Of a DNA stretch of 56,094 nt, positions 1 to 56,094 are shown in pieces. The stretch comes from Streptosporangiales bacterium (GTDB taxonomy: Bacteria; Actinomycetota; Actinomycetes; Streptosporangiales; WHST01). Each line of letters starts with the position of its first letter. Within the stretch, counting starts at the first letter, position 1. A program made the translations under genes and the position numbers. The notes under the pieces are model-generated. The model was not told the origin of the DNA and did no database searches. It saw only the letters and a program-made list of their open reading frames with translations. The stretch is taken from NCBI GenBank assembly GCA_009379825.1, contig WHTA01000033.1, positions 1-56,094 of the forward strand, written 5' to 3'.

Positions 1-149
1 TAGGCGATCCGCTGCGCACCCCAGCGTGGATGCTGACGCCGCAGCTCGCAGATCGTCGCCTCGATCCCAGCCTCCAGACGCGTCGGCGAGTTCCGTGGCC
101 GCCGGGAACGATCAGCCAACCCCTCCAGCCCGGACTCTCGAAGTTGCGT

Positions 150-390
150 CCAGCAGAGGTGAGACGGGTGATCTACACGACGAATCTGATCGAGTCGTTG
201 AACTCCCGGCTACGCAAGGTAATCCGCACCCGGGGTCAGTTCCTATCCGAGCAGGCCGCGCTGAAGGTCCTCTATCTCGCGGTCCGCAACCTCGAGGACT
301 ACCGCCGGCCGAACGTCGGAATCCGCAGCTCGGGTTGGAAGAAAGCGTTGCAAGCCTTCACCATGTACTTCGAGGGGCCGGATCCCGACC
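150..390 (+). pseudogene. IS256-family (mutator-type) transposase, C-terminal remnant
   Basis: The reading frame contains PAEVRRVIYTTNLIESLN, then LRKVIRTRG and EQAALKVLYLA, which are hallmark blocks of the last third of IS256-type DDE transposases, just after the catalytic Glu region. About 80 recognisable residues remain. Upstream, in all frames, I see no transposase N-terminal or catalytic core, and the frame runs on to 542 with unrelated sequence. This is therefore a broken fragment and cannot be active. No inverted repeats could be assigned. It marks the start of a decayed accessory region. Confidence 0.8.
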
Positions 391-779
391 CCATGAAACG
401 GACGATCGGGTGGATCGAGCGCTCATCTCAAGTCGAAATGCCCCTCGACAACCAGACGTCCCGCGAGAACGCCCAGGTCAGACGCGGGACCGTCTGTGTG
501 GGCTCCTGCCAAGGGCACGAACCTGCGCGGCACGTGACATGAGCGCCGGGCCTAAGGCATCTGGTGCACCCGTCGGGTGCACGCCACCCGGCACAACAGC
601 ATCAAACCGCCCTCAAGCCGAGCGTCCGTCGGGACGCCGACCTGCGGATCAGGCGAACCTGCAGGTCACAGCACGACCACCAAGCTGGTTCGATTCCCGT
701 CACCCGTTCTACGGCATACGACTACGACGGGATCTGAGAACATGCAGAAAAGTCATCTACTGCATGCCCTACCGATCGC
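391..779. other. Non-coding or decayed stretch
   Basis: I find no convincing gene on either strand. Open frames here are Arg/Pro-rich shadows without a ribosome binding site. The stretch holds the tail of the transposase remnant's open frame, a small GACCTGC/GCAGGTC inverted repeat near 642-669, and the tRNA-Gly scar at 681-706. Confidence 0.6.
681..706 (+). repeat. tRNA-Gly(TCC) 3'-half scar (probable attachment-site remnant)
   Basis: CAAGCTGGTT followed by CGATTCCCGTCACCCG reproduces the intact tRNA-Gly at 47106-47115 and 47125-47140. Only the nine bases ATGCGGGTT are missing, a deletion between two GGTT direct repeats. The T-stem is destroyed, so it is not a functional tRNA. A copy running from the anticodon loop to the acceptor stem is what integrase-mediated insertion into a tRNA leaves at the distal end of an element. 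I infer a former attachment site of a tRNA-Gly-specific element. Confidence 0.65.
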
Positions 780-1256
780 CTACATGATGTGTGGGTCCTG
801 TGATGGTTTCAAGAAGTCATCCACTCGGCGGCGCATTGATCGGTCCATCTGGACGGCGTCGAGAGCATCACGTTCGAACCACCGGACGTCGGCGCTCTCG
901 TCACTGGGGGTTGGTTCGCCGGCTACTGCGCGGGCGGTCAGGACGATGGAGAACTCTTGGCGGACCTCGCCCTCGCTCGTATAGAGGATGACGTGCTTGG
1001 GATCGGTGTAGATTCCGACGAACCCGGTTATCTCGCAGTCGATACCGCTCTCTTCCTTGGTCTCCCGGACAGCGGCTTGCGTGAGTGACTCGCCGAGATC
1101 GATCGCACCGCCGGGCAGAGCCCAGTTGTCGTTGTCAGAGCGGCGGATCAGGAGAACGCGATCTTGGTCGTCGGTAACGACGACATTCACGGACGGGACG
1201 ATGCTGTTCGCTGGTGGGGCTTCCGGGTCGTCGTAGTAGTCGATGCGGCGTCCCAC
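780..1256 (-). CDS. Nudix hydrolase
   Basis: The protein has 158 residues and a canonical Nudix box at about residues 49-71: GAIDLGESL, then REТ-type RETKEESGI, fitting GX5EX7REUXEEXGU. It should hydrolyse a nucleoside diphosphate linked to another group, but the substrate cannot be read from the sequence. The start is GTG at 1256, with GAGGAG supplied by the end of the upstream gene, so the two are translated together. In pSAM2, the Nudix protein Pif blocks redundant transfer between cells that already hold the element. The position here, behind a DNA-binding regulator on an integrative element, suggests an analogous role. That role is inference from context. Confidence 0.85.
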   Translation of the reverse strand: MGRRIDYYDDPEAPPANSIVPSVNVVVTDDQDRVLLIRRSDNDNWALPGGAIDLGESLTQAAVRETKEESGIDCEITGFVGIYTDPKHVILYTSEGEVRQEFSIVLTARAVAGEPTPSDESADVRWFERDALDAVQMDRSMRRRVDDFLKPSQDPHIM

Positions 1257-1259
1257 GGT

Positions 1260-2003
1260 TCACTCCTCGGGTAGAGGTGTTGCGGTGTCCCAGACGCGTT
1301 CGAAGCTGTTGAGGTACGCGCTCGCGACCTCGCCGCCGGCTATCCTCCGCAGGTGCCAGACCGGGGCTTGCGCCGCCGGTACACCGTAGATGTGCGTGTT
1401 GACGAGGAGTTGGTCATCGGCGCGATAAATCGAGTTGTACAGAGTCGTCTGGTGGACGCGTAGCTCAACGCCGGTCACCATGCTGAGGGGACGGCAGAGG
1501 ACCAGCGTGTTTCTGATCTTCGCCGCCATGATCCCCTCGACACCCTCCTCGGCGCCACGGTCGGCGACATGCGGACTGTCCGGATCACCAACGAGCAGCC
1601 GGACGCGGACGCCAGCCTTGGCCTTCTCTTCGAACAGGCGCTGTACGCCGGCATCTTCGGCCAGGAACAGTCCGGCGTACACGAGGACGCCGATCTCCTC
1701 CTCGGCTTCGGCGAAAAGTCGGTGCCACACGTCCCAGCGAATCTCGGACCGGTGGGGATACACCGTGACGATCTCGCTGTCAGATGCCGCGGCGACCTGA
1801 TCCCGTGAGAGGGCATCGGGCCAGAGATAGCCCTCGTCGACCCCGAGCCGCGTTGCCACGGCGTACCGATGCCGGCGGTACGGGGTACGCCCGTGGAGCA
1901 CCCAACGCTCGACGGTCTTCGGGTCGACGCCTAGCTCGTTGGCGAGCGATTCAGGAGTCAGGTTGCGCTCAAGTAGTACGGCCCGCAACCGTTCGTTCGC
2001 CAT
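1260..2003 (-). CDS. XRE-type HTH regulator with C-terminal PLD-like (DUF5919-type) domain
   Basis: The protein has 247 residues. Residues 1-50 form an HTH: LTPESLANELGVDPKTVERW followed by RRHRYAVATRLGVD. Residues about 80-240 resemble a degenerate phospholipase-D fold, with GVLVYAGLFLAED, RVRLLVGDPDS and HQTTLYNSIYRADDQLLVN, where the usual HxK has become HxT. I believe this matches DUF5919, recalled and not searched. I chose ATG 2003 because the longer frame upstream (to 2477) is compositionally unlike coding sequence and covers the divergent promoter. The gene sits 3 bp upstream of the Nudix gene, forming an operon divergent from the plus-strand transfer genes. It is a likely element repressor or sensor. 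Confidence 0.8.
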   Translation of the reverse strand: MANERLRAVLLERNLTPESLANELGVDPKTVERWVLHGRTPYRRHRYAVATRLGVDEGYLWPDALSRDQVAAASDSEIVTVYPHRSEIRWDVWHRLFAEAEEEIGVLVYAGLFLAEDAGVQRLFEEKAKAGVRVRLLVGDPDSPHVADRGAEEGVEGIMAAKIRNTLVLCRPLSMVTGVELRVHQTTLYNSIYRADDQLLVNTHIYGVPAAQAPVWHLRRIAGGEVASAYLNSFERVWDTATPLPEE

Positions 2004-2016
2004 GGCCCCCACCGGT

Positions 2017-2061
2017 AGGACGTCCTGGGACGAGTTCACCTTAGTAAAGACGTCCTTGGGA
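2017..2061. promoter_or_regulatory. Direct-repeat operator candidate in divergent promoter
   Basis: GACGTCCTGGGA (2019-2030) and GACGTCCTTGGGA (2049-2061) are spaced 30 bp apart. The first lies in a perfect 10-bp palindrome, AGGACGTCCT (2017-2026). They occupy the gap between the divergent regulator (start 2003) and the first plus-strand gene (start 2114), so autoregulation by that regulator is the natural guess. Confidence 0.45.
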
Positions 2062-2113
2062 AGTCCAGCAGCGCTGTGATCGCGTCCTCGCCTTTCGGCG
2101 GAAGCTCGTCGGC

Positions 2114-2383
2114 ATGCGAAACCACACAGCACGCACCACGGATACGGCGCCCGCACTCGCCGGCGCCAGCACGAGAGACCGCTGGCACTGCTTCTGCGGT
2201 GCGCAGGCAGACAAGCCGCACGGGCTGTGCCAGAAGTGCCGGGCACGTGCTCGCTGGCGGCGCCACAAGTCAGCCGAGCGGACCGAGGGACGACTTGTCC
2301 CCCATGCGCACGCACGTGACGGGACACGCCGTCGCTCTCGAACCCGCACTGACCAGACGAACCGGAGGAGGTGGACCGCATGA
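2114..2383 (+). CDS. Small zinc-ribbon-like basic protein
   Basis: The product has 89 residues. One CxC..CxxC cluster (WHCFCGAQADKPHGLCQKCR, residues about 24-43) looks like a zinc knuckle and is followed by a strongly basic, Arg-rich tail. It is the first gene of the plus-strand run, and its TGA overlaps the next ATG (ATGA at 2380), so translation is coupled. Small Cys-rich proteins of this kind are common in actinomycete integrative elements. I do not know a function. Nucleic-acid binding is a guess from the charge and cysteines. Confidence 0.6.
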   Translation: MRNHTARTTDTAPALAGASTRDRWHCFCGAQADKPHGLCQKCRARARWRRHKSAERTEGRLVPHAHARDGTRRRSRTRTDQTNRRRWTA

Positions 2384-2574
2384 CCGTGTCGCTGTCATTG
2401 GTCGTGATCCTGCTGGCCGCCACGTACGTCTTGCACAGGTTCTTCGGACTCAAGATCTGGCACGCGGTGGTCTGCACCGTGCTCGGTCTCTACCTCGGCA
2501 TGTCGAAAGCCGGACCTATGGTCCGCGAACTGGTCGCAACCGTCATCGGCTTCTTGGTCGCCCTTATCCCATGA
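2380..2574 (+). CDS. Small two-helix membrane protein
   Basis: The product has 64 residues, with hydrophobic spans at about residues 3-20 (LSLVVILLAATYVLHRFF) and 27-43 (HAVVCTVLGLYLGM), and a third weak span at the C-terminus. GGAGGAGG lies about 10 bases before ATG 2380, which is preferred over the GTG at 2371 that sits on top of that motif. It overlaps the genes on both sides by 4 bp (ATGA), so this is a tight operon. Its position ahead of a TraB-type translocase recalls the small Spd membrane proteins that help spread transferred DNA in mycelium. That is inference. Confidence 0.65.
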   Translation: MTVSLSLVVILLAATYVLHRFFGLKIWHAVVCTVLGLYLGMSKAGPMVRELVATVIGFLVALIP

Positions 2575-2603
2575 CCAACGCGACCCGGAAGGAGGTGGTC
2601 CCG

Positions 2604-2816
2604 GTGCCCAAGCCACATGATCCCGCGCTCCTCGTGCTCGTGCGGTCCTTGTGCCACGAGGTCGACCGGCTTCGGGCACGACTCAAGGTCAACCGAACCG
2701 AGTACGCCAACCTCCTTGCAGCCGCGCGTGCCAGCCTCGGTGCCCAGGAGGACAACGAACCCGATCCGCTGTTCTACCTGCGCGACGAGCTTGCAAACCT
2801 CCGGGACATGCCGTGA
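2604..2816 (+). CDS. Small hypothetical protein of integrative element
   Basis: GTG 2604 has an ideal AAGGAGG seven bases upstream and gives 70 residues. An ATG at 2571, overlapping the previous stop, would add 11 residues. The protein is charged and probably helical, with a heptad-like stretch LVRSLCHEVDRLRARLKVNR. I recognise no family. Its stop overlaps a GTG start at 2813, continuing the chain of coupled genes. Confidence 0.6.
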   Translation: MPKPHDPALLVLVRSLCHEVDRLRARLKVNRTEYANLLAAARASLGAQEDNEPDPLFYLRDELANLRDMP

Positions 2817-3946
2817 GCGAGCAGACGCCCGCGACGGCAGCCGCCGGTCAAACCGCGCCCAACGAAAGCGAAGCCAGGCAGGAGGAACACACGGCACCCG
2901 CTCGACCCGCCGTCGGGACAACGATCCTCGCTGGTGGCCTGGTCGGGACGGCCTTGCTCGGTGTCTGGTTGGCTCACCAAGGATGGCTTGTCCGCGTTGC
3001 CATCGCACTCGGAGTTGTCGCGACTGTCGTTGGCGTCGGCGTTCTCGTCGGGCGACTTGGACGGGGACTGAGGAAGTGGTCGCTGCCAGGGCCCACGCGA
3101 CGCGGTTTGGCGGGCCCCCGCCGTCGGCACGGTGGCATGTCGGCTCACCACACCGGTGTCAGCCGGGCGAACGGTGCCCGGAGCGGTCGACCGGTGGCGG
3201 GACGGCTCGGGCAGCTCCGGTCTGGTGTAACCCGCAGGCTCGCTCCGGTCTCTCGCACCCGTCGAGTGGCTACTGGAAGGGAACCCAGGCGCCAGGCCCG
3301 GCGTGGAGGTCGGTTGTCCGGTCGTGGCCGCAATGAGCGGCATCCGGGTCGCCACGACGGCCGCCGCCCAACGTCTCGGTGCCGAGCAGATCGACGTTCT
3401 CCGAACAACCGACGTCGTGGTGTTCACTCACTTGGCCCGCGCCAAGCCGCCGGCACTGGACCAGCCGGTGCCCGGACGCTAGGTCAGCGCGCGAGCCGGC
3501 GGAGGACCGGCGGTCATCCCCTGATCGGCACCCACAAGGCGGCCGGTCGACCGGCGTGGTCCTCAGCCCGACGGTCTCCAGGGTCATCGCGGGCCGGGGG
3601 AGGTCGCGTTCCGGTGCATCCGCGGTTGCGGCGGTCGGCGAGAGCCCGAGGAGGAAGTCGACGGTCTCGCAGGCTCCGAGCTGGCGGCGCACTGAGCGGC
3701 CAACCGAAACTGCGCAGCCGCGTCGGGCGGCGAGTGATTGGTGCCGCTCGGAGGAAGCTCGCGAGGGTCCGTCAGTTCGTCAGGAAGGTTCTTCGCCGGC
3801 CGCCGGCCGAGAACACGAGCGGGCGCACCGAGCGCCAACAGCAAGACGTCGAGGGCAGCAAGCCCGAGGACCAGAAACCCGAGATGCGGCCGGGCACCGA
3901 GAAGCGGCGCCCGAGCGATCCGCCCGAGAGCAAAGGAGGTCGTGAC
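2813..3946 (+). CDS. Membrane protein with long basic disordered tail; boundaries uncertain
   Basis: GTG 2813 overlaps the previous stop. Residues 1-38 are polar. Residues about 39-62 (TTILAGGLVGTALLGVWLAH) and 66-85 (VRVAIALGVVATVVGVGVLV) are two membrane helices. After that the frame becomes very rich in Arg, Gly and Pro. It has no stop before 4291, so the downstream protein at 3947 would be its in-frame C-terminus if that internal start is not used. Third-base bias supports this frame near 2813-3200 and 3690-3940 but not at 3330-3480, where another frame looks coding. I treat it as one gene of uncertain 3' structure, possibly damaged by compensating frameshifts. Confidence 0.4.
3333..3482 (+). 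CDS. Possible small gene in an alternative frame
   Basis: The 49-residue frame starting ATG 3333 (MSGIRVATTAAAQRLGAEQ...) has normal amino-acid composition and high third-position GC, unlike the overlapping long frame. The same frame stays coding-like back to about 3231, after a TAA. No good ribosome binding site lies directly before the ATG; a GGAGGT is 20 bases upstream. It is either a small gene of the element or part of a larger gene split by frameshifts. Confidence 0.35.
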   Translation: MSGIRVATTAAAQRLGAEQIDVLRTTDVVVFTHLARAKPPALDQPVPGR

Positions 3947-4291
3947 ATGTCCACAGCACCCATCGAGCAGGCAGCAGAGGCCATCGGCGCCATCGGCGCG
4001 TGGGAGCCGGAGTCGATCACGGAGGTCGACCAGTTCCTCGACGACCTGGGCAGCCTCTACGAAGCACTGGCCACGACGCAGGCCAACCTCGCGGAACGGT
4101 TCGCCTCGGATCTCCCGATCGGTAGGCCGATCGTCGACCATCTCAGCGAGCTCGCCAGCGGCACCGCCGCACTGACCGACCACGCCAGCCAGGGCCGCGC
4201 CATCTTCCGGCGGCACCACGAGGCGGAGTTCGAGCGGCTGGAGAACCCGCGTCCCCAGGAGGAGATGTGGGACGTCACCGCCAACCAGTAG
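3947..4291 (+). CDS. Conserved small protein upstream of TraB/FtsK
   Basis: AAAGGAGG sits eight bases before ATG 3947, which defines a start inside a longer open frame. The 114-residue product is acidic and helical, ending ERLENPRPQEEMWDVTANQ. Its opening (IEQAAEAIGAIGAWEPESI) and tail resemble, from memory, a family of short proteins encoded just upstream of the FtsK-like translocase of actinomycete integrative elements; I cannot verify this here. It is 31 bp upstream of the translocase, in the same transcript. The function is unknown, possibly accessory to transfer. Confidence 0.7.
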   Translation: MSTAPIEQAAEAIGAIGAWEPESITEVDQFLDDLGSLYEALATTQANLAERFASDLPIGRPIVDHLSELASGTAALTDHASQGRAIFRRHHEAEFERLENPRPQEEMWDVTANQ

Positions 4292-4322
4292 ACGTTCGCC
4301 CACGACCGAAGGGAGGTATGCA

Positions 4323-6374
4323 ATGGCGCGCGAGAGCGGTGGGCAGGGCGTAGGTGCTCCGTGGCGGTGGTCGGTGGTGAGCACTCCGGTCATCGCTGCG
4401 GGCGCCCTCTACGCGGTTGGTGCGTTGCTTGACGAGCTCGGCGTGCACGCCGTCTACGTCGGATTGGTCGTCACCTTCGCAGTGGTCGGGGCCGCCGTCG
4501 CCTGCCGCAAGGCTCAGCCGGGACGTTTCGCCACCATGTACGCAGTCACTGTCTCCGTCCTCTCTGGTGCGTGGCTGACCTGGGTGACCGCGACGACCGC
4601 ATGGTCCGCACGGGCGCTCACGGTGTTGTTCTGCGGGCTCGGCTTCTTCGGGCCACTGTGGTTCCTAGCCCGGCATACGCACCATCGCAAGCGGTTGAAG
4701 GAGGAAGAAGAGGAACATCGACGGATCGCCGCAGCGGAAGCGCGGCGCTGGCCAGAGCTGCTCGCCGGGCTCGGTCTGGTCGGCGTGACCCAACTCGAAC
4801 GGGTCAACCACAGCGACGGGTGCTACACACTGCGCCTCCAGCTACCTGCCGACGGCAAGGTCAAGTACGGCAGCATCAACAACAAGACCGAGGAGATCGA
4901 GATCGCCGCCGGGCTGCGCTACGGCGCGATCCACGTTGAACGGGGCAAGTCCGCCGCCGAGGTGCTGCTGCACGTCAACGAGGTCGACATCCTCGCCAAG
5001 ACCGTACCCATCCCCCGCGACCACACGCCGCTGAGCATCAACAACCCGCTCCCGCTCGGGCTGTACGAGGACAGCACGGTCGTCGACGTCAGGATGCAAG
5101 GTCGGGCCAGCAAGACCGTCGGCCTGCGCGGCAAGGGCAAGTCGAACCTGATCAACGTCAAACTCGCCGCTCTCACCCGCTGCGTCGACGTCGTGGTGTG
5201 GATGATCGACAACAAAGGCGGCCGCACCGCACGGCCTTGGCTGCTGCCGTGGCTAGAAGATCGCACCCACCGTCCGGTCATCGACTGGGTGGCGACCACC
5301 GATGCCGAGGTCGGCCGCATGCTGCGCGCTGCAAAGGCAGTCATCGACTACCGCGCCAACAGCGGCGAGGGCGGCGACAAGATCGTGCCGACCGCACGAC
5401 TACCCGAGGTCATGATCGTCTGCGAAGAGGTCGCACTGATCTTCGGACAGCACGACATGGCCAACCTGCCCAACGCACGGCTCGGACTACAGATCGTCCA
5501 GCTCGGTCGGTCCGAGGCGGTGGACGTCGACCTGGTGGCGCAGCGCGGCACGGTCACGATGCTCGGCTCGGGCGACCTCAAGTCGCAGCTGGAGAACACA
5601 TTCGGGCTCGGTGTCGCCGACCCGAACGACGCGCGCTACATCTTCGGCAACACCAAGGTCGCCGCCGACCTGGCGAAGTTGGAACACCCCGGCAGCATGC
5701 TCGTCCAGGCAGGCAGAGACACCCGCATCGTGCCGGCCAAGGCGTGGTGGGTCGAGCACAGCGAGATCGGCTCGCCCGGTGGGATAGCCGAAGGCAACAC
5801 CTACGTCGGCCCAGATCTCGACGCCGGCTCGGCCGCCGCCGCGAACGCCGCTGGCGACTACTACGACCGGTGGAGCTACGAGCGCGCCGGACACCTGATC
5901 CCCAATGCCAGACCGAACGTGGCTGTTCCGACGCCGACTGCGAGGCACGCCGATATGCCGAAGTCGTCCAGTACGGCCGAGCGGTTGGGGCTTGCCCCAT
6001 CGAAGCTGGTCCAGTCGCCGTTCGACAAGCCGAGCGAAGATAGCCACTCGTCGTTCATGGTCATCGAGGGCGGTAAGCAGAGCGGACATGCGGCACCCAG
6101 CGGGATGAACGATGTCCCGTCGCTCCTCGCCACCGTCTACAACGCGTTCGTTTCGGCCAGAGCTGACCGGTTGCATACGACCCGGCTGCTCGAGGAACCG
6201 GACCTGACCGGTTTCACGGCGAAGCGGCTCGGGATGCTCCTCGCCCGGTACGGCGTCGAGCCGTGCGAGCACCCGTTCGTCGCCGGGAGCGAGCGCGGGC
6301 GCGGATACGCCTACACCGATGTTGCCGCCGCCGTGCAGCGATACACCGGCGGGGGAGGTGAATCCGGTGACTGA
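4323..6374 (+). CDS. FtsK/SpoIIIE-type DNA translocase (TraB-like transfer protein)
   Basis: The protein has 683 residues. Four membrane spans lie at about residues 17-36, 42-60, 70-88 and 95-114, then a charged helix (KRLKEEEEEHRR). The ATPase domain has the Walker A GLRGKGKSN (268-276), the WMIDNKGG block, and the Walker-B-like strand EVMIVCEEVALIF (about 357-369). A C-terminal winged-helix-like region (about 600-680) would bind DNA, as in TraB. Such proteins pump double-stranded element DNA between mycelial cells as hexamers at the membrane. GGGAGG precedes the ATG. Its stop overlaps the start region of the next gene. The gene appears intact, in contrast to the integrase of the same element. 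Confidence 0.9.
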   Translation: MARESGGQGVGAPWRWSVVSTPVIAAGALYAVGALLDELGVHAVYVGLVVTFAVVGAAVACRKAQPGRFATMYAVTVSVLSGAWLTWVTATTAWSARALTVLFCGLGFFGPLWFLARHTHHRKRLKEEEEEHRRIAAAEARRWPELLAGLGLVGVTQLERVNHSDGCYTLRLQLPADGKVKYGSINNKTEEIEIAAGLRYGAIHVERGKSAAEVLLHVNEVDILAKTVPIPRDHTPLSINNPLPLGLYEDSTVVDVRMQGRASKTVGLRGKGKSNLINVKLAALTRCVDVVVWMIDNKGGRTARPWLLPWLEDRTHRPVIDWVATTDAEVGRMLRAAKAVIDYRANSGEGGDKIVPTARLPEVMIVCEEVALIFGQHDMANLPNARLGLQIVQLGRSEAVDVDLVAQRGTVTMLGSGDLKSQLENTFGLGVADPNDARYIFGNTKVAADLAKLEHPGSMLVQAGRDTRIVPAKAWWVEHSEIGSPGGIAEGNTYVGPDLDAGSAAAANAAGDYYDRWSYERAGHLIPNARPNVAVPTPTARHADMPKSSSTAERLGLAPSKLVQSPFDKPSEDSHSSFMVIEGGKQSGHAAPSGMNDVPSLLATVYNAFVSARADRLHTTRLLEEPDLTGFTAKRLGMLLARYGVEPCEHPFVAGSERGRGYAYTDVAAAVQRYTGGGGESGD

Positions 6375-6870
6375 CTCACCCGTGCGCTGCACAGACCGAC
6401 CTGTGCGACGCACAGGTCGACGCGGCCGGGCAATCAGCGCACTGACCAGCACGAACGCGATCCGTGCGCACGGATCCAAGGTGCCCAGATCCCGCCGGGA
6501 ACACCTGCTTCAGAGGTTCAAGAGTGCCGTCGATCTGTGCGCACGGATCAACGCAGACAGGTTCGAAAGGTGGTCCTTCGGGAGCGAGAGGACGGTGATC
6601 ACGACCATGACGAGTGATGCCATCGGTCACCACGAAGATCAGGGACTCACGCGCGCTGAGTTGCTCGCGCTGCCAGTGACGGTCGACATCGGAACAGCCG
6701 CGCGAGCGCTCGGCCTCGGGCGCTCCACGGGCTACGAGCTTGCCCGGTGCGGCGAGTTCCCCTGCCGGGTACTACGTATCCGCAGCTCGTACCGGGTACC
6801 TACAGCTGATCTGCTTCGGGTACTCGGCGTGGACCCTGGTGACGCGCCGGACGCACGGGAGATCGCGTGA
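6367..6870 (+). CDS. AlpA/excisionase-like HTH protein
   Basis: The C-terminal 85 residues carry a MerR/AlpA-type HTH (DIGTAARALGLGRSTGYELAR, then SYRVPTADLLRVLGV). That domain bends DNA and drives excision in Xis proteins. GTG 6367 has GGGGGAGG at ideal spacing and overlaps the translocase stop, giving 167 residues. An internal ATG at 6607 would give only the 87-residue HTH part, with a weaker GAGAGG site. The N-terminal part is basic and unrecognised. The location between traB and int fits an excisionase or a regulator of the integrase. Length above the usual 60-90 residues is odd. Confidence 0.65.
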   Translation: MTDSPVRCTDRPVRRTGRRGRAISALTSTNAIRAHGSKVPRSRREHLLQRFKSAVDLCARINADRFERWSFGSERTVITTMTSDAIGHHEDQGLTRAELLALPVTVDIGTAARALGLGRSTGYELARCGEFPCRVLRIRSSYRVPTADLLRVLGVDPGDAPDAREIA

Positions 6871-6878
6871 CCAGCTCG

Positions 6879-7208
6879 TCAGGATCGGCGTCTCGGTGCG
6901 GTGAAGTTGGCTTGTCGCGCCCACTCAGCAAGTGCCGTGAGTTGGTTCAGCAGGCTCCGACCGTCAGGGCTGAGCCGGTAGCCGGATCGCGCCTCGTGCT
7001 CGACCAAAGAGGCGGCGCGCAGCTCCCGCAACCGGGTCGTCAGAACGCTGGTGGACAAGCCAGGTATCCGGTTGGCAATAGCGCGGTAGGTCAGCGGATC
7101 GTCACGCAGCTCCCAGAGCACCCGAAGAGCCCACCGTTGGCCGAGCACGTCGAACAGGGCAAGCGCGGGATCGCCAGGCTCGCCCTGCTGGCGTCTGGCC
7201 CGCGGCAT
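6879..7208 (-). CDS. HxlR-family winged-helix transcriptional regulator
   Basis: The protein has 109 residues with the HxlR fold: ALFDVLGQRWALRVLWEL, then TYRAIANRIPGLSTSVLTTR as recognition helix region, RELRAASLVE, and a GYRLSPDGRSL wing. The N-terminal Cys typical of redox-sensing HxlR members is absent. GGGAGG precedes ATG 7208. It is divergent from the integrase, and the gap holds a perfect 23-bp palindrome (7253-7275). Together these suggest a local repressor controlling itself and integration. Its ligand is unknown. Confidence 0.85.
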   Translation of the reverse strand: MPRARRQQGEPGDPALALFDVLGQRWALRVLWELRDDPLTYRAIANRIPGLSTSVLTTRLRELRAASLVEHEARSGYRLSPDGRSLLNQLTALAEWARQANFTAPRRRS

Positions 7209-7252
7209 CCCTTACCTCCCTTGACGCTCCCATCTGATCGTCGCAGACTAGT

Positions 7253-7275
7253 TGTGCATCGAAAATCGATGCACA
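7253..7275. promoter_or_regulatory. Perfect palindromic operator between hxlR-like gene and integrase
   Basis: TGTGCATCGA, a central AAA, then TCGATGCACA form ten-base arms without mismatch. It lies 22 bp before the integrase start and 45 bp from the HxlR start. A TTGACG hexamer at 7221-7226 may be the -35 element for the integrase. The symmetry and spacing suit a dimeric winged-helix repressor. Confidence 0.6.
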
Positions 7276-7297
7276 CCGCTTAGAGAGGAGAACGCCT

Positions 7298-8481
7298 ATG
7301 CACGAACCGATACGCAAGATCAAGCTGAACAACGGCAAGGTCCGATACCGACTCGTTGTGGACATCGGAGTCGACGAGAACGGCAACCGCCAGCAGCTGA
7401 CCCGTACCTTCGACAAGCAGAAGGAGGCCCGAGACGAGCTGTCGCGTATCCGCCACGAACTCGGGAAGGGTACGTTCGTCAAGGCGTCCGAGCAGACCGT
7501 GAACGAGTACCTGGACGAGTACCTCAAGGGAGCTACTCGTGGACGCCGCGAGTCCACCAAGGTCTCCTACCGCGACTCGTTCCGGTGCCCGCGGGAGCTG
7601 TTCGGTGACCGGCCGTTGCAGTCGATCACCAAGGCCGACATCGAGAAGCTCGTCGACTACATGTTCACCAAGGGCCGCAAACGCGGCGGCAAGGCCGGCA
7701 CCGGGCTCGGCCCGCGCAGCGTACGGCTGACGCTCAGTCAGCTATCCGCCGCGTTCGAACAGGCCGTACTCGAAGGCAAGCTGGTGCGCAACCCGGCCAA
7801 GCTCGTCGACCCACCCGAGTACACGCCCAACGAGCGGGCTACCTGGAGAAGGAGGAGGTCCGCAGGTTCCTCACCTGGGCAGCGATGGACCGGCTGCACG
7901 CTGGCTGGCGGCTGAGCCTGTACGGGTTGCGCCGCGGCGAGGTACTCGGGCTGCGCTGGTCAGATATCGACCTGGAGAACGGGAAACTCACCGTGAACCA
8001 GGCGCGGATACTCGTCGAGTACCGGGTACGGGTCGAGGAACCCAAGAGCAGACACGGCAAGCGCACACTGCCGCTCGATGACGAGCTCGTCCAGGCGCTC
8101 ACCAAGCTGCGCAAGCAACAGGCACTCGACCGGCTCCAAGCGGGTACGGCGTACCAACAAGGGCTCGACACGCTGGACTGGTACACCCCAGGCGACGCCT
8201 ACGTGGTCACCGACGAGCTGGGCATTCCGGTGCACCCCGAGTGGTACACAGACGAGTTCACGCGGCTGCTCCGGCAGGCACAGCTGACCAGGATCAGGCT
8301 GCACGACTCCCGCCACACCACGCTCAGCCTGATGGAGAAGGCCGGCGTGCCGATCTCCGTGATCAGCAGGTGGGCCGGGCACCACGACTCGGCGTTTACC
8401 ATGAGGATGTACGTCCACGCCAACGACGAGGACCTGGAGCTGGGAGCCGAGCAACTCGCCCAGCTCTACAAGCTCGATTAG
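7298..8481 (+). pseudogene. Tyrosine integrase, frameshifted
   Basis: The N-terminal part (7298 to about 7835) has the arm-binding and core-binding domains: RKIKLNNGKVRYRL, then KADIEKLVDYMF and VRLTLSQLSAAFEQAV. The catalytic domain continues in another frame from about 7838, with Arg in YGLRRGEVLGLRW, HDSRHTT, GHHD and the nucleophile region RMYVH. Total length is one base short of a multiple of three, so a single base is missing near 7834-7840, inside NER-GYLEKEEV. Repaired, it would be about 394 residues, a normal phage-type integrase. GAGAGGAG precedes ATG 7298. As written, the catalytic half is not made, so the element could not integrate or excise unless this is a sequencing error. Confidence 0.85.
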
Positions 8482-8595
8482 AACTGTGAGAAATTGTGAG
8501 AGACCCGCGCGCCAGCGGCTCACTTGCTAGCTATTCGCGAACAACTGCAAACTACCCTGACCTGCGGAGATAGTGACCTTCCGGCAGGCCCTCGC

Positions 8596-8671
8596 TGGTG
8601 GAGCTAAGGGGATTCGAACCCCTGACCTTCTGCATGCCATGCAGACGCGCTACCAACTGCGCCATAGCCCC
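8596..8671 (-). tRNA. tRNA-Ala(GGC)
   Basis: The minus strand folds into a full cloverleaf. The acceptor stem GGGGCTA pairs with TAGCTCC. The anticodon stem TCTGC/GCAGA encloses loop ATGGCAT with anticodon GGC, and the T-arm is GGGGTTCGAATCCCC. A CCA end is encoded (8596-8598). Its 3' end faces the integrase, making it the attachment site of the left element. It is intact, as expected when the element supplies the 3' half. Confidence 0.95.
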
Positions 8672-8762
8672 AGGATGCGAGTGGCAGTCTAGCCGACGGT
8701 CGGCGGGAGCTGCGCGGGCCCCGGTGTTGTGGCGGTCGTGCCGGTTGGCAAACTCTTCCGCG

Positions 8763-9934
8763 ATGCCAGCGCTATCGCATCCGTCGCTTGCGGGCTTCGA
8801 GACGTTGCTGTCGACGCGGGGGCGTGAGGTGTTGGCGCTGCTGGCGGACGAGCGGGTGGACGCGGCGAACGCGTTGCGCGTGGGTGAGCGGCTGCGGGCC
8901 AGGTATCCGACGGATGTGGTGGTGGCCGCGTTCGCGCAGCACGAGCTGCGGCAGCGCGCGAAGTTCGGTCGGGCGGCGGAGATGTTCTTCACCCAGGCCG
9001 GGCTGGAGCAGGCGAGCACGGAGCAGGTGGCGCGGTACCGCGCACGGCGGTACCGCGGGCTCGACCGGGTCGCCACCTCTGTACGGGGATCGACGGCGAC
9101 CTGCTGCCGCTGGCCGGGACGCACCCCACCCTGGCCGTCGACCACGACCCGCTGCACCTGCGGATGGCGGAGGTCAACGCGCAGGTGTACGGCGTCGCCG
9201 ACCGGGTCACGCCGGCGCTCGGGGACGTCAGGGACGCCGACCTCGACGGGGTGGACGGGGTGTTCGTGGACCCGGCGCGCCGCGGCGACGGCCGGCGGCT
9301 TGCGGTCGGCGAGAGCGAGCCGCCGCTGGCGTGGTGCACCGAACTGGCCGACCGGGTCGCCGCGGTCGGCGTCAAGGCCGCGCCCGCGCTCCCCCGCAGC
9401 GAGGTGCCGGACGGCTGGGAGCTCGAGCTGATCGCCGTCGGCAGGGAGCTGAAAGAGGCCACCCTGTGGTCCCCCGCGCTGCGCGGCGCCACCCGGCGGG
9501 CGACGATCCTGCCGGAGGAGCACACGCTGGAGCCGACGCCTTGCGCCGCCGTACCGAGCCGCGCGCCCGGCGACTACCTGCTCGACCCGAACCCGGCGGT
9601 GACGCGGGCGGGGCTGGTCGCCGACCTCGCCCGCCGGCTGGACGCCTGGCAGCTCGACCCGCAGATCGCGTTCCTCTCCGCCGACCGGCCGCTGCGCTCG
9701 CCGTTCGGCCGCACGCTGCGGGTGGTCGAGTCGCTGCCGTGGCAGCTGAAGCGGCTGCGCAGCGGCCTGCGCGCACTGGACGTCGGCGCCGTCGACGTCA
9801 GGCGGCGCGGCCTGGCCGGCGACGTCGACCAGCTGCGCAGGCAGCTGAAGCTCACCGGCACCAGGCAGGCGACCGTCGCCATGACCCGGGTGGACGGCCG
9901 GCCGTGGGCGCTGGTCTGCGTCGACCCCGAGTGA
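8763..9934 (+). pseudogene. Class I SAM methyltransferase with THUMP-like C-terminal domain, frameshifted
   Basis: Residues from ATG 8763 (LSHPSLAGFETLL ... QHELRQRAKFGRAAEMFF) read normally to about 9072. There the SAM-binding motif should read DLCTGIDGDLLPL, but one base is missing after GTCGCC. The rest, from DHDPLHLRMAEVNA through FVDPARRGDGRR to the THUMP-like end GRPWALVCVDPE, is intact in the next frame. The total is one base short of a multiple of three, giving about 390 residues when repaired. The family is an uncharacterised nucleic-acid methyltransferase common in actinobacteria. The break falls inside SAM motif I, so no activity is expected if it is real. Confidence 0.8.
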
Positions 9935-9947
9935 CACCGCACGCAGG

Positions 9948-9953
9948 TACCTT
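9948..9953 (+). promoter_or_regulatory. -10 hexamer TACCTT for leaderless P450 mRNA
   Basis: TACCTT ends seven bases before GTG 9961, and no ribosome binding site is present. In actinobacteria a TANNNT hexamer at this distance marks transcripts that begin at the start codon. Confidence 0.45.
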
Positions 9954-9960
9954 GGGTGGC

Positions 9961-11127
9961 GTGCCGTTTCCGTTGGGCGCAGCGGTGTCGCTGGCCACTC
10001 TCGAACATGACCCGTATCCCGCACTCGACGAGCTGCGCGCGGCGGAGCCCGTGTCGTGGCTGCCCGCGCTCGGCGGCTGGCTGGTGACCAGGCACGACCT
10101 GGCACTGCAGGTGATGCGGGACGCCCGCACGTTCACCGTCGACGACCCGCGGTTCTCCACCGCGCAGGTGGTCGGCCCGAGCATGCTCTCGCTGGACGGC
10201 AGGGAGCACACCAGGCACCGCAAGCCGTTCGCCCAAGCCTTCAAGCCCGCCGAGGTACGTACGAGGTTCACCGAGTTCATCGAGGACGAGACGCGGCGGC
10301 TGGTGGCCGAGCTGACCCCGGCCGGCGGCGCCGAGCTGCGCCGCGGCCTCGCCGGGCCGCTGTCGGTGGCCGTGGTCGCCGAGGCGCTCGGCCTCGACGA
10401 CGTGGCCGCGAAGACCGTGCTGTCGTGGTACGACGCGATCGTCGCGGCGGTCTCCGAGATCACCGCGGGGCGCACGCCGGACGCCGGTGGCGCGGCGGCG
10501 GTGGAGAGCCTGCGCGCGAGCGTCGAGGCCACCGTCGCCGGGCGCCGGGAGTCTTCGCTGCTCGTCGCGGCCGCCAGCGAGGACGCCGGGCTGCGCGTGC
10601 CCGAGGTCGTGTCGAACGCGGCCGTGCTGATGTTCGGCGGCATCGAGACCACCGAGGGGATGATCGCCAACGCGGCGCGGCACCTGCTCTCGCACCCCCA
10701 CCAGGTCGCCGCCGTACGCGGCGACCCTGCGCTGCTTGCGCCGGCCGTGGAGGAGTCGCTGCGCCTCGACCCGGCCGCCGCGATGGTCGACAGGTACGCC
10801 ACCAGGGACGTGGAGCTGGGTGGCGCGTCGATCGGCGCCGGCGACCTGGTGACCGTCTCGATCACCGGCGCCAACCGCGACCCCGCGGTCTTCGCTGACC
10901 CGGACGCGTTCGTCGTCGGCCGGGAGAACCTGCGGCAGCACCTGGCGTTCGCGCACGGCCCGCACTTCTGCCTCGGCATGGACCTGGCCAGGCTGGAGAC
11001 GCAGATCGCGCTGCGTACCCTGCTCGACCGGTTCCCGCACCTGCGGCTGGCACCGGACTCCCCCGCCGCGTCGTACGGGCTGGTGTTCCGCAAGCCGGTC
11101 GCCGTGCACGTCCGCTGGGACGGCTAG
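9961..11127 (+). CDS. Cytochrome P450
   Basis: The protein has 388 residues, soluble bacterial type. The I-helix oxygen-activation motif is FGGIETTEG, with acid and Thr present. The K-helix ExxR is EESLR. The heme loop FAHGPHFCLGMDLARLE contains the proximal Cys. A conserved HRKPF block follows SLDGREHTRHR. It would hydroxylate a small molecule with electrons from a ferredoxin, but no ferredoxin gene is adjacent and the substrate cannot be predicted. It stands alone after the broken methyltransferase and faces the histidine phosphatase gene, whose end is 3 bp beyond its stop (11131). Confidence 0.93.
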   Translation: MPFPLGAAVSLATLEHDPYPALDELRAAEPVSWLPALGGWLVTRHDLALQVMRDARTFTVDDPRFSTAQVVGPSMLSLDGREHTRHRKPFAQAFKPAEVRTRFTEFIEDETRRLVAELTPAGGAELRRGLAGPLSVAVVAEALGLDDVAAKTVLSWYDAIVAAVSEITAGRTPDAGGAAAVESLRASVEATVAGRRESSLLVAAASEDAGLRVPEVVSNAAVLMFGGIETTEGMIANAARHLLSHPHQVAAVRGDPALLAPAVEESLRLDPAAAMVDRYATRDVELGGASIGAGDLVTVSITGANRDPAVFADPDAFVVGRENLRQHLAFAHGPHFCLGMDLARLETQIALRTLLDRFPHLRLAPDSPAASYGLVFRKPVAVHVRWDG

Positions 11128-11130
11128 ACC

Positions 11131-11751
11131 CTACCGGTCGTCGGACAGCGCCGGCTCGGGGAGGGTGCCGGCGTTGTGCTCGAGCAGCCGCCAGCCGGCG
11201 GCCGACTCGCCGAGCACCGACCAGGCGCAGTTCGACAGCGGGCCGAAGCACCGCCACAACGGTTGCTGCAGCCCGAGCACCCGGCCGATCCCCGCGCGGA
11301 TGGCGCCACCGTGGCTCACCACGACCGCGAGCTCACCGGCCGGCAGGTCGGCCACCACGTCGCCGATGGCCGCGGCGACCCGCTCACCGACCTCGGCCTC
11401 GTGCTCACCGTCGGCCGGCTGCCACTGCTCCCAGGCCGCCGGGTACGCGTCCCTGATCTCCGCCTGGGTGAGGCCCTCCCACGAGCCGCCGAACCGCTCC
11501 CGCAGCCGCGGGTCGTACGCACAGGACCGGCCGGTCGCCTCCACGAGCGCGTCCGCGGTGGCCGTGGCACGCACCAGGTCGGACGCGACGATCACCGCGG
11601 GCTGCAGCGTCGCGAGCCGCGCGGCGGCCGCCTTCGCCTCGGCCATGCCGGTCTCGGTCAACGGGATGTCGGTGCCGCCCTGGAAGCGCTTCTCCAGGTT
11701 CCACTGCGTCTGGCCGTGCCGCCACAGCACGACCCGGCGGGCCCCGGACAC
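11131..11751 (-). CDS. Histidine phosphatase (phosphoglycerate-mutase-like) superfamily protein
   Basis: The protein has 206 residues. The catalytic RHG motif is in VVLWRHGQTQWNLEKRFQGG near the N-terminus, and the second His is in VVVSHGGAIRAGI. It therefore has the phosphohistidine mechanism. Spacing suggests a phosphatase rather than a glycolytic mutase. GTG 11751 follows the rsfS stop by one base, and the two are certainly cotranscribed. The nadD-rsfS-phosphatase order is common in actinobacteria. The physiological substrate is unknown. Confidence 0.88.
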   Translation of the reverse strand: MSGARRVVLWRHGQTQWNLEKRFQGGTDIPLTETGMAEAKAAAARLATLQPAVIVASDLVRATATADALVEATGRSCAYDPRLRERFGGSWEGLTQAEIRDAYPAAWEQWQPADGEHEAEVGERVAAAIGDVVADLPAGELAVVVSHGGAIRAGIGRVLGLQQPLWRCFGPLSNCAWSVLGESAAGWRLLEHNAGTLPEPALSDDR

Positions 11752-11752
11752 C

Positions 11753-12148
11753 TCAGCGTCCGCCGGCGGCGTGCCGGTGCCGGCCCTGCGCCTCCTCGGG
11801 CAACGGCACGACGGGGCAGTCCGCCCACAGCCGTTCCAGGTCGTAGTAGTCGCGTTCCTCGTCCATCTGGACGTGCACCACCAGGTCACCGAAGTCGAGC
11901 AGCACCCAGCGCCGCTCCGGCTCGCCCTCGCGGCGCTGCGGCTTCACGCCGTCCAGGCGCAACCGCTCCTCGACGGCGTCGACGATCGCCCGGACCTGCC
12001 GGTCGTTGCTGGCGGAACACAGCAAGAAGATGTCCGCGATATAGAGCTGATCGCTGACGTCGAACGCCACCACCTGCTCGGCGAGCTTGTCGGAAGCCGC
12101 GGCGGCCGCGGCGGTGGCCAGTTCGATGGCCTGTGTGGTTGCTGTCAA
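11753..12148 (-). CDS. rsfS: Ribosome silencing factor RsfS (Iojap)
   Basis: The protein has 131 residues. The DUF143/Iojap core is evident: KLAEQVVAFDVSDQLYIADIF, LLCSASNDRQVRAIVDAVEE, and the signature WVLLDFGDLVVHVQMDEERDYYDLERLW. RsfS binds ribosomal protein L14 and blocks subunit joining when nutrients are scarce. I take TTG 12148 as start, because alignment-length logic and the family's short N-terminus agree, although the codon is rare. The frame upstream overlaps nadD and is not coding. It lies between nadD and the phosphatase gene. Confidence 0.92.
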   Translation of the reverse strand: MTATTQAIELATAAAAAASDKLAEQVVAFDVSDQLYIADIFLLCSASNDRQVRAIVDAVEERLRLDGVKPQRREGEPERRWVLLDFGDLVVHVQMDEERDYYDLERLWADCPVVPLPEEAQGRHRHAAGGR

Positions 12149-12173
12149 CTCGTCCTGTCTCCATCGATCTGTG

Positions 12174-12800
12174 TCACGGGTGCACCGCCGTGCCGTCGCG
12201 GTACAGCCGGCGCTTGGCGATGTACTGCACCACGCCGTCGGGTACGAGGTACCAGGCCGGCTGCCCACTGCCGACCCGGACACGCACCTCGCTGGACGAG
12301 ATGGCCAACGCCGGTACCTCTACCAGGGTGACCGATCCCTGCGGCAAGTGGGATGCGTCCAGCCGGTGGCCCGGCCGGGTGCAGCCGACGAAGTGCGCCA
12401 GTTCGAACATCTCCTCTACCGAATGCCAGGAGAGTATCTGGCCGAGCGCGTCCGCGCCGGTGATGAAGTACAGGCTGGCATCCGGCGATGCAGCATGGAT
12501 GTCACGCAGCGTATCAATCGTGTACGTCGGACCGGGCCGGTCGATGTCCACCCGGCTCACCCAGAAACGCGGGTTGGACGCCGTGGCGATCACCGCCATC
12601 AGGTACCTGTCCTCGGCCGGCGACACCTTGACGTGGCTCTTCTGCCACGGCTGGCCGGTGGGCACGAACACGACTTCGTCCAGGTCGAACTGGTGCGCGA
12701 CCTCACTCGCCGCGACCAGGTGGCCGTGGTGGATGGGGTCGAAGGTGCCGCCCATGACGCCCAACCTGCGCGCGCCCGTCTTTGCCGTCGCTGCCTCCAT
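12174..12800 (-). CDS. nadD: Nicotinate-nucleotide adenylyltransferase
   Basis: The protein has 208 residues. The nucleotidyltransferase motif [12 protein letters not shown] (residues about 17-28) and the C-terminal ISSSEVR loop (ISSTxIR type) are diagnostic. It joins NaMN and ATP to give NaAD in NAD synthesis. The ATG at 12800 was chosen; the frame runs much further upstream only as antisense of the neighbouring genes. It heads the nadD-rsfS-phosphatase operon. Confidence 0.95.
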
Positions 12801-13022
12801 GACCTGTGATTCTCGCCGGTGCCACGGACAGCGACGAATTCGGTCCCCAGACGACCCGATTTGTCCCCGCCGTAATCGGTTCGTTATCTTGACAGTCGTG
12901 TGCTGGGCCGGAGGTTCGCCACGGTCGTGGCGGCTGCCGGCGCAGGACATGGTGCTCGCCGCCCCGAGACCTCGCCTCTCACTGCGAGCATCACGCCCCG
13001 ACCCCGAGGAGAGGCACCAGCA

Positions 13023-13697
13023 GTGGGACGACACAGCGCGCCCGCGAGACATGCGGCGCCAGCGAAGCAACCTGCCCAGGAGGAACCGCGCCGGCGCACC
13101 GCCCCGGCACCGGCGCTGCCGTTCCTCGCCCTCGCCCTGACCGGCCTCGCGACCTTCGGCGCCGCGGCGGTCGGCACCGCCCAGGCGGCGACCGCGGACC
13201 ACTCGGTCAGCACGCACGCCGCCGCCCCGGCGAAGGTGCTCAGCGACCCCAGCGCGGCACCGGAGATCGAGGCGCGCGCACACGGCCCGTCCACCAGGGA
13301 CCTGGCCAGGTCGGAGCTCGAACGCCGCAAGGCGGACGCACCGAAGCGGGCCGGCCTCGCGTCGCTGCCTTCGCAGCACGACGACGAGTACGGCAGCCGG
13401 CCGGTGGTCGACAGCGGTGAGTGCGAGGCGTCGTACTACAACACCGGCAGTGTGACGGCGAACGGCGAGTCGTTCGACCCGAGCGAGCTGACCGCGGCGC
13501 ACAAGACGCTGCCGTTCAACACCATGGTGCGGGTGATCAACAAGGCGAACAACGAGTCGGTCGTGGTGCGGATCAACGACCGCGGCCCGTACATCGCCGG
13601 CCGCTGCCTGGACCTCACCCCGCCGGGCATGGAGGAGATCGCCGGTCCCGGCGTGGGCACCGCCGACGTGCGCTACGAGGTGCTCGGCAAGGAGTAG
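13023..13697 (+). CDS. RlpA-like double-psi beta-barrel secreted protein
   Basis: GTG 13023 is preceded by GAGGAGAGG at ideal spacing and opens the MGRHSAPAR-type N-terminus common in actinobacterial cell-wall proteins. The product has 224 residues. A long basic, Pro-rich leader precedes the hydrophobic segment [20 protein letters not shown] and the likely cleavage site AQA-ATA. The C-terminal domain ([19 protein letters not shown] ... [20 protein letters not shown]) is the RlpA/DPBB fold, with the catalytic Asp in NDRGP. No SPOR domain is present. The likely role is in peptidoglycan remodelling. The 220-bp leader back to nadD contains no structure I could assign. Confidence 0.85.
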
Positions 13698-13706
13698 GCA
13701 CCGGCC

Positions 13707-13712
13707 TAGACT
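13707..13712 (+). promoter_or_regulatory. -10 hexamer TAGACT for leaderless add mRNA
   Basis: TAGACT is followed by six bases and then ATG 13719. There is no Shine-Dalgarno sequence, so the adenosine deaminase mRNA is probably leaderless. Confidence 0.5.
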
Positions 13713-13718
13713 CGGTGG

Positions 13719-14810
13719 ATGACAGCAACACCGACGCCGGCAACGATCGCCAGCGCACCCAAGGCGCTGCTGCACGACCACCTGGACGGCGGCCTGCGGC
13801 CGGTGACCATCGTCGAGCTCGCCCGCGACGTCCGGCACCCACTGCCCGCGTACGACGCGAACGCGCTGCGCGACTGGTTCACCGAGGCGGCGAACGCGCG
13901 CACGCTGGAACGGTACCTGGAGACGTTCGACCACACGGTCGCCTGCATGCAGACGGCGGAGAGCCTGCAGCGGGTCGCGGCGGAGTGCGCCGAGGACCTC
14001 GCCGCCGACGGCGTGGTCTACGCCGAGGTGCGGTTCGCGCCCGAGCAACACCTGCAAACCGGGCTGACCCTGGACGGCGTCGTCGCCGCCGTGCTCAGGG
14101 GGTTCGACGAGGGTCGGGCGCGCGCCCGCGCCGCCGGCAGGGAGATCACCATCGGCACGCTGCTGACCGCCATGCGGCACACGGCCCGGTCGCTGGAGAT
14201 CGCCGAGCTCGCCGTGCGGTGGCGCGAGGAGGGCGTCGTCGGCTTCGACATCGCGGGCGCGGAACGCGGTTACCCGCCGAGCCGGCACCTGGACGCGTTC
14301 GACCACGTGCGGGAGGCGAACGGCAACGTCACCATCCACGCCGGCGAGGGCTTCGGCGTGCGGTCGATCTGGGAGGCGCTGCAGATCTGCGGCGCGCACC
14401 GGCTCGGCCACGGCGTCCGCATCGTCGACGACATCGCCGAGGAGCCGGACGGCGAGCCGATGCTCGGGCGCCTCGCCTCGTACGTGCGCGACAAGCGGGT
14501 GCCGCTCGAGATGTGCCCGGCCTCGAACGTGCAGACGGGCGCGGCCAAGTCGATCGAGGACCACCCGATCGGCCTGCTGCGGCAGCTGCACTTCCGGGTC
14601 ACGGTGAACACCGACAACCGGCTGATGAGCGGCACCAGCATGACCGACGAGCTGGCCTCGCTCGTACGCGCGTTCGGCTACGACTGGGACGACCTGCGCT
14701 GGCTGACGGTGAACGCGCTGAAGAGTGCCTTCATCCCGTTCGACGAACGGCTCGCGCTGATCAACGACGTCGTCAAGCCGGCCTACGCAGAGCTCGGCGC
14801 CCGGTCCTGA
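13719..14810 (+). CDS. add: Adenosine deaminase
   Basis: The protein has 363 residues. The zinc ligands sit in HDHLDGG (residues 19-25), the catalytic region is HAGEGFG, then LGHGVRI, and the last metal ligand is in [13 protein letters not shown]. It converts adenosine or deoxyadenosine to inosine in purine salvage. The C-terminus overlaps the convergent phosphoesterase gene by 38 bp (14773-14810), with both reading frames intact. Confidence 0.95.
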
Positions 14811-16578
14811 CCCTGGGTACGAGCAGCTCGACGTTGCGGTCCTCGGCGTGGCCGAGCCGGCCGGCGAGACCGGGTTCCGTGGTGCGCTCCTGCCAGTCGT
14901 TGCCGGCCAGCTCGCGCGCCAGGGCAGCCAGCCGGCGCGGCGAGTCCAGCCGGCCGCCGTACGAGGCGGGCGCGTCCGCGTCGAGCATGGTGCACACCAC
15001 GGAGACGGTCCCGTCGCGGTTGTCGAGCAGCTCGACCACCCGGCTCTGCTGCGGCCAGTCGACGTGCGACGCAGTGGTGATCTCCCAGAACCCGCCGGTG
15101 AGCGGGCTGTCCGCCGGCCGCGCGTAGCCGGTCACCAGGTTCGCGTGCGTGTGCCCGTTCACCCAGGCGACCACGTTCGGGAACCGCAGCAGCAGGTCGC
15201 GTACGGCCGGTCCGAGCACCCGTGGGCGCTCCGCGTCTCGCGGCAGCGGGTTCGTCATGGTCGCGACGCTGTGGTGGCTGAACACCACGAACACCCGGTC
15301 GGTCACCTGGTGCGTGACCAGGTTTCCGTCCGCATCCAGGTACCTGCTGTTGCCGGCGGCAAGCACGCGCTCCAGCCAGTCGAACTGGTCGGCGTCCAGC
15401 GAGCCGTCCGGGCCGACGTCGTTGGTGGTGTCGAGGCTGACGCAGCGCACCTGCCCGGCGTCGAACGTGTAGTACGCCGTGCCTGCCCTGAGGTTCGTCC
15501 GGGTGAAGCCGTGCCCGCCGGGTCGGCCGGTGGTGCGGAAGTGCTCCTCGACGATCTGGCCGCGGGTCAACAACCGGCGCCGCGGGTCCGGCGTGACCGG
15601 CCGCGCCGGCCCCTGCGACAGCAGCTTGCCGGCCCGCTCGTCGCCGCGCTCGAGCAGCCGCGCCAGCTCCACCGGGTCGGTGCGCTCGCTCAGGCCGGTC
15701 ACCTTCGCCGACCCGATCGCCACCGCGCCGAACACGGCGTTCGGCGCGACGTTGCCCTGCACGAGCGCGTCGTGGTTGCCGAACACCGAGTACCAGGGGC
15801 ACGGTAGGCCGTGCGCGCGGAACGGCCGGCGCGCGGCGTCGAGCAGGCCGGGCGCCACCGGGTAGCCGTACGTGCGCCGCGGCAGGTCGTCGCGGCGCGA
15901 CGGCGGCGTGCCGTGCGGGTGCCAGTAGCGCTCGTCGTAGCCGACCTCGTCCATCACGCCCTCGTAGCGTGAGGTGTCGCCGGAGTCCGGCCGCACCGGC
16001 TCCCCGTCGAACAGGTCGATCAGCCAGCGCAGCTCGTTGTACTGGGCGTTGTCGACGCCGTCGCCGGTGGTGACGGCGAACGCGAGCGGCGCACCGCCGG
16101 CCGGGCCGGCCCCCAGGTTGCGCACGGCACGGACCATCGACTCCGCCGCCTGCGCCGCGAGCAGCTCCTGCGGGCGGTACGCGGCCGCGAACGGCACCAG
16201 CGCGGCGGTCGCCAGGTCGGTGTCGTTGTAGCGGTCGAGGAACTCCACCCGCGCCGGCGACTGCACGTCCGTCAGGTGGACGTCGGTGAACTGCGCGAAC
16301 GCGACCAACGTACGCCGGTTCGCGAACCTCGCCTCCACCGCGCGGCCACCCGGGTCGGCGCGCAGCAGGTGCGGCTCACCGAGCGCGGCGACGATCGAGC
16401 GGTAGCCACCCGCGCCGGGGCCGCCGAGCCTGAACGTACGGTCCAGCGTGCTGCCAGCTGCCCGCTGCACCGGCGCGGCCCGTACCGTACGGGCCGGGAA
16501 CGCGGTGATCCCGGCACCCGCGACCGCCGCGGCGAGTGCCGCCCTGCCCAACTCCCGCCGACTGAGCCGCACACCCAC
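14773..16578 (-). CDS. Tat-exported metallophosphoesterase (TIGR03767/PPA1498 type)
   Basis: The protein has 601 residues. A twin-arginine signal ([19 protein letters not shown], cleavage near AARA-AP) directs folded export. Metal-binding blocks of calcineurin-like phosphoesterases follow in order: [24 protein letters not shown] and [11 protein letters not shown]. The overall length and DVQSPAR motif match the family I recall as TIGR03767. Substrate unknown. The start is GTG 16578 or, better placed behind GGAGG, GTG 16572. It lies between add and proA and is inserted relative to the usual nadD-proA neighbourhood. Confidence 0.85.
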
Positions 16579-16634
16579 CTCCGCCCGCTACGGCCGGGTC
16601 AACGATAGAGCGCGGCGCGCGGCGTGGGCCAGGG

Positions 16635-17891
16635 CTACTCGCGGATGTGACCGTCGCCGACGACCACCCACTTGGTGGACGTCAGCTCGGACAGGCCCAT
16701 CGGTCCCCTGGCGTGCAGCTTCTGCGTGGAGATGCCGATCTCCGCGCCGAAGCCGAACTCCTCACCGTCGGTGAAGCGGGTGGACGCGTTCACCATCACA
16801 GCCGCCGAGTCCACGGCGGCGACGAACCGCCTGGCCGCCGGCTGCGAGCCGGTGACGATCGCCTCCGTGTGGCCGCTGCCGTGCCTGCGGATGTGCGCCA
16901 CCGCCTGGTCGAGCGACGGCACGATCCCCACCGCGAGGTCGTAGGAGAGGTACTCGGTGTCCCAGTCCGTGTCGGTGGCTGGCACGACCGGTACGCCGGC
17001 CGTTGCCGCGTACGGGGCGACCGCGTCGTCCGCGTGCAGCGTCACGCCCGCGTCGTGCAGTGCCGGCAGCGCGGCCGGCAGGAACTCCGCCGCGACGTCC
17101 TCGTGCACGAGCAGCGTCTCCGCGGCGTTGCAGACGCTCGGCCGCTGCGCCTTCGCGTTGACGGCCAGCCGCACGGCCATCTCGACGTCGGCGGTGGCGT
17201 CCACGTACACGTGGCAGTTGCCCACGCCGGTCTCGATCACCGGCACCGTCGACTCGGTCACCACGGTGTCGATCAGCTCGGCGCCGCCGCGCGGGATCAG
17301 CACGTCGACGAGGCCGCGGGCGCGCATCAGGTCGTGCACGGCCGAGCGCTCCGCCGGCAGCAGCTGGACCGCGTCCGCGGGCAGGTTGGCCTTCTCCAGC
17401 GCCGCGCGCAGCGCCTCGACGAGCGCGCGGTTGGTGTCGTACGCCGACGACGAGCCGCGCAACAGCGCCGCGTTGCCGCTCTTCAGGCACAGCGCGGCGG
17501 CGTCGACCGTGACGTTCGGCCGGCCCTCGTAGATGATGCCGACCACGCCGAACGGCACCCGCACCTGCCGCAGCTCGAGCCCGTTCGCCAGCACGGAGCC
17601 GCGCACCACCTCGCCGACCGGGTCGGGCAGGCCGGCGACCTGCCGTACGGCGTCGGCGATCGCCGCCACCCGCGCGCGGTCGAGGGTGAGCCGGTCGACG
17701 ACGGTGTCGGTGACGCCGGCCTCCTTGGCCCGCTCGACGTCGGCGGCGTTGGCCGCGAGGATGCCTGGGAGGTGTTCGAGCAGGCTGTCCGCGACGAGGC
17801 ACATCGCCTCGTCCTTGACCGCTCTGGTCACCGGCGCCAGCTCGACGGCGGCCGCCCGGGACCTCCCGGCAATGGTGGACACGTCAGTCAT
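16635..17891 (-). CDS. proA: Glutamate-5-semialdehyde dehydrogenase
   Basis: The protein has 418 residues, full length for ProA. Conserved blocks are [59 protein letters not shown], and the catalytic Cys in [12 protein letters not shown]. It reduces glutamyl-5-phosphate to the semialdehyde in proline synthesis. It follows proB by 18 bp in the same transcript. Confidence 0.96.
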
Positions 17892-17909
17892 GGGAACCTC
17901 CGAGCACAG

Positions 17910-19040
17910 TCAGCCATGGTCCGGTGCCTTCCGCAAGATGACGAGGCCGTCGCGGTGCACGACCTCGCGTTCGTACTCCGCGCCGAGCTCCCTGGCCAGC
18001 CAGCGGGTGGACCGGCCGAGCAGCGCAGGGAGCTCGTCGGCGGCGTAGTTCACCAGGCCGCGCGCGACCGGCACGCCGTCGCGGGTGCAGAGGTCCACCG
18101 GGTCGCCGGCGACGAAACCGCCCTCCACCGCCACCACGCCGGCCGGCAGCAGCGACGTACGCCGCTCCACGACCGCCGCGACCGCGCCGTCGTCGAGCAG
18201 CAGCTTGCCGCGGGGCTCGGTGGCGTGCCGCAGCCACAGCAGCCGGGTGGGCTGCCGGCGCCCGGTCACCGTGAAGTACGTGCCCACCCGCTCGCCGTCG
18301 AGGGCTGCACCGGCCCGTTCCGACGAGGTCAGCACGACGGGGATCCCTGCGGACGTGGCGATCGCGGCGGCCTCCACCTTGGTGGCCATCCCGCCGCTGC
18401 CCAGCCCGGAGGCGCTGCCGCGACCGGCCCGTACGTTGCGCAGCTCCGTCACCGACTTGACCGTCTCGATCGGCTTCGTGCCAGGGCGCCGCGGGTCGCC
18501 GTCGTAGAGGCTGTCCACGTCGGAGAGCAGGACGAGGGCGTCCGCGTGCACCAGGTGAGCGACGAGCGCCGCGAGCCGGTCGTTGTCGCCGAACTTGATC
18601 TCCTGCGTGGCGACCGTGTCGTTCTCGTTCACCACCGGCACCGTGCCGAGGTCGAGCAGCCGGGCGAACGCGCGGTGCGCGTTGCGGTAGTGCTGCCTGC
18701 GGGTGACGTCGTCGACGGTCAGCAGCACCTGGCCGACGCGCAGGCCGAACCGCTCGAACTCGGCGGTGTAGCGCGCCAGCAGCAGCCCCTGCCCGACGCT
18801 CGCCGCCGCCTGCTGGGTCGCGAGGTCCCGTGGGCGCCTGGTCAGGCGCAGCGGGGCAAGGCCCGCGGCGATCGCGCCCGACGAGACCAGCACCACCTCC
18901 GTCCCGGCCATCCGGTGCTTCGCGAGCACCTCCACGAGCCCGGCCAACCTGGCCTGGTCGAGACCGCCGTCCTTGGTGGTCAGCGACGACGAGCCGACCT
19001 TCACCACCAGGCGGTTCGCCTGGGCGACGTCGTCCCTCAT
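17910..19040 (-). CDS. proB: Glutamate 5-kinase
   Basis: The protein has 376 residues. The amino-acid kinase domain begins [15 protein letters not shown], with [33 protein letters not shown] and [16 protein letters not shown] domain fills the last 90 residues (GKLLLDDGA ... [12 protein letters not shown]). It makes glutamyl-5-phosphate, usually under proline feedback. ATG 19040 overlaps the obgE stop (ATGA), so the two are coupled. Confidence 0.96.
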
Positions 19041-20446
19041 CCGTCGTCCGCCCCGTCGTCGCGGGTACGCCGCCTGCGGCCGGGGTCGTCCAGCCGGACG
19101 TCGCTGCCGCGCGGCCCGCGGGCCTCCTCCAGCTCGGCGCCGAGCGTCGGCTCCCAGCCGAAGATCACCGCGTCGTCGCCGTCGCCGATGCGTACGTCGC
19201 AGCCGGGCGTGGCGCCGGCCTCCATCAGCGCGGTCTCTACGCCGAGCCTGGCCAGCCGGTCGGCGAGGTAGCCGACCGCCTCGTCGTTGCCGAAGTCGGT
19301 CTGCCGCACCCACCGCTCCGGCTGCACACCGCGAACGACGAACATGTCCGGTTCCTCGGTGACGGTGAACGGCGCCTCGCCGATCGCGCGCGGCCGCAGC
19401 ACCGTCCTGGTCGGCTGCGGGGCCGGCAGGCTGGCGCGCGCCTCCTTCACCAGCTCGGCCATCGCGAAGGACAGCTCACGCAGCTGCTCGTGGCTCGCCG
19501 CCGACACCACGAACACCCGGTAGCCCCTGGCCTCCAGGTCCGGCCGGACGAACTCGGCCAGCTCCTTCGCCTCCGGCACGTCCGCCTTGTTCAGCGCGAC
19601 CAGCTTCGGCCGGTCGTTCAGCGCGATGCCGTCGGCGGCGTACGCGGCCAGCTCGGCCTCGATGACGTCCAGGTCGCTGAGCGGGTCGCGGCCCTGCTCG
19701 AGCGTGCCGCAGTCGATCACGTGCACCAGCGCGTGGCAGCGTTCCACGTGCCTGAGGAACTCCAGACCGAGCCCCTTGCCGCCGCTCGCGCCGGGGATCA
19801 GGCCTGGCACGTCCGCGACGGTGTAGCGGAAGCCGTCCGCGTCGACCACGCCGAGGTTCGGCACCAGGGTGGTGAACGGGTAGTCGGCGATCTTCGGCCG
19901 GGCCGCGGAAAGCGCGGCGACGAGCGACGACTTGCCGGCGTTCGGGAACCCGACAAGCGCGACGTCCGCGACGGTCTTCAGCTCGAGCACTACGTCCAGG
20001 CTCTCCCCCGGCTCGCCGAGCAGCGCGAACCCGGGCGCCTTGCGGCGCGGCGAGGCGAGCGCCGCGTTGCCGAGGCCGCCGCGGCCGCCCTTCGCCACCA
20101 CGAACCGGGTGCCGGCTCCGACCAGGTCGGCGAGCTGCTCGCCGTCCGCCGTGCTGACCACGGTGCCGTCGGGCACGGCGAGCACCACGTCGGTGCCGTC
20201 CGCGCCGAACCGGTTCGAGCCCTGGCCCGGCTTGCCGTTGGTCGCCTTGCGGTGCGGCCGGTGGTGGTAGTCGAGCAGCGTTGTGATGCCCGGGTCGACG
20301 ACCAGCACGACGTCGCCGCCGCGGCCGCCGTTACCGCCGTCCGGCCCGCCGAACGGCTTGAACTTCTCCCGGTGGATGGAGGCACAGCCATGCCCGCCGT
20401 TGCCGGCGGTGACGTGCGCCACCACCCGGTCGACGAAGCTGCTCAC
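19037..20446 (-). CDS. obgE: Obg-family GTPase
   Basis: The product has about 469 residues. The Gly-rich Obg fold ([28 protein letters not shown]) is followed by the G domain, with G1 [10 protein letters not shown]2 DYPFTTL, G3 DVPGLI and NKAD. A C-terminal OCT domain follows ([15 protein letters not shown]). It is a ribosome-assembly and stress GTPase. I prefer GTG 20446, which has GAAAGGA at proper spacing, over the ATG 18 bases upstream. It is separated from rpmA by a strong hairpin (20468-20502). Confidence 0.95.
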
Positions 20447-20467
20447 ATGGATCCTTTCGAACATGCG

Positions 20468-20502
20468 ACGAGGCGGGCCGGAATGCTTCCGACCCGCCTC
20501 GT
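20468..20502 (-). terminator. Strong hairpin between rpmA and obgE
   Basis: ACGAGGCGGG (20468-20477) pairs perfectly with CCCGCCTCGT (20493-20502), and an inner CGGAA/TTCCG extends the stem around a three-base loop. It sits between the rpmA stop (20529) and the obgE start. No U-tract follows, which is common for actinobacterial terminators. Because rplU-rpmA-obgE are conserved neighbours, I read it as a partial terminator or mRNA-processing point. Confidence 0.6.
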
Positions 20503-20528
20503 GGGAGCTGCCTGTGCGCGCGGCGGAT

Positions 20529-20789
20529 CTACTCCGCCGGTGGCGCGACGATGTTGACGGTGCGGCGACCCCGCCGGGTGCCGAACTCGACGCTGCCCGC
20601 GACCAGCGCGAACAACGTGTCGTCGTTGCCCCGGCCGACGCCGTCGCCCGGGTGGAACTTGGTGCCGCGCTGCCGCACGAGGATCTCGCCGGCGTTCACG
20701 GCCTGCCCGCCGAACCGCTTCACGCCGAGCCGCTTCGCGTTGGAGTCGCGACCGTTGCGGCTGGAGCTTGCGCCCTTCTTGTGTGCCAT
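20529..20789 (-). CDS. rpmA: 50S ribosomal protein L27
   Basis: The protein has 86 residues, starting [20 protein letters not shown], with [28 protein letters not shown] and [11 protein letters not shown]. The N-terminus reaches the peptidyl-transferase centre. There is no cleavable N-terminal extension of the Firmicutes type. It follows rplU by one base. Confidence 0.98.
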
Positions 20790-20790
20790 G

Positions 20791-21105
20791 TCACTTCCCC
20801 GTCTCGATGCCGGTGACCTTGACCTTGGTCAGCGACTGCCGGTGGCCCTGCCTGCGCTTGTAGCCGGTCTTGTTGCGGTAGTGCATGATGCGGATCTTCG
20901 GGCCCCGCTCGTGCTCCACCACTTCACCGGTCACCTGCCACGAGGCGAGCTTGCTCTGCTCGGAGGTGACCTTGTCACCGTCGACGACGAGCACTGCGGG
21001 CAGGCTGACCTGCTCTCCCGGCTCCGCAGGTACGCGGTCGAGGGTGATCACGTCACCGACCGCCACCTTCTCCTGACGGCCGCCAGCACGGACGATCGCG
21101 TACAC
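20791..21105 (-). CDS. rplU: 50S ribosomal protein L21
   Basis: The protein has 104 residues. [27 protein letters not shown]-like VLVVDGDKV and the C-terminal signature [16 protein letters not shown] are diagnostic. GTG 21105 is chosen because GGAAGAGAG precedes it and the length matches the family; a longer frame to 21216 would be non-conserved. It heads the rplU-rpmA-obgE-proB-proA cluster. Confidence 0.97.
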
Positions 21106-21165
21106 CGCGAACTCTCTTCCTTGGTCGATCGAAAGATCATCGCCGACGTCGAGCACGTCGACGGT

Positions 21166-21198
21166 GGCCCGCAGCAGGCGGGCCGGTGATCCATAGTA
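21166..21198 (-). promoter_or_regulatory. rplU leader: -10-like TACTAT and hairpin
   Basis: On the minus strand TACTAT (21198-21193) could be the -10 element, with no clear -35. Downstream, GGCCCGC/GCGGGCC (21166-21184, five-base loop) forms a hairpin in an 80-base leader. Autogenous control is possible, but nothing here proves it. Confidence 0.3.
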
Positions 21199-21269
21199 GC
21201 GGGCCACCCCCACCACGGCGAATCGAGGGTCGTCGGCGGCGATCGCCGCTACCTGTCACAGGATACTGT

Positions 21270-21275
21270 TACCTT
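21270..21275 (+). promoter_or_regulatory. -10 hexamer TACCTT for leaderless GNAT mRNA
   Basis: TACCTT is followed by six bases and ATG 21282, without a ribosome binding site. The same arrangement is seen before the P450 and add genes. Confidence 0.45.
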
Positions 21276-21281
21276 CGGCGC

Positions 21282-21839
21282 ATGGCTGCCACCGGGGCCC
21301 CGCGGTTCACCTGGCGCCGCGTGGTGCCCGCCGACTTCCCACTGCTGGCGAAGTGGCTCGCCGAGCCGCACATCGCACGGTGGTGGAACCACGAGACCGC
21401 ACCGGACGCCGTCGAGCGCGACTTCGGCCCGACGGCGAGGGGTGAGGAGGCGTCCGAGGACCTGCTCGCCGTGGTCGACGGCCAGCCCGTCGGGCTCGTG
21501 CAGCGGTCCCGGCTGATCGACTACCCGCAGTACCTCGCCGACTTCGCCGGCATCGTCGAGGTGCCAGAAGGCACCGTGACCATCGACTACCTGCTCGCCG
21601 GCCCGGACCGCGTCGGCAAGGGACTGGGCAGCGCGATGATCGCCGCGATCGTCGCCCGCACCTGGCACGACTTCCCGACCGCCCCCGCGGTCCTGGTCGC
21701 GGTAGTCGCCGCCAACCGCGCGTCCTGGCGCGCCCTGGAGAAGGCCGGCGCCACCCGGGCAGGCACCGGCGACCTGGAGCCGGACAACCCCATAGACGAC
21801 CGCAAGCACTACGTCTACCGCTTCGACCGCCCGGCCTAG
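21282..21839 (+). CDS. GNAT acetyltransferase (AAC(6')-like)
   Basis: The protein has 185 residues. FTWRRVVPADFPLLAKWLAEPH and ARWWNHE at the N-terminus, IDYLLAGPDRVGKGLGSAMI (acetyl-CoA loop, R/Q-x-x-G-x-G/A type) and NRASWRALEKAGA are typical of the aminoglycoside 6'-N-acetyltransferase and IucB-like branch. It transfers acetyl to an amine. Antibiotic resistance cannot be claimed from this. It is convergent with rne, and a GACCGCC-GCGAT-GGCGGTC hairpin (21845-21863) just after its stop may end transcription. Confidence 0.85.
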   Translation: MAATGAPRFTWRRVVPADFPLLAKWLAEPHIARWWNHETAPDAVERDFGPTARGEEASEDLLAVVDGQPVGLVQRSRLIDYPQYLADFAGIVEVPEGTVTIDYLLAGPDRVGKGLGSAMIAAIVARTWHDFPTAPAVLVAVVAANRASWRALEKAGATRAGTGDLEPDNPIDDRKHYVYRFDRPA

Positions 21840-21895
21840 CCGGTGACCGCCGCGATGGCGGTCCCGGTCGCCCGCGGGCTAGCCGCTGGCCGCCG
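21837..21895. repeat. Degenerate copies of the rne 3' end
   Basis: Bases 21837-21861 match the rne terminal sequence 21989-22013 at 23 of 25 positions, including the stop codon trinucleotide TAG. Bases 21880-21895 (TAGCCGCTGGCCGCCG) match 21989-22004 exactly. Both copies lie downstream of the real rne stop, in the convergent gap with the acetyltransferase gene. The first copy shares its TAG with the acetyltransferase stop and also forms a terminator-like hairpin. Confidence 0.6.
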
Positions 21896-21987
21896 GGACC
21901 AGCCGACCGCGACCCAACCGCCGGCCAGCACAACCGGGCAACCCGGCTCGCCGCGGCTGCCGGCCGTCGCGGCCGGGTGACCGCAGG

Positions 21988-24756
21988 TTAGCCGCTGGCC
22001 GCCGCGATGGCGGCGATCTTCTCCGCGCTGTCGCGGTTCTTCTGCTGGTTCTGGTTCTGCTTCTTGCCCTTGCCGGACGAGCCGCCGCCCTGCTTGCCCT
22101 TGCCACGGCCGCCGCCACCACCGCCGCCGCTGCCGCTGCCGCTGCTGCGCTCGGGTTCCACCGGCTCCAGCGAGACGTGCAGGCCGCGGCCGTCACAGCA
22201 GTCACACGGCTTGCTGAACGCCTCCAGCAGGCCCTGGCCGATCCGCTTCCTGGTCATCTGCACCAGGCCGAGCGAGGTCACCTCGGCGACCTGGTGCCTG
22301 GTGCGGTCGCGGGCCAGGCACTCCACCAGCCGGCGCAGCACCAGGTCGCGGTTGCTCTCCAGCACCATGTCGATGAAGTCCACGACCACGATGCCGCCGA
22401 TGTCGCGCAGCCGCAGCTGCCGGACGATCTCCTCGGCCGCTTCCAGGTTGTTGCGGGTGACGGTCTCCTCGAGGTTGCCGCCCTGGCCGGTGAACTTCCC
22501 GGTGTTGACGTCGATGACGGTCATCGCCTCGGTGCGGTCGACCACCAGCGAGCCGCCGCTGGGCAGGAACACCTTCCGGTCGAGCGCCTTGGCCAGCTGC
22601 TCGTCGATGCGGTAGGCCGCGAACACGTCCTTGCTGTCCGTCCACCGCTCGACCCGGTCGGCGAGGTGTGGCGCGACGTGCTGGACGTACGGCTCGATCA
22701 TCTCCCAGGACTCTTCCCCGGCGACGACCAGCTTGCTGAAGTCCTCGTTGAACGCGTCCCTGATCACCCGGACGGTGAGGTCGGGCTCCTCGTACAGCAG
22801 GGCGGGCGCGTTGGCGCTCTTCGCCTTCTGCTGGATGGTCTCCCACTGGGCGACCAACCGGCTCACGTCGCGGCCGAGCTCTTCCTCGCTCGCGCCCTCG
22901 GCCGCGGTACGGACGATGACGCCGCCTTCGTCCGGCAGCGCCTGCTTGAGCACCTGCTTCAGCCGGTCGCGCTCCTTGTCCGGCAGCTTCCGGCTGATCC
23001 CCGCGGTGCTGCCTTCTGGCGAGTAGACCAAGTAGCGGCCCGGCAGCCCGATCTGCGAGGTGAGCCGGGCGCCCTTCTGCCCGACCGGCCCCTTCGTGAC
23101 CTGGACGAGCACGGACTGCCCGGACTTGAGCACCGACTCGATGCGCTTGGGCTGGTTGCCCAGCTCGACCCCGGCGAAGTTGACCTCACCGGCGTAGAGC
23201 ACCGCGTTGCGGCCGCGGCCGATGTCGATGAACGCGGCCTCCATGCTGGGCAGCACGTTCTGCACCCGGCCGAGGTACACGTTGCCGACGTACGACTGCG
23301 CCGCGCCGCGCTCCACGTAGTGCTCGACGAGCACGCCGTCCTCGCAGATGGCGATCTGCGTACGGTCCTCGACCTGCCGCACGACCATCACCCGGTCGAC
23401 GGCCTCGCGCCTGGCCAGGAACTCGGACTCGCTGAGCACCGGCGCGCGGCGACGCCCCGGGTCGCGGCCGTCGCGCCTGCGCTGCCGCTTCGCCTCCAGC
23501 CTGGTCGAACCCTTGAGGGCGGTGACCTCGTCGCCGGGGTTCTGCTCGCGGGGTTGTCTGACCTTGACCACGGTGTTCGGCGGGTCGTCCGGGCTCGGGG
23601 CGGCTTCGCCGCCGCCGCCGCTTGACCGCCTGCGCCGACGCCTGCGACGGCGGCTGGAACGGCTCTCGTCCTGGTCGCCGCCACCGTCCTCGGCGGCGGT
23701 CTCGGACTCGCCGTCGGTGCCGTCGGCCTCGTCGTCGGTGTCGTCGTCGCTGTCGTCGTCGCTGTCGTCGTCCTGGCCGGCAGTCTCCCGCTGGCCGGTG
23801 CGGCGCCGACGGCCACGGCCGCCGCGGCGGCGCCGGCGGCGTGGCCGGTCCTCGTCGTCGTCGGCCTCGCCATCGGCGTCGTCGGCGTCGTCGGCCTCGG
23901 TTGCCTCGGTTACCGACGCGGTGTCGGGCTCGGCCTCGTCGGCCTCGTCACCTGCATCGGGGACGTCGTCCTCGCGCGCTGCCGGCGGGTCCACCGGCCG
24001 CGGCGGCAGGAACACCGCCGTACGCGGGTCCTCCGCGGGCTCCGGAGGTCCCGGCGGGCGGCTGGCACTCCCCCGCCGAACGCGACTACCGGCCGCCGGC
24101 TCCGCTTCCGCGGCCGCCGCCTCGTCGGCCGCGTCCGTCTTGGCACCGCTGCGGCCCGCCTGGGCACCGCGGCGACGCGACCTGGTTGCCGGCTCGCCCG
24201 AGTCCGACGCCTTCGCCTGAGCACCACGGCGGCCCGATCGGGCCCCCGCCGACTCATCCGAGGCCGAGCTGGTCACGGCCGGCTCGTCCGCGGCTGACGT
24301 GCTCGGTTGAGCACCGTTGCCGCCCGAGGTGGCCGCCGCCAACTCGTCCACGTCTGCTGCCTTCGCCCGAGCACCACGGCGGCCCGATCGGGCCCCCGCC
24401 GACTCGTCCGCGGCTGACGTGCTCGGTTGAGCACCGTTGCCGCCCGCCGCCGGCGTACCTGCTTCGGCGTGGCTGGGGTCCGAGCTCGCCGTCGGCGCCT
24501 CCGGCTGGTCGCCGGTCTGGTCCGACATGGCTGCCGCCGCGGGGTCACCGTCCGGTGGGGCGGCGGCTGCCTTCTTCGTCGCCCGCTTCCTGGCGGTCTT
24601 CTTGGCCGTCTTCTTCGCCACGGCCCGCTCGGCGGTCTTCTTCGCAGCGGGCGCCTGCTCGGCGGTGTCCTGCTCGGTTACCCCGTCTGCGCTGTTGACC
24701 TCCGCCGGTTGACCAACGACATCGTTGTCTCCACCCGGCGCATCGTCTTCGAGCAT
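21988..24756 (-). CDS. rne: Ribonuclease E/G family protein
   Basis: The protein has 922 residues. The first 400 are disordered and charged, with Lys/Ala-rich KKTAKKTARKRATKKAAAA, acidic runs and Arg-rich runs, as in actinobacterial RNase E. The catalytic half has the S1 and RNase H-like domains with AAFIDIGRGRNAVLYAGEVNF, catalytic Asp in TVIDVNTGKF, and IGGIVVVDFIDM. CDCCDGRG corresponds to the zinc-link and tail region. It cleaves single-stranded RNA in mRNA turnover and rRNA maturation. Within the disordered part, bases 24219-24324 and 24369-24446 are near-identical tandem copies, the second lacking about 30 bases. Confidence 0.95.
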   Translation of the reverse strand: MLEDDAPGGDNDVVGQPAEVNSADGVTEQDTAEQAPAAKKTAERAVAKKTAKKTARKRATKKAAAAPPDGDPAAAAMSDQTGDQPEAPTASSDPSHAEAGTPAAGGNGAQPSTSAADESAGARSGRRGARAKAADVDELAAATSGGNGAQPSTSAADEPAVTSSASDESAGARSGRRGAQAKASDSGEPATRSRRRGAQAGRSGAKTDAADEAAAAEAEPAAGSRVRRGSASRPPGPPEPAEDPRTAVFLPPRPVDPPAAREDDVPDAGDEADEAEPDTASVTEATEADDADDADGEADDDEDRPRRRRRRGGRGRRRRTGQRETAGQDDDSDDDSDDDTDDEADGTDGESETAAEDGGGDQDESRSSRRRRRRRRRSSGGGGEAAPSPDDPPNTVVKVRQPREQNPGDEVTALKGSTRLEAKRQRRRDGRDPGRRRAPVLSESEFLARREAVDRVMVVRQVEDRTQIAICEDGVLVEHYVERGAAQSYVGNVYLGRVQNVLPSMEAAFIDIGRGRNAVLYAGEVNFAGVELGNQPKRIESVLKSGQSVLVQVTKGPVGQKGARLTSQIGLPGRYLVYSPEGSTAGISRKLPDKERDRLKQVLKQALPDEGGVIVRTAAEGASEEELGRDVSRLVAQWETIQQKAKSANAPALLYEEPDLTVRVIRDAFNEDFSKLVVAGEESWEMIEPYVQHVAPHLADRVERWTDSKDVFAAYRIDEQLAKALDRKVFLPSGGSLVVDRTEAMTVIDVNTGKFTGQGGNLEETVTRNNLEAAEEIVRQLRLRDIGGIVVVDFIDMVLESNRDLVLRRLVECLARDRTRHQVAEVTSLGLVQMTRKRIGQGLLEAFSKPCDCCDGRGLHVSLEPVEPERSSGSGSGGGGGGGRGKGKQGGGSSGKGKKQNQNQQKNRDSAEKIAAIAAASG

Positions 24757-24878
24757 GCTGTTGTCTCCCTGTGGCCCCCTCGTCGCGTCTTCCGCGCCGG
24801 ATCGGGGACCGCCTCGTAGTTCTCATCACGAGCAGTCGCCCGCGATGAAGCGTTTCCCGGCTCGTCCCACAGCCGCGA

Positions 24879-25655
24879 TCATTCCTCGCGGAGCGCCCCA
24901 AGCGCTGGGGCGAACGGGTCGAGCACCTCACCGGTCTCCGAGACCAGTGGCCCCTGCCTGAGTCGCGTCACCGCTGCGGGTGACGGCGACTGCAGACCGG
25001 CCACGGTACGGATACCGGTAAGCATGTCGTCAGGGCGGACGGCAGGTGTGCCGTGCCTGACCACTGCGTGCAGTATCGCACAAGGAAGGGGGTTGTCGTC
25101 GCCGGTACGCGCCGATCGGGTCGAGACCGTACAGCTGACGACCGCCCCACGCGCGTCGAACGTACGGATGCCCTTCTTCGTCCTGCGCTCGACTTCCACC
25201 TCGTCGCAGGCCAGGAAGGTCGCCACCGCGCGGCCCGCTTCCTCGGCCGTGACCTGCGAAAGTGTGATCTCCCACAACGACGCCTCGAGCAGCTCGGGCA
25301 GGCTCGGCTGCCCCGGCTCGACGGTCACCACGGTGACCACGTCCAAGCCGGCGGGTAGTGACTCGTCGAGTGCGCTGCGCAGGTTCGCCGGCTCCTGCCA
25401 GGCCGTCACCGCGAGCTCGAAGTACTCCGCCTCGCTGGCGGCTCCCGTCGGCGCCGCCCCCGCGTACGAGATCCGCGGGTGCGGGCTGAAGCCGGCGGAG
25501 AACGCCACCGGCACCGCGGCGCGGCGCAGTGCCCGCTCCAGGGCGCGCTGGAAGTCACGGTGACTGACGAACCGCAGCCGGTCGCGCTTGGCGTACTGCA
25601 CGCGCAGCCGCTGGACCGGTACGTCCGCATCTCGATCGGGTTGTGGCCTGGCCAT
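24879..25655 (-). CDS. TIGR03936-type radical-SAM-associated protein (DUF2344)
   Basis: The protein has 258 residues. The family signature VQYAKRDRLRFVSHRDFQRALERALRR and FSAGFSPHPRISYA is clear. It is normally encoded next to, or fused with, the TIGR03960 radical SAM protein. Here that partner lies 0.6 kb away at 26261-28183 on the same strand, with a Nudix gene on the opposite strand between them. The biochemical role is unknown, and the conserved pairing implies a shared RNA or cofactor modification. Confidence 0.85.
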   Translation of the reverse strand: MARPQPDRDADVPVQRLRVQYAKRDRLRFVSHRDFQRALERALRRAAVPVAFSAGFSPHPRISYAGAAPTGAASEAEYFELAVTAWQEPANLRSALDESLPAGLDVVTVVTVEPGQPSLPELLEASLWEITLSQVTAEEAGRAVATFLACDEVEVERRTKKGIRTFDARGAVVSCTVSTRSARTGDDNPLPCAILHAVVRHGTPAVRPDDMLTGIRTVAGLQSPSPAAVTRLRQGPLVSETGEVLDPFAPALGALREE

Positions 25656-25715
25656 CGCACTGTCGACCTTACGCCACGGTCAGCGCGCCTCCTCAGCTAC
25701 CGGACCCGCGCGACT

Positions 25716-25721
25716 TATGGT
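25716..25721 (+). promoter_or_regulatory. -10 hexamer TATGGT for leaderless Nudix mRNA
   Basis: TATGGT is followed by six bases and the GTG start at 25728. There is no ribosome binding site. Confidence 0.4.
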
Positions 25722-25727
25722 GCTGGT

Positions 25728-26246
25728 GTGACTGTTGGGGTAGATGTTGTCGCACCTTCCTGTACGTGGCGCGCGTCGCTCGTACCTGCGCATCTGCCCG
25801 TCGCGAGTGTCTACGGGTTCTTGCTGGACACCACGGGACGGTGCCTGATCCAGGTGTACGCGGACGGGTCGACGGGGCTGCCGGGCGGCGTGCCGAACCC
25901 GGGTGACGTCGACCAGTTCGCCACCCTGCGCCGCGAGGCGTGGGAGGAGAACCAGGTCGTCGTCACCGAGGTGGGGCACCTCGGCTACCAGGAGATCTGT
26001 CCGGCCGGCGCCCCTGCGTACGCGCTGGTGGCGCTGGTGGGACGGATCTGCCGGTTCGAGGCGCGCCGCCCGGACCCGAACGGCGGTGAGACGTATCACA
26101 GGTACCTGGCGCCGCTCGCCGACGTCCGGACGCTGCTGGGCGCCGGCATGCCACCGGACGCGCCCACGGCCGCGGCCAAGACCGCGGACCGGCTGTGGCG
26201 GCTACCGGTGCACAAGACCACCACCCCTGCGGACTACGCCGACTGA
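25728..26246 (+). CDS. Nudix hydrolase domain protein
   Basis: The protein has 172 residues. The Nudix box is near-canonical: GLPGGVPNPGD, then LRREAWEENQVV, where REAWEE carries the metal-binding acids but the upstream Glu of GX5E is Asp. ASVYGFLLDTTGRCLIQVYAD is the first strand pair. It sits alone on the plus strand between two minus-strand genes that normally adjoin, so it is probably a later insertion. The substrate is unknown. Confidence 0.8.
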   Translation: MTVGVDVVAPSCTWRASLVPAHLPVASVYGFLLDTTGRCLIQVYADGSTGLPGGVPNPGDVDQFATLRREAWEENQVVVTEVGHLGYQEICPAGAPAYALVALVGRICRFEARRPDPNGGETYHRYLAPLADVRTLLGAGMPPDAPTAAAKTADRLWRLPVHKTTTPADYAD

Positions 26247-26260
26247 CGCCGCGCCGCAGG

Positions 26261-28183
26261 TCAGACGGGGGTCAGCGGCAGCAGCTTCTTGCCGGTGGGG
26301 CCGATCTGGATCTCGGTGTCCATGCCGGGGCAGACGCCGCAGTCGTAGCAGGGGGTCCAGCGGCAGTCGTCCACCTCGACCTCGTTCACGGCGTCCTGCC
26401 AGTCCTCCCAGAGCCAGTCCCTGTCCAGGCCGGCGTCCAGGTGGTCCCAGGGCAGCACCTCGATCGAGTCGCGCTCGCGGACCGTGAACCAGGCCAGGCT
26501 CACCGGGCCGTCGCCGAACACCTCGGCGCACGCGTCCGCCCACCGGTCGTACGAGAAGTGCTCGCTCCAGCCGTCGAACCGGCCGCCGTCCTCCCACACC
26601 CGCCGGATCACGGCGCCGACCCTGCGGTCACCGCGCGACAGCAGGCCTTCGATGACGCTCGGCTGGCCGTCGTGGTACCTGAAGCCGACCGCCTTGCCGT
26701 ACGAGCGGTCCTTGCGGACGGTGTCGCGCAGCAGCTTCAGCCGGTCGTCCACGGTCTGCGCGTCCTGCTGCGCCGCCCACTGGAACGGGGTGTGCGGCTT
26801 CGGCACGAACGCGCCGATCGACACGGTGCAGCGGATGTCGCGCCGCCCGCTCGCCTCGCGGCCGGCGTCGATGACCCGCTTCGCCAGGTCGGCGATGGCC
26901 AGCACGTCCTCGTCGGTCTCGGTGGGCAGACCGCACATGAAGTACAGCTTCACCTGCCGCCAGCCGTTGGCGTACGCGGTGGTCACCGTGCGGATCAGGT
27001 CGTCCTCGCTGACCATCTTGTTGATGATCTTGCGCATCCGCTCGGAGCCGCCCTCGGGCGCGAACGTCAGCCCGGACCGCCGCCCGTTGCGGGACAGCTC
27101 GTTGGCCAGTGTGACGTTGAACGCGTCCACCCGGGTGGACGGCAGCGACAGCGAGACGTTGCTGCCCTCGTACTGGTCGGCGAGACCCTTGGCGATGTCG
27201 CCGATCTCGGAGTGGTCGGCGCTGGACAGCGACAGCAGCCCGACCTCCTCGAAGCCGCTCGCCTTGATGCCGCCCTCCACCATCTCGCCGACGGTGGTGA
27301 TCGAGCGTTCCCGCACCGGCCGGGTGATCATCCCCGCCTGGCAGAACCGGCAGCCGCGGGTGCAGCCGCGGAAGATCTCCACGCTGTACCGCTCGTGCAC
27401 GGTCTCCGCCAGCGGCACGAGCGGCGCTTTCGGGTACGGCCAGTCGTCCAGGTCGGAGACGGTGTACTTGCGCACCTGGAACGGCACGCCTGGCCGGTTC
27501 GGCGCCACCCGCCTGATCCGGCCGTCGGGCAGGTAGTCGACGTCGTAGAACTTCGGCACGTACACGCCACCGCTGGCGGCCAGCCGCTGCAGCACCTCGT
27601 CGCGACCGCCCGGCCGGCCCTCGACCTTCCACTCCCTGACCACCTCGGTGATCGCCTGCACGACCTCCTCGCCGTCGCCGAGCACGGCGGCGTCGAGGAA
27701 GTCCGCGATCGGCTCCGGGTTGAACGCCGCGTGCCCACCGCCGAGTACGAGCGGGTCGTCATCGCCGCGCTCGTCAGCGCGCAGTGGGATGCCGGCGAGG
27801 TCGAGTGCGGTGAGCAGGTTCGTGTACCCCAGCTCGGTGGCGAACGAGATGCCGAACAGGTCGAACGCCCGCACCGGCCGGTGCGCGTCGACGGTGAACT
27901 GCGGCACGCCGTGCTCGCGCATCAGGCGCTCGAGATCCGGCCACACCGCGTAGGTGCGCTCGGCGAGGACGCCTGGCTTCTCGTTCAGCACCTCGTACAG
28001 GATCTGCACGCCCTGGTTGGGCAGCCCCACCTCGTACGCGTCGGGGTACATCAGGCACCACCGCACGTCCGCGGCGTCCCAGTCGGCGACCACCGAGTTG
28101 AGCTCGCCGCCGACGTACTGGATCGGCTTGCTCACCAGCGGGAGCAGCGGCTCCAGCCGCGAGAACACCGACTCGACGGGCAT
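26261..28183 (-). CDS. TIGR03960-type B12-binding radical SAM protein
   Basis: The protein has 640 residues. The N-terminal half has a B12-binding-like Rossmann region (WCLMYPDAYEVGLPNQG, DLFGISFATELGYTN, PLVLGGGHAAFNPEP). The radical SAM cluster is in FRGCTRGCRFCQAG (CxxxCxxC). LTFAPEGGSERMR and KLYFMCGLPTETDED are typical of methylthiotransferase-like members. The C-terminus has a Cys-rich segment CYDCGVCPG. Function has not been established in the family to my knowledge. Confidence 0.9.
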   Translation of the reverse strand: MPVESVFSRLEPLLPLVSKPIQYVGGELNSVVADWDAADVRWCLMYPDAYEVGLPNQGVQILYEVLNEKPGVLAERTYAVWPDLERLMREHGVPQFTVDAHRPVRAFDLFGISFATELGYTNLLTALDLAGIPLRADERGDDDPLVLGGGHAAFNPEPIADFLDAAVLGDGEEVVQAITEVVREWKVEGRPGGRDEVLQRLAASGGVYVPKFYDVDYLPDGRIRRVAPNRPGVPFQVRKYTVSDLDDWPYPKAPLVPLAETVHERYSVEIFRGCTRGCRFCQAGMITRPVRERSITTVGEMVEGGIKASGFEEVGLLSLSSADHSEIGDIAKGLADQYEGSNVSLSLPSTRVDAFNVTLANELSRNGRRSGLTFAPEGGSERMRKIINKMVSEDDLIRTVTTAYANGWRQVKLYFMCGLPTETDEDVLAIADLAKRVIDAGREASGRRDIRCTVSIGAFVPKPHTPFQWAAQQDAQTVDDRLKLLRDTVRKDRSYGKAVGFRYHDGQPSVIEGLLSRGDRRVGAVIRRVWEDGGRFDGWSEHFSYDRWADACAEVFGDGPVSLAWFTVRERDSIEVLPWDHLDAGLDRDWLWEDWQDAVNEVEVDDCRWTPCYDCGVCPGMDTEIQIGPTGKKLLPLTPV

Positions 28184-28246
28184 GACGGTACGTCCTCCAC
28201 GAGTTCGGCTGGCTACGGGCGAGCTACCAGCGTAACCGCTGCGACG

Positions 28247-28612
28247 TCAGCGTTCGTGCGGGTGGGCGATGCGGCCGCACCAGAGGGCGGCGACCCACAG
28301 AGCGGCGAAGAGGACGCCGAGGAAGAACATCGCGGGGACGACGAAGCCGGTGCCGATCGCGACCAGCTGCAGGGCCGAGCCCGCGTAGTACGCCCAGCGG
28401 AAGCGCAGCAGCGCGCACAGCACGACGGCGACGAGAGCGAGGCCGCCGCCGATCAGCCACGCGGTACCCAGGTCGACGCCGCTGATCGAGTTCGCGACCG
28501 GCGCCGCGCAGACGAAGACGATCGCCTGGAAGATCAGCATGGTCGCGCAGAAGCGCCGGGTCACCCGGTTCACGTCGATCCACGGGCGCCGCTGCGCCGC
28601 CGCCTCGGTCAT
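28247..28612 (-). CDS. DUF4233 membrane protein
   Basis: ATG 28612 has GGGAGGAGG about ten bases upstream and gives 121 residues with four hydrophobic segments (FCATMLIFQAIVFVCAAPVA, ALVAVVLCALL, GSALQLVAIGTGFVVPAMFF, GVLFAALWVAALW). The family is characteristically encoded directly downstream of folC in actinobacteria. Here a 166-bp MITE separates the two. Function unknown. Confidence 0.8.
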   Translation of the reverse strand: MTEAAAQRRPWIDVNRVTRRFCATMLIFQAIVFVCAAPVANSISGVDLGTAWLIGGGLALVAVVLCALLRFRWAYYAGSALQLVAIGTGFVVPAMFFLGVLFAALWVAALWCGRIAHPHER

Positions 28613-28726
28613 ACCGCGACCGCCTCCTCCCGAGCCTCCGGCAGGTGCCGCGACAAGGTCCATCGACGCGTGGCGCACATCGCGACCCCCACCTCCACCT
28701 CGCTCACCGTCCAATCTCTCACGTGG

Positions 28727-28892
28727 CTAGGGCGCGTCTGACAACAGCTGTCCGGGCTGCGCGACGCCCATGACGGCCATTAGCGGTGTTGTCCTCAAGG
28801 CAAGTATGGCCAATACGAGCCATTCGTCCGCCACCGCTACTGACCGCCCTGGCCGCCGCTCGCCTCGAACGCCATTGTCAGACACGCCCTAG
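28727..28892. mobile_element. MITE-like foldback element on the folC stop codon
   Basis: The ends CTAGGGCGCGTCTGACAA (28727-28744) and TTGTCAGACACGCCCTAG (28875-28892) are inverted repeats matching at 17 of 18 positions. Inside, TAGCGGTG (28781-28788) and CACCGCTA (28832-28839) form a second inverted pair. The 166-bp unit has no coding capacity. CTAG at both ends looks like a duplicated 4-bp target. The right CTAG supplies the folC TAG stop (28889-28891), so insertion kept the gene intact. I infer a non-autonomous element mobilised by an IS with matching ends elsewhere in the genome. Confidence 0.75.
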
Positions 28893-30217
28893 CGCACCTG
28901 ACCGCCGAGCAGCAGCCGCGCGTCGCCCGCGGTCACCACGGAACCGGTCACGAGCACGCCGAGGCCGGAGGCGACGAGGTCCGTCCCCTCCTCCGCCTGC
29001 GCGATGGCGGTGTCGAGGGCCTCGTCCAGCCGCTCCACCACGGTGACCCGGTCGTCGCCGAAGATGCCGGCGGCGATCTCGCCGAGCTCGGCCGGCGGCA
29101 TCGAGCGGTCGGAGTGGTTGCGGGTCACCACGACCCGGTCGAGCACCGGCTCGAGCGCCTCGAGCAGGCCGGGCACGTCCTTGTCGCTCATCACGCCGAC
29201 GACGCCGATCAGCCGCTGGAAGGAGAACGCCTCCCCCAACGACGCCACCGTCGCCTGCATGCCGGCCGGGTTGTGCGACGAGTCGACGAGCACCGTCGGG
29301 CTGCGGCGTACAACCTCGAGCCGGCCGGGCGCGTTCACCTCGGCGAACGCGTCGCGCACCACCTCGATGTCGAGCTCCTTCGCAGCGGTGAACGCCTCGA
29401 CCGCAGCGAGGGCGACCGCGGCGTTGCTCGCCTGGTAGCTGCCGTGCAGCGGCAGGAAGATGTCCTCGTACGTGGTCTCCAGCCCGCGCAGCGACACCAG
29501 CTGCCCGCCGACGGCGGTGTCCTGGCTGAGCACGCCGAACTCCAGGCCCTCCCTGGCGACGGTCGCCTCCAGCTCGACGGCCTGGCGCATCAGCACCTCG
29601 GCGGCCGCCACCGGCTGCTGGGCCAGCACCACGAAGCCGCCCGGCTTGATGATGCCGGCCTTCTCCGTCGCGATGTCCACGACGTCGTCGCCGAGCAGGT
29701 GCGCGTGGTCGATCGAGATCGGGGTGCAGACCGACACCTGGCCGTCGACCACGTTGGTCGCGTCCCACGCGCCGCCGAGCCCGACCTCCACCACGGCGGC
29801 GTCGACCGGCGCGTCCGCGAACGCCGCGAACGCCATGCCGGTGACGACCTCGAAGAAGCTCATCGGCAGCCCGAGCTGCTGCTCCACCAGCTCGACGTAC
29901 GGCAGCACCTCGTCGTACGTGGCGACGAACAGCTCCTCGTCGATCGGCTCGCCGAGCACCGAGATCCGCTCCCTGACGGTCTGCAGGTGCGGGCTCGAGT
30001 ACCGGCCCACCCGCAGCCCCAGCCCGCGCAACAGCGCGTCGATCATCCGCGCGGTGCTGGTCTTGCCGTTGGTCCCGGTCAGGTGAATGGCGGGGTACGT
30101 ACGCTGCGGGTCGCCCATCAGGTCCATCAGCAGCCTGATGCGGTCGAGGCTCGGCTCCATCCGGGTCTCCGGCCACCGCTGCAGCAGCGCCCGGTCGACC
30201 TCTTCGAACCTGCTCAT
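28889..30217 (-). CDS. folC: Bifunctional dihydrofolate/folylpolyglutamate synthase
   Basis: The protein has 442 residues. The ATP-binding loop is [53 protein letters not shown] and [10 protein letters not shown] are the Mur-ligase-type blocks of FolC. It adds glutamate to dihydropteroate or folates. Its ATG overlaps the valS stop (ATGA), so translation is coupled. Its TAG stop lies inside the terminal repeat of the MITE. Confidence 0.95.
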
Positions 30218-32841
30218 TGGATATCGGCCAACGCTTCGAGGCGCGCGGTCAGCCTGGCGATGTCCTCGTCGGCCTCGGTCACGCGGTTCCTGGTCTCCGC
30301 CACCACCTCGGCGGGTGCGCGCTCGACGAAGTTGGCGTTGGCCAGCTTGTCCTCCGACTGCGCCTTCGTACGTTCAGCGGCGGCCAGGTCCTTGGTCAGC
30401 CTGGCGCGCTCCGACTCCACGTCGATCGCGCCGCGCAGGTCCAGCTCGACCGTCGCGGTCGCCACCTGCAGGGTGGCGCTCGCGGTGAAGTCGTCCGCCG
30501 GTTCGTCCAGCCGGGCGAGCGCGCGCAGCGCGTCCACGCCGTCGTGCAACGGCAGGTCGCCGAGGTCGAGCCTGGCGGGCACCCGCTGGCTCGGCCGCAG
30601 CCGCTGTTCCGCCCGGAACCGACGGATCTCCGTGACGACCTCGATCAGCGTGGCCGTCCGCCGTTCCGCGTCGGCGTCCGCGAAGGTCGCGTCACCGGTC
30701 GGCCAGTCGGCCGTCACCACGGTCTCGCGCCCGGTCAGCGCGCACCACAGCTCCTCCGTGACGTACGGCACGACCGGGTGCAGTGCCCGCAGCAGCCGGT
30801 CGAGCACGTGCCCGAGCACCGCCTGGGTGCCGGCCGCGACCGGGCCGCCGCGGTCGATCTGCACCTTCGCGATCTCCAGGTACCAGTCGCAGAACTCGTC
30901 CCAGGTGAAGTGGAACAGCGTGTCGACGACCTTCGCGAACTGCAGGTCCTCGAACAGCTCGTCCACGTGCGCCAGGGTGCTGTGCAGCCGGGAGAGTATC
31001 CACCGGTCGGCAGCCGTACGTTGGTCCGCCGGGGGCAGCGGCGCGGCGGCGTCCGCGCCGTTGAGCAACGCGAACCGCGCGGCGTTCCACAGCTTGTTGC
31101 AGAAGTTCCGCGACCCCTGCACCCACTCCTCGCCTATCGGCACGTCCTGCCCGGGGTTGGCGCCGCGCGCGAGCGTGAACCGCAGCGCGTCCGAGCCGTA
31201 GGAGTCCATCCACTCCAGCGGGTCCACGGTGTTGCCGCGCGACTTGCTCATCTTCTTGCCGAACTTATCCCTGATCAACCCGGTGAGCGCGATCGTACGG
31301 AACGGGACGGCGTCGGCCGGGTCCTCGGCGTCCGACATCGCGTAGATGCCGAGCATCATCATCCTGGCCACCCAGAAGAACAAGATGTCGTAGCCGGTGA
31401 GCAGTACGTCGGTCGGGTAGAACTTCCGCAGGTCCGCCGTGTCGTCCGGCCAACCGAGCGTGGAGAACGGCCACAGCCCGGACGAGAACCAGGTGTCGAG
31501 CACGTCCTGGTCCTGTGTCCAGCCGTCGCCCGTGGGCGGCTCGTCGTCCGGGCCGACGCAGACCACCTCGCCGCCCGGCCCGTACCAGACGGGGATCCGG
31601 TGCCCCCACCACAGCTGCCGGGAGATGCACCAGTCGTGCATGTTGTCGACCCACTCGAAGTAGCGGTACTCCAGCTCCTTCGGGTGGATCTGCACCCGGC
31701 CGTCGCGGACGGCGTCGCCCGCGGCCTTCGCCAGCGGGCCGACCCGGACGAACCACTGCAGCGACAGCCGCGGCTCGACGACCGTCTCGCACCGCGAGCA
31801 GTGCCCGACGGCGTGCGTGTGCGAGCGCTGCTCGACCAGCCGGCCCTCTTCGCGCAGCGCCGCGATCACCGCCGGCCGCGCCTCGAACCGGTCCAGGCCC
31901 TCGAACGGACCAGGCAGGGTGATCTGGCCGCGCTCGTCCATGATGGTGACCGACTCCAGGTCGTGCCTGCGACCGATCTCGAAGTCGTTCGGGTCGTGTG
32001 CCGGCGTGACCTTCACCGCGCCGCTGCCGAACTCCGGGTCCACGTGCGGGTCGGCGACCACCGGGATGGTGCGCCCGGTCAGCGGCAGCGTGACCCGCTT
32101 GCCGACCAGATGCCGGTAGCGCTCGTCGTCGGGGTGCACGGCGACGGCCGTGTCGCCGAGCATCGTCTCCGCACGCGTGGTGGCGACGGTCACCGAGTCG
32201 TCGCCGTCGCCGTAGCGCAGCGACACCAGCTCGCCGTCGACGTCCTTGTGGTCCACCTCGATGTCGGACAGCGCCGTACGGCAGCGCGGGCACCAGTTGA
32301 TGATCCGCTCGGCCTGGTAGATCAGGTCGTCCTCGTACAGCCGCTTGAACATGGTGAGGACGGCGCTGGACAGGCCCTCGTCCATGGTGAACCGTTCCCT
32401 GGACCAGTCCACGCCGTCGCCGAGGCGACGCATCTGGCCGAGGATCTGGCCGCCGTACTGCTCCTTCCAGGCCCAGACCCGCTTGACGAAGGCCTCCCGA
32501 CCCAGGTCGTAGCGGCTCTTGCCCTCCTCGGCCAGCTGCCGCTCCACCAGGGTCTGGGTGGCGATGCCGGCGTGGTCCATGCCGGGCAGCCACAGCGCCT
32601 CGTAGCTCTGCATCCGGCGGCGGCGGGTCAGCGCGTCCATCAGCGTGTGCTGGAAGGCGTGCCCCAGGTGCAGTGAGCCGGTGACGTTCGGCGGCGGGAT
32701 GACGATCGTGTACGGCGGCCGCTCACTGCCCGCGTCCGCAGTGAACGCGCCTACGTCGAGCCAGCGCTGGTAGAGGCGGCTCTCGACGTCGGCCGGCGTG
32801 TACTGGGACGGCAGTTCTGCGGGGTCTGGGGTTTGGTTCAC
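30214..32841 (-). CDS. valS: Valine-tRNA ligase
   Basis: The protein has 875 residues, full length. HIGH-type [14 protein letters not shown] and the KMSKS loop [14 protein letters not shown] flank an intact editing domain ([13 protein letters not shown]). The C-terminal tRNA-binding coiled coil is present ([20 protein letters not shown]). GTG 32841 is preferred because the frame further upstream lacks conservation and overlaps the next gene's region. It is cotranscribed with folC. Confidence 0.97.
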
Positions 32842-32911
32842 GGCGGGCAGTCTACGGACCCCGATGAGACTGCCCGCCGCGAACCTGGTCCCCCGATCCC
32901 CCGAGGACCGG

Positions 32912-33973
32912 TCAGGCGGGGGTGGTCGCCTCGTAGACGAGGTTGAACGGCGTGGTCGCCGCCACCCGGAACCCGGTGAAACCGGCCTGCTCGGTGATCT
33001 TCTCGATCGCCGCGGGACCGGCCTGGGCGCCGAGCGCCCAACCACCCTCCTGGCTCTTCGCGTTCGGGATGCAGAGGAAGGTCGAGGCGCTGTAGTAGAT
33101 CCGCCCGACGGGGTTCAGGTTGCCCGCCACGTCGTCGGCCGCTGCCGGCTCGACGATCATCCACGTACCGCCGGGGCGCAGCGCCTGGCGTACCTGATGC
33201 GCCGCCGCGAGCGGGTCACCCATGTCGTGCAGTGCGTCGAACGTCGTCACGAGCGCGTAGCCCTGGCCGGAGAACGTCTGTGCCGTGGCCACCTCGAACG
33301 CCACCCGGTCGGCGACGCCGGCGTCCGCGGCCCGCTTCCGTGCCAGTTCGATCGACTCGTCGTGGTAGTCGGAGCCGACGAAGTGCGAGTTCGGGAACGC
33401 CTGCGCCATCAACACCGTCGACGCGCCCAGACCACACCCGAGGTCCGCGACCTTGGCACCCGAGTCCAGCGCCGCCTCGACGCCGTCCATGGCGGGAATC
33501 CAGTTCTGCACCAGGTTGGCCAGGTAGCCAGGACGGAAGAACTGCTCGGTGCCGACGAACAGGTCCTTGTCGTGCTCGTGCCAGCCGATGCCCTTCCCGG
33601 TGCGGAACGCCTCCGTCACCTCGGGCTCCGTCCGCAGCGTCGCCAGCGCGAGCATGAACGCGGCCGGCGCGTTGACCGCGCCGTCCGGGTCGGCGACGAT
33701 CGCCGCCTGCTCCTCGGTCAGCGAGTACCGCTCGGTGTCCGCGTCGTACGTCACGTAGCCGCCGGCGGCCTGTCCGCGCAGCCACTCCGTGACCTACCGC
33801 TCGTCGGTACGGGTGGCGGCGGCGAGCTCAGCGGGGGTCATCGGGCGTTCCGCCAGCGGCGGGTACAACCCCAGCCGGTAGCCCACGACGGCGTTCCCCG
33901 CGCTCACCGTCGCGCCGAGATCGCTAACGACACGGTGGAGCAGGTCCTCGAGCACGGCCTGGTCGATTGCCAT
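32912..33973 (-). pseudogene. Class I SAM methyltransferase (Rv2258c-like) with in-frame amber codon
   Basis: ATG 33973 has AGGAGG seven bases upstream. The first 59 codons (MAIDQAVLEDLL ... TPAELAAATRTDER) end at TAG (33796-33794). The same frame then continues, without a shift, as VTEWLRGQAAGGYVTYD and the full methyltransferase with motif I VADLGCGLGAST. The family reads DERYVxEWL here, so TAC has become TAG. Repaired length is 353 residues. Either a nonsense mutation, a sequence error, or readthrough explains it. A shorter protein of about 280 residues could begin downstream but lacks most of the winged-helix dimerisation domain. Confidence 0.85.
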
Positions 33974-34059
33974 CAGTTGCCTCCTGTCTCCGCCGTTCAC
34001 GCAACGGCTAGGGCCAGCCTGCGCGCAACGCCACAGTGAGGCCATGGACACCACCCGCA

Positions 34060-34110
34060 CAGGAACCTGACAAAGCCCTGACAGCACGGCAAAACGGTCG
34101 TACGTTCCTG
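34060..34110. promoter_or_regulatory. Divergent promoter region with inverted repeat
   Basis: CAGGAAC (34060-34066) and GTTCCTG (34104-34110) are inverted arms 37 bases apart in the 181-bp gap between the methyltransferase (start 33973) and the STAND regulator (start 34155). This is a weak candidate for regulator binding. I cannot place -35 or -10 elements confidently. Confidence 0.3.
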
Positions 34111-34154
34111 CCACAGTCTGGCCCCGGCTGCCGCTGAGGGGAGGTACGCACAAC

Positions 34155-36548
34155 GTGAGGGACCAACCGGGCGGCCACTTCGGGGCGCTGCTGCGGCGCC
34201 ACCGGTTGGTGGCCGGACTCTCCCAGCAGGCACTCGCCGACCGCTCCGGGCTGAGCGTGGACGCGATCGCGGCGTTGGAACGGGGCCGCAGGCGCCGGCC
34301 ACGCGCCTTCACCGTGCGGCTGCTCGCGGACACGCTCGACCTCGACGACGGCGCCCGTCAGGTGCTGGCCAGCGCGAGCGAACCGGCCGGCACCTCCACG
34401 GCGCCGACCCGGGTGCCGCCGCCGTTCACCGAGCTGGTCGGGCGGATCGAGGAACGCGACGCCGTCGCAAGCCTGCTGCGCCAGGACGGGGTGCGGCTGG
34501 TCACGCTGACCGGGCCGGGCGGGGTCGGCAAGACGCAGCTGGCCCTCGACGTCGTCCGGCAGGTGGCCGGCGACTTCCCCGGCGGCGTCGGCTGGGTGGC
34601 GCTGTCGCAGCTCGGCGACGCAGCGGCGATCACCCAGGCGGTCGCCACCTCGTTCGGGGTGCGGGACGCACCGGGCCGCCCGCTGCTCGACCCGTTGACC
34701 GCCACGCTCGCCACCCCGGACGCACTGCTGCTGCTGGACAACTGCGAGCACCTGGTGGGCCCGGTGACGCCGTTCGTCGAGCACCTGCTCATGTCCTGCA
34801 GCGGGCTGCGCGTCCTCGCGACGAGCCGGGAACGGCTGCGGCTGCCGGCGGAGATCGTGCGGCCGGTCGCGCCGCTGGCCGTCCCAGGCGACGACGACGA
34901 GGTGGACGACTCCCCCGCCGTCGCCTTGTTCGTCCGCCGGGCGCGGCAGCTGCTGCCCGACTTCCGGCTCACCGCCGCGGACCGACCGGCCGTCGCGCGG
35001 ATCTGCCGCGAGCTGGACGGGCTGCCGCTGGCGCTCGAGCTGGCCGCGGCACGGGTGAACGTGCTGAGCATCCGCCAGCTCGCGGCGAGCATCGACGAGG
35101 CCGGCTGCCTCACCGGCAGCAGGGACGGCACGCCGCGCCACCGCACACTGCGTGCCGCGATCGACTGGAGCTACGAGCTGCTCGGCGCCGACGAGCGGCG
35201 GGCGCTGCGGCAGCTCGCCGTGTTCGCCGGCGGCTGGAGCCTGCAGGCGGCCGCGGCGACCTGCCCGGTGCTCGCCGACGAGGAGCAGGCGCTCACCGTG
35301 ACCGCGTCGCTGGTGGACAAGTCGTTGGCGATAGCCGTCCCGGCGAACGGTCAGGCCCGCTACTTCCTGCTCTTCACCGTGCGCCGTTACGCGCTGGAGA
35401 AGCTGCGGGCGAGCGGCGACCTCGACGCCGTGGCGACCACGTACGCCAGGTACGTCACCGAGCTGGCCGAGCGAGCCGCGCCTGAGCTGCACGGCCCGCG
35501 CCAGGTCGACTGGCTGGACCGGCTGGACACGGAGGTGAACAACGTCCGTGCGGTGCTCGCCTGGGCCAGCGGTCGGCGTACCGACATCGGGGTGCGGCTC
35601 GCCGGCGCACTGTGGCGCTACTGCTACCTGCGCGGCCGGTACGGCGAGGGCCGGGCGTGGCTGACCACGGCCCTGGCGGGCGACCACACGGCGTCGGCCA
35701 CGGCGCTGGCCGGGGCACAGCTCGGCACCGGGGTGCTCGCGTTCCTGCAGTGCGAGTACGACCTGGCCGCGGCCCGGATCGAGGCGGCGCTGCGGCTCTA
35801 CCGCGAGCACGGGGACCGCCGCGGCGTCGCCGAGTCGCTGCAGCGGCTCGGCAGCGTGGCGCGGGAGCGCGGCGACTACGAGCGCGCGCTGCGGCTGCAC
35901 GAGGAGAGCCGCGACCTGTGGCACGCCGCCGGGGACCAGGCCAGGGTCGCCGAGTCACGGAACTACCTGGGCTTCGTCGCCTGGCTGACCGAGGACCCGG
36001 ACGCGGTCGACAGCTGCCGGCAGACGCTCGCGGTGTTCCGGCGGCTCGCCGACGCGGAGGGCACGGCCTGGGCGCTGCTCAACCTGGGCGCCGCCGTCGC
36101 GTACCTCGGTGAGCCCGACCGGGCGGAGCGGCTGCTGCGGGAGAGCCTCGCGCTGGCCGACCGCACCAGGTTCGCCGAGGGCGTCGCATGGTCACTGAAC
36201 CTGCTCGGCGTGGTCGCGCGCCGCACCGGCCGTGCGGAACTGGCCGGGGAGCTGCTGGTCGAGAGCCTGCGGCAGCACCTCGCACTCGGCGACCGCTGGC
36301 GAGCGGCCAGCGTGTGCGAGGAGCTCGCCGCGGTCACCGTGGCCACCGACCCTGCGCGCGCCGCACGCCTCCTCGGCGCCGCGGACGAGCTGCGCAGCAG
36401 CGACGCCCGCCGCCCACCGGTCGAACAGCCCGACTACGAGCAGACCGTCCGCACCTGCCGCGAGGCGCTGGGCGCCGCAACCTTCACCACCGAACACGCC
36501 GACGGCCGCACCACACCCCCGGACACCCTCACCAACCATCTCGACTGA
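34155..36548 (+). CDS. XRE-HTH / NB-ARC (STAND) / TPR transcriptional regulator, AfsR-like
   Basis: The protein has 797 residues. HTH at about residues 8-65 (GALLRRHRLVAGLSQQALADRSGLS ... ALERG). The STAND ATPase has Walker A TLTGPGGVGKTQLALDV (about 117-133), Walker B ALLLLDNCEHL and the GLPLALELAAAR box. TPR-like repeats fill residues 480-750 (ALRLYREHGDRRGVAESLQRLGSVARERGDYERAL and following). Such proteins are ATP-dependent switches that turn on neighbouring genes. GTG 34155 has GGGAGG upstream. Its divergent neighbour is the amber-bearing methyltransferase, the most likely local target. Confidence 0.88.
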   Translation: MRDQPGGHFGALLRRHRLVAGLSQQALADRSGLSVDAIAALERGRRRRPRAFTVRLLADTLDLDDGARQVLASASEPAGTSTAPTRVPPPFTELVGRIEERDAVASLLRQDGVRLVTLTGPGGVGKTQLALDVVRQVAGDFPGGVGWVALSQLGDAAAITQAVATSFGVRDAPGRPLLDPLTATLATPDALLLLDNCEHLVGPVTPFVEHLLMSCSGLRVLATSRERLRLPAEIVRPVAPLAVPGDDDEVDDSPAVALFVRRARQLLPDFRLTAADRPAVARICRELDGLPLALELAAARVNVLSIRQLAASIDEAGCLTGSRDGTPRHRTLRAAIDWSYELLGADERRALRQLAVFAGGWSLQAAAATCPVLADEEQALTVTASLVDKSLAIAVPANGQARYFLLFTVRRYALEKLRASGDLDAVATTYARYVTELAERAAPELHGPRQVDWLDRLDTEVNNVRAVLAWASGRRTDIGVRLAGALWRYCYLRGRYGEGRAWLTTALAGDHTASATALAGAQLGTGVLAFLQCEYDLAAARIEAALRLYREHGDRRGVAESLQRLGSVARERGDYERALRLHEESRDLWHAAGDQARVAESRNYLGFVAWLTEDPDAVDSCRQTLAVFRRLADAEGTAWALLNLGAAVAYLGEPDRAERLLRESLALADRTRFAEGVAWSLNLLGVVARRTGRAELAGELLVESLRQHLALGDRWRAASVCEELAAVTVATDPARAARLLGAADELRSSDARRPPVEQPDYEQTVRTCREALGAATFTTEHADGRTTPPDTLTNHLD

Positions 36549-36567
36549 GGCTGAACTGCCGCCGACA

Positions 36568-36857
36568 CTAGGCGGACTTCCCCGCCGCTCACCACGGCGC
36601 CAGGCGACGACCTCGCACCGCATCGTGGGCGGCCGGACCTCCCCGCCGCCCGCCCGGCACGAGATGACGACCTCGCGCGGCACCGCCGCTAGGCGGAGTT
36701 CCCACGGCGCGAGGTAACAACGCCGCGCGGCACCAGCGTCGGGTTTGACACCGGCCAGCACCACGTCGCCGGTGCTGACCTCGCGCGACAGCGCGGGCCA
36801 GGCGGACTTCCCCCGCCGCTCACCACTGCAGGCAACGGCGCCGCGGGGCAGCGCGCG
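36568..36857. repeat. Four degenerate tandem copies of the clpX 3' end
   Basis: This 309-bp gap beyond the STAND gene holds no gene. Starting at 36568, about 36628, 36689 and about 36798, the sequence repeats the last 60-100 bp of clpX: the stop trinucleotide CTA, then GGCGGACTTC-type, then a block resembling GACGACCTCGCGCGG. The copy at 36689 is longest: 36732-36774 matches clpX 36913-36954 with about four substitutions and one extra base. Read on the minus strand they encode broken versions of the [17 protein letters not shown] tail. They lie directly beyond the functional clpX stop. Confidence 0.7.
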
Positions 36858-38147
<1,290 letters not shown>

Positions 38148-38277
38148 CTGATCGCTCTCCTTTACGCCCGGAGTCGCCGTGCAATCGACCGTACCTCGTA
38201 TCGTCCCATGTTCGGGTCCGCGGCGCGGCGAGTCGCACGTTCCGCGTTTCTCAGCGTACGCGGCCGCAGCCCCGGCG

Positions 38278-38949
38278 TCACTCGGCGCCGGGGGTGGTCC
38301 TGTTGGTCAGGACATGGTCGATCAGGCCGTACTCGAGGGCATCCTCGGCCGTCAAGATCTTGTCCCTGTCGATGTCGCGGTGCACCTGGTCGACGTCCTT
38401 GTTGCTGTGCCGGGCGACCAGCTCCTCCAGCAGCGAGCGCATCCGGAGGATCTCCCGCGCCTGGATCTCGATGTCGCTGGCCTGGCCGCCGCCCTCCTGG
38501 ATCGCCGGCTGGTGCAGCAGGATCCGCGCGTGCGCCAGGGCGGAGCGCTTGCCCTTGGTGCCCGCCGCCAGCAGCACGGCCGCCGCGGACGCCGCCTGGC
38601 CGATGCAGATGGTGCGAACATCTGGCCGGACGAACTGGATGGTGTCGTAGATCGCCGTGAGCGCGGTGAACGAGCCGCCGGGCGAGTTGATGTAGATCTG
38701 GATCTCCCGGTCGGGGTCCATCGACTCCAGGGTGAGCAGCTGCGCCATCACGTCGTTGGCCGACGTGTCGTCGACCTGCACACCCATGAAGATGATGCGG
38801 TCCTCGAAGAGTTTGTTGTACGGGTTCTGCTCCTTCACCCCGTACGACGTACGCTCCACGAACGACGGAATGACGTAGCGGCTCTCCGCCGGCGGCGCGC
38901 TCATCCGGTGATCCGGCAGGTGCAGACCACGGCCCTCGGGCTGGAACAT
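38278..38949 (-). CDS. clpP2: ATP-dependent Clp protease proteolytic subunit 2
   Basis: The protein has 223 residues. The catalytic Ser is in [19 protein letters not shown], the His in [12 protein letters not shown], and the Asp follows in the DID region. ATG 38949 has GAGGAGG upstream; the N-terminal 30 residues are propeptide-like. Actinobacterial ClpP2 pairs with ClpP1 in a mixed tetradecamer and docks ClpX. It lies 23 bp after clpP1. Confidence 0.96.
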
Positions 38950-38972
38950 CAAAGGTCCTCCTCGTCGACGCG

Positions 38973-39635
38973 TCAGGAGACGGTGCCGGACGGCATGTCG
39001 CCGGCGCTCAGGTACACGTGGTCGATGAACCCGTAGTCCTTCGCCTGGTCGGCGGTGAACCACCGGTCGCGGTCGCCGTCGCGCTCGATCTGCTCGACGG
39101 TCTTCCCGGTGCGCTCGGCGGTGATCTCCGCCATCTTGCGCTTCATGTGCAGCATCTGCTCGGCCTGGATGGCGATGTCGGAGGCGGTGCCACCGAAGCC
39201 ACCGTGCGGCTGGTGCATCAGCACCGACGCGTGCGGCGTGGCGTAGCGCTTGCCCTCGTTGCCCGCGGTCAGCAGGAACTGCCCCATCGAGGCGGCGAGG
39301 CCGACCACCACCGTGGCCACGTCGTTCGGCACGAACTGCATGGTGTCGTAGATCGCCATACCGGAGTAGACCGAACCACCAGGGCTGTTGATGTACAGCC
39401 AGATGTCCCGCTCCGGGTCCTCCGCGGACAGCAGCAGCAGCTGCGCGCAGACGGCGTTGGCGATCTCGTCGTCGATCGCCTTGCCGAGGAAGATGATGCG
39501 CTCACGCAACAACCGCCGGTAGACGTCGTCGTCGAGACCGGCAGGCGCCGCGCCACCGCCGGTGTGCCCTTGCGGCGTGACGACCGTGGGGCGACTGAAC
39601 GTCGGCGTGTTCTCGAGTGGTTTCACGCGCCTCAC
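38973..39635 (-). CDS. clpP1: ATP-dependent Clp protease proteolytic subunit 1
   Basis: The protein has 220 residues from GTG 39635; GTG 39626, three codons on, is an equally good start. Catalytic Ser in [19 protein letters not shown], His in [12 protein letters not shown]. It precedes clpP2 in the same transcript and follows tig, the usual actinobacterial order. A ClgR-like box lies about 80 bp upstream. Confidence 0.95.
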
Positions 39636-39713
39636 CTTCGCTTGCAGTTGGGGTAGATCTCGCCTGTGACACTAACCGACCGTCGGGGCCGGTTGAGGGT
39701 GGAACGGTTCGCT

Positions 39714-39730
39714 GTTCGCTGTCGGCGCAC
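39714..39730 (-). promoter_or_regulatory. ClgR-box candidate upstream of clpP1
   Basis: The minus-strand core CGCCGACAGCG followed by AAC fits the published ClgR consensus (CGCYNANRGCGWWS part) completely; only the upstream W positions deviate. ClgR activates clpP1-clpP2 in corynebacteria, mycobacteria and streptomycetes. The site lies between the tig stop and clpP1, at promoter distance. Confidence 0.5.
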
Positions 39731-39742
39731 CGGGCGCGCGGG

Positions 39743-41113
39743 CTACTTGTCCGCGTCCTCGGCAGCGGCGTCCTCGTCCGCACCGTCGGCCGCATCTTCG
39801 GCCGGCGCCTCGGGCGCCAGGTCGACGGTGTTGCCGGCGTCGTCGGTGACGGTCGCCTTGGCGACGACCGCCTCGAGCGCCTTGCCGCGCCTGACCTCAC
39901 CCCACAGCTGGTTGATCTGTCCGGACTGGAGCAGGTGGTCGGCGAACACCTGCGGCTCGACGCCCATCCTGGCGGCCATCTGGGTGATCTGCAGGCTCAG
40001 GTCCTGCTCCTCGACGGTGACTTCCTCGGAGTCCGCGATGTCGTCGAGCAGCCAGCCGGCGCGCACCGACTTGAGCGCGTTCTCGCGCAGCTCCTCGAGG
40101 TACTCGTCGTAGCCCCTGTCCTGGCTGGCGAGGTACTGCTCGAGGTCGAGCCCGGAGTTGCCGAGCTGCTGCTCGAGGTTGTCCTTGCGGCTGTTCACCT
40201 CTTCCTCGACCACGCTGTCGGGTACCGGGAAGTCGACCAGGTCGAGCAACGCGTCGAGCGCCTTCTCCTGTGCCTCGTTCGCCTGCTGGGAGGTGCGGCT
40301 GCGCTCCAGCCGCGACCGCAGGTCGTCGCGCAGCTCGGCGAGGGTGTCGTACTCGCTGGCGGTCTGGGCGAACTCGTCGTCCAGGTCGGGCAGCTGCTTC
40401 TCCTTCACCTGCTGCACGCTGACGGTCACGTCGGCCTGCTCGCCGGCGCGCTCCCCGAGCAGCGTGGTGTTGAACGTCTTGCTCTCCTCCGCGCTCATGC
40501 CGGCGAGCGCGTCGTCCAGGCCCTCCACCAGACCGCCGCGGCCGACCTCGTAGCTCATCCCGTTGACGCTGACGTCCTCGAGCTCCTCGCCGTCGACCTC
40601 CGCCTTCAGGTCGATCGACACGTAGTCGCCCTCCGCGACCGCGCGGTCGGCGCCGCGCAGCACGGCGAACCGCTCCCGCAGCCCGTCCAGCTGCTGGTCG
40701 ACCTCCTCGTCGCCGACCGCACCCGACTCCACCTGGATCTCGACGCCGGCGTAGTCGGGCAGCTCGAACTCAGGCCGGGTGTCGACCTCGGCGGTGAAGC
40801 TCAGCGGCGCGTCCTCGGCGAACTCCTTGATGTCCAGCTCCGGCTGACCGAGCGGCCGGACGTTCTCCTCCCGCAGCGCCTCGCCGTAGGCGCGCGGCAC
40901 CGCGTCCTGGATCGCCTGCTCGAGCACGACCCCGCGGCCGAGCCGCTGGTCGATGATCGCCGGTGGGACCTTGCCGCGGCGGAACCCGGGAATGTTCACT
41001 TGCTTGGCGACATCGCGGTACGCCTTGTCGAGGCTGGGCTTCAGCTCCTCGAACGACACCTCGACGGTGAGCTTCACCCGGGTCGGGTTCAGCCTCTCGA
41101 CCTCGGTCTTCAC
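39743..41113 (-). CDS. tig: Trigger factor
   Basis: The product has 456 residues from GTG 41113 (VKTEVERLNPTRVKLTVEV). The ribosome-docking signature appears as GFRRGKVPPAIIDQRLG. The FKBP-type isomerase domain spans about residues 160-240 (EGDYVSIDLKAEVDGE), and an acidic C-terminus (EDAADGADEDAAAEDADK) ends the chaperone arms. An AAGGAG site lies about ten bases upstream of the chosen start. It folds nascent chains at the ribosome exit. It is followed by clpP1-clpP2-clpX. Confidence 0.97.
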   Translation of the reverse strand: MKTEVERLNPTRVKLTVEVSFEELKPSLDKAYRDVAKQVNIPGFRRGKVPPAIIDQRLGRGVVLEQAIQDAVPRAYGEALREENVRPLGQPELDIKEFAEDAPLSFTAEVDTRPEFELPDYAGVEIQVESGAVGDEEVDQQLDGLRERFAVLRGADRAVAEGDYVSIDLKAEVDGEELEDVSVNGMSYEVGRGGLVEGLDDALAGMSAEESKTFNTTLLGERAGEQADVTVSVQQVKEKQLPDLDDEFAQTASEYDTLAELRDDLRSRLERSRTSQQANEAQEKALDALLDLVDFPVPDSVVEEEVNSRKDNLEQQLGNSGLDLEQYLASQDRGYDEYLEELRENALKSVRAGWLLDDIADSEEVTVEEQDLSLQITQMAARMGVEPQVFADHLLQSGQINQLWGEVRRGKALEAVVAKATVTDDAGNTVDLAPEAPAEDAADGADEDAAAEDADK

Positions 41114-41259
41114 GACGACATTGCTCCTTGTTGCGTAATGAATTGGTTGCCGCGCACACGCACCGACGCACCACGAGACTCCGCGGCGTAGGCGCAAGTC
41201 TAGGCCACCCGCGACGACGAACTCACCGGCCTCGCTGGAGCACCGGGCCGAGCCCGAGG

Positions 41260-42186
41260 TCAGCCTAGTTTGGGCACCGTCTTGCGGATCTCCGCGGTGA
41301 CGTCACGGAGGTGCTTGACCATCTGTAGGGCGGCGGGCAGCTGGTGCCTGCCGGTGGCGGTGGCGACGCTGACGGTGCGGACGAGCGCCGGCTCGTTCAG
41401 CGGCCGGACGACGAGACCGGGCGGGGTGGCCGGCAGGGTCAGCCACGGGGCGAGCGCCACGCCGAGGCCGGCCGCGACCAGCCCCCGTACGGTCATCTGG
41501 TCGTCGGTCCGGAACGCGATGTCCGGTTCGAACCCGGCCTGCCGGCAGGCCCGGGGCAGGACGTCGACGGTGGAGCCGTGGTGGACGCCCTGGATCCAGC
41601 GCTCCTCGGCGAGGTCGGTGAGCGCGACCCTGCTCCGGTGGGCGAGCGGGTGGTCGGCGGGCAGGGCGATGCCGAGCGGGTCGACGAGCAGGCGCTGCAG
41701 GTGGACGCCGCCAGGCTTCTCCACGGGGACGACGGGGAACTCCGCGACGAGCGCCACGTCCAGCTGGTGCGCGGCGAGCGCGGGCAGCGACTCGTCGATG
41801 TCCGCCTCCACCAGGTCCAGCCGTACGTTCGGGTAGCGCGCCTGGAATGCGCGCACGGCCTGCGGCATGAGCGTGGCGTTCGCGGTGACGAACGAGCCCA
41901 GGCGCAGCCGGCCACCCTCGCCGCCGGCGATCGCGGCCAGTGACATCTCCGCGGCGCGCAGCTCGGTGAGGATCGTGTCGGTGTGCTCGACCAGCGCGCG
42001 GCCGGCCTCGGTGAGCCGCACCCCGCGCGGGTGCCGCTCCAGCAGCTGCGCGCCGGCCTCCCGCTCGAGCGCGCCGATCTGCTGCGAGACCGCGGACGTC
42101 GTGTAGGAAAGCGCCGCCGCCGCCTTGGTGAGGGAGCCGTGGCGGGCGATCTCGTGGAGTACGCGGAGGCGGTGCATCTCGAGCAT
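41260..42186 (-). CDS. LysR-family transcriptional regulator
   Basis: The protein has 308 residues. The N-terminal winged HTH reads GSLTKAAAALSYTTSAVSQQI, with LERHPRGVRLTEAGRAL. The rest is the two-lobed effector domain (LRLGSFVTANATLMPQAV, DVALVAEF, RTDDQMTVRGLVAAGLGVAL). It is divergent from a five-gene operon, the classic arrangement for a LysR activator. The gap contains a perfect TAAAGCA-T-TGCTTTA palindrome. The effector is probably the substrate of that operon, and I cannot name it. Confidence 0.92.
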   Translation of the reverse strand: MLEMHRLRVLHEIARHGSLTKAAAALSYTTSAVSQQIGALEREAGAQLLERHPRGVRLTEAGRALVEHTDTILTELRAAEMSLAAIAGGEGGRLRLGSFVTANATLMPQAVRAFQARYPNVRLDLVEADIDESLPALAAHQLDVALVAEFPVVPVEKPGGVHLQRLLVDPLGIALPADHPLAHRSRVALTDLAEERWIQGVHHGSTVDVLPRACRQAGFEPDIAFRTDDQMTVRGLVAAGLGVALAPWLTLPATPPGLVVRPLNEPALVRTVSVATATGRHQLPAALQMVKHLRDVTAEIRKTVPKLG

Positions 42187-42196
42187 GAAGCCACGT

Positions 42197-42238
42197 TAAA
42201 GCATTGCTTTAGCACTCTTCAATTGTCGTTAAGTCAAT
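42197..42238. promoter_or_regulatory. LysR operator candidates
   Basis: TAAAGCA/TGCTTTA with one central base (42197-42211) lies 11 bp before the LysR start and is a T-N11-A type site. A second symmetric site, ATTG (42222-42225) and CAAT (42235-42238), sits closer to the amidohydrolase start (42259). Two sites in one gap fit the recognition and activation sites of LysR proteins. Confidence 0.5.
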
Positions 42239-42258
42239 GCGGATAGCACGATCCTGCT

Positions 42259-43473
42259 GTGGAACGGATCGAGGCGGACCTGATGGTCCCGGGTCGCGGC
42301 GCCCCCGTACGCGACGCGGTAGTGGTCCTGGACGACGGCCGCATCGCGTACGCGGGCCCGGCCGCCGACGCACCCCGCACCAGCGGCGAGGCGACGCGCG
42401 TGGCGACGGTGCTGCCCGGGCTGTGGGACTGCCACACGCACCTGTTCGGCTGCCGCGCCCTCGACCTCACCCAGCTGCCGATGGAACCCGTCGCGATCCG
42501 CGCCGCCAGGTGCACGCACGACCTGCGGGCCGCGCTCGATGCCGGCGTGACGTCTGTACGCGAGGTCGGCGGGCTCGGCGTGTACCTCGCGCGGGTGGTC
42601 GCGGAGGTGGCCGGACCCACGGTGTACGCGGCGGGCGCGATGCTCGCCACCACAGGCGGCCACGCCGACCTGCACTCGCTACCGCTCCCCTGGGTCGTCG
42701 ACTACGCGGCGCGCGGCGGCGAGCTACGCGTCTGCGACGGCGTCGACGACTGCATGCGCGCGACCCGCGAGATGCTCAGGCGCGACGCGAAGCTCGTCAA
42801 GGTGTGCGCGACCGGCGGTGCACTGTCGGAGGTCGACGACCCGCGGCACCAGCAGTTCGCGCTCGCCGAGCTGCGCGCGATCGTCGAGGTGGCGGCGCTC
42901 GCCGACCGCGTCGTCGCCGCGCACTGCCACGGACGCGCCGGGATCATGGTCGCGCTCGAAGCCGGGGTGCGCACCATCGAGCACGGCACCTACCTGGACG
43001 ACGAGGCGTGCGCCGCGATGCTCGACGCCGGTGCGGTCCTCGTGTCGACGCGGCTGGTGATCGAGGACGTGCTGAGCGCGTCGGCGGCACCGCCGTACGC
43101 CGTCGAGAAGCTCGAGGCGATGAGCGACACGCATGCGAAGGCGTTGCTGCTCGCGCACGAACACGGCGTACCGATCGCTCTCGGCACCGACATCGCCGTC
43201 ACCGGCGACGGGCTGCCAGCGTCCTGGGGCCGCCACGGTCGCGAGCTCCGTCACCTGGTCGCCGCGGGACTGACGCCACTGCAGGCGATAGAGGCGGCGA
43301 CCGCGAACGGGCCGCTCACGCTCGGCCCGCAGGCGCCGCAGAGCGGGCAGCTCACCGCGGGCCACGACGCCGACGTCATCGCCGTCGACGCCGACCCGCT
43401 CGCCGACATCGCCACACTCGGCGACCCGGCACACGTCGTCGGCGTCTGGAAACACGGACGCCGCGTGAAGTAG
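42259..43473 (+). CDS. Amidohydrolase (imidazolonepropionase/prolidase-like)
   Basis: The protein has 404 residues. The metal-binding blocks are LPGLWDCHTHLFG (HxH), KVCATGG for the Lys ligand, VVAAHCHGRAGI, TIEHGTYLDDE and ALGTDIAV (Asp). The N- and C-terminal beta sandwich carries GRIAYAGPAAD and GHDADVIAVDADPL. It hydrolyses an amide or peptide-like bond. GTG 42259 is the start, with no ribosome binding site, so the operon mRNA may begin near it. It is the first gene of the LysR-linked operon. Confidence 0.88.
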   Translation: MERIEADLMVPGRGAPVRDAVVVLDDGRIAYAGPAADAPRTSGEATRVATVLPGLWDCHTHLFGCRALDLTQLPMEPVAIRAARCTHDLRAALDAGVTSVREVGGLGVYLARVVAEVAGPTVYAAGAMLATTGGHADLHSLPLPWVVDYAARGGELRVCDGVDDCMRATREMLRRDAKLVKVCATGGALSEVDDPRHQQFALAELRAIVEVAALADRVVAAHCHGRAGIMVALEAGVRTIEHGTYLDDEACAAMLDAGAVLVSTRLVIEDVLSASAAPPYAVEKLEAMSDTHAKALLLAHEHGVPIALGTDIAVTGDGLPASWGRHGRELRHLVAAGLTPLQAIEAATANGPLTLGPQAPQSGQLTAGHDADVIAVDADPLADIATLGDPAHVVGVWKHGRRVK

Positions 43474-43490
43474 CGACCAAGGAGGCAGAG

Positions 43491-44459
43491 ATGACCCAGA
43501 CCGTCGACACCGCGCAAGGTGTCGCGAAGGGCTCACCGTTCGGCGCGCCGTTCGACTGGGTGTACGTCGACGACGACTTCGTCCGGGCGGACGACGCGCG
43601 CGTCAGCGTGCACGCGAGCACCCTGTCGTACGGCACCGGCACGCTGGAGGGCATCCGTGCCTGCTGGAACGACGACCATCAACAGCTGTACCTGTTCGAG
43701 GCGGAGGCACACTACAGGCGGCTGCACGACTCCGCGCGCATCCTCGGACTTGAGCTGCGACCGTCGGTCGACGAGCTGGTCGAGACCAGCGCAGAGCTGT
43801 TGCGCCGCAACGACGCACGCTGCGACACGTACCTGCGGCCGCTGCTGTTCCTCAGCGGCGAGGTGCTGCCCGTACGGATGCACGACATCGCCACCAGGCT
43901 GTCCATCGCGGCGACGCCGGTGGCGGGCGACTACGCGAACCCGGCGGGCGTCAGGTGCGCGGTGAGCTCGTGGCGGCGTACGCCAGACGCCGTCATGCCG
44001 AACCGCGCGAAGCTCATCGGCGGCTACGTCGGCCCGGCCTTGGCGAAGACCGAGGCGGCCAGAGCCGGTTACGACGAGGCGATCCTGCTCACCGTGGACG
44101 GTTACGTCGCCGAGGGGACGACGTCGAACATCTTCGTCCGCCGCGGCGACACCTGGCTGACGCCGCCGGCGACCGACGACATCCTCGAGGGCATCACCCG
44201 CAGGCAGGTGCTGCAGCTGCTCGCCGACGCACGCAAACCCGCCACACAGCGGCGGATCCACCGCAGCGAGCTGTACGTCGCCGACGAGATCCTGCTCTGC
44301 GGCACCGCGTCGCTCGTCGTACCTGTGGTCGAGGTCGACGGGCGGCAGGTGGGCGACGGCAGGCCTGGCGACGACACGTTGGACCTGCGGAGGCAGCTCG
44401 TCGAAGCGGCCAGGCGGGACAGCTTCGGCCACCCCGAGTGGACCACCCCGGTTTACTGA
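43491..44459 (+). CDS. Class IV aminotransferase (branched-chain amino acid aminotransferase-like)
   Basis: The protein has 322 residues. Fold-type IV PLP motifs are present: STLSYGTGTLEGIRAC, YLRPLLFLSGEVL, the Lys in MPNRAKLIGGYVG, and EGTTSNIFVRRGDTWLTP, ILEGITRR. AAGGAGG lies at ideal spacing from ATG 43491. It resembles IlvE but sits in a catabolic-looking cluster, so it may deaminate an amino acid released by the amidohydrolase. That link is inference. Confidence 0.88.
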   Translation: MTQTVDTAQGVAKGSPFGAPFDWVYVDDDFVRADDARVSVHASTLSYGTGTLEGIRACWNDDHQQLYLFEAEAHYRRLHDSARILGLELRPSVDELVETSAELLRRNDARCDTYLRPLLFLSGEVLPVRMHDIATRLSIAATPVAGDYANPAGVRCAVSSWRRTPDAVMPNRAKLIGGYVGPALAKTEAARAGYDEAILLTVDGYVAEGTTSNIFVRRGDTWLTPPATDDILEGITRRQVLQLLADARKPATQRRIHRSELYVADEILLCGTASLVVPVVEVDGRQVGDGRPGDDTLDLRRQLVEAARRDSFGHPEWTTPVY

Positions 44460-44473
44460 AAGGACACCAGCTC

Positions 44474-44851
44474 ATGAGCGACACGTTCAACCAACTCGAC
44501 ACGATCCGGCCGAAGCAGATCTGGGACGGCGTACTCGCGCGCATGGTGGAGTCCGAGCTCATCACCATGGCGATCGTCGAGCTCGAACCGAACAGCGCCG
44601 TGCTCGAACACCAGCACGTGAACGAGCAGCTCGGGTTCGTCATCGAGGGTTCCATCACGTTCACCGTCGACGGCGAGACCAAGGAGATCGGGCCAGGCGG
44701 CACCTGGCGCATCCTCGCCGACGTCCCGCACCGCGCAGCCGCGGGCCCCGACGGCGCCACGGTCGCCGAGGTGTACTCGCCGGTCCGTGCCGACTGGTCT
44801 GCCCTCGACTCGGTGGACCCGGTGCCTCCGCGCTGGCCGTCGCAGGCATGA
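44474..44851 (+). CDS. Cupin-domain protein
   Basis: The protein has 125 residues. The cupin motif HQHVNEQLGFVIEGSITFTV has two His and one Glu ligands, and the second motif is VPHRAAAGPDG. It is a single-domain beta barrel, either a small dioxygenase, isomerase or sugar/acid-binding protein. An AAAGGA site precedes it, and its TGA overlaps the next ATG (ATGA), so it is coupled to the dehydrogenase. Confidence 0.85.
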   Translation: MSDTFNQLDTIRPKQIWDGVLARMVESELITMAIVELEPNSAVLEHQHVNEQLGFVIEGSITFTVDGETKEIGPGGTWRILADVPHRAAAGPDGATVAEVYSPVRADWSALDSVDPVPPRWPSQA

Positions 44852-45705
44852 AGGCCCTCGTCGCCACCGGCGACGACGACCTCGTCGAGTTCCGCGACGT
44901 CGACCCGCCGGCCGCCGGCCCTGGCGAGGTGCTCGTCGACGTGCGCGCCGTATCGCTGAACCGCGGCGAGCTGCACAGGCTGCGGTCAGCCGCGGCCGGC
45001 TGGCGTCCCGGCTGGGACTTCGCGGGCACGGTCGCCGCGGACTCCGCGTTCCCCGCCGGCACCCCGGTGTGTGGGCTCGCAACCGGCGGCAGCTGGGCGG
45101 AGCGCGTCTGCGTACCGGACGACCGGCTGACGTGCGTACCGCCGGCGGTGCCGCTGTCGCGAGCGGCGGCACTGCCGGTAGCCGGCCTCACCGCCCTGCG
45201 GACGCTGCGCCTCGCCGGCGAGCTGACCGGCAGACGCGTCCACGTCACCGGCTCGTCCGGAGGCGTCGGCGGCTACGCCGTCGACCTGGCGCGCCGTGCC
45301 GGCGCCCGGGTGGTGGCAGCGGCCGACGAAGGGTGCGACGTCGTACTCGAGTCGGTCGGGGGCGGCTCGCTGGCCGCCGCGCTGGCCGCCGTAGCGCCCG
45401 GCGGCCTGGTGGTCTCGTTCGGCAACTCGGCGCGCGAGCAGGCGACGTTCGACCCGAGCGCCTTCTACCCGAGACAGGCCATGCTGCGCGGCTACTACCT
45501 GCTGGACGACGTCATCGCCGACCCGCCGGCGGCCGACCTCGCTCACCTCGTCCACCTGGTGGCCAACGGTGAGCTGCGCAACGACGTGACCCACGTCGCC
45601 GACTGGCTGCACGCACGGACAGCACTCACCGACATGCGCGAACGCCGGCTGCACGGCAAGGCGGTGCTCGAAGTGACCCGATGCCATTCCGCGAGGAGCC
45701 GATGA
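44848..45705 (+). CDS. Quinone-oxidoreductase-like MDR dehydrogenase, shortened
   Basis: The protein has 285 residues. The GroES-like domain (EVLVDVRAVSLNRGELHRLR, GWDFAGTV) and the start of the Rossmann domain (HVTGSSGGVGGYAVDLARRAGARVV) are clear. Normally about 35 more residues separate that strand from DVVLESVGG; here only AAADEGC remains. The gap is in frame and without a stop. Cofactor binding may be altered. It overlaps both neighbours by 4 bp (ATGA), so it is translated with them. Confidence 0.82.
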   Translation: MKALVATGDDDLVEFRDVDPPAAGPGEVLVDVRAVSLNRGELHRLRSAAAGWRPGWDFAGTVAADSAFPAGTPVCGLATGGSWAERVCVPDDRLTCVPPAVPLSRAAALPVAGLTALRTLRLAGELTGRRVHVTGSSGGVGGYAVDLARRAGARVVAAADEGCDVVLESVGGGSLAAALAAVAPGGLVVSFGNSAREQATFDPSAFYPRQAMLRGYYLLDDVIADPPAADLAHLVHLVANGELRNDVTHVADWLHARTALTDMRERRLHGKAVLEVTRCHSARSR

Positions 45706-46853
45706 TGACGGTCGACCATTTCCTGCTGCCACCGGAGCATCGGCTGCTCCGCGACACCGTACGTACCGTCGCCGAGGCGGAGATCGCACCGCACGCCGCA
45801 CGCGCGGACGAGTCCGGTGAGTTCCCCCGCGCGTCGCTCGACGCACTGGTACGCAACCGGCTGCACGCCGTGCACCTGCCCGAGCCGGTCGGCGGGGAGG
45901 GCGCGGACGCACTGGCGTCCTGCCTCGTCGTCGAGGAGGTCGCCCGGGCGTGCGCGACCACCTCGCTGGTGCCTGCGGTGAACAAGGTCGCGACGCTGCC
46001 GCTGCTCCTCGCCGGGTCGGAGGAACAGCGCAAGCGCTACCTCCCGCCGGTGGCGACCGACGGCGCGCTGTTCTCTTACGCGCTGTCCGAACCAGACGCG
46101 GGCAGCGACACCTCCGCACTCCGCACCAGAGCCGTCCGCGACGGGGACCACTACGTGCTCAACGGCGCGAAACGCTGGATCACGCACGCCGGTATCGCCA
46201 CGTACTACACGGTGCTGGCGGTCACGGACCCCGACCGCGGGATGGACGGCATCTCCGCGTTCGTGGTGGAGGCGAGCGACCCCGGCGTCGTCATCGGCAG
46301 GCGGGAACGCAAGATGGGCCTGCGCAGCTCACCGACCTGCGAGGTGCTCTTCGAAGACTGCCGTATCCCCTGTGACCGCTTGATCGGCGCACCTGGCACC
46401 GGCATGCGCACGGCGTTGCGGGCACTGGGCCACAGCCGCGTCGCGATCGCCGCCCAGGCCGTCGGCATCGCGCAGGGCGCACTCGACCACGCGCGCAGGT
46501 CCGTCACCCAGCGCGTACAGTTCGGCCGCCCGATCGGCGACTTCCAAGGCATCCGCTTCATGCTCGCCGACATGGCGATGCAGCTGGAGGCGGCCCGCCA
46601 GCTCACCTACGCGGCGGCGGCCCGTTCCGACCACGACAGCGCCGACCTCGCGTGCTTCTCCTCCGCCGCCAAGTGCTACGCCTCCGACACCGCCATGTCC
46701 GTAACCACGGACGCCGTGCAGCTCCTGGGCGGCGACGGCTACACCCGCGACCACCCGGTCGAACGCATGATGCGCGACGCCAAGGTCACCCAGATCTACG
46801 AAGGCACCAACCAGATCCAACGCCTGGTGCTGGCCAAGCACGTGCTCAGCTGA
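45702..46853 (+). CDS. Acyl-CoA dehydrogenase
   Basis: The product has about 383 residues from ATG 45702 (or 45705). FAD and substrate motifs: YALSEPDAGSDTSALRT, WITHAGIATYYTV, and FGRPIGDFQGIRFMLADMA. The catalytic Glu is in RDAKVTQIYEGTNQIQRL. It would oxidise an acyl-CoA produced after transamination and decarboxylation of a branched-chain or related acid, which fits the upstream aminotransferase. It is the last gene of the operon. Confidence 0.92.
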   Translation: MMTVDHFLLPPEHRLLRDTVRTVAEAEIAPHAARADESGEFPRASLDALVRNRLHAVHLPEPVGGEGADALASCLVVEEVARACATTSLVPAVNKVATLPLLLAGSEEQRKRYLPPVATDGALFSYALSEPDAGSDTSALRTRAVRDGDHYVLNGAKRWITHAGIATYYTVLAVTDPDRGMDGISAFVVEASDPGVVIGRRERKMGLRSSPTCEVLFEDCRIPCDRLIGAPGTGMRTALRALGHSRVAIAAQAVGIAQGALDHARRSVTQRVQFGRPIGDFQGIRFMLADMAMQLEAARQLTYAAAARSDHDSADLACFSSAAKCYASDTAMSVTTDAVQLLGGDGYTRDHPVERMMRDAKVTQIYEGTNQIQRLVLAKHVLS

Positions 46854-46919
46854 AGTCCCTGGCGGCGGCCTGGGCAGGTCTCCTGGTGGACACCCTGCCC
46901 CGGTCGCCGCCTCGGTCCG

Positions 46920-46994
46920 TCGGGGCGCCCGGATTCGAACCGGGGGCCTCTGGCACCCAAAGCCAGCACGCTAACCAAGCTGCGCCACGCCCCG
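46920..46994 (-). tRNA. tRNA-Pro(TGG)
   Basis: Acceptor CGGGGCG pairs with CGCCCCG, anticodon stem CTGGC/GCCAG holds loop TTTGGGT with anticodon TGG, and the T-arm is CCCGGTTCGAATCCGGG-like. CCA is not encoded. It is intact and does not host an element here. Confidence 0.93.
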
Positions 46995-47070
46995 CCGGTC
47001 GTCCCTCGGACGCCCGTAAGCGATACGCTACCGCGTGCGGTACCCAGCCCGTGCGACCATGGGTACCTAC

Positions 47071-47145
47071 GCGGGTGTAGCTCAATGGCCAGAGTCCCAG
47101 CCTTCCAAGCTGGTTATGCGGGTTCGATTCCCGTCACCCGCTCCA
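47071..47145 (+). tRNA. tRNA-Gly(TCC), attachment site of the right-hand element
   Basis: Acceptor GCGGGTG pairs with CACCCGC. The anticodon stem CCAGC/GCTGG has loop CTTCCAA, anticodon TCC. The T-arm is GCGGGTTCGATTCCCGT. CCA is encoded (47143-47145). The integrase gene lies 100 bp beyond its 3' end, so the 3' half is the probable attachment core, with the second copy beyond the window. Confidence 0.95.
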
Positions 47146-47154
47146 CACGCAGAA

Positions 47155-47192
47155 ACCGCCCCTGACCAGCAGCGACACCGGTCCGGGGCGGT
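47155..47192 (+). terminator. Hairpin after tRNA-Gly
   Basis: ACCGCCCC (47155-47162) pairs with GGGGCGGT (47185-47192). It lies ten bases past the tRNA and may terminate its transcript, or be an integrase arm site, since it lies within the element. Confidence 0.4.
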
Positions 47193-47245
47193 TCGTGGTC
47201 GGCAGCCATGTTCAGTTAGCCCTACCGCGTGCGATTAACGTGCGA

Positions 47246-48403
47246 TTAGGCCCCGTCGTCGTCGGTGCGATCGGCGTCACGCCCGGCGATCTTCTCCGCC
47301 TCGATCAGCGTGTTGAGCGCCTTCGCGATCTCCTGGTCGCGGTCGTCGGTGGCGTGCTGGTAGATCAGCGCGGCCCGTACGGTGCTGTGCCCCATCCGAC
47401 GCATCAGCTCACGCGTACTCGCCCCCGACCGCGCCGCGAGCTGGTTCCCGGTGTGCCGCAGGTCATGGAAGTGGAACTCCTCAGGCAGACCGACCGCCGC
47501 GATCCGCTCGGTCCACCTGACCGTCTTCCGCCAGTTCCCCCGCTTCAACCCGGCACCCTTCGCCCCGGTGAAGACGAGCGCGTCGGCCTCCTCCCCCACG
47601 TGCTTCCGCAGATGGACGTCGAGCACATCGACCAACGCCTCGGGCATCGAGACCGGACGAACACCGGCGGCCGACTTCGTACGACCTTCCCGAAGCTGCC
47701 CGGAGTCGAGCTGCCTCAACGACCGCCGGACGTAGACCACACCTTCCACCAGGTCGACGTCCCGCCGGCGCAAGCCGACCAGCTCACCCCACCGCAAACC
47801 AGTGAACGCCGCCGCCAGGATCAGCGCCTGGAACCGTTCAGACACCAGCGCCGCGAGCGCGAGCACCTGAGGTATCGACGCCACCGGCCGCTCCTCGGTG
47901 CGCTCCTTGTCCGCACCTTTGATGCGACACGGGTTCTTCTTCACCCGCTCGTCATCGACGGCAGTGTTGAACACTGCACGTAGCAACCGGTACGCCTTCG
48001 CCGCCCGAGTCTCCGACCGACCTTCCGCCAGCAACCGCGCCCGCCAAGACCGCACGACCTCCGGCGTCACCTGCCGCAGCTCCTTCTCCCCCACGAACGG
48101 CAGAATGTGTAACCGCAAGAGACTCTCGTACCCTTCGCGCGTCCTCTCACCGAGCGCACGTTCCCGAACCCACCGCTCGGCATAGTCCGCGAGCTTCACC
48201 CGTGCCCGGTTCGGGTCGATCCAGTCACCCCGCAGCAGCTCCGCCTCTTTCAGGGTCAGCCAGTCCGCCGCCTCCTTCTCCGACTCGAACGTGTGGTCCG
48301 CGTTGCGGCGCAGCCCGTCCGGCCCGAGGTAGTTCGCCTGGTGCCGCCCGGATGGCAGTTGCCGAATGTTGCCGAACTTCCGGTGACCTTCCTTGTTGGC
48401 CAT
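47246..48403 (-). CDS. Tyrosine integrase
   Basis: The protein has 385 residues. N-terminal arm-binding part (FGNIRQLPSGRHQANYLGPDG), core-binding domain (KLADYAERWVRERALGERT), then the catalytic domain with Arg in FTGLRWGELVGL, HDLRHTGNQLAARSG, GHSTVRAALIYQHAT (Tyr). All catalytic residues are present, in contrast to the left element. Its ATG shares one base with the xis stop (TGATG), so the two are coupled, as in pSAM2. Confidence 0.94.
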   Translation of the reverse strand: MANKEGHRKFGNIRQLPSGRHQANYLGPDGLRRNADHTFESEKEAADWLTLKEAELLRGDWIDPNRARVKLADYAERWVRERALGERTREGYESLLRLHILPFVGEKELRQVTPEVVRSWRARLLAEGRSETRAAKAYRLLRAVFNTAVDDERVKKNPCRIKGADKERTEERPVASIPQVLALAALVSERFQALILAAAFTGLRWGELVGLRRRDVDLVEGVVYVRRSLRQLDSGQLREGRTKSAAGVRPVSMPEALVDVLDVHLRKHVGEEADALVFTGAKGAGLKRGNWRKTVRWTERIAAVGLPEEFHFHDLRHTGNQLAARSGASTRELMRRMGHSTVRAALIYQHATDDRDQEIAKALNTLIEAEKIAGRDADRTDDDGA

Positions 48404-48615
48404 CAGGCAGCCACCACCCGTCCGTAACGATCCCGAGCGACCGGCTGCACGGTGTTCGCCTCGATGTACTCCCGAATGGCCGACTCCGGGATCCGCACGT
48501 GCCGTCCGTCACGCACAAACCGGATGCGCCGCTCAGCGATGAGCCGGCGAGGGAACCGCTCGTTCTTCGCCCCGAGCAGAGGTGCTGCCTCGCGGACCGT
48601 CAGCAGCCTGTCCAT
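48403..48615 (-). CDS. Excisionase (MerR-like HTH, Xis)
   Basis: The product has 70 residues from ATG 48615, which has AAGGAG about ten bases upstream; the ATG at 48639 overlaps that site and is less likely. LLTVREAAPLLGAKNERFPRRLIAERRI and HVRIPESAIREYIEA form the winged HTH of excisionases. It is required with Int for excision. Confidence 0.88.
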   Translation of the reverse strand: MDRLLTVREAAPLLGAKNERFPRRLIAERRIRFVRDGRHVRIPESAIREYIEANTVQPVARDRYGRVVAA

Positions 48616-48635
48616 CTCGTATGACTCCTTCCCCG

Positions 48636-50144
48636 TCATGCCGCCGCCGTGGTGGGTTGGCCCGTTGCCGAAAGATGTTCTGCGAGACGTGGTCCAGCGC
48701 GTTCCTTGGCCTGCTCGTACTGAGTTCGCCAGCGCTGCCGCTCACGTAGCGCCGCCAGAAGCACGTGCCGGTACTCGGGCAACTCCTCTTCGTCGGCACG
48801 GACGGGTGTCCAGACGTAACGAGGTCGGCCGGCCTCAGTGGTGACCCGGGTCGAGTACCGATCGATGTCCGGCGCGTCGATACCCGCTTCCTCGAGCACG
48901 GCCCGGACCACGGCGGCACGGTCGGCGCGGTGGTCGGTGAGGGTCTTCCCGGTCCACTGCCGCGACACCAGCACTCGACGGCCACCGCACCCGACCGTCT
49001 CCCGCCGGTGCGCCTTCCCCCGGCACAACCCCGGTTGCAGCTCGGGCCGGGCATTCTTCGGCTGCACGCCATAGCGGAGCCAGTTCGCACACGCCGGCGA
49101 GCACGGCAGCCACCGCGTCTCCTCCCAGAGCCGGTCGACGTGCAACGCTCGCCGTGCCGTCATCTCCTCCGCGTCGAACGTGTCAGTGATCGACTTCGTG
49201 AGGTACTTGCACAGGTAGCCGATCCGCCGATCCGCATCAGCGGTGCCGGCAAGGATCCCCTGCAAGTCGGTCTGCTCCCCGAACCGCACAACATGCGCCG
49301 GACGGGCGTCCGGGTCAGCGTCGAGCTGGTCGAGCGCCCGCTCCCAGGTCGGCAGCACCTCCCCGGTGCCGGGGTCGACATACCCGCCTATCTCGGGGTC
49401 CCAGGCGGGCAGCTCGTCCACGTACACCGGCTGGTCGAAGGACGGCCACCACACCTGGTGATACGTCCCCGCCACCACCTGCTTCAACAGCGCCCGAGGT
49501 ATCGCCCCACGGATCGCCGCATGCAGGTGCGGAGCAAGCCGCCGCTGCGGTTCCACGACAGCGAAGTACTGCACCTTCCAGCCCACCGCGCGACGGAGGT
49601 TCTGCCAGAACCGATCGACCAGCTTCGGGAAGTGCATCGCATCCAACGCCGCCCGCCGATAGTCATACGACTCCGGGTCCACCGGCGTCCCGTCCGACCG
49701 CACCCGGCCATACGAACCGAGAGTGAACGTGCCGAACATCGACGGCCGGTAGGTCCTGTCATCGGTACCGAACGTTGGCCCGATCGTGTGCGGCGCCACA
49801 TCCTGCCTGGGCAGATCAGGTGCATCCTGCCGCCGCCGAGTAGAACGCACCCGCCGTGAGGTGTCCGCCGGCTCCTCGTCCTCGTCGTCCTCGTCCTGGT
49901 CGTCGGTAACGGGTTCGGTGTCGAGGTGCCAGCCCTCCCGGCACTGCTGCATCCGCAGCCGCCGGTTCCGATCCGCACACGATGGACACTGGGCCTCGCG
50001 GGTCGATCCGCACGGGATCGGCACCAGCCGCGACGTGCCCTCCTGGGTATCGTGCAACCGGGTGATCACCGGGCGGACGCAGACACCCTCGGCCTCTGCC
50101 GTGGATCGGATCACCTCCAGCGGGATATCCGCAGCCGCCGTCAT
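48636..50144 (-). CDS. Rolling-circle replication initiator (RepSA-like HUH protein)
   Basis: The protein has 502 residues. A CPSCADRNRRLR zinc-knuckle lies near residue 53. The HUH metal motif is APHLHAAIRG (His206, His208), and the Tyr motif is IGYLCKYLTKSI (residues about 308-319), the RepSA/pSAM2 type. It nicks the double-strand origin and starts replication of the excised circle. The ATG overlaps the previous stop (ATGA). A long acidic run (DDQDEDDEDEEP) interrupts the N-terminal part. The gene overlaps the 5' portion of the xis frame only if the longer xis start is used. Confidence 0.88.
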   Translation of the reverse strand: MTAAADIPLEVIRSTAEAEGVCVRPVITRLHDTQEGTSRLVPIPCGSTREAQCPSCADRNRRLRMQQCREGWHLDTEPVTDDQDEDDEDEEPADTSRRVRSTRRRQDAPDLPRQDVAPHTIGPTFGTDDRTYRPSMFGTFTLGSYGRVRSDGTPVDPESYDYRRAALDAMHFPKLVDRFWQNLRRAVGWKVQYFAVVEPQRRLAPHLHAAIRGAIPRALLKQVVAGTYHQVWWPSFDQPVYVDELPAWDPEIGGYVDPGTGEVLPTWERALDQLDADPDARPAHVVRFGEQTDLQGILAGTADADRRIGYLCKYLTKSITDTFDAEEMTARRALHVDRLWEETRWLPCSPACANWLRYGVQPKNARPELQPGLCRGKAHRRETVGCGGRRVLVSRQWTGKTLTDHRADRAAVVRAVLEEAGIDAPDIDRYSTRVTTEAGRPRYVWTPVRADEEELPEYRHVLLAALRERQRWRTQYEQAKERAGPRLAEHLSATGQPTTAAA

Positions 50145-50383
50145 CGGGCACCAACCCCGGCGCTCGGCCACGGGTCTTGGCCACCCAGCCCCGACCGATG
50201 CTCCTGAAGGGCGTAGTAGACATGCTCGGCGTACCCATCGGGGTCGCAGTGCGGGCAGGGGCCGAGGCCATCGAGGTGCCCGAAGTCCAGGCAGACCCCG
50301 CAGTCGAACTCCCACGCGACGGTTTGGCGCGTCTCGGTGATCCATGTCCCGTCCAGGGCGAACGGTGTCTCAGTGGTCGCCAT
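50141..50383 (-). CDS. Small zinc-ribbon protein upstream of Rep
   Basis: The product has 80 residues. Two CxxC pairs (CGVCLDF, CPHCDPDG) make a zinc ribbon. It overlaps the Rep start by 4 bp and the upstream gene by 14 bp. Such ribbons adjoin rep in many AICEs. Function unknown. Confidence 0.75.
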   Translation of the reverse strand: MATTETPFALDGTWITETRQTVAWEFDCGVCLDFGHLDGLGPCPHCDPDGYAEHVYYALQEHRSGLGGQDPWPSAGVGAR

Positions 50384-50723
50384 CGTGGGACTCCTCCCGG
50401 TGGGTCGGCACGAGCTGCGTTGGGAGCTGCCTGGCTGCGAGCACGTTCTGCACGTGGGCGATGTCGCCGGGTTGGGCGAAAGTGCGTACCCCGGAGATGG
50501 ACATCCCGGCCGCCTTGGCCAGCGCAGCCAGCGTGTACGGCCAGGGAGTAACCATCCGGCCCAGCGCGACGATGCGGCGCATTTCCGCGTCCAGGCAGTC
50601 CCGCAGGTACCGGTACCGGGCCAACTGGTCCAGCAGGTCCAGCTCGCCGGTTGCCATGTCGACCAACGCGGCAGTTGCGCAGTCGTTGTTCACCGCGCTG
50701 TCGGGGTCGGTGTGGGTCGTCAT
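50370..50723 (-). CDS. Small HTH-like protein of the element
   Basis: The protein has 117 residues. The segment TLAALAKAAGMSISGVRTF looks like an HTH. ELDLLDQLARYRYLRDCLDAEMRRI before it is helical. It overlaps the neighbouring genes at both ends (the translocase stop at 50720), so it is part of one long transcript. It may regulate or assist replication. No firm family call. Confidence 0.65.
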   Translation of the reverse strand: MTTHTDPDSAVNNDCATAALVDMATGELDLLDQLARYRYLRDCLDAEMRRIVALGRMVTPWPYTLAALAKAAGMSISGVRTFAQPGDIAHVQNVLAARQLPTQLVPTHREESHDGDH

Positions 50724-52238
50724 TGGTGTGTCTCCTCGATCGGGTCAGCCGGGTACGGGTCCACCGGCACGGTCTGTGGCCGGTAGGTGTGGGTGAGGCG
50801 GGCGATCTCGTCGTCATCGACGTAGGCAAACCGCACCCGGACCGGCTCGCGGGACTCATCGACGGCGACGAACCCGACACCGGGGGTATCCTCGTTGATC
50901 TGGTCGCAGCGGGCGCCGTTCTTCCTAGCGGTGGTGCCGAGGATGAGGTCGGTCTCGGCTTCCTCGCCGAGGGCGAGCCCAATCCGGGTGGGGAACAGGC
51001 CCCGGTTGTTCGCGACCTCCTTGCGCGCGTCCTGCAATGCGGCCACCACGGAGATCCCGCACGCCCGGCCCTGGGACAGCAGCAGGTTCAACGCGTCCTC
51101 GATCCGCGCCTTCACCTTCCGATCACTGACGTAGGAGGTCAGCGCCGCGAGCTCGTCAATGAACACGACGACGTGCGGGTCACCGGGCCGTGCGCGGTGG
51201 GTGCGGAAGATGCCCCGCAGGTCCTGCTGCCGTGCCCGCATCCGGTCCACCAAGCTTTCGAGGAACTCGGCGTACTCGGTCTGGAACGCCAGCCGCTGTC
51301 CGTCGTCGTCGGTGGTGCGGTCGCCGTAGCAGTAGCAGGCGAACAGCGGTTGTCCGGCGGCGAGTTCCATGCCGCCCTTCGGGTCGATCACCCAGAACTC
51401 CACCAACCCGTCGCGCACCGCAGGTCCAAGCGCGCGGATCAGCGACCACAACACCGAGCCCTTGCCCGCACCGGTCTTCCCGGCGATGAGCACGTGCGTG
51501 CCCAGCAGCCGCAGCGACCAGGTCAGCCCGTCCTCCCGCAACGCGAGTGGGAGGCGCTTGAGGTTCGGCCTCTCCGGCACGTCGAACAGTGGCACCAGCT
51601 CGGCCAGCGAGTCACGGATCAGGACCCACAGGTCCAGCACCCGGGCCCGCAACCGCCGCCGGATGACCTGCCGCCCGGCGACCGTGAGGCCGGGCCAGGA
51701 CAGGCGACGGACCCGGCAGTCGACCGCACCGGTGCTCTCGGCGAACCGGTCGGTGTTCTCGGCGAAGTCCGCCAACGTCTGCCCGCGCAGGGTCTTCACC
51801 CGCACCCGATCCACCGTCGAGGTCGAGCGGGTACGCAGCAGCCGAGGCGCGGTGCTGCGAGCGGACCTTCTTCGACAGCCCACAGACAGCCATCAGCTCG
51901 CCCCAGCCCGGCGCATACACGACCAGACCACGCAGCCATCCCCGCAGCGGCCAGTAGACGCATACCGCGAACGACCGGCGGTGCAGCAGCCCCCACGCGA
52001 CGAGCGCGGCCACCACGCCTGCGCTGATGCCGGACAGTCCGTAGCCGCCGAGCCCGTCATAGACCCGGAACCCGAGCACGGCTAGGCCGCCGGCGAGCCA
52101 GAGGGGCCACTGCCGGACCAGAAACCACACAACCCGCCAGCCGAACGCCAGCACCACGAGCGCAACGGCGGTGCTGACCGGCAGCTTGAGTGTTGCCGAC
52201 GAGATACCCGGCGCGGTCTTCTCTACCCAGCCAGCCAT
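50720..52238 (-). pseudogene. FtsK/SpoIIIE-type transfer translocase, one-base frameshift
   Basis: The N-terminal half (ATG 52238: AGWVEKTAPGIS, with membrane spans near residues 20-41, 46-58 and 66-86) reads to SKKVRSQ at about 51856. The rest, from TAPRLLRTRSTSTVDRVRV, is in the next frame and contains Walker A LIAGKTGAGKGSVLW and Walker B VVVFIDELAAL. The length, 1519 bases, is one over a multiple of three, so one base is extra near 51850-51857. Repaired it would be 505 residues, the size of an AICE translocase. Transfer of this element should be impaired unless this is a sequence error. Confidence 0.82.
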
Positions 52239-52519
52239 CACGCACCCCCGCCATGGCCGAGCTGTCGGCGAGTCGACTCGGGAAGCACCGCGTCGACCGG
52301 GCGGGCCGTCACCCGCTCCCACACCGGTTGCCGTCGCACACACGGACGAGGGCGCGAGGCGAGTACTTCGACCTGGACGGGCTGAGGGTCGGGTTCGTCC
52401 TTGACTCGGAAGTACGCCACCACCGGGCCGCGAGTGAAGAACACGACCATCCCGCCGGTGACCACGCCGGCGAGGAACGCCACGATCAACCCGAACAGGT
52501 TCACGCCAAGCACGCTCAT
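52238..52519 (-). CDS. Small membrane protein (Spd-like)
   Basis: The product has 93 residues. One N-terminal span (VNLFGLIVAFLAGVVTGGMVVFF) is followed by a Pro/Arg-rich soluble tail. Its stop shares a base with the translocase start (TGATG). A topology of this kind next to traB suits a spread or transfer accessory protein. Confidence 0.65.
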   Translation of the reverse strand: MSVLGVNLFGLIVAFLAGVVTGGMVVFFTRGPVVAYFRVKDEPDPQPVQVEVLASRPRPCVRRQPVWERVTARPVDAVLPESTRRQLGHGGGA

Positions 52520-52776
52520 CGCGGATCACCTCCCTTCGTCGTGGTGGTCTTCTTCGCGGCCTTCTTGGCCGCTGCCTTGCGCCGGGTCCGTGGCGGGGTG
52601 GGTGCGCAGGTGGCGCAGAGCTTCCCCGGCTCGCTCACCGGGGCGCCGTTGCACAGCCCGCAGGGGTAGACCCAGCGGGTGGGATCGAGGCCGAGCGCCT
52701 TCGCGGTGGCGTCGGCGCGGTAGGTAAACATCGCCATCTGACCGCACGGGATGTCGGGGTCACTACGCTGGGACAT
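52516..52776 (-). CDS. Small Cys-rich protein with Lys/Ala tail
   Basis: The product has 86 residues. CGLCNGAPVSEPGKLCATC has two CxxC pairs, and the tail RKAAAKKAAKKTTTTK is histone-like and would bind DNA. It overlaps the next gene by 4 bp (ATGA). Confidence 0.7.
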   Translation of the reverse strand: MSQRSDPDIPCGQMAMFTYRADATAKALGLDPTRWVYPCGLCNGAPVSEPGKLCATCAPTPPRTRRKAAAKKAAKKTTTTKGGDPR

Positions 52777-52810
52777 GCCAGATCACGCCCTCTCACGGGT
52801 GGGTTTGGAA

Positions 52811-52858
52811 GGCGCGGCAGCGGCAAAGGGCCTGGAAATCCGTCACCGCTGCCGCGCC
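52811..52858. terminator. Perfect 13-bp hairpin between gene blocks
   Basis: GGCGCGGCAGCGG (52811-52823) pairs without mismatch with CCGCTGCCGCGCC (52846-52858) around a 22-base loop. It lies between the 84-residue gene (stop 52862) and the Cys-rich gene (start 52776). It could be a terminator separating expression of the two blocks, or an origin-type structure. Confidence 0.5.
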
Positions 52859-52861
52859 GGC

Positions 52862-53116
52862 TCAAGAAGCCGCCAGGTCCGGCAGCTCGGGTTGCTTCGC
52901 GCGGTTGAGTGCGCCGGCCAGGCCGGCGCGGGCCTCGGCGACCATCGACGCCAACTCGTTGAGTGCCTGCTCGTCGCGGACCATCAGCGTCACGCCACGG
53001 AAGGTCGCGCCGATTTGCAGCGCCACGAACGGGGCACCGTCGAGGGTGGCCTCATACGTGGTCACCTCACGGACCTCGCCGGCGGCCACGTGCACCTTGA
53101 TGCTCACGTCACTCAT
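52862..53116 (-). CDS. Conserved small protein of the element
   Basis: The product has 84 residues with an alternating beta then helical pattern (VSIKVHVAAGEVREVTTYEA ... ALNELASMVAEARAGLAGAL). It is neither Cys-rich nor membrane-bound. It overlaps the upstream gene's stop by 4 bp (ATGA at 53116). I recognise no family. Confidence 0.65.
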   Translation of the reverse strand: MSDVSIKVHVAAGEVREVTTYEATLDGAPFVALQIGATFRGVTLMVRDEQALNELASMVAEARAGLAGALNRAKQPELPDLAAS

Positions 53117-53547
53117 GCCGAAGCCTCCTTACCGGCCGCAGACGAGCTGGCCGCCTTCGCGCCGTTGGTCTTGCTCGCGCCGGTCGGGGCCTGCATGCCG
53201 GTGGCGTTGAACGAGTACGCCAGCCGCTTCGACCCGTCATCGACGTACGGGGTGACCGTGAGCCCGGTGAACTCGACCGGCCGGAACGGCAGCCCAGGCA
53301 GCGCATCCGGCGGCACCGGCTGCACTTTCGACGCGACCTTCACCTTGAACTCACCACGCCGCACGCTCGGGTCGGCGTCCATGCACCGGACCTCCCATAG
53401 CGGCAGCCCGGTCACCTTGTCGTCCTTCTGCTTGTCACCCTTCGCGTCGTAGTCCCGGACCGGCATCACCTCACCCACGACGAATGCGCCGTGCGGGAAC
53501 GCCTGCCCGAACTCGACCGGGAACCGGAACCCTCCATCGATCGCCAT
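53113..53547 (-). CDS. Conserved AICE protein, first gene of the minus-strand operon
   Basis: The product has 144 residues from ATG 53547, which has AAAGG ten bases upstream; ATG 53556 is possible. The body looks like a beta-rich domain (GFRFPVEFGQAFPHGAFVVGEV, LWEVRCMDAD, GEFKVKVASKV) with a low-complexity Ala/Ser tail. I have the impression such proteins recur next to rep in AICEs, but no function is known to me. An OB-fold or single-strand-binding role is speculative. It is the promoter-proximal gene and divergent from the GntR gene, so it is the likely target of that repressor. Confidence 0.7.
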   Translation of the reverse strand: MAIDGGFRFPVEFGQAFPHGAFVVGEVMPVRDYDAKGDKQKDDKVTGLPLWEVRCMDADPSVRRGEFKVKVASKVQPVPPDALPGLPFRPVEFTGLTVTPYVDDGSKRLAYSFNATGMQAPTGASKTNGAKAASSSAAGKEASA

Positions 53548-53559
53548 GGCGACCATCCT

Positions 53560-53640
53560 TTCTAGTGTTGACTAATCTGTTCTAGATACTACTGGCTTGC
53601 GCTAGCACAATCAATGGTCTGTGCTGAGCTTTTCTAGATA
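53560..53640. promoter_or_regulatory. Repeated CTAG operator sites and divergent promoter
   Basis: TTCTAGTGT (53560-53568), TTCTAGATA (53580-53588) and TTCTAGATA (53632-53640) recur in the 120-bp gap, with CGCTAGATC following the last. TAGCAT (53655-53660) is a probable -10 seven bases before the GntR ATG, giving a leaderless mRNA. On the other strand TTGTGC and TATCTA, 16 bases apart, suit the minus operon. GntR-type KorSA of pSAM2 binds sites in a comparable place. Confidence 0.55.
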
Positions 53641-53667
53641 TCGCTAGATCGGGTTAGCATTCTTCGC

Positions 53668-54036
53668 ATGACCAAAGTCAGCTCGACCGATCCACGCCCG
53701 GCGTACATCCAGATCGCCGACCATCTCCGCGCAGCGATCGCGGACGGATCGCTGAAGCCCGGCGAGCGACTGCCAACCGGCCGGTCCCTCGCTGAGCAGT
53801 ACGACGTAGCGGCAATGACGATCCAGAGCGCTCTGCGCGTCCTGCGTGAAGAGGGCCGACTGGTCGCCTGGCAGGGGCGCGGCGTATTCGTCGCCGAGCA
53901 ACAACCCGAACCCACCGACAACGACGGCCAAGGTGGCCAGGCAGACATCGAACGACGGATCGCCGAGCTGACCCAGGAAGTGCACAACCTCCGGGAACGC
54001 GTCGCAGCCCTCGAACACCGGTCGGCCCCATCGTGA
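53668..54036 (+). CDS. GntR-family repressor (KorSA-like)
   Basis: The protein has 122 residues. The winged HTH reads YIQIADHLRAAIADGSLKPGERLPTGRSLAEQYDV, then [25 protein letters not shown]. There is no effector domain, only a C-terminal coiled coil (IERRIAELTQEVHNLRERVAALEHR) for dimerisation. pSAM2 KorSA belongs to the same class and holds the element quiescent. It is divergent from the rep-tra operon. Confidence 0.88.
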   Translation: MTKVSSTDPRPAYIQIADHLRAAIADGSLKPGERLPTGRSLAEQYDVAAMTIQSALRVLREEGRLVAWQGRGVFVAEQQPEPTDNDGQGGQADIERRIAELTQEVHNLRERVAALEHRSAPS

Positions 54037-54113
54037 TCCCTCCTTCCCCGATCGACGCCGCCAGCCGTTCTGGTCGGCGTGTTTCGACTCCCAGGAAGTT
54101 AGGAGCGCTCAGG

Positions 54114-54158
54114 ACCCGCAACCCGCACTCGACAGCACCCGCACTTTTTTGCGGGTCC
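54114..54158 (+). promoter_or_regulatory. ACCCGCA repeats with one anti-repeat upstream of the XRE gene
   Basis: ACCCGCA occurs at 54114-54120, 54121-54127 and 54137-54143. TGCGGGT (54150-54156) can pair with any one of them, most tightly with the last around CTTTTT, or with the first as a nine-base stem ending GGTCC. It is either the terminator of the GntR gene or a switch region before the XRE gene. Confidence 0.45.
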
Positions 54159-54189
54159 TCGCCCCGATGATCTGCTCACAATGGGGACC

Positions 54190-55380
54190 ATGAACGACTC
54201 CATCGGCGACCGGATCGCGATCTACCGGAAGCGCAAGGGCATCGGCCAGAAGCAGCTGGCCGAGCTCGTCGGCCGTTCGGAGTCGTGGCTGTCCCAGGTC
54301 GAGCGCGGGTTGCGTAGCGTCGACAAGCTCTCCGTGCTGACGCAGATCGCCAAGGTCTTGGACGTCGACGTCCAGGAACTCTCGCCGCACCCGTGGCGCT
54401 ATTCACCAGAGGGCGGCACCCAGCTCCGCACGTTGGCAGCGATCCGTACCGCGCTCACCGACTACAGCCACCTGCTCGGCACCCGCGAGACCATGTGGCC
54501 GCTCGCACAGTTCCGGGCGGCCGTTGTCCAGGCGCACCAGGACTACCAAGCCGCGCAGTACGACAAGGTCTCCGCGGCTCTGCCCGACCTGCTTACGGTT
54601 GCGGATGGCTACGGCGATGCGTCGCCAGAGGTGCAGATGGCCAAGTCCTCGGCGTACGTCGTCGCGTCGAAGCTGCTCGCCAAGGTCGGAGAGGCGCACC
54701 TCGCATGGGTGACCGCCGACCGCGCCGCCACCGCAGCGTTGACCTCCGAGTCGATGGAGGCCCAAGGCCAGGCTGCCTATCAGGTCGTCTGCGCGCTGCT
54801 GCGTGCCGATCGCACCGAGGACGCCGAACGGGTCGCCGTGTCTGGCGCCGAGCGTCTGATGCCGCTCATCAAGTCCGAGGAGCCAGGGCTTACCTCGGTC
54901 GCGGGTTCGCTCTGGCTCATCAGCGGTGTGATCGCCGCCCGAAACGTCGACCGGCGGACAAGCCAGGATCGGTTGGACCGAGCCGAAGCACTGGGGCACG
55001 AACTGCGCAAGGACGCCAACCTGGCCTGGACCGCGTTCGGCCCGACGAACGTGAACATCCACCGCGTCTCGGCAGCCACCGAGATGGGCGATCCGTACGA
55101 GGTTCTTAGCCTCGCCGGCTTCATCGACACCGACGCGCTTCCCGAAGGACTGCGCAGCCGCCGCGCGCAAGTACACCTCGACCTTGCTTGGGCGCAGGCA
55201 CAGCAGAAACGCGATCCCGAAGCCGTACTTCACCTCGTTGAAGCTGAGCGGGTAGCTCCCGAGCTGCTCCGCTACGGCGTCATCCCGCGCGAGATCATCA
55301 GCACCCTCCTCAAGCGCGAACGCCGAGGCCGCACACCAGCACTACGACCAATCGCAAGGCGGGCAGGAATCCTCACGTGA
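54190..55380 (+). CDS. XRE-HTH regulator with TPR-like sensor domain
   Basis: The product has 396 residues from ATG 54190 (ATG 54181 adds three). The HTH is RIAIYRKRKGIGQKQLAELVGRSESWLSQVERG. The C-terminal 280 residues are helical repeats (LRTLAAIRTALTDYSHLLG ... AYQVVCALLRADRTEDAERVAV), as in Streptomyces regulators of the same size. Its stop TGA overlaps the flavoprotein's GTG (GTGA), so they are coupled. A role in sensing and coordinating the element or a small-molecule signal is likely but unproven. Confidence 0.85.
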   Translation: MNDSIGDRIAIYRKRKGIGQKQLAELVGRSESWLSQVERGLRSVDKLSVLTQIAKVLDVDVQELSPHPWRYSPEGGTQLRTLAAIRTALTDYSHLLGTRETMWPLAQFRAAVVQAHQDYQAAQYDKVSAALPDLLTVADGYGDASPEVQMAKSSAYVVASKLLAKVGEAHLAWVTADRAATAALTSESMEAQGQAAYQVVCALLRADRTEDAERVAVSGAERLMPLIKSEEPGLTSVAGSLWLISGVIAARNVDRRTSQDRLDRAEALGHELRKDANLAWTAFGPTNVNIHRVSAATEMGDPYEVLSLAGFIDTDALPEGLRSRRAQVHLDLAWAQAQQKRDPEAVLHLVEAERVAPELLRYGVIPREIISTLLKRERRGRTPALRPIARRAGILT

Positions 55381-55922
55381 CCGAACCCAGCGGCAAGACC
55401 CTCTACATCGTCGTCACCGGCGCAGCACTCACCCGACGAGCCGACGCAGCCGTCGCAGCCGCCCGCGACCGCGACTGGCAACCGGCCGTCATCGCGACAC
55501 CGGCAGCCGAGTCCTGGCTCCCACGAACTGAGCTGGAAGCCGCCAACGTCCCGCTCCTCACCGACCACCGACAGCCGAACGACGCTAAGCGCCTACCGTC
55601 CGCTGACGCAGTGCTCCTCGCCCCGGCCACCTTCAACACCATCAACAAGCTGGCCACCGGCATCGCCGACAACTACGCCATGAGTGTCCTCTGCGAAGCC
55701 CTCTCCACCCGAGTCCGAACCGTCCTCGTCCCGTTCGTCAGCACCCGCCTCGCCGGCCACCCCGCCTGGCTCGCGTCCCTGGCAGTCCTCCGCTACGCCG
55801 GAGTGACCTTGGTCGACCCGCGCACCGGTGCAACCAACATCGAGGAGCCCATCCAATCCGGCACCGGCGACGCGGTGGCCGACCAATTCGACTGGAACTG
55901 GCCGCTCAGCCAGCTGGCCTGA
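55377..55922 (+). CDS. Flavoprotein (PPC-decarboxylase-like)
   Basis: The protein has 181 residues. LYIVVTGAALTRRADAAVAAA and the block SADAVLLAPATFNTINKLATGIADNYA are the FMN-binding motifs of the HFCD (phosphopantothenoylcysteine decarboxylase) flavoprotein fold. The catalytic-type His and Cys of true Dfp are not obvious. It follows the XRE-TPR gene in one operon, a pairing I have seen in actinobacteria without a defined role. Confidence 0.82.
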   Translation: MTEPSGKTLYIVVTGAALTRRADAAVAAARDRDWQPAVIATPAAESWLPRTELEAANVPLLTDHRQPNDAKRLPSADAVLLAPATFNTINKLATGIADNYAMSVLCEALSTRVRTVLVPFVSTRLAGHPAWLASLAVLRYAGVTLVDPRTGATNIEEPIQSGTGDAVADQFDWNWPLSQLA

Positions 55923-55960
55923 CGCCTCTCCATTGCCGGATAGACCTCTTTAGGATCAAG

Positions 55961-56034
55961 AGCGCGCCTGACGGCGCGCTGGCCGCGCCGCCGCTGCGGG
56001 CGGCGTGGGCGCCGTCCTCGGACGGCGCGGCCAG
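55961..56034. other. Compound foldback structure downstream of the flavoprotein gene
   Basis: AGCGCGCC (55961-55968) and GGCGCGCT (55973-55980) form an eight-base stem around TGAC. Next, CTGGCCGCGCCG (55979-55990) pairs with CGGCGCGGCCAG (56023-56034), and inside it lie GCCGTCC/GGACGGC (56011-56026) and a CCGCC/GGCGG hairpin. No gene is present from 55923 to the window end. It may be a terminator, a single-strand origin or a transfer locus of the element. Confidence 0.5.
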
Positions 56035-56094
56035 CCACTCGGCGCACTACTCGTTTCCGACCATCAGCTCGCCATCCGCCCAGCCATCAACCGA

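Follow-up and report, generated by a model that had tools for sequence, protein, structure and literature searches.

Palindromes of the REP and BIME type often lie just past stop codons; REPs are without paired transposon ends and TA duplication. IS870 is an insertion sequence (IS) of the IS5 type. In Agrobacterium it reportedly targets CTAG, and the target supplies the stop codon of its gene, a description said to go back to Fournier et al. in 1993 (cited in PMC6471742). RUP of pneumococcus and Correia of Neisseria are short gene-less elements that have IS-like terminal repeats and TA at their ends; RUP has been linked to IS630-Spn1, and most such elements are A+T-rich according to a review (PMC2229807). 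MITEAba12 of Acinetobacter is a mobile MITE recognised by the ends that it shares with an IS, and its insertion in an NTPase-like gene created a premature stop (PMC6382973). Blunt phrase searches of the open-access literature returned no description of the MITE family treated here, nor any account of bacterial MITEs exchanging their ends.

The window, which is the whole 56,094-nucleotide stretch of DNA that was analysed, contains a foldback between folC and the gene for a DUF4233 protein (Table 1). Gene content and a GC of roughly 71% suggest an actinomycete as its source. A 166-bp foldback with terminal repeats matching at 17 of 18 positions had been described at 28727-28892 in the initial annotation, and it was found there, running CTAGGGCGCGTCTGACAA...TTGTCAGACACGCCCTAG, with the 17/18 match counted so as to include the CTA. 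The MITE proper is 160 bp long and carries no transposase gene. It is G+C-rich and wholly foldback, and as RNA it folds into a single end-to-end hairpin with a minimum free energy of -113 kcal/mol, compared with a mean of -66.7 (sd 4.1) for shuffled sequences (z = -11.25; 0 of 200 shuffles equally good). By convention, the GCGAGCGG arm is taken as the left.

Table 1. Features at the folC-DUF4233 junction (positions of the window)
Feature	Position	Strand	Basis
DUF4233 protein	28247..28612	-	ATG at 28612, GGGAGGAGG motif in front
Rest of the folC-DUF4233 spacer	28613..28727	-	Gap arithmetic
Left TA, probable target-site duplication, inside CTAG	28728..28729	.	CTA/.../TAA in 5/25 copies favours 2 bp over 4 bp
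MITE (foldback), 160 bp	28730..28889	-	Copies in its own genome (84%, full-length), sister species and class
Terminal inverted repeat GGGCGCGTCTGACAAC	28730..28745	+	14/16 with the opposite end, between the ends proper
Palindromic core, class-wide regardless of ends	28756..28863	-	Core matches across the class
Terminal inverted repeat GGGCGTGTCTGACAAT	28874..28889	-	16 bases the same as the ends of the IS5-like remnants L237, L238 and L239
folC stop TAG: TA from the host, then the first G of the element	28889..28891	-	FolC end position corresponds in sister species
Right TA, probable duplication: bases 1-2 of the folC stop (minus strand)	28890..28891	.	Sequence
Coding part of folC, with the middle and C-terminal Mur ligase domains	28892..30217	-	Domain matches

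Its own genome and those of relatives yielded further copies, in keeping with the proposal that the foldback is a MITE. The window's own genome (G000) holds one other full-length copy, on a separate contig, with 84% identity over 165 bp. With the whole element as the query, the sister species G001 gave about 15 matches; with the core alone, it gave 24 places. Related elements occur in further genera of the order, and in a sample of the class the core was found in 115 of 395 genomes; the best class-wide match, to the query element from G208, reached 81% identity at full length, and many class-wide matches span the core only (query 24-133, for example). The copies adjoin unrelated genes in both orientations. 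Plasmid and phage collections gave no matches to the element. The sole match of a pattern scan of genome contigs, in a Burkholderiaceae MAG, lay in unrelated sequence in which the rest of the element was missing, and it was taken as chance. Judged by its copies, the window element is confirmed as a multicopy, TA-duplicating MITE with matched ends.

Several forms of unusual length were also seen. In L046:1474-1690 (G001:C167), each arm is longer by a block of about 26 bp, with CTGCCTCCGGCG and CGCCGGAGGCAG complementary to each other, which looks like a symmetric lengthening of the stem; in L044 and L045 (G001:C216 and C186), the left arm has a block of this kind before the contig ends. At the other extreme are minimal elements of about 27 bp, L128 at about 1501-1528 (G281:C85) and L141 (G208:C1:3960601), which are scarcely more than a pair of abutting terminal repeats, TAGGGCGTGTCTGACAGACACGCCCTA; in L128, the element sits after an apparent reading frame ending in ...REI and a stop. 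L228:2295-2364 (G000:C3) is a foldback of 70 bp whose ends are of the GGGGTGTCTCTCGATG type; it lies at CTAG on a called stop codon and possibly represents another short MITE family in G000.

The initial annotation stated that the element was inserted at CTAG and duplicated all four bases. Insertion at CTAG with retention of the stop is borne out, and the extent of the duplication needs revision. Both ends could be read in 25 copies, giving CTA/.../TAG in 19, CTA/.../TAA in five and ATA/.../TAG in one; thus, C precedes the left TA in 24 of 25, and the right end is TAG or TAA in all 25. Since the five CTAA copies keep the G after the left TA (CTA/G...C/TAA), the duplication is best read as the TA within a CTAG or CTAA target, with the G belonging to the element. 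A 4-bp CTAG duplication was set aside, as it does not yield CTA/G...C/TAA; a 3-bp duplication, CTA, is possible.

DUF4233 is the next minus-strand gene after folC. In both sister species, G001 and G002, folC is likewise followed by DUF4233 and the element is absent between them; the two genes lie about 26 and 125 nt apart there, and the spacers differ. This empty-site comparison agrees with the earlier claim that a MITE has come to separate the two genes. FolC terminates at the corresponding position in all three genomes, and in the window folC still ends in TAG, as had been noted, although the third base comes from the element. For the start of DUF4233, ATG 28612 is preferable to 28714, where the mechanical ORF begins, because of the comparison with the sister species and the preceding GGGAGGAGG motif. 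The distance from the folC stop to this start is 276 nt with the element and 114 nt if the element is removed; the latter already exceeds the G001 spacer. The suggestion that the element may uncouple DUF4233 from folC expression is weakly supported, because its removal would still leave a spacer of 114 nt. Neither a terminator-like U tract, as would follow the hairpin of an intrinsic terminator, nor a promoter pattern was found. The hairpin could influence mRNA stability or downstream expression. The G002 spacer (L058) holds a different inverted repeat, GGTTGATCATG...CATGATCAACC. The insertion at folC is itself ordinary; the interest of the element is in a rule by which stops are rebuilt at CTAG, and in a conserved core with exchangeable ends.

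The identity of the helper was approached through the ends. Of 345 genomes of the order, only six contain TAGGGCGYGTCTGACAA, the exact end of the window element. In three of the six, which belong to two further genera, the exact 16-bp end terminates decayed IS5-like (DDE_Tnp_1_2) transposases; the end is identical in L237, L238 and L239 and adjoins the transposase C-terminus, and none of the three remnants is intact. In L239, an IS5-like C-terminal frame, ...LASLILWLHHQLSDTP and its stop, runs into TTGTCAGACACGCCCTAG, and the decayed transposase ends in ...FRAIAIRFDKLASRYRSGVLLASLILWLHHQLSDTP and a stop. This frame matches PF13586 with an E-value of 3e-6, slightly under the curated cut-off, and an intact element of G208 matches it at 2e-13. 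In G208, a well-assembled relative, intact PF13340-transposase elements with GGGCGTGTTTTGTGGA-type ends lie between CTA and TAG, and the transposase gene ends on the target TAG. These were obtained when the PF13340 search was redone with a looser limit in better-assembled relatives; a first search within the genus gave no matches, probably because the ISs had collapsed at contig ends. Candidates for the parent IS sought in the initial annotation are these IS5-like remnants in three other genomes, which have the exact end of the element, but no parent came to light in its own draft genome: in G000 no IS with an TCTGACAA end was found, only the two ends of the element itself matched, and the draft breaks at multicopy ISs. 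At its contig ends, multicopy ISs with other, related GGSCGTGTCT ends are found. Comparison by eye revealed no internal similarity between the element and the IS5-like (DUF4096/DDE_Tnp_1_2) ISs.

Two multicopy IS5-like elements break the G000 assembly, one at the ends of C84 and C126 and the other at the ends of C26, C60, C91 and C160; their ends are GGGCGTGTCTCGTAATTGATC and GGCCGTGTCTCGTAAATGCG, and the IS copies of C126 and C91 are also on called stop codons. In G208, a PF13340 IS (C1:6982460-6983504) lies within about 1 kb of the MITE copy L137, the sole such neighbourhood seen.

Taken together, the element is read as a MITE that IS5-like ISs targeting CTAG would mobilise in trans through their transposases, a reading to which we assign a probability of about 0.88. 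An IS5-like transposase whose IS has GGGCGTGTCTGACAA ends would act on the element in trans and place it between the duplicated TA of CTAG. The first base of the element is G and its last is C, and for this reason a TAG or TAA in frame at the target TA would be rebuilt as TAG on both strands. In these genomes of about 71% GC, CTAG often coincides with stop codons, so insertion would cost the host little and copies would persist.

A quite different account holds that the hairpin is a functional RNA or an mRNA-processing element of the folC-DUF4233 operon, which has been kept for regulation and is MITE-like only in appearance. The very stable end-to-end hairpin and its compensatory changes would fit such a role, but the site is empty in both sister species, where the spacers differ, and copies lie beside unrelated genes in either orientation. 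The compensatory changes, moreover, cluster in the terminal repeats, as expected of paired transposase sites, and the U tract of a terminator is missing. Rfam gave only weak matches, far under the gathering score; these were two sub-threshold matches to miRNA precursors, of the kind that a long hairpin yields by chance. This account is thus considered highly improbable, and the reading as a MITE is retained. How far the MITE's preference for stop codons goes beyond its target is a closer question. An insertion was scored as being at a stop when its TA was the stop of a coding frame under a codon-usage model built from 430 long genes of the sampled regions, and the sampled regions that supply the baselines amount to about 1.26 Mb in three genomes, called with a home-made gene caller. 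If the stop-codon insertions came purely from the CTAG target, with no extra bias, a high background at CTAG would be expected, and this is what was found: only 1.3 to 2.2% of all TA in the three genomes are at stop codons, compared with 19 to 38% of CTAG sites by genome (44/154, 30/80 and 19/99). In the same loci as the insertions, 8 of 19 CTAG sites are at stops, and against these the excess is not clear. Against the purely target-driven account, 18 of 35 insertions fall on called stop codons, three of these doing so on both strands, compared with 93 of 333 (28%) regional CTAG sites (one-sided p = 0.005), although the baselines differ between genomes and depend on the home-made caller. The odds on the absence of any extra bias seem about even. 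Since the excess is unclear against CTAG in the same loci, the CTAG target is regarded as the main cause, and further selection for insertion at stop codons is possible. At L119 (G208:C1:613230-613393), L242, L252 and L253, two convergent frames apparently share a CTAG as overlapping stops, where a single insertion would rebuild two stop codons; the left frame of L119 scored slightly below the threshold.

The ends of the element vary in a manner that the core does not. In G001, the copies L015 and L026 are 99.1% identical in their cores and 38.7% identical in their 16+16 terminal bases, and L025 has a third end type with a core 94% identical. The two ends within each copy match at 14 to 16 of 16 positions, save in L021, a hybrid in which a TCTCCAAAC end is combined with a TCTCCTTAT end (12/16). 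When 13 copies were aligned, changes on both sides were counted in 12 of the 14 terminal base pairs, compared with 2 of the 28 pairs of the main core helix. Yet further matched ends, for example GGGGGTGTTGTGCGGAT and GGGCGCGTTCCGTGGAT, occur in copies across the class. The core of roughly 110 bp is shared class-wide, and from these comparisons we infer that the ends have been swapped in pairs. The differing ends might instead have arisen by point mutation, both ends drifting in concert under selection by diverging transposases. The match of the ends within a copy would follow from this as well, and some end types, namely TCTCCAAAC, TCTCCTTAC and TCTGCTTAT, are a few bases apart. However, L026-type ends, GGAGGTTGGTGTGAAG, are only 39% like those of L015 on cores 99% identical, which is too much for drift, and a one-ended hybrid such as L021 also speaks against it. 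Concerted drift is accordingly thought unlikely. Exchange is preferred: on an unchanged core, the two ends would be replaced as a pair, the probable routes being recombination or arm-to-arm copying from one copy to another, with selection for matched ends following, and one core could then use several transposases. The wider proposal, which we favour with some reserve, is that of a class-wide MITE lineage with a conserved palindromic core of about 110 bp that is re-ended with unrelated matched repeats and is movable by several transposases; host stops would be spared because all such transposases use CTAG.

This offers a simple rule for low-cost spread in a GC-rich genome, in which the target tetramer is often a stop and the element brings the rebuilding base. 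If the exchange of ends is real, it would explain how a gene-less element can outlive any single helper transposase, and a class with thousands of sequenced genomes allows a direct test of that question. The natural paired-end variants on one core also form a set for testing the recognition of ends by transposases.

When compared with the described systems, the element shares with RUP and Correia its short, gene-less form, its IS-resembling terminal repeats and the TA at its ends, but it is G+C-rich, fully foldback and CTAG-targeted, and its core occurs with several unrelated end pairs. Like MITEAba12, it is a bacterial MITE sharing its ends with an IS; unlike the MITEAba12 insertion, the one at folC is at the stop and leaves the gene product unchanged. 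It resembles REP and BIME sequences as a palindrome right after a stop codon and differs from them in its paired ends and TA duplication. The ISs found here likewise end their transposase on the target TAG, as IS870 does; whereas IS870 is autonomous, the element is gene-less, uses the same target and preserves the stops of its hosts.
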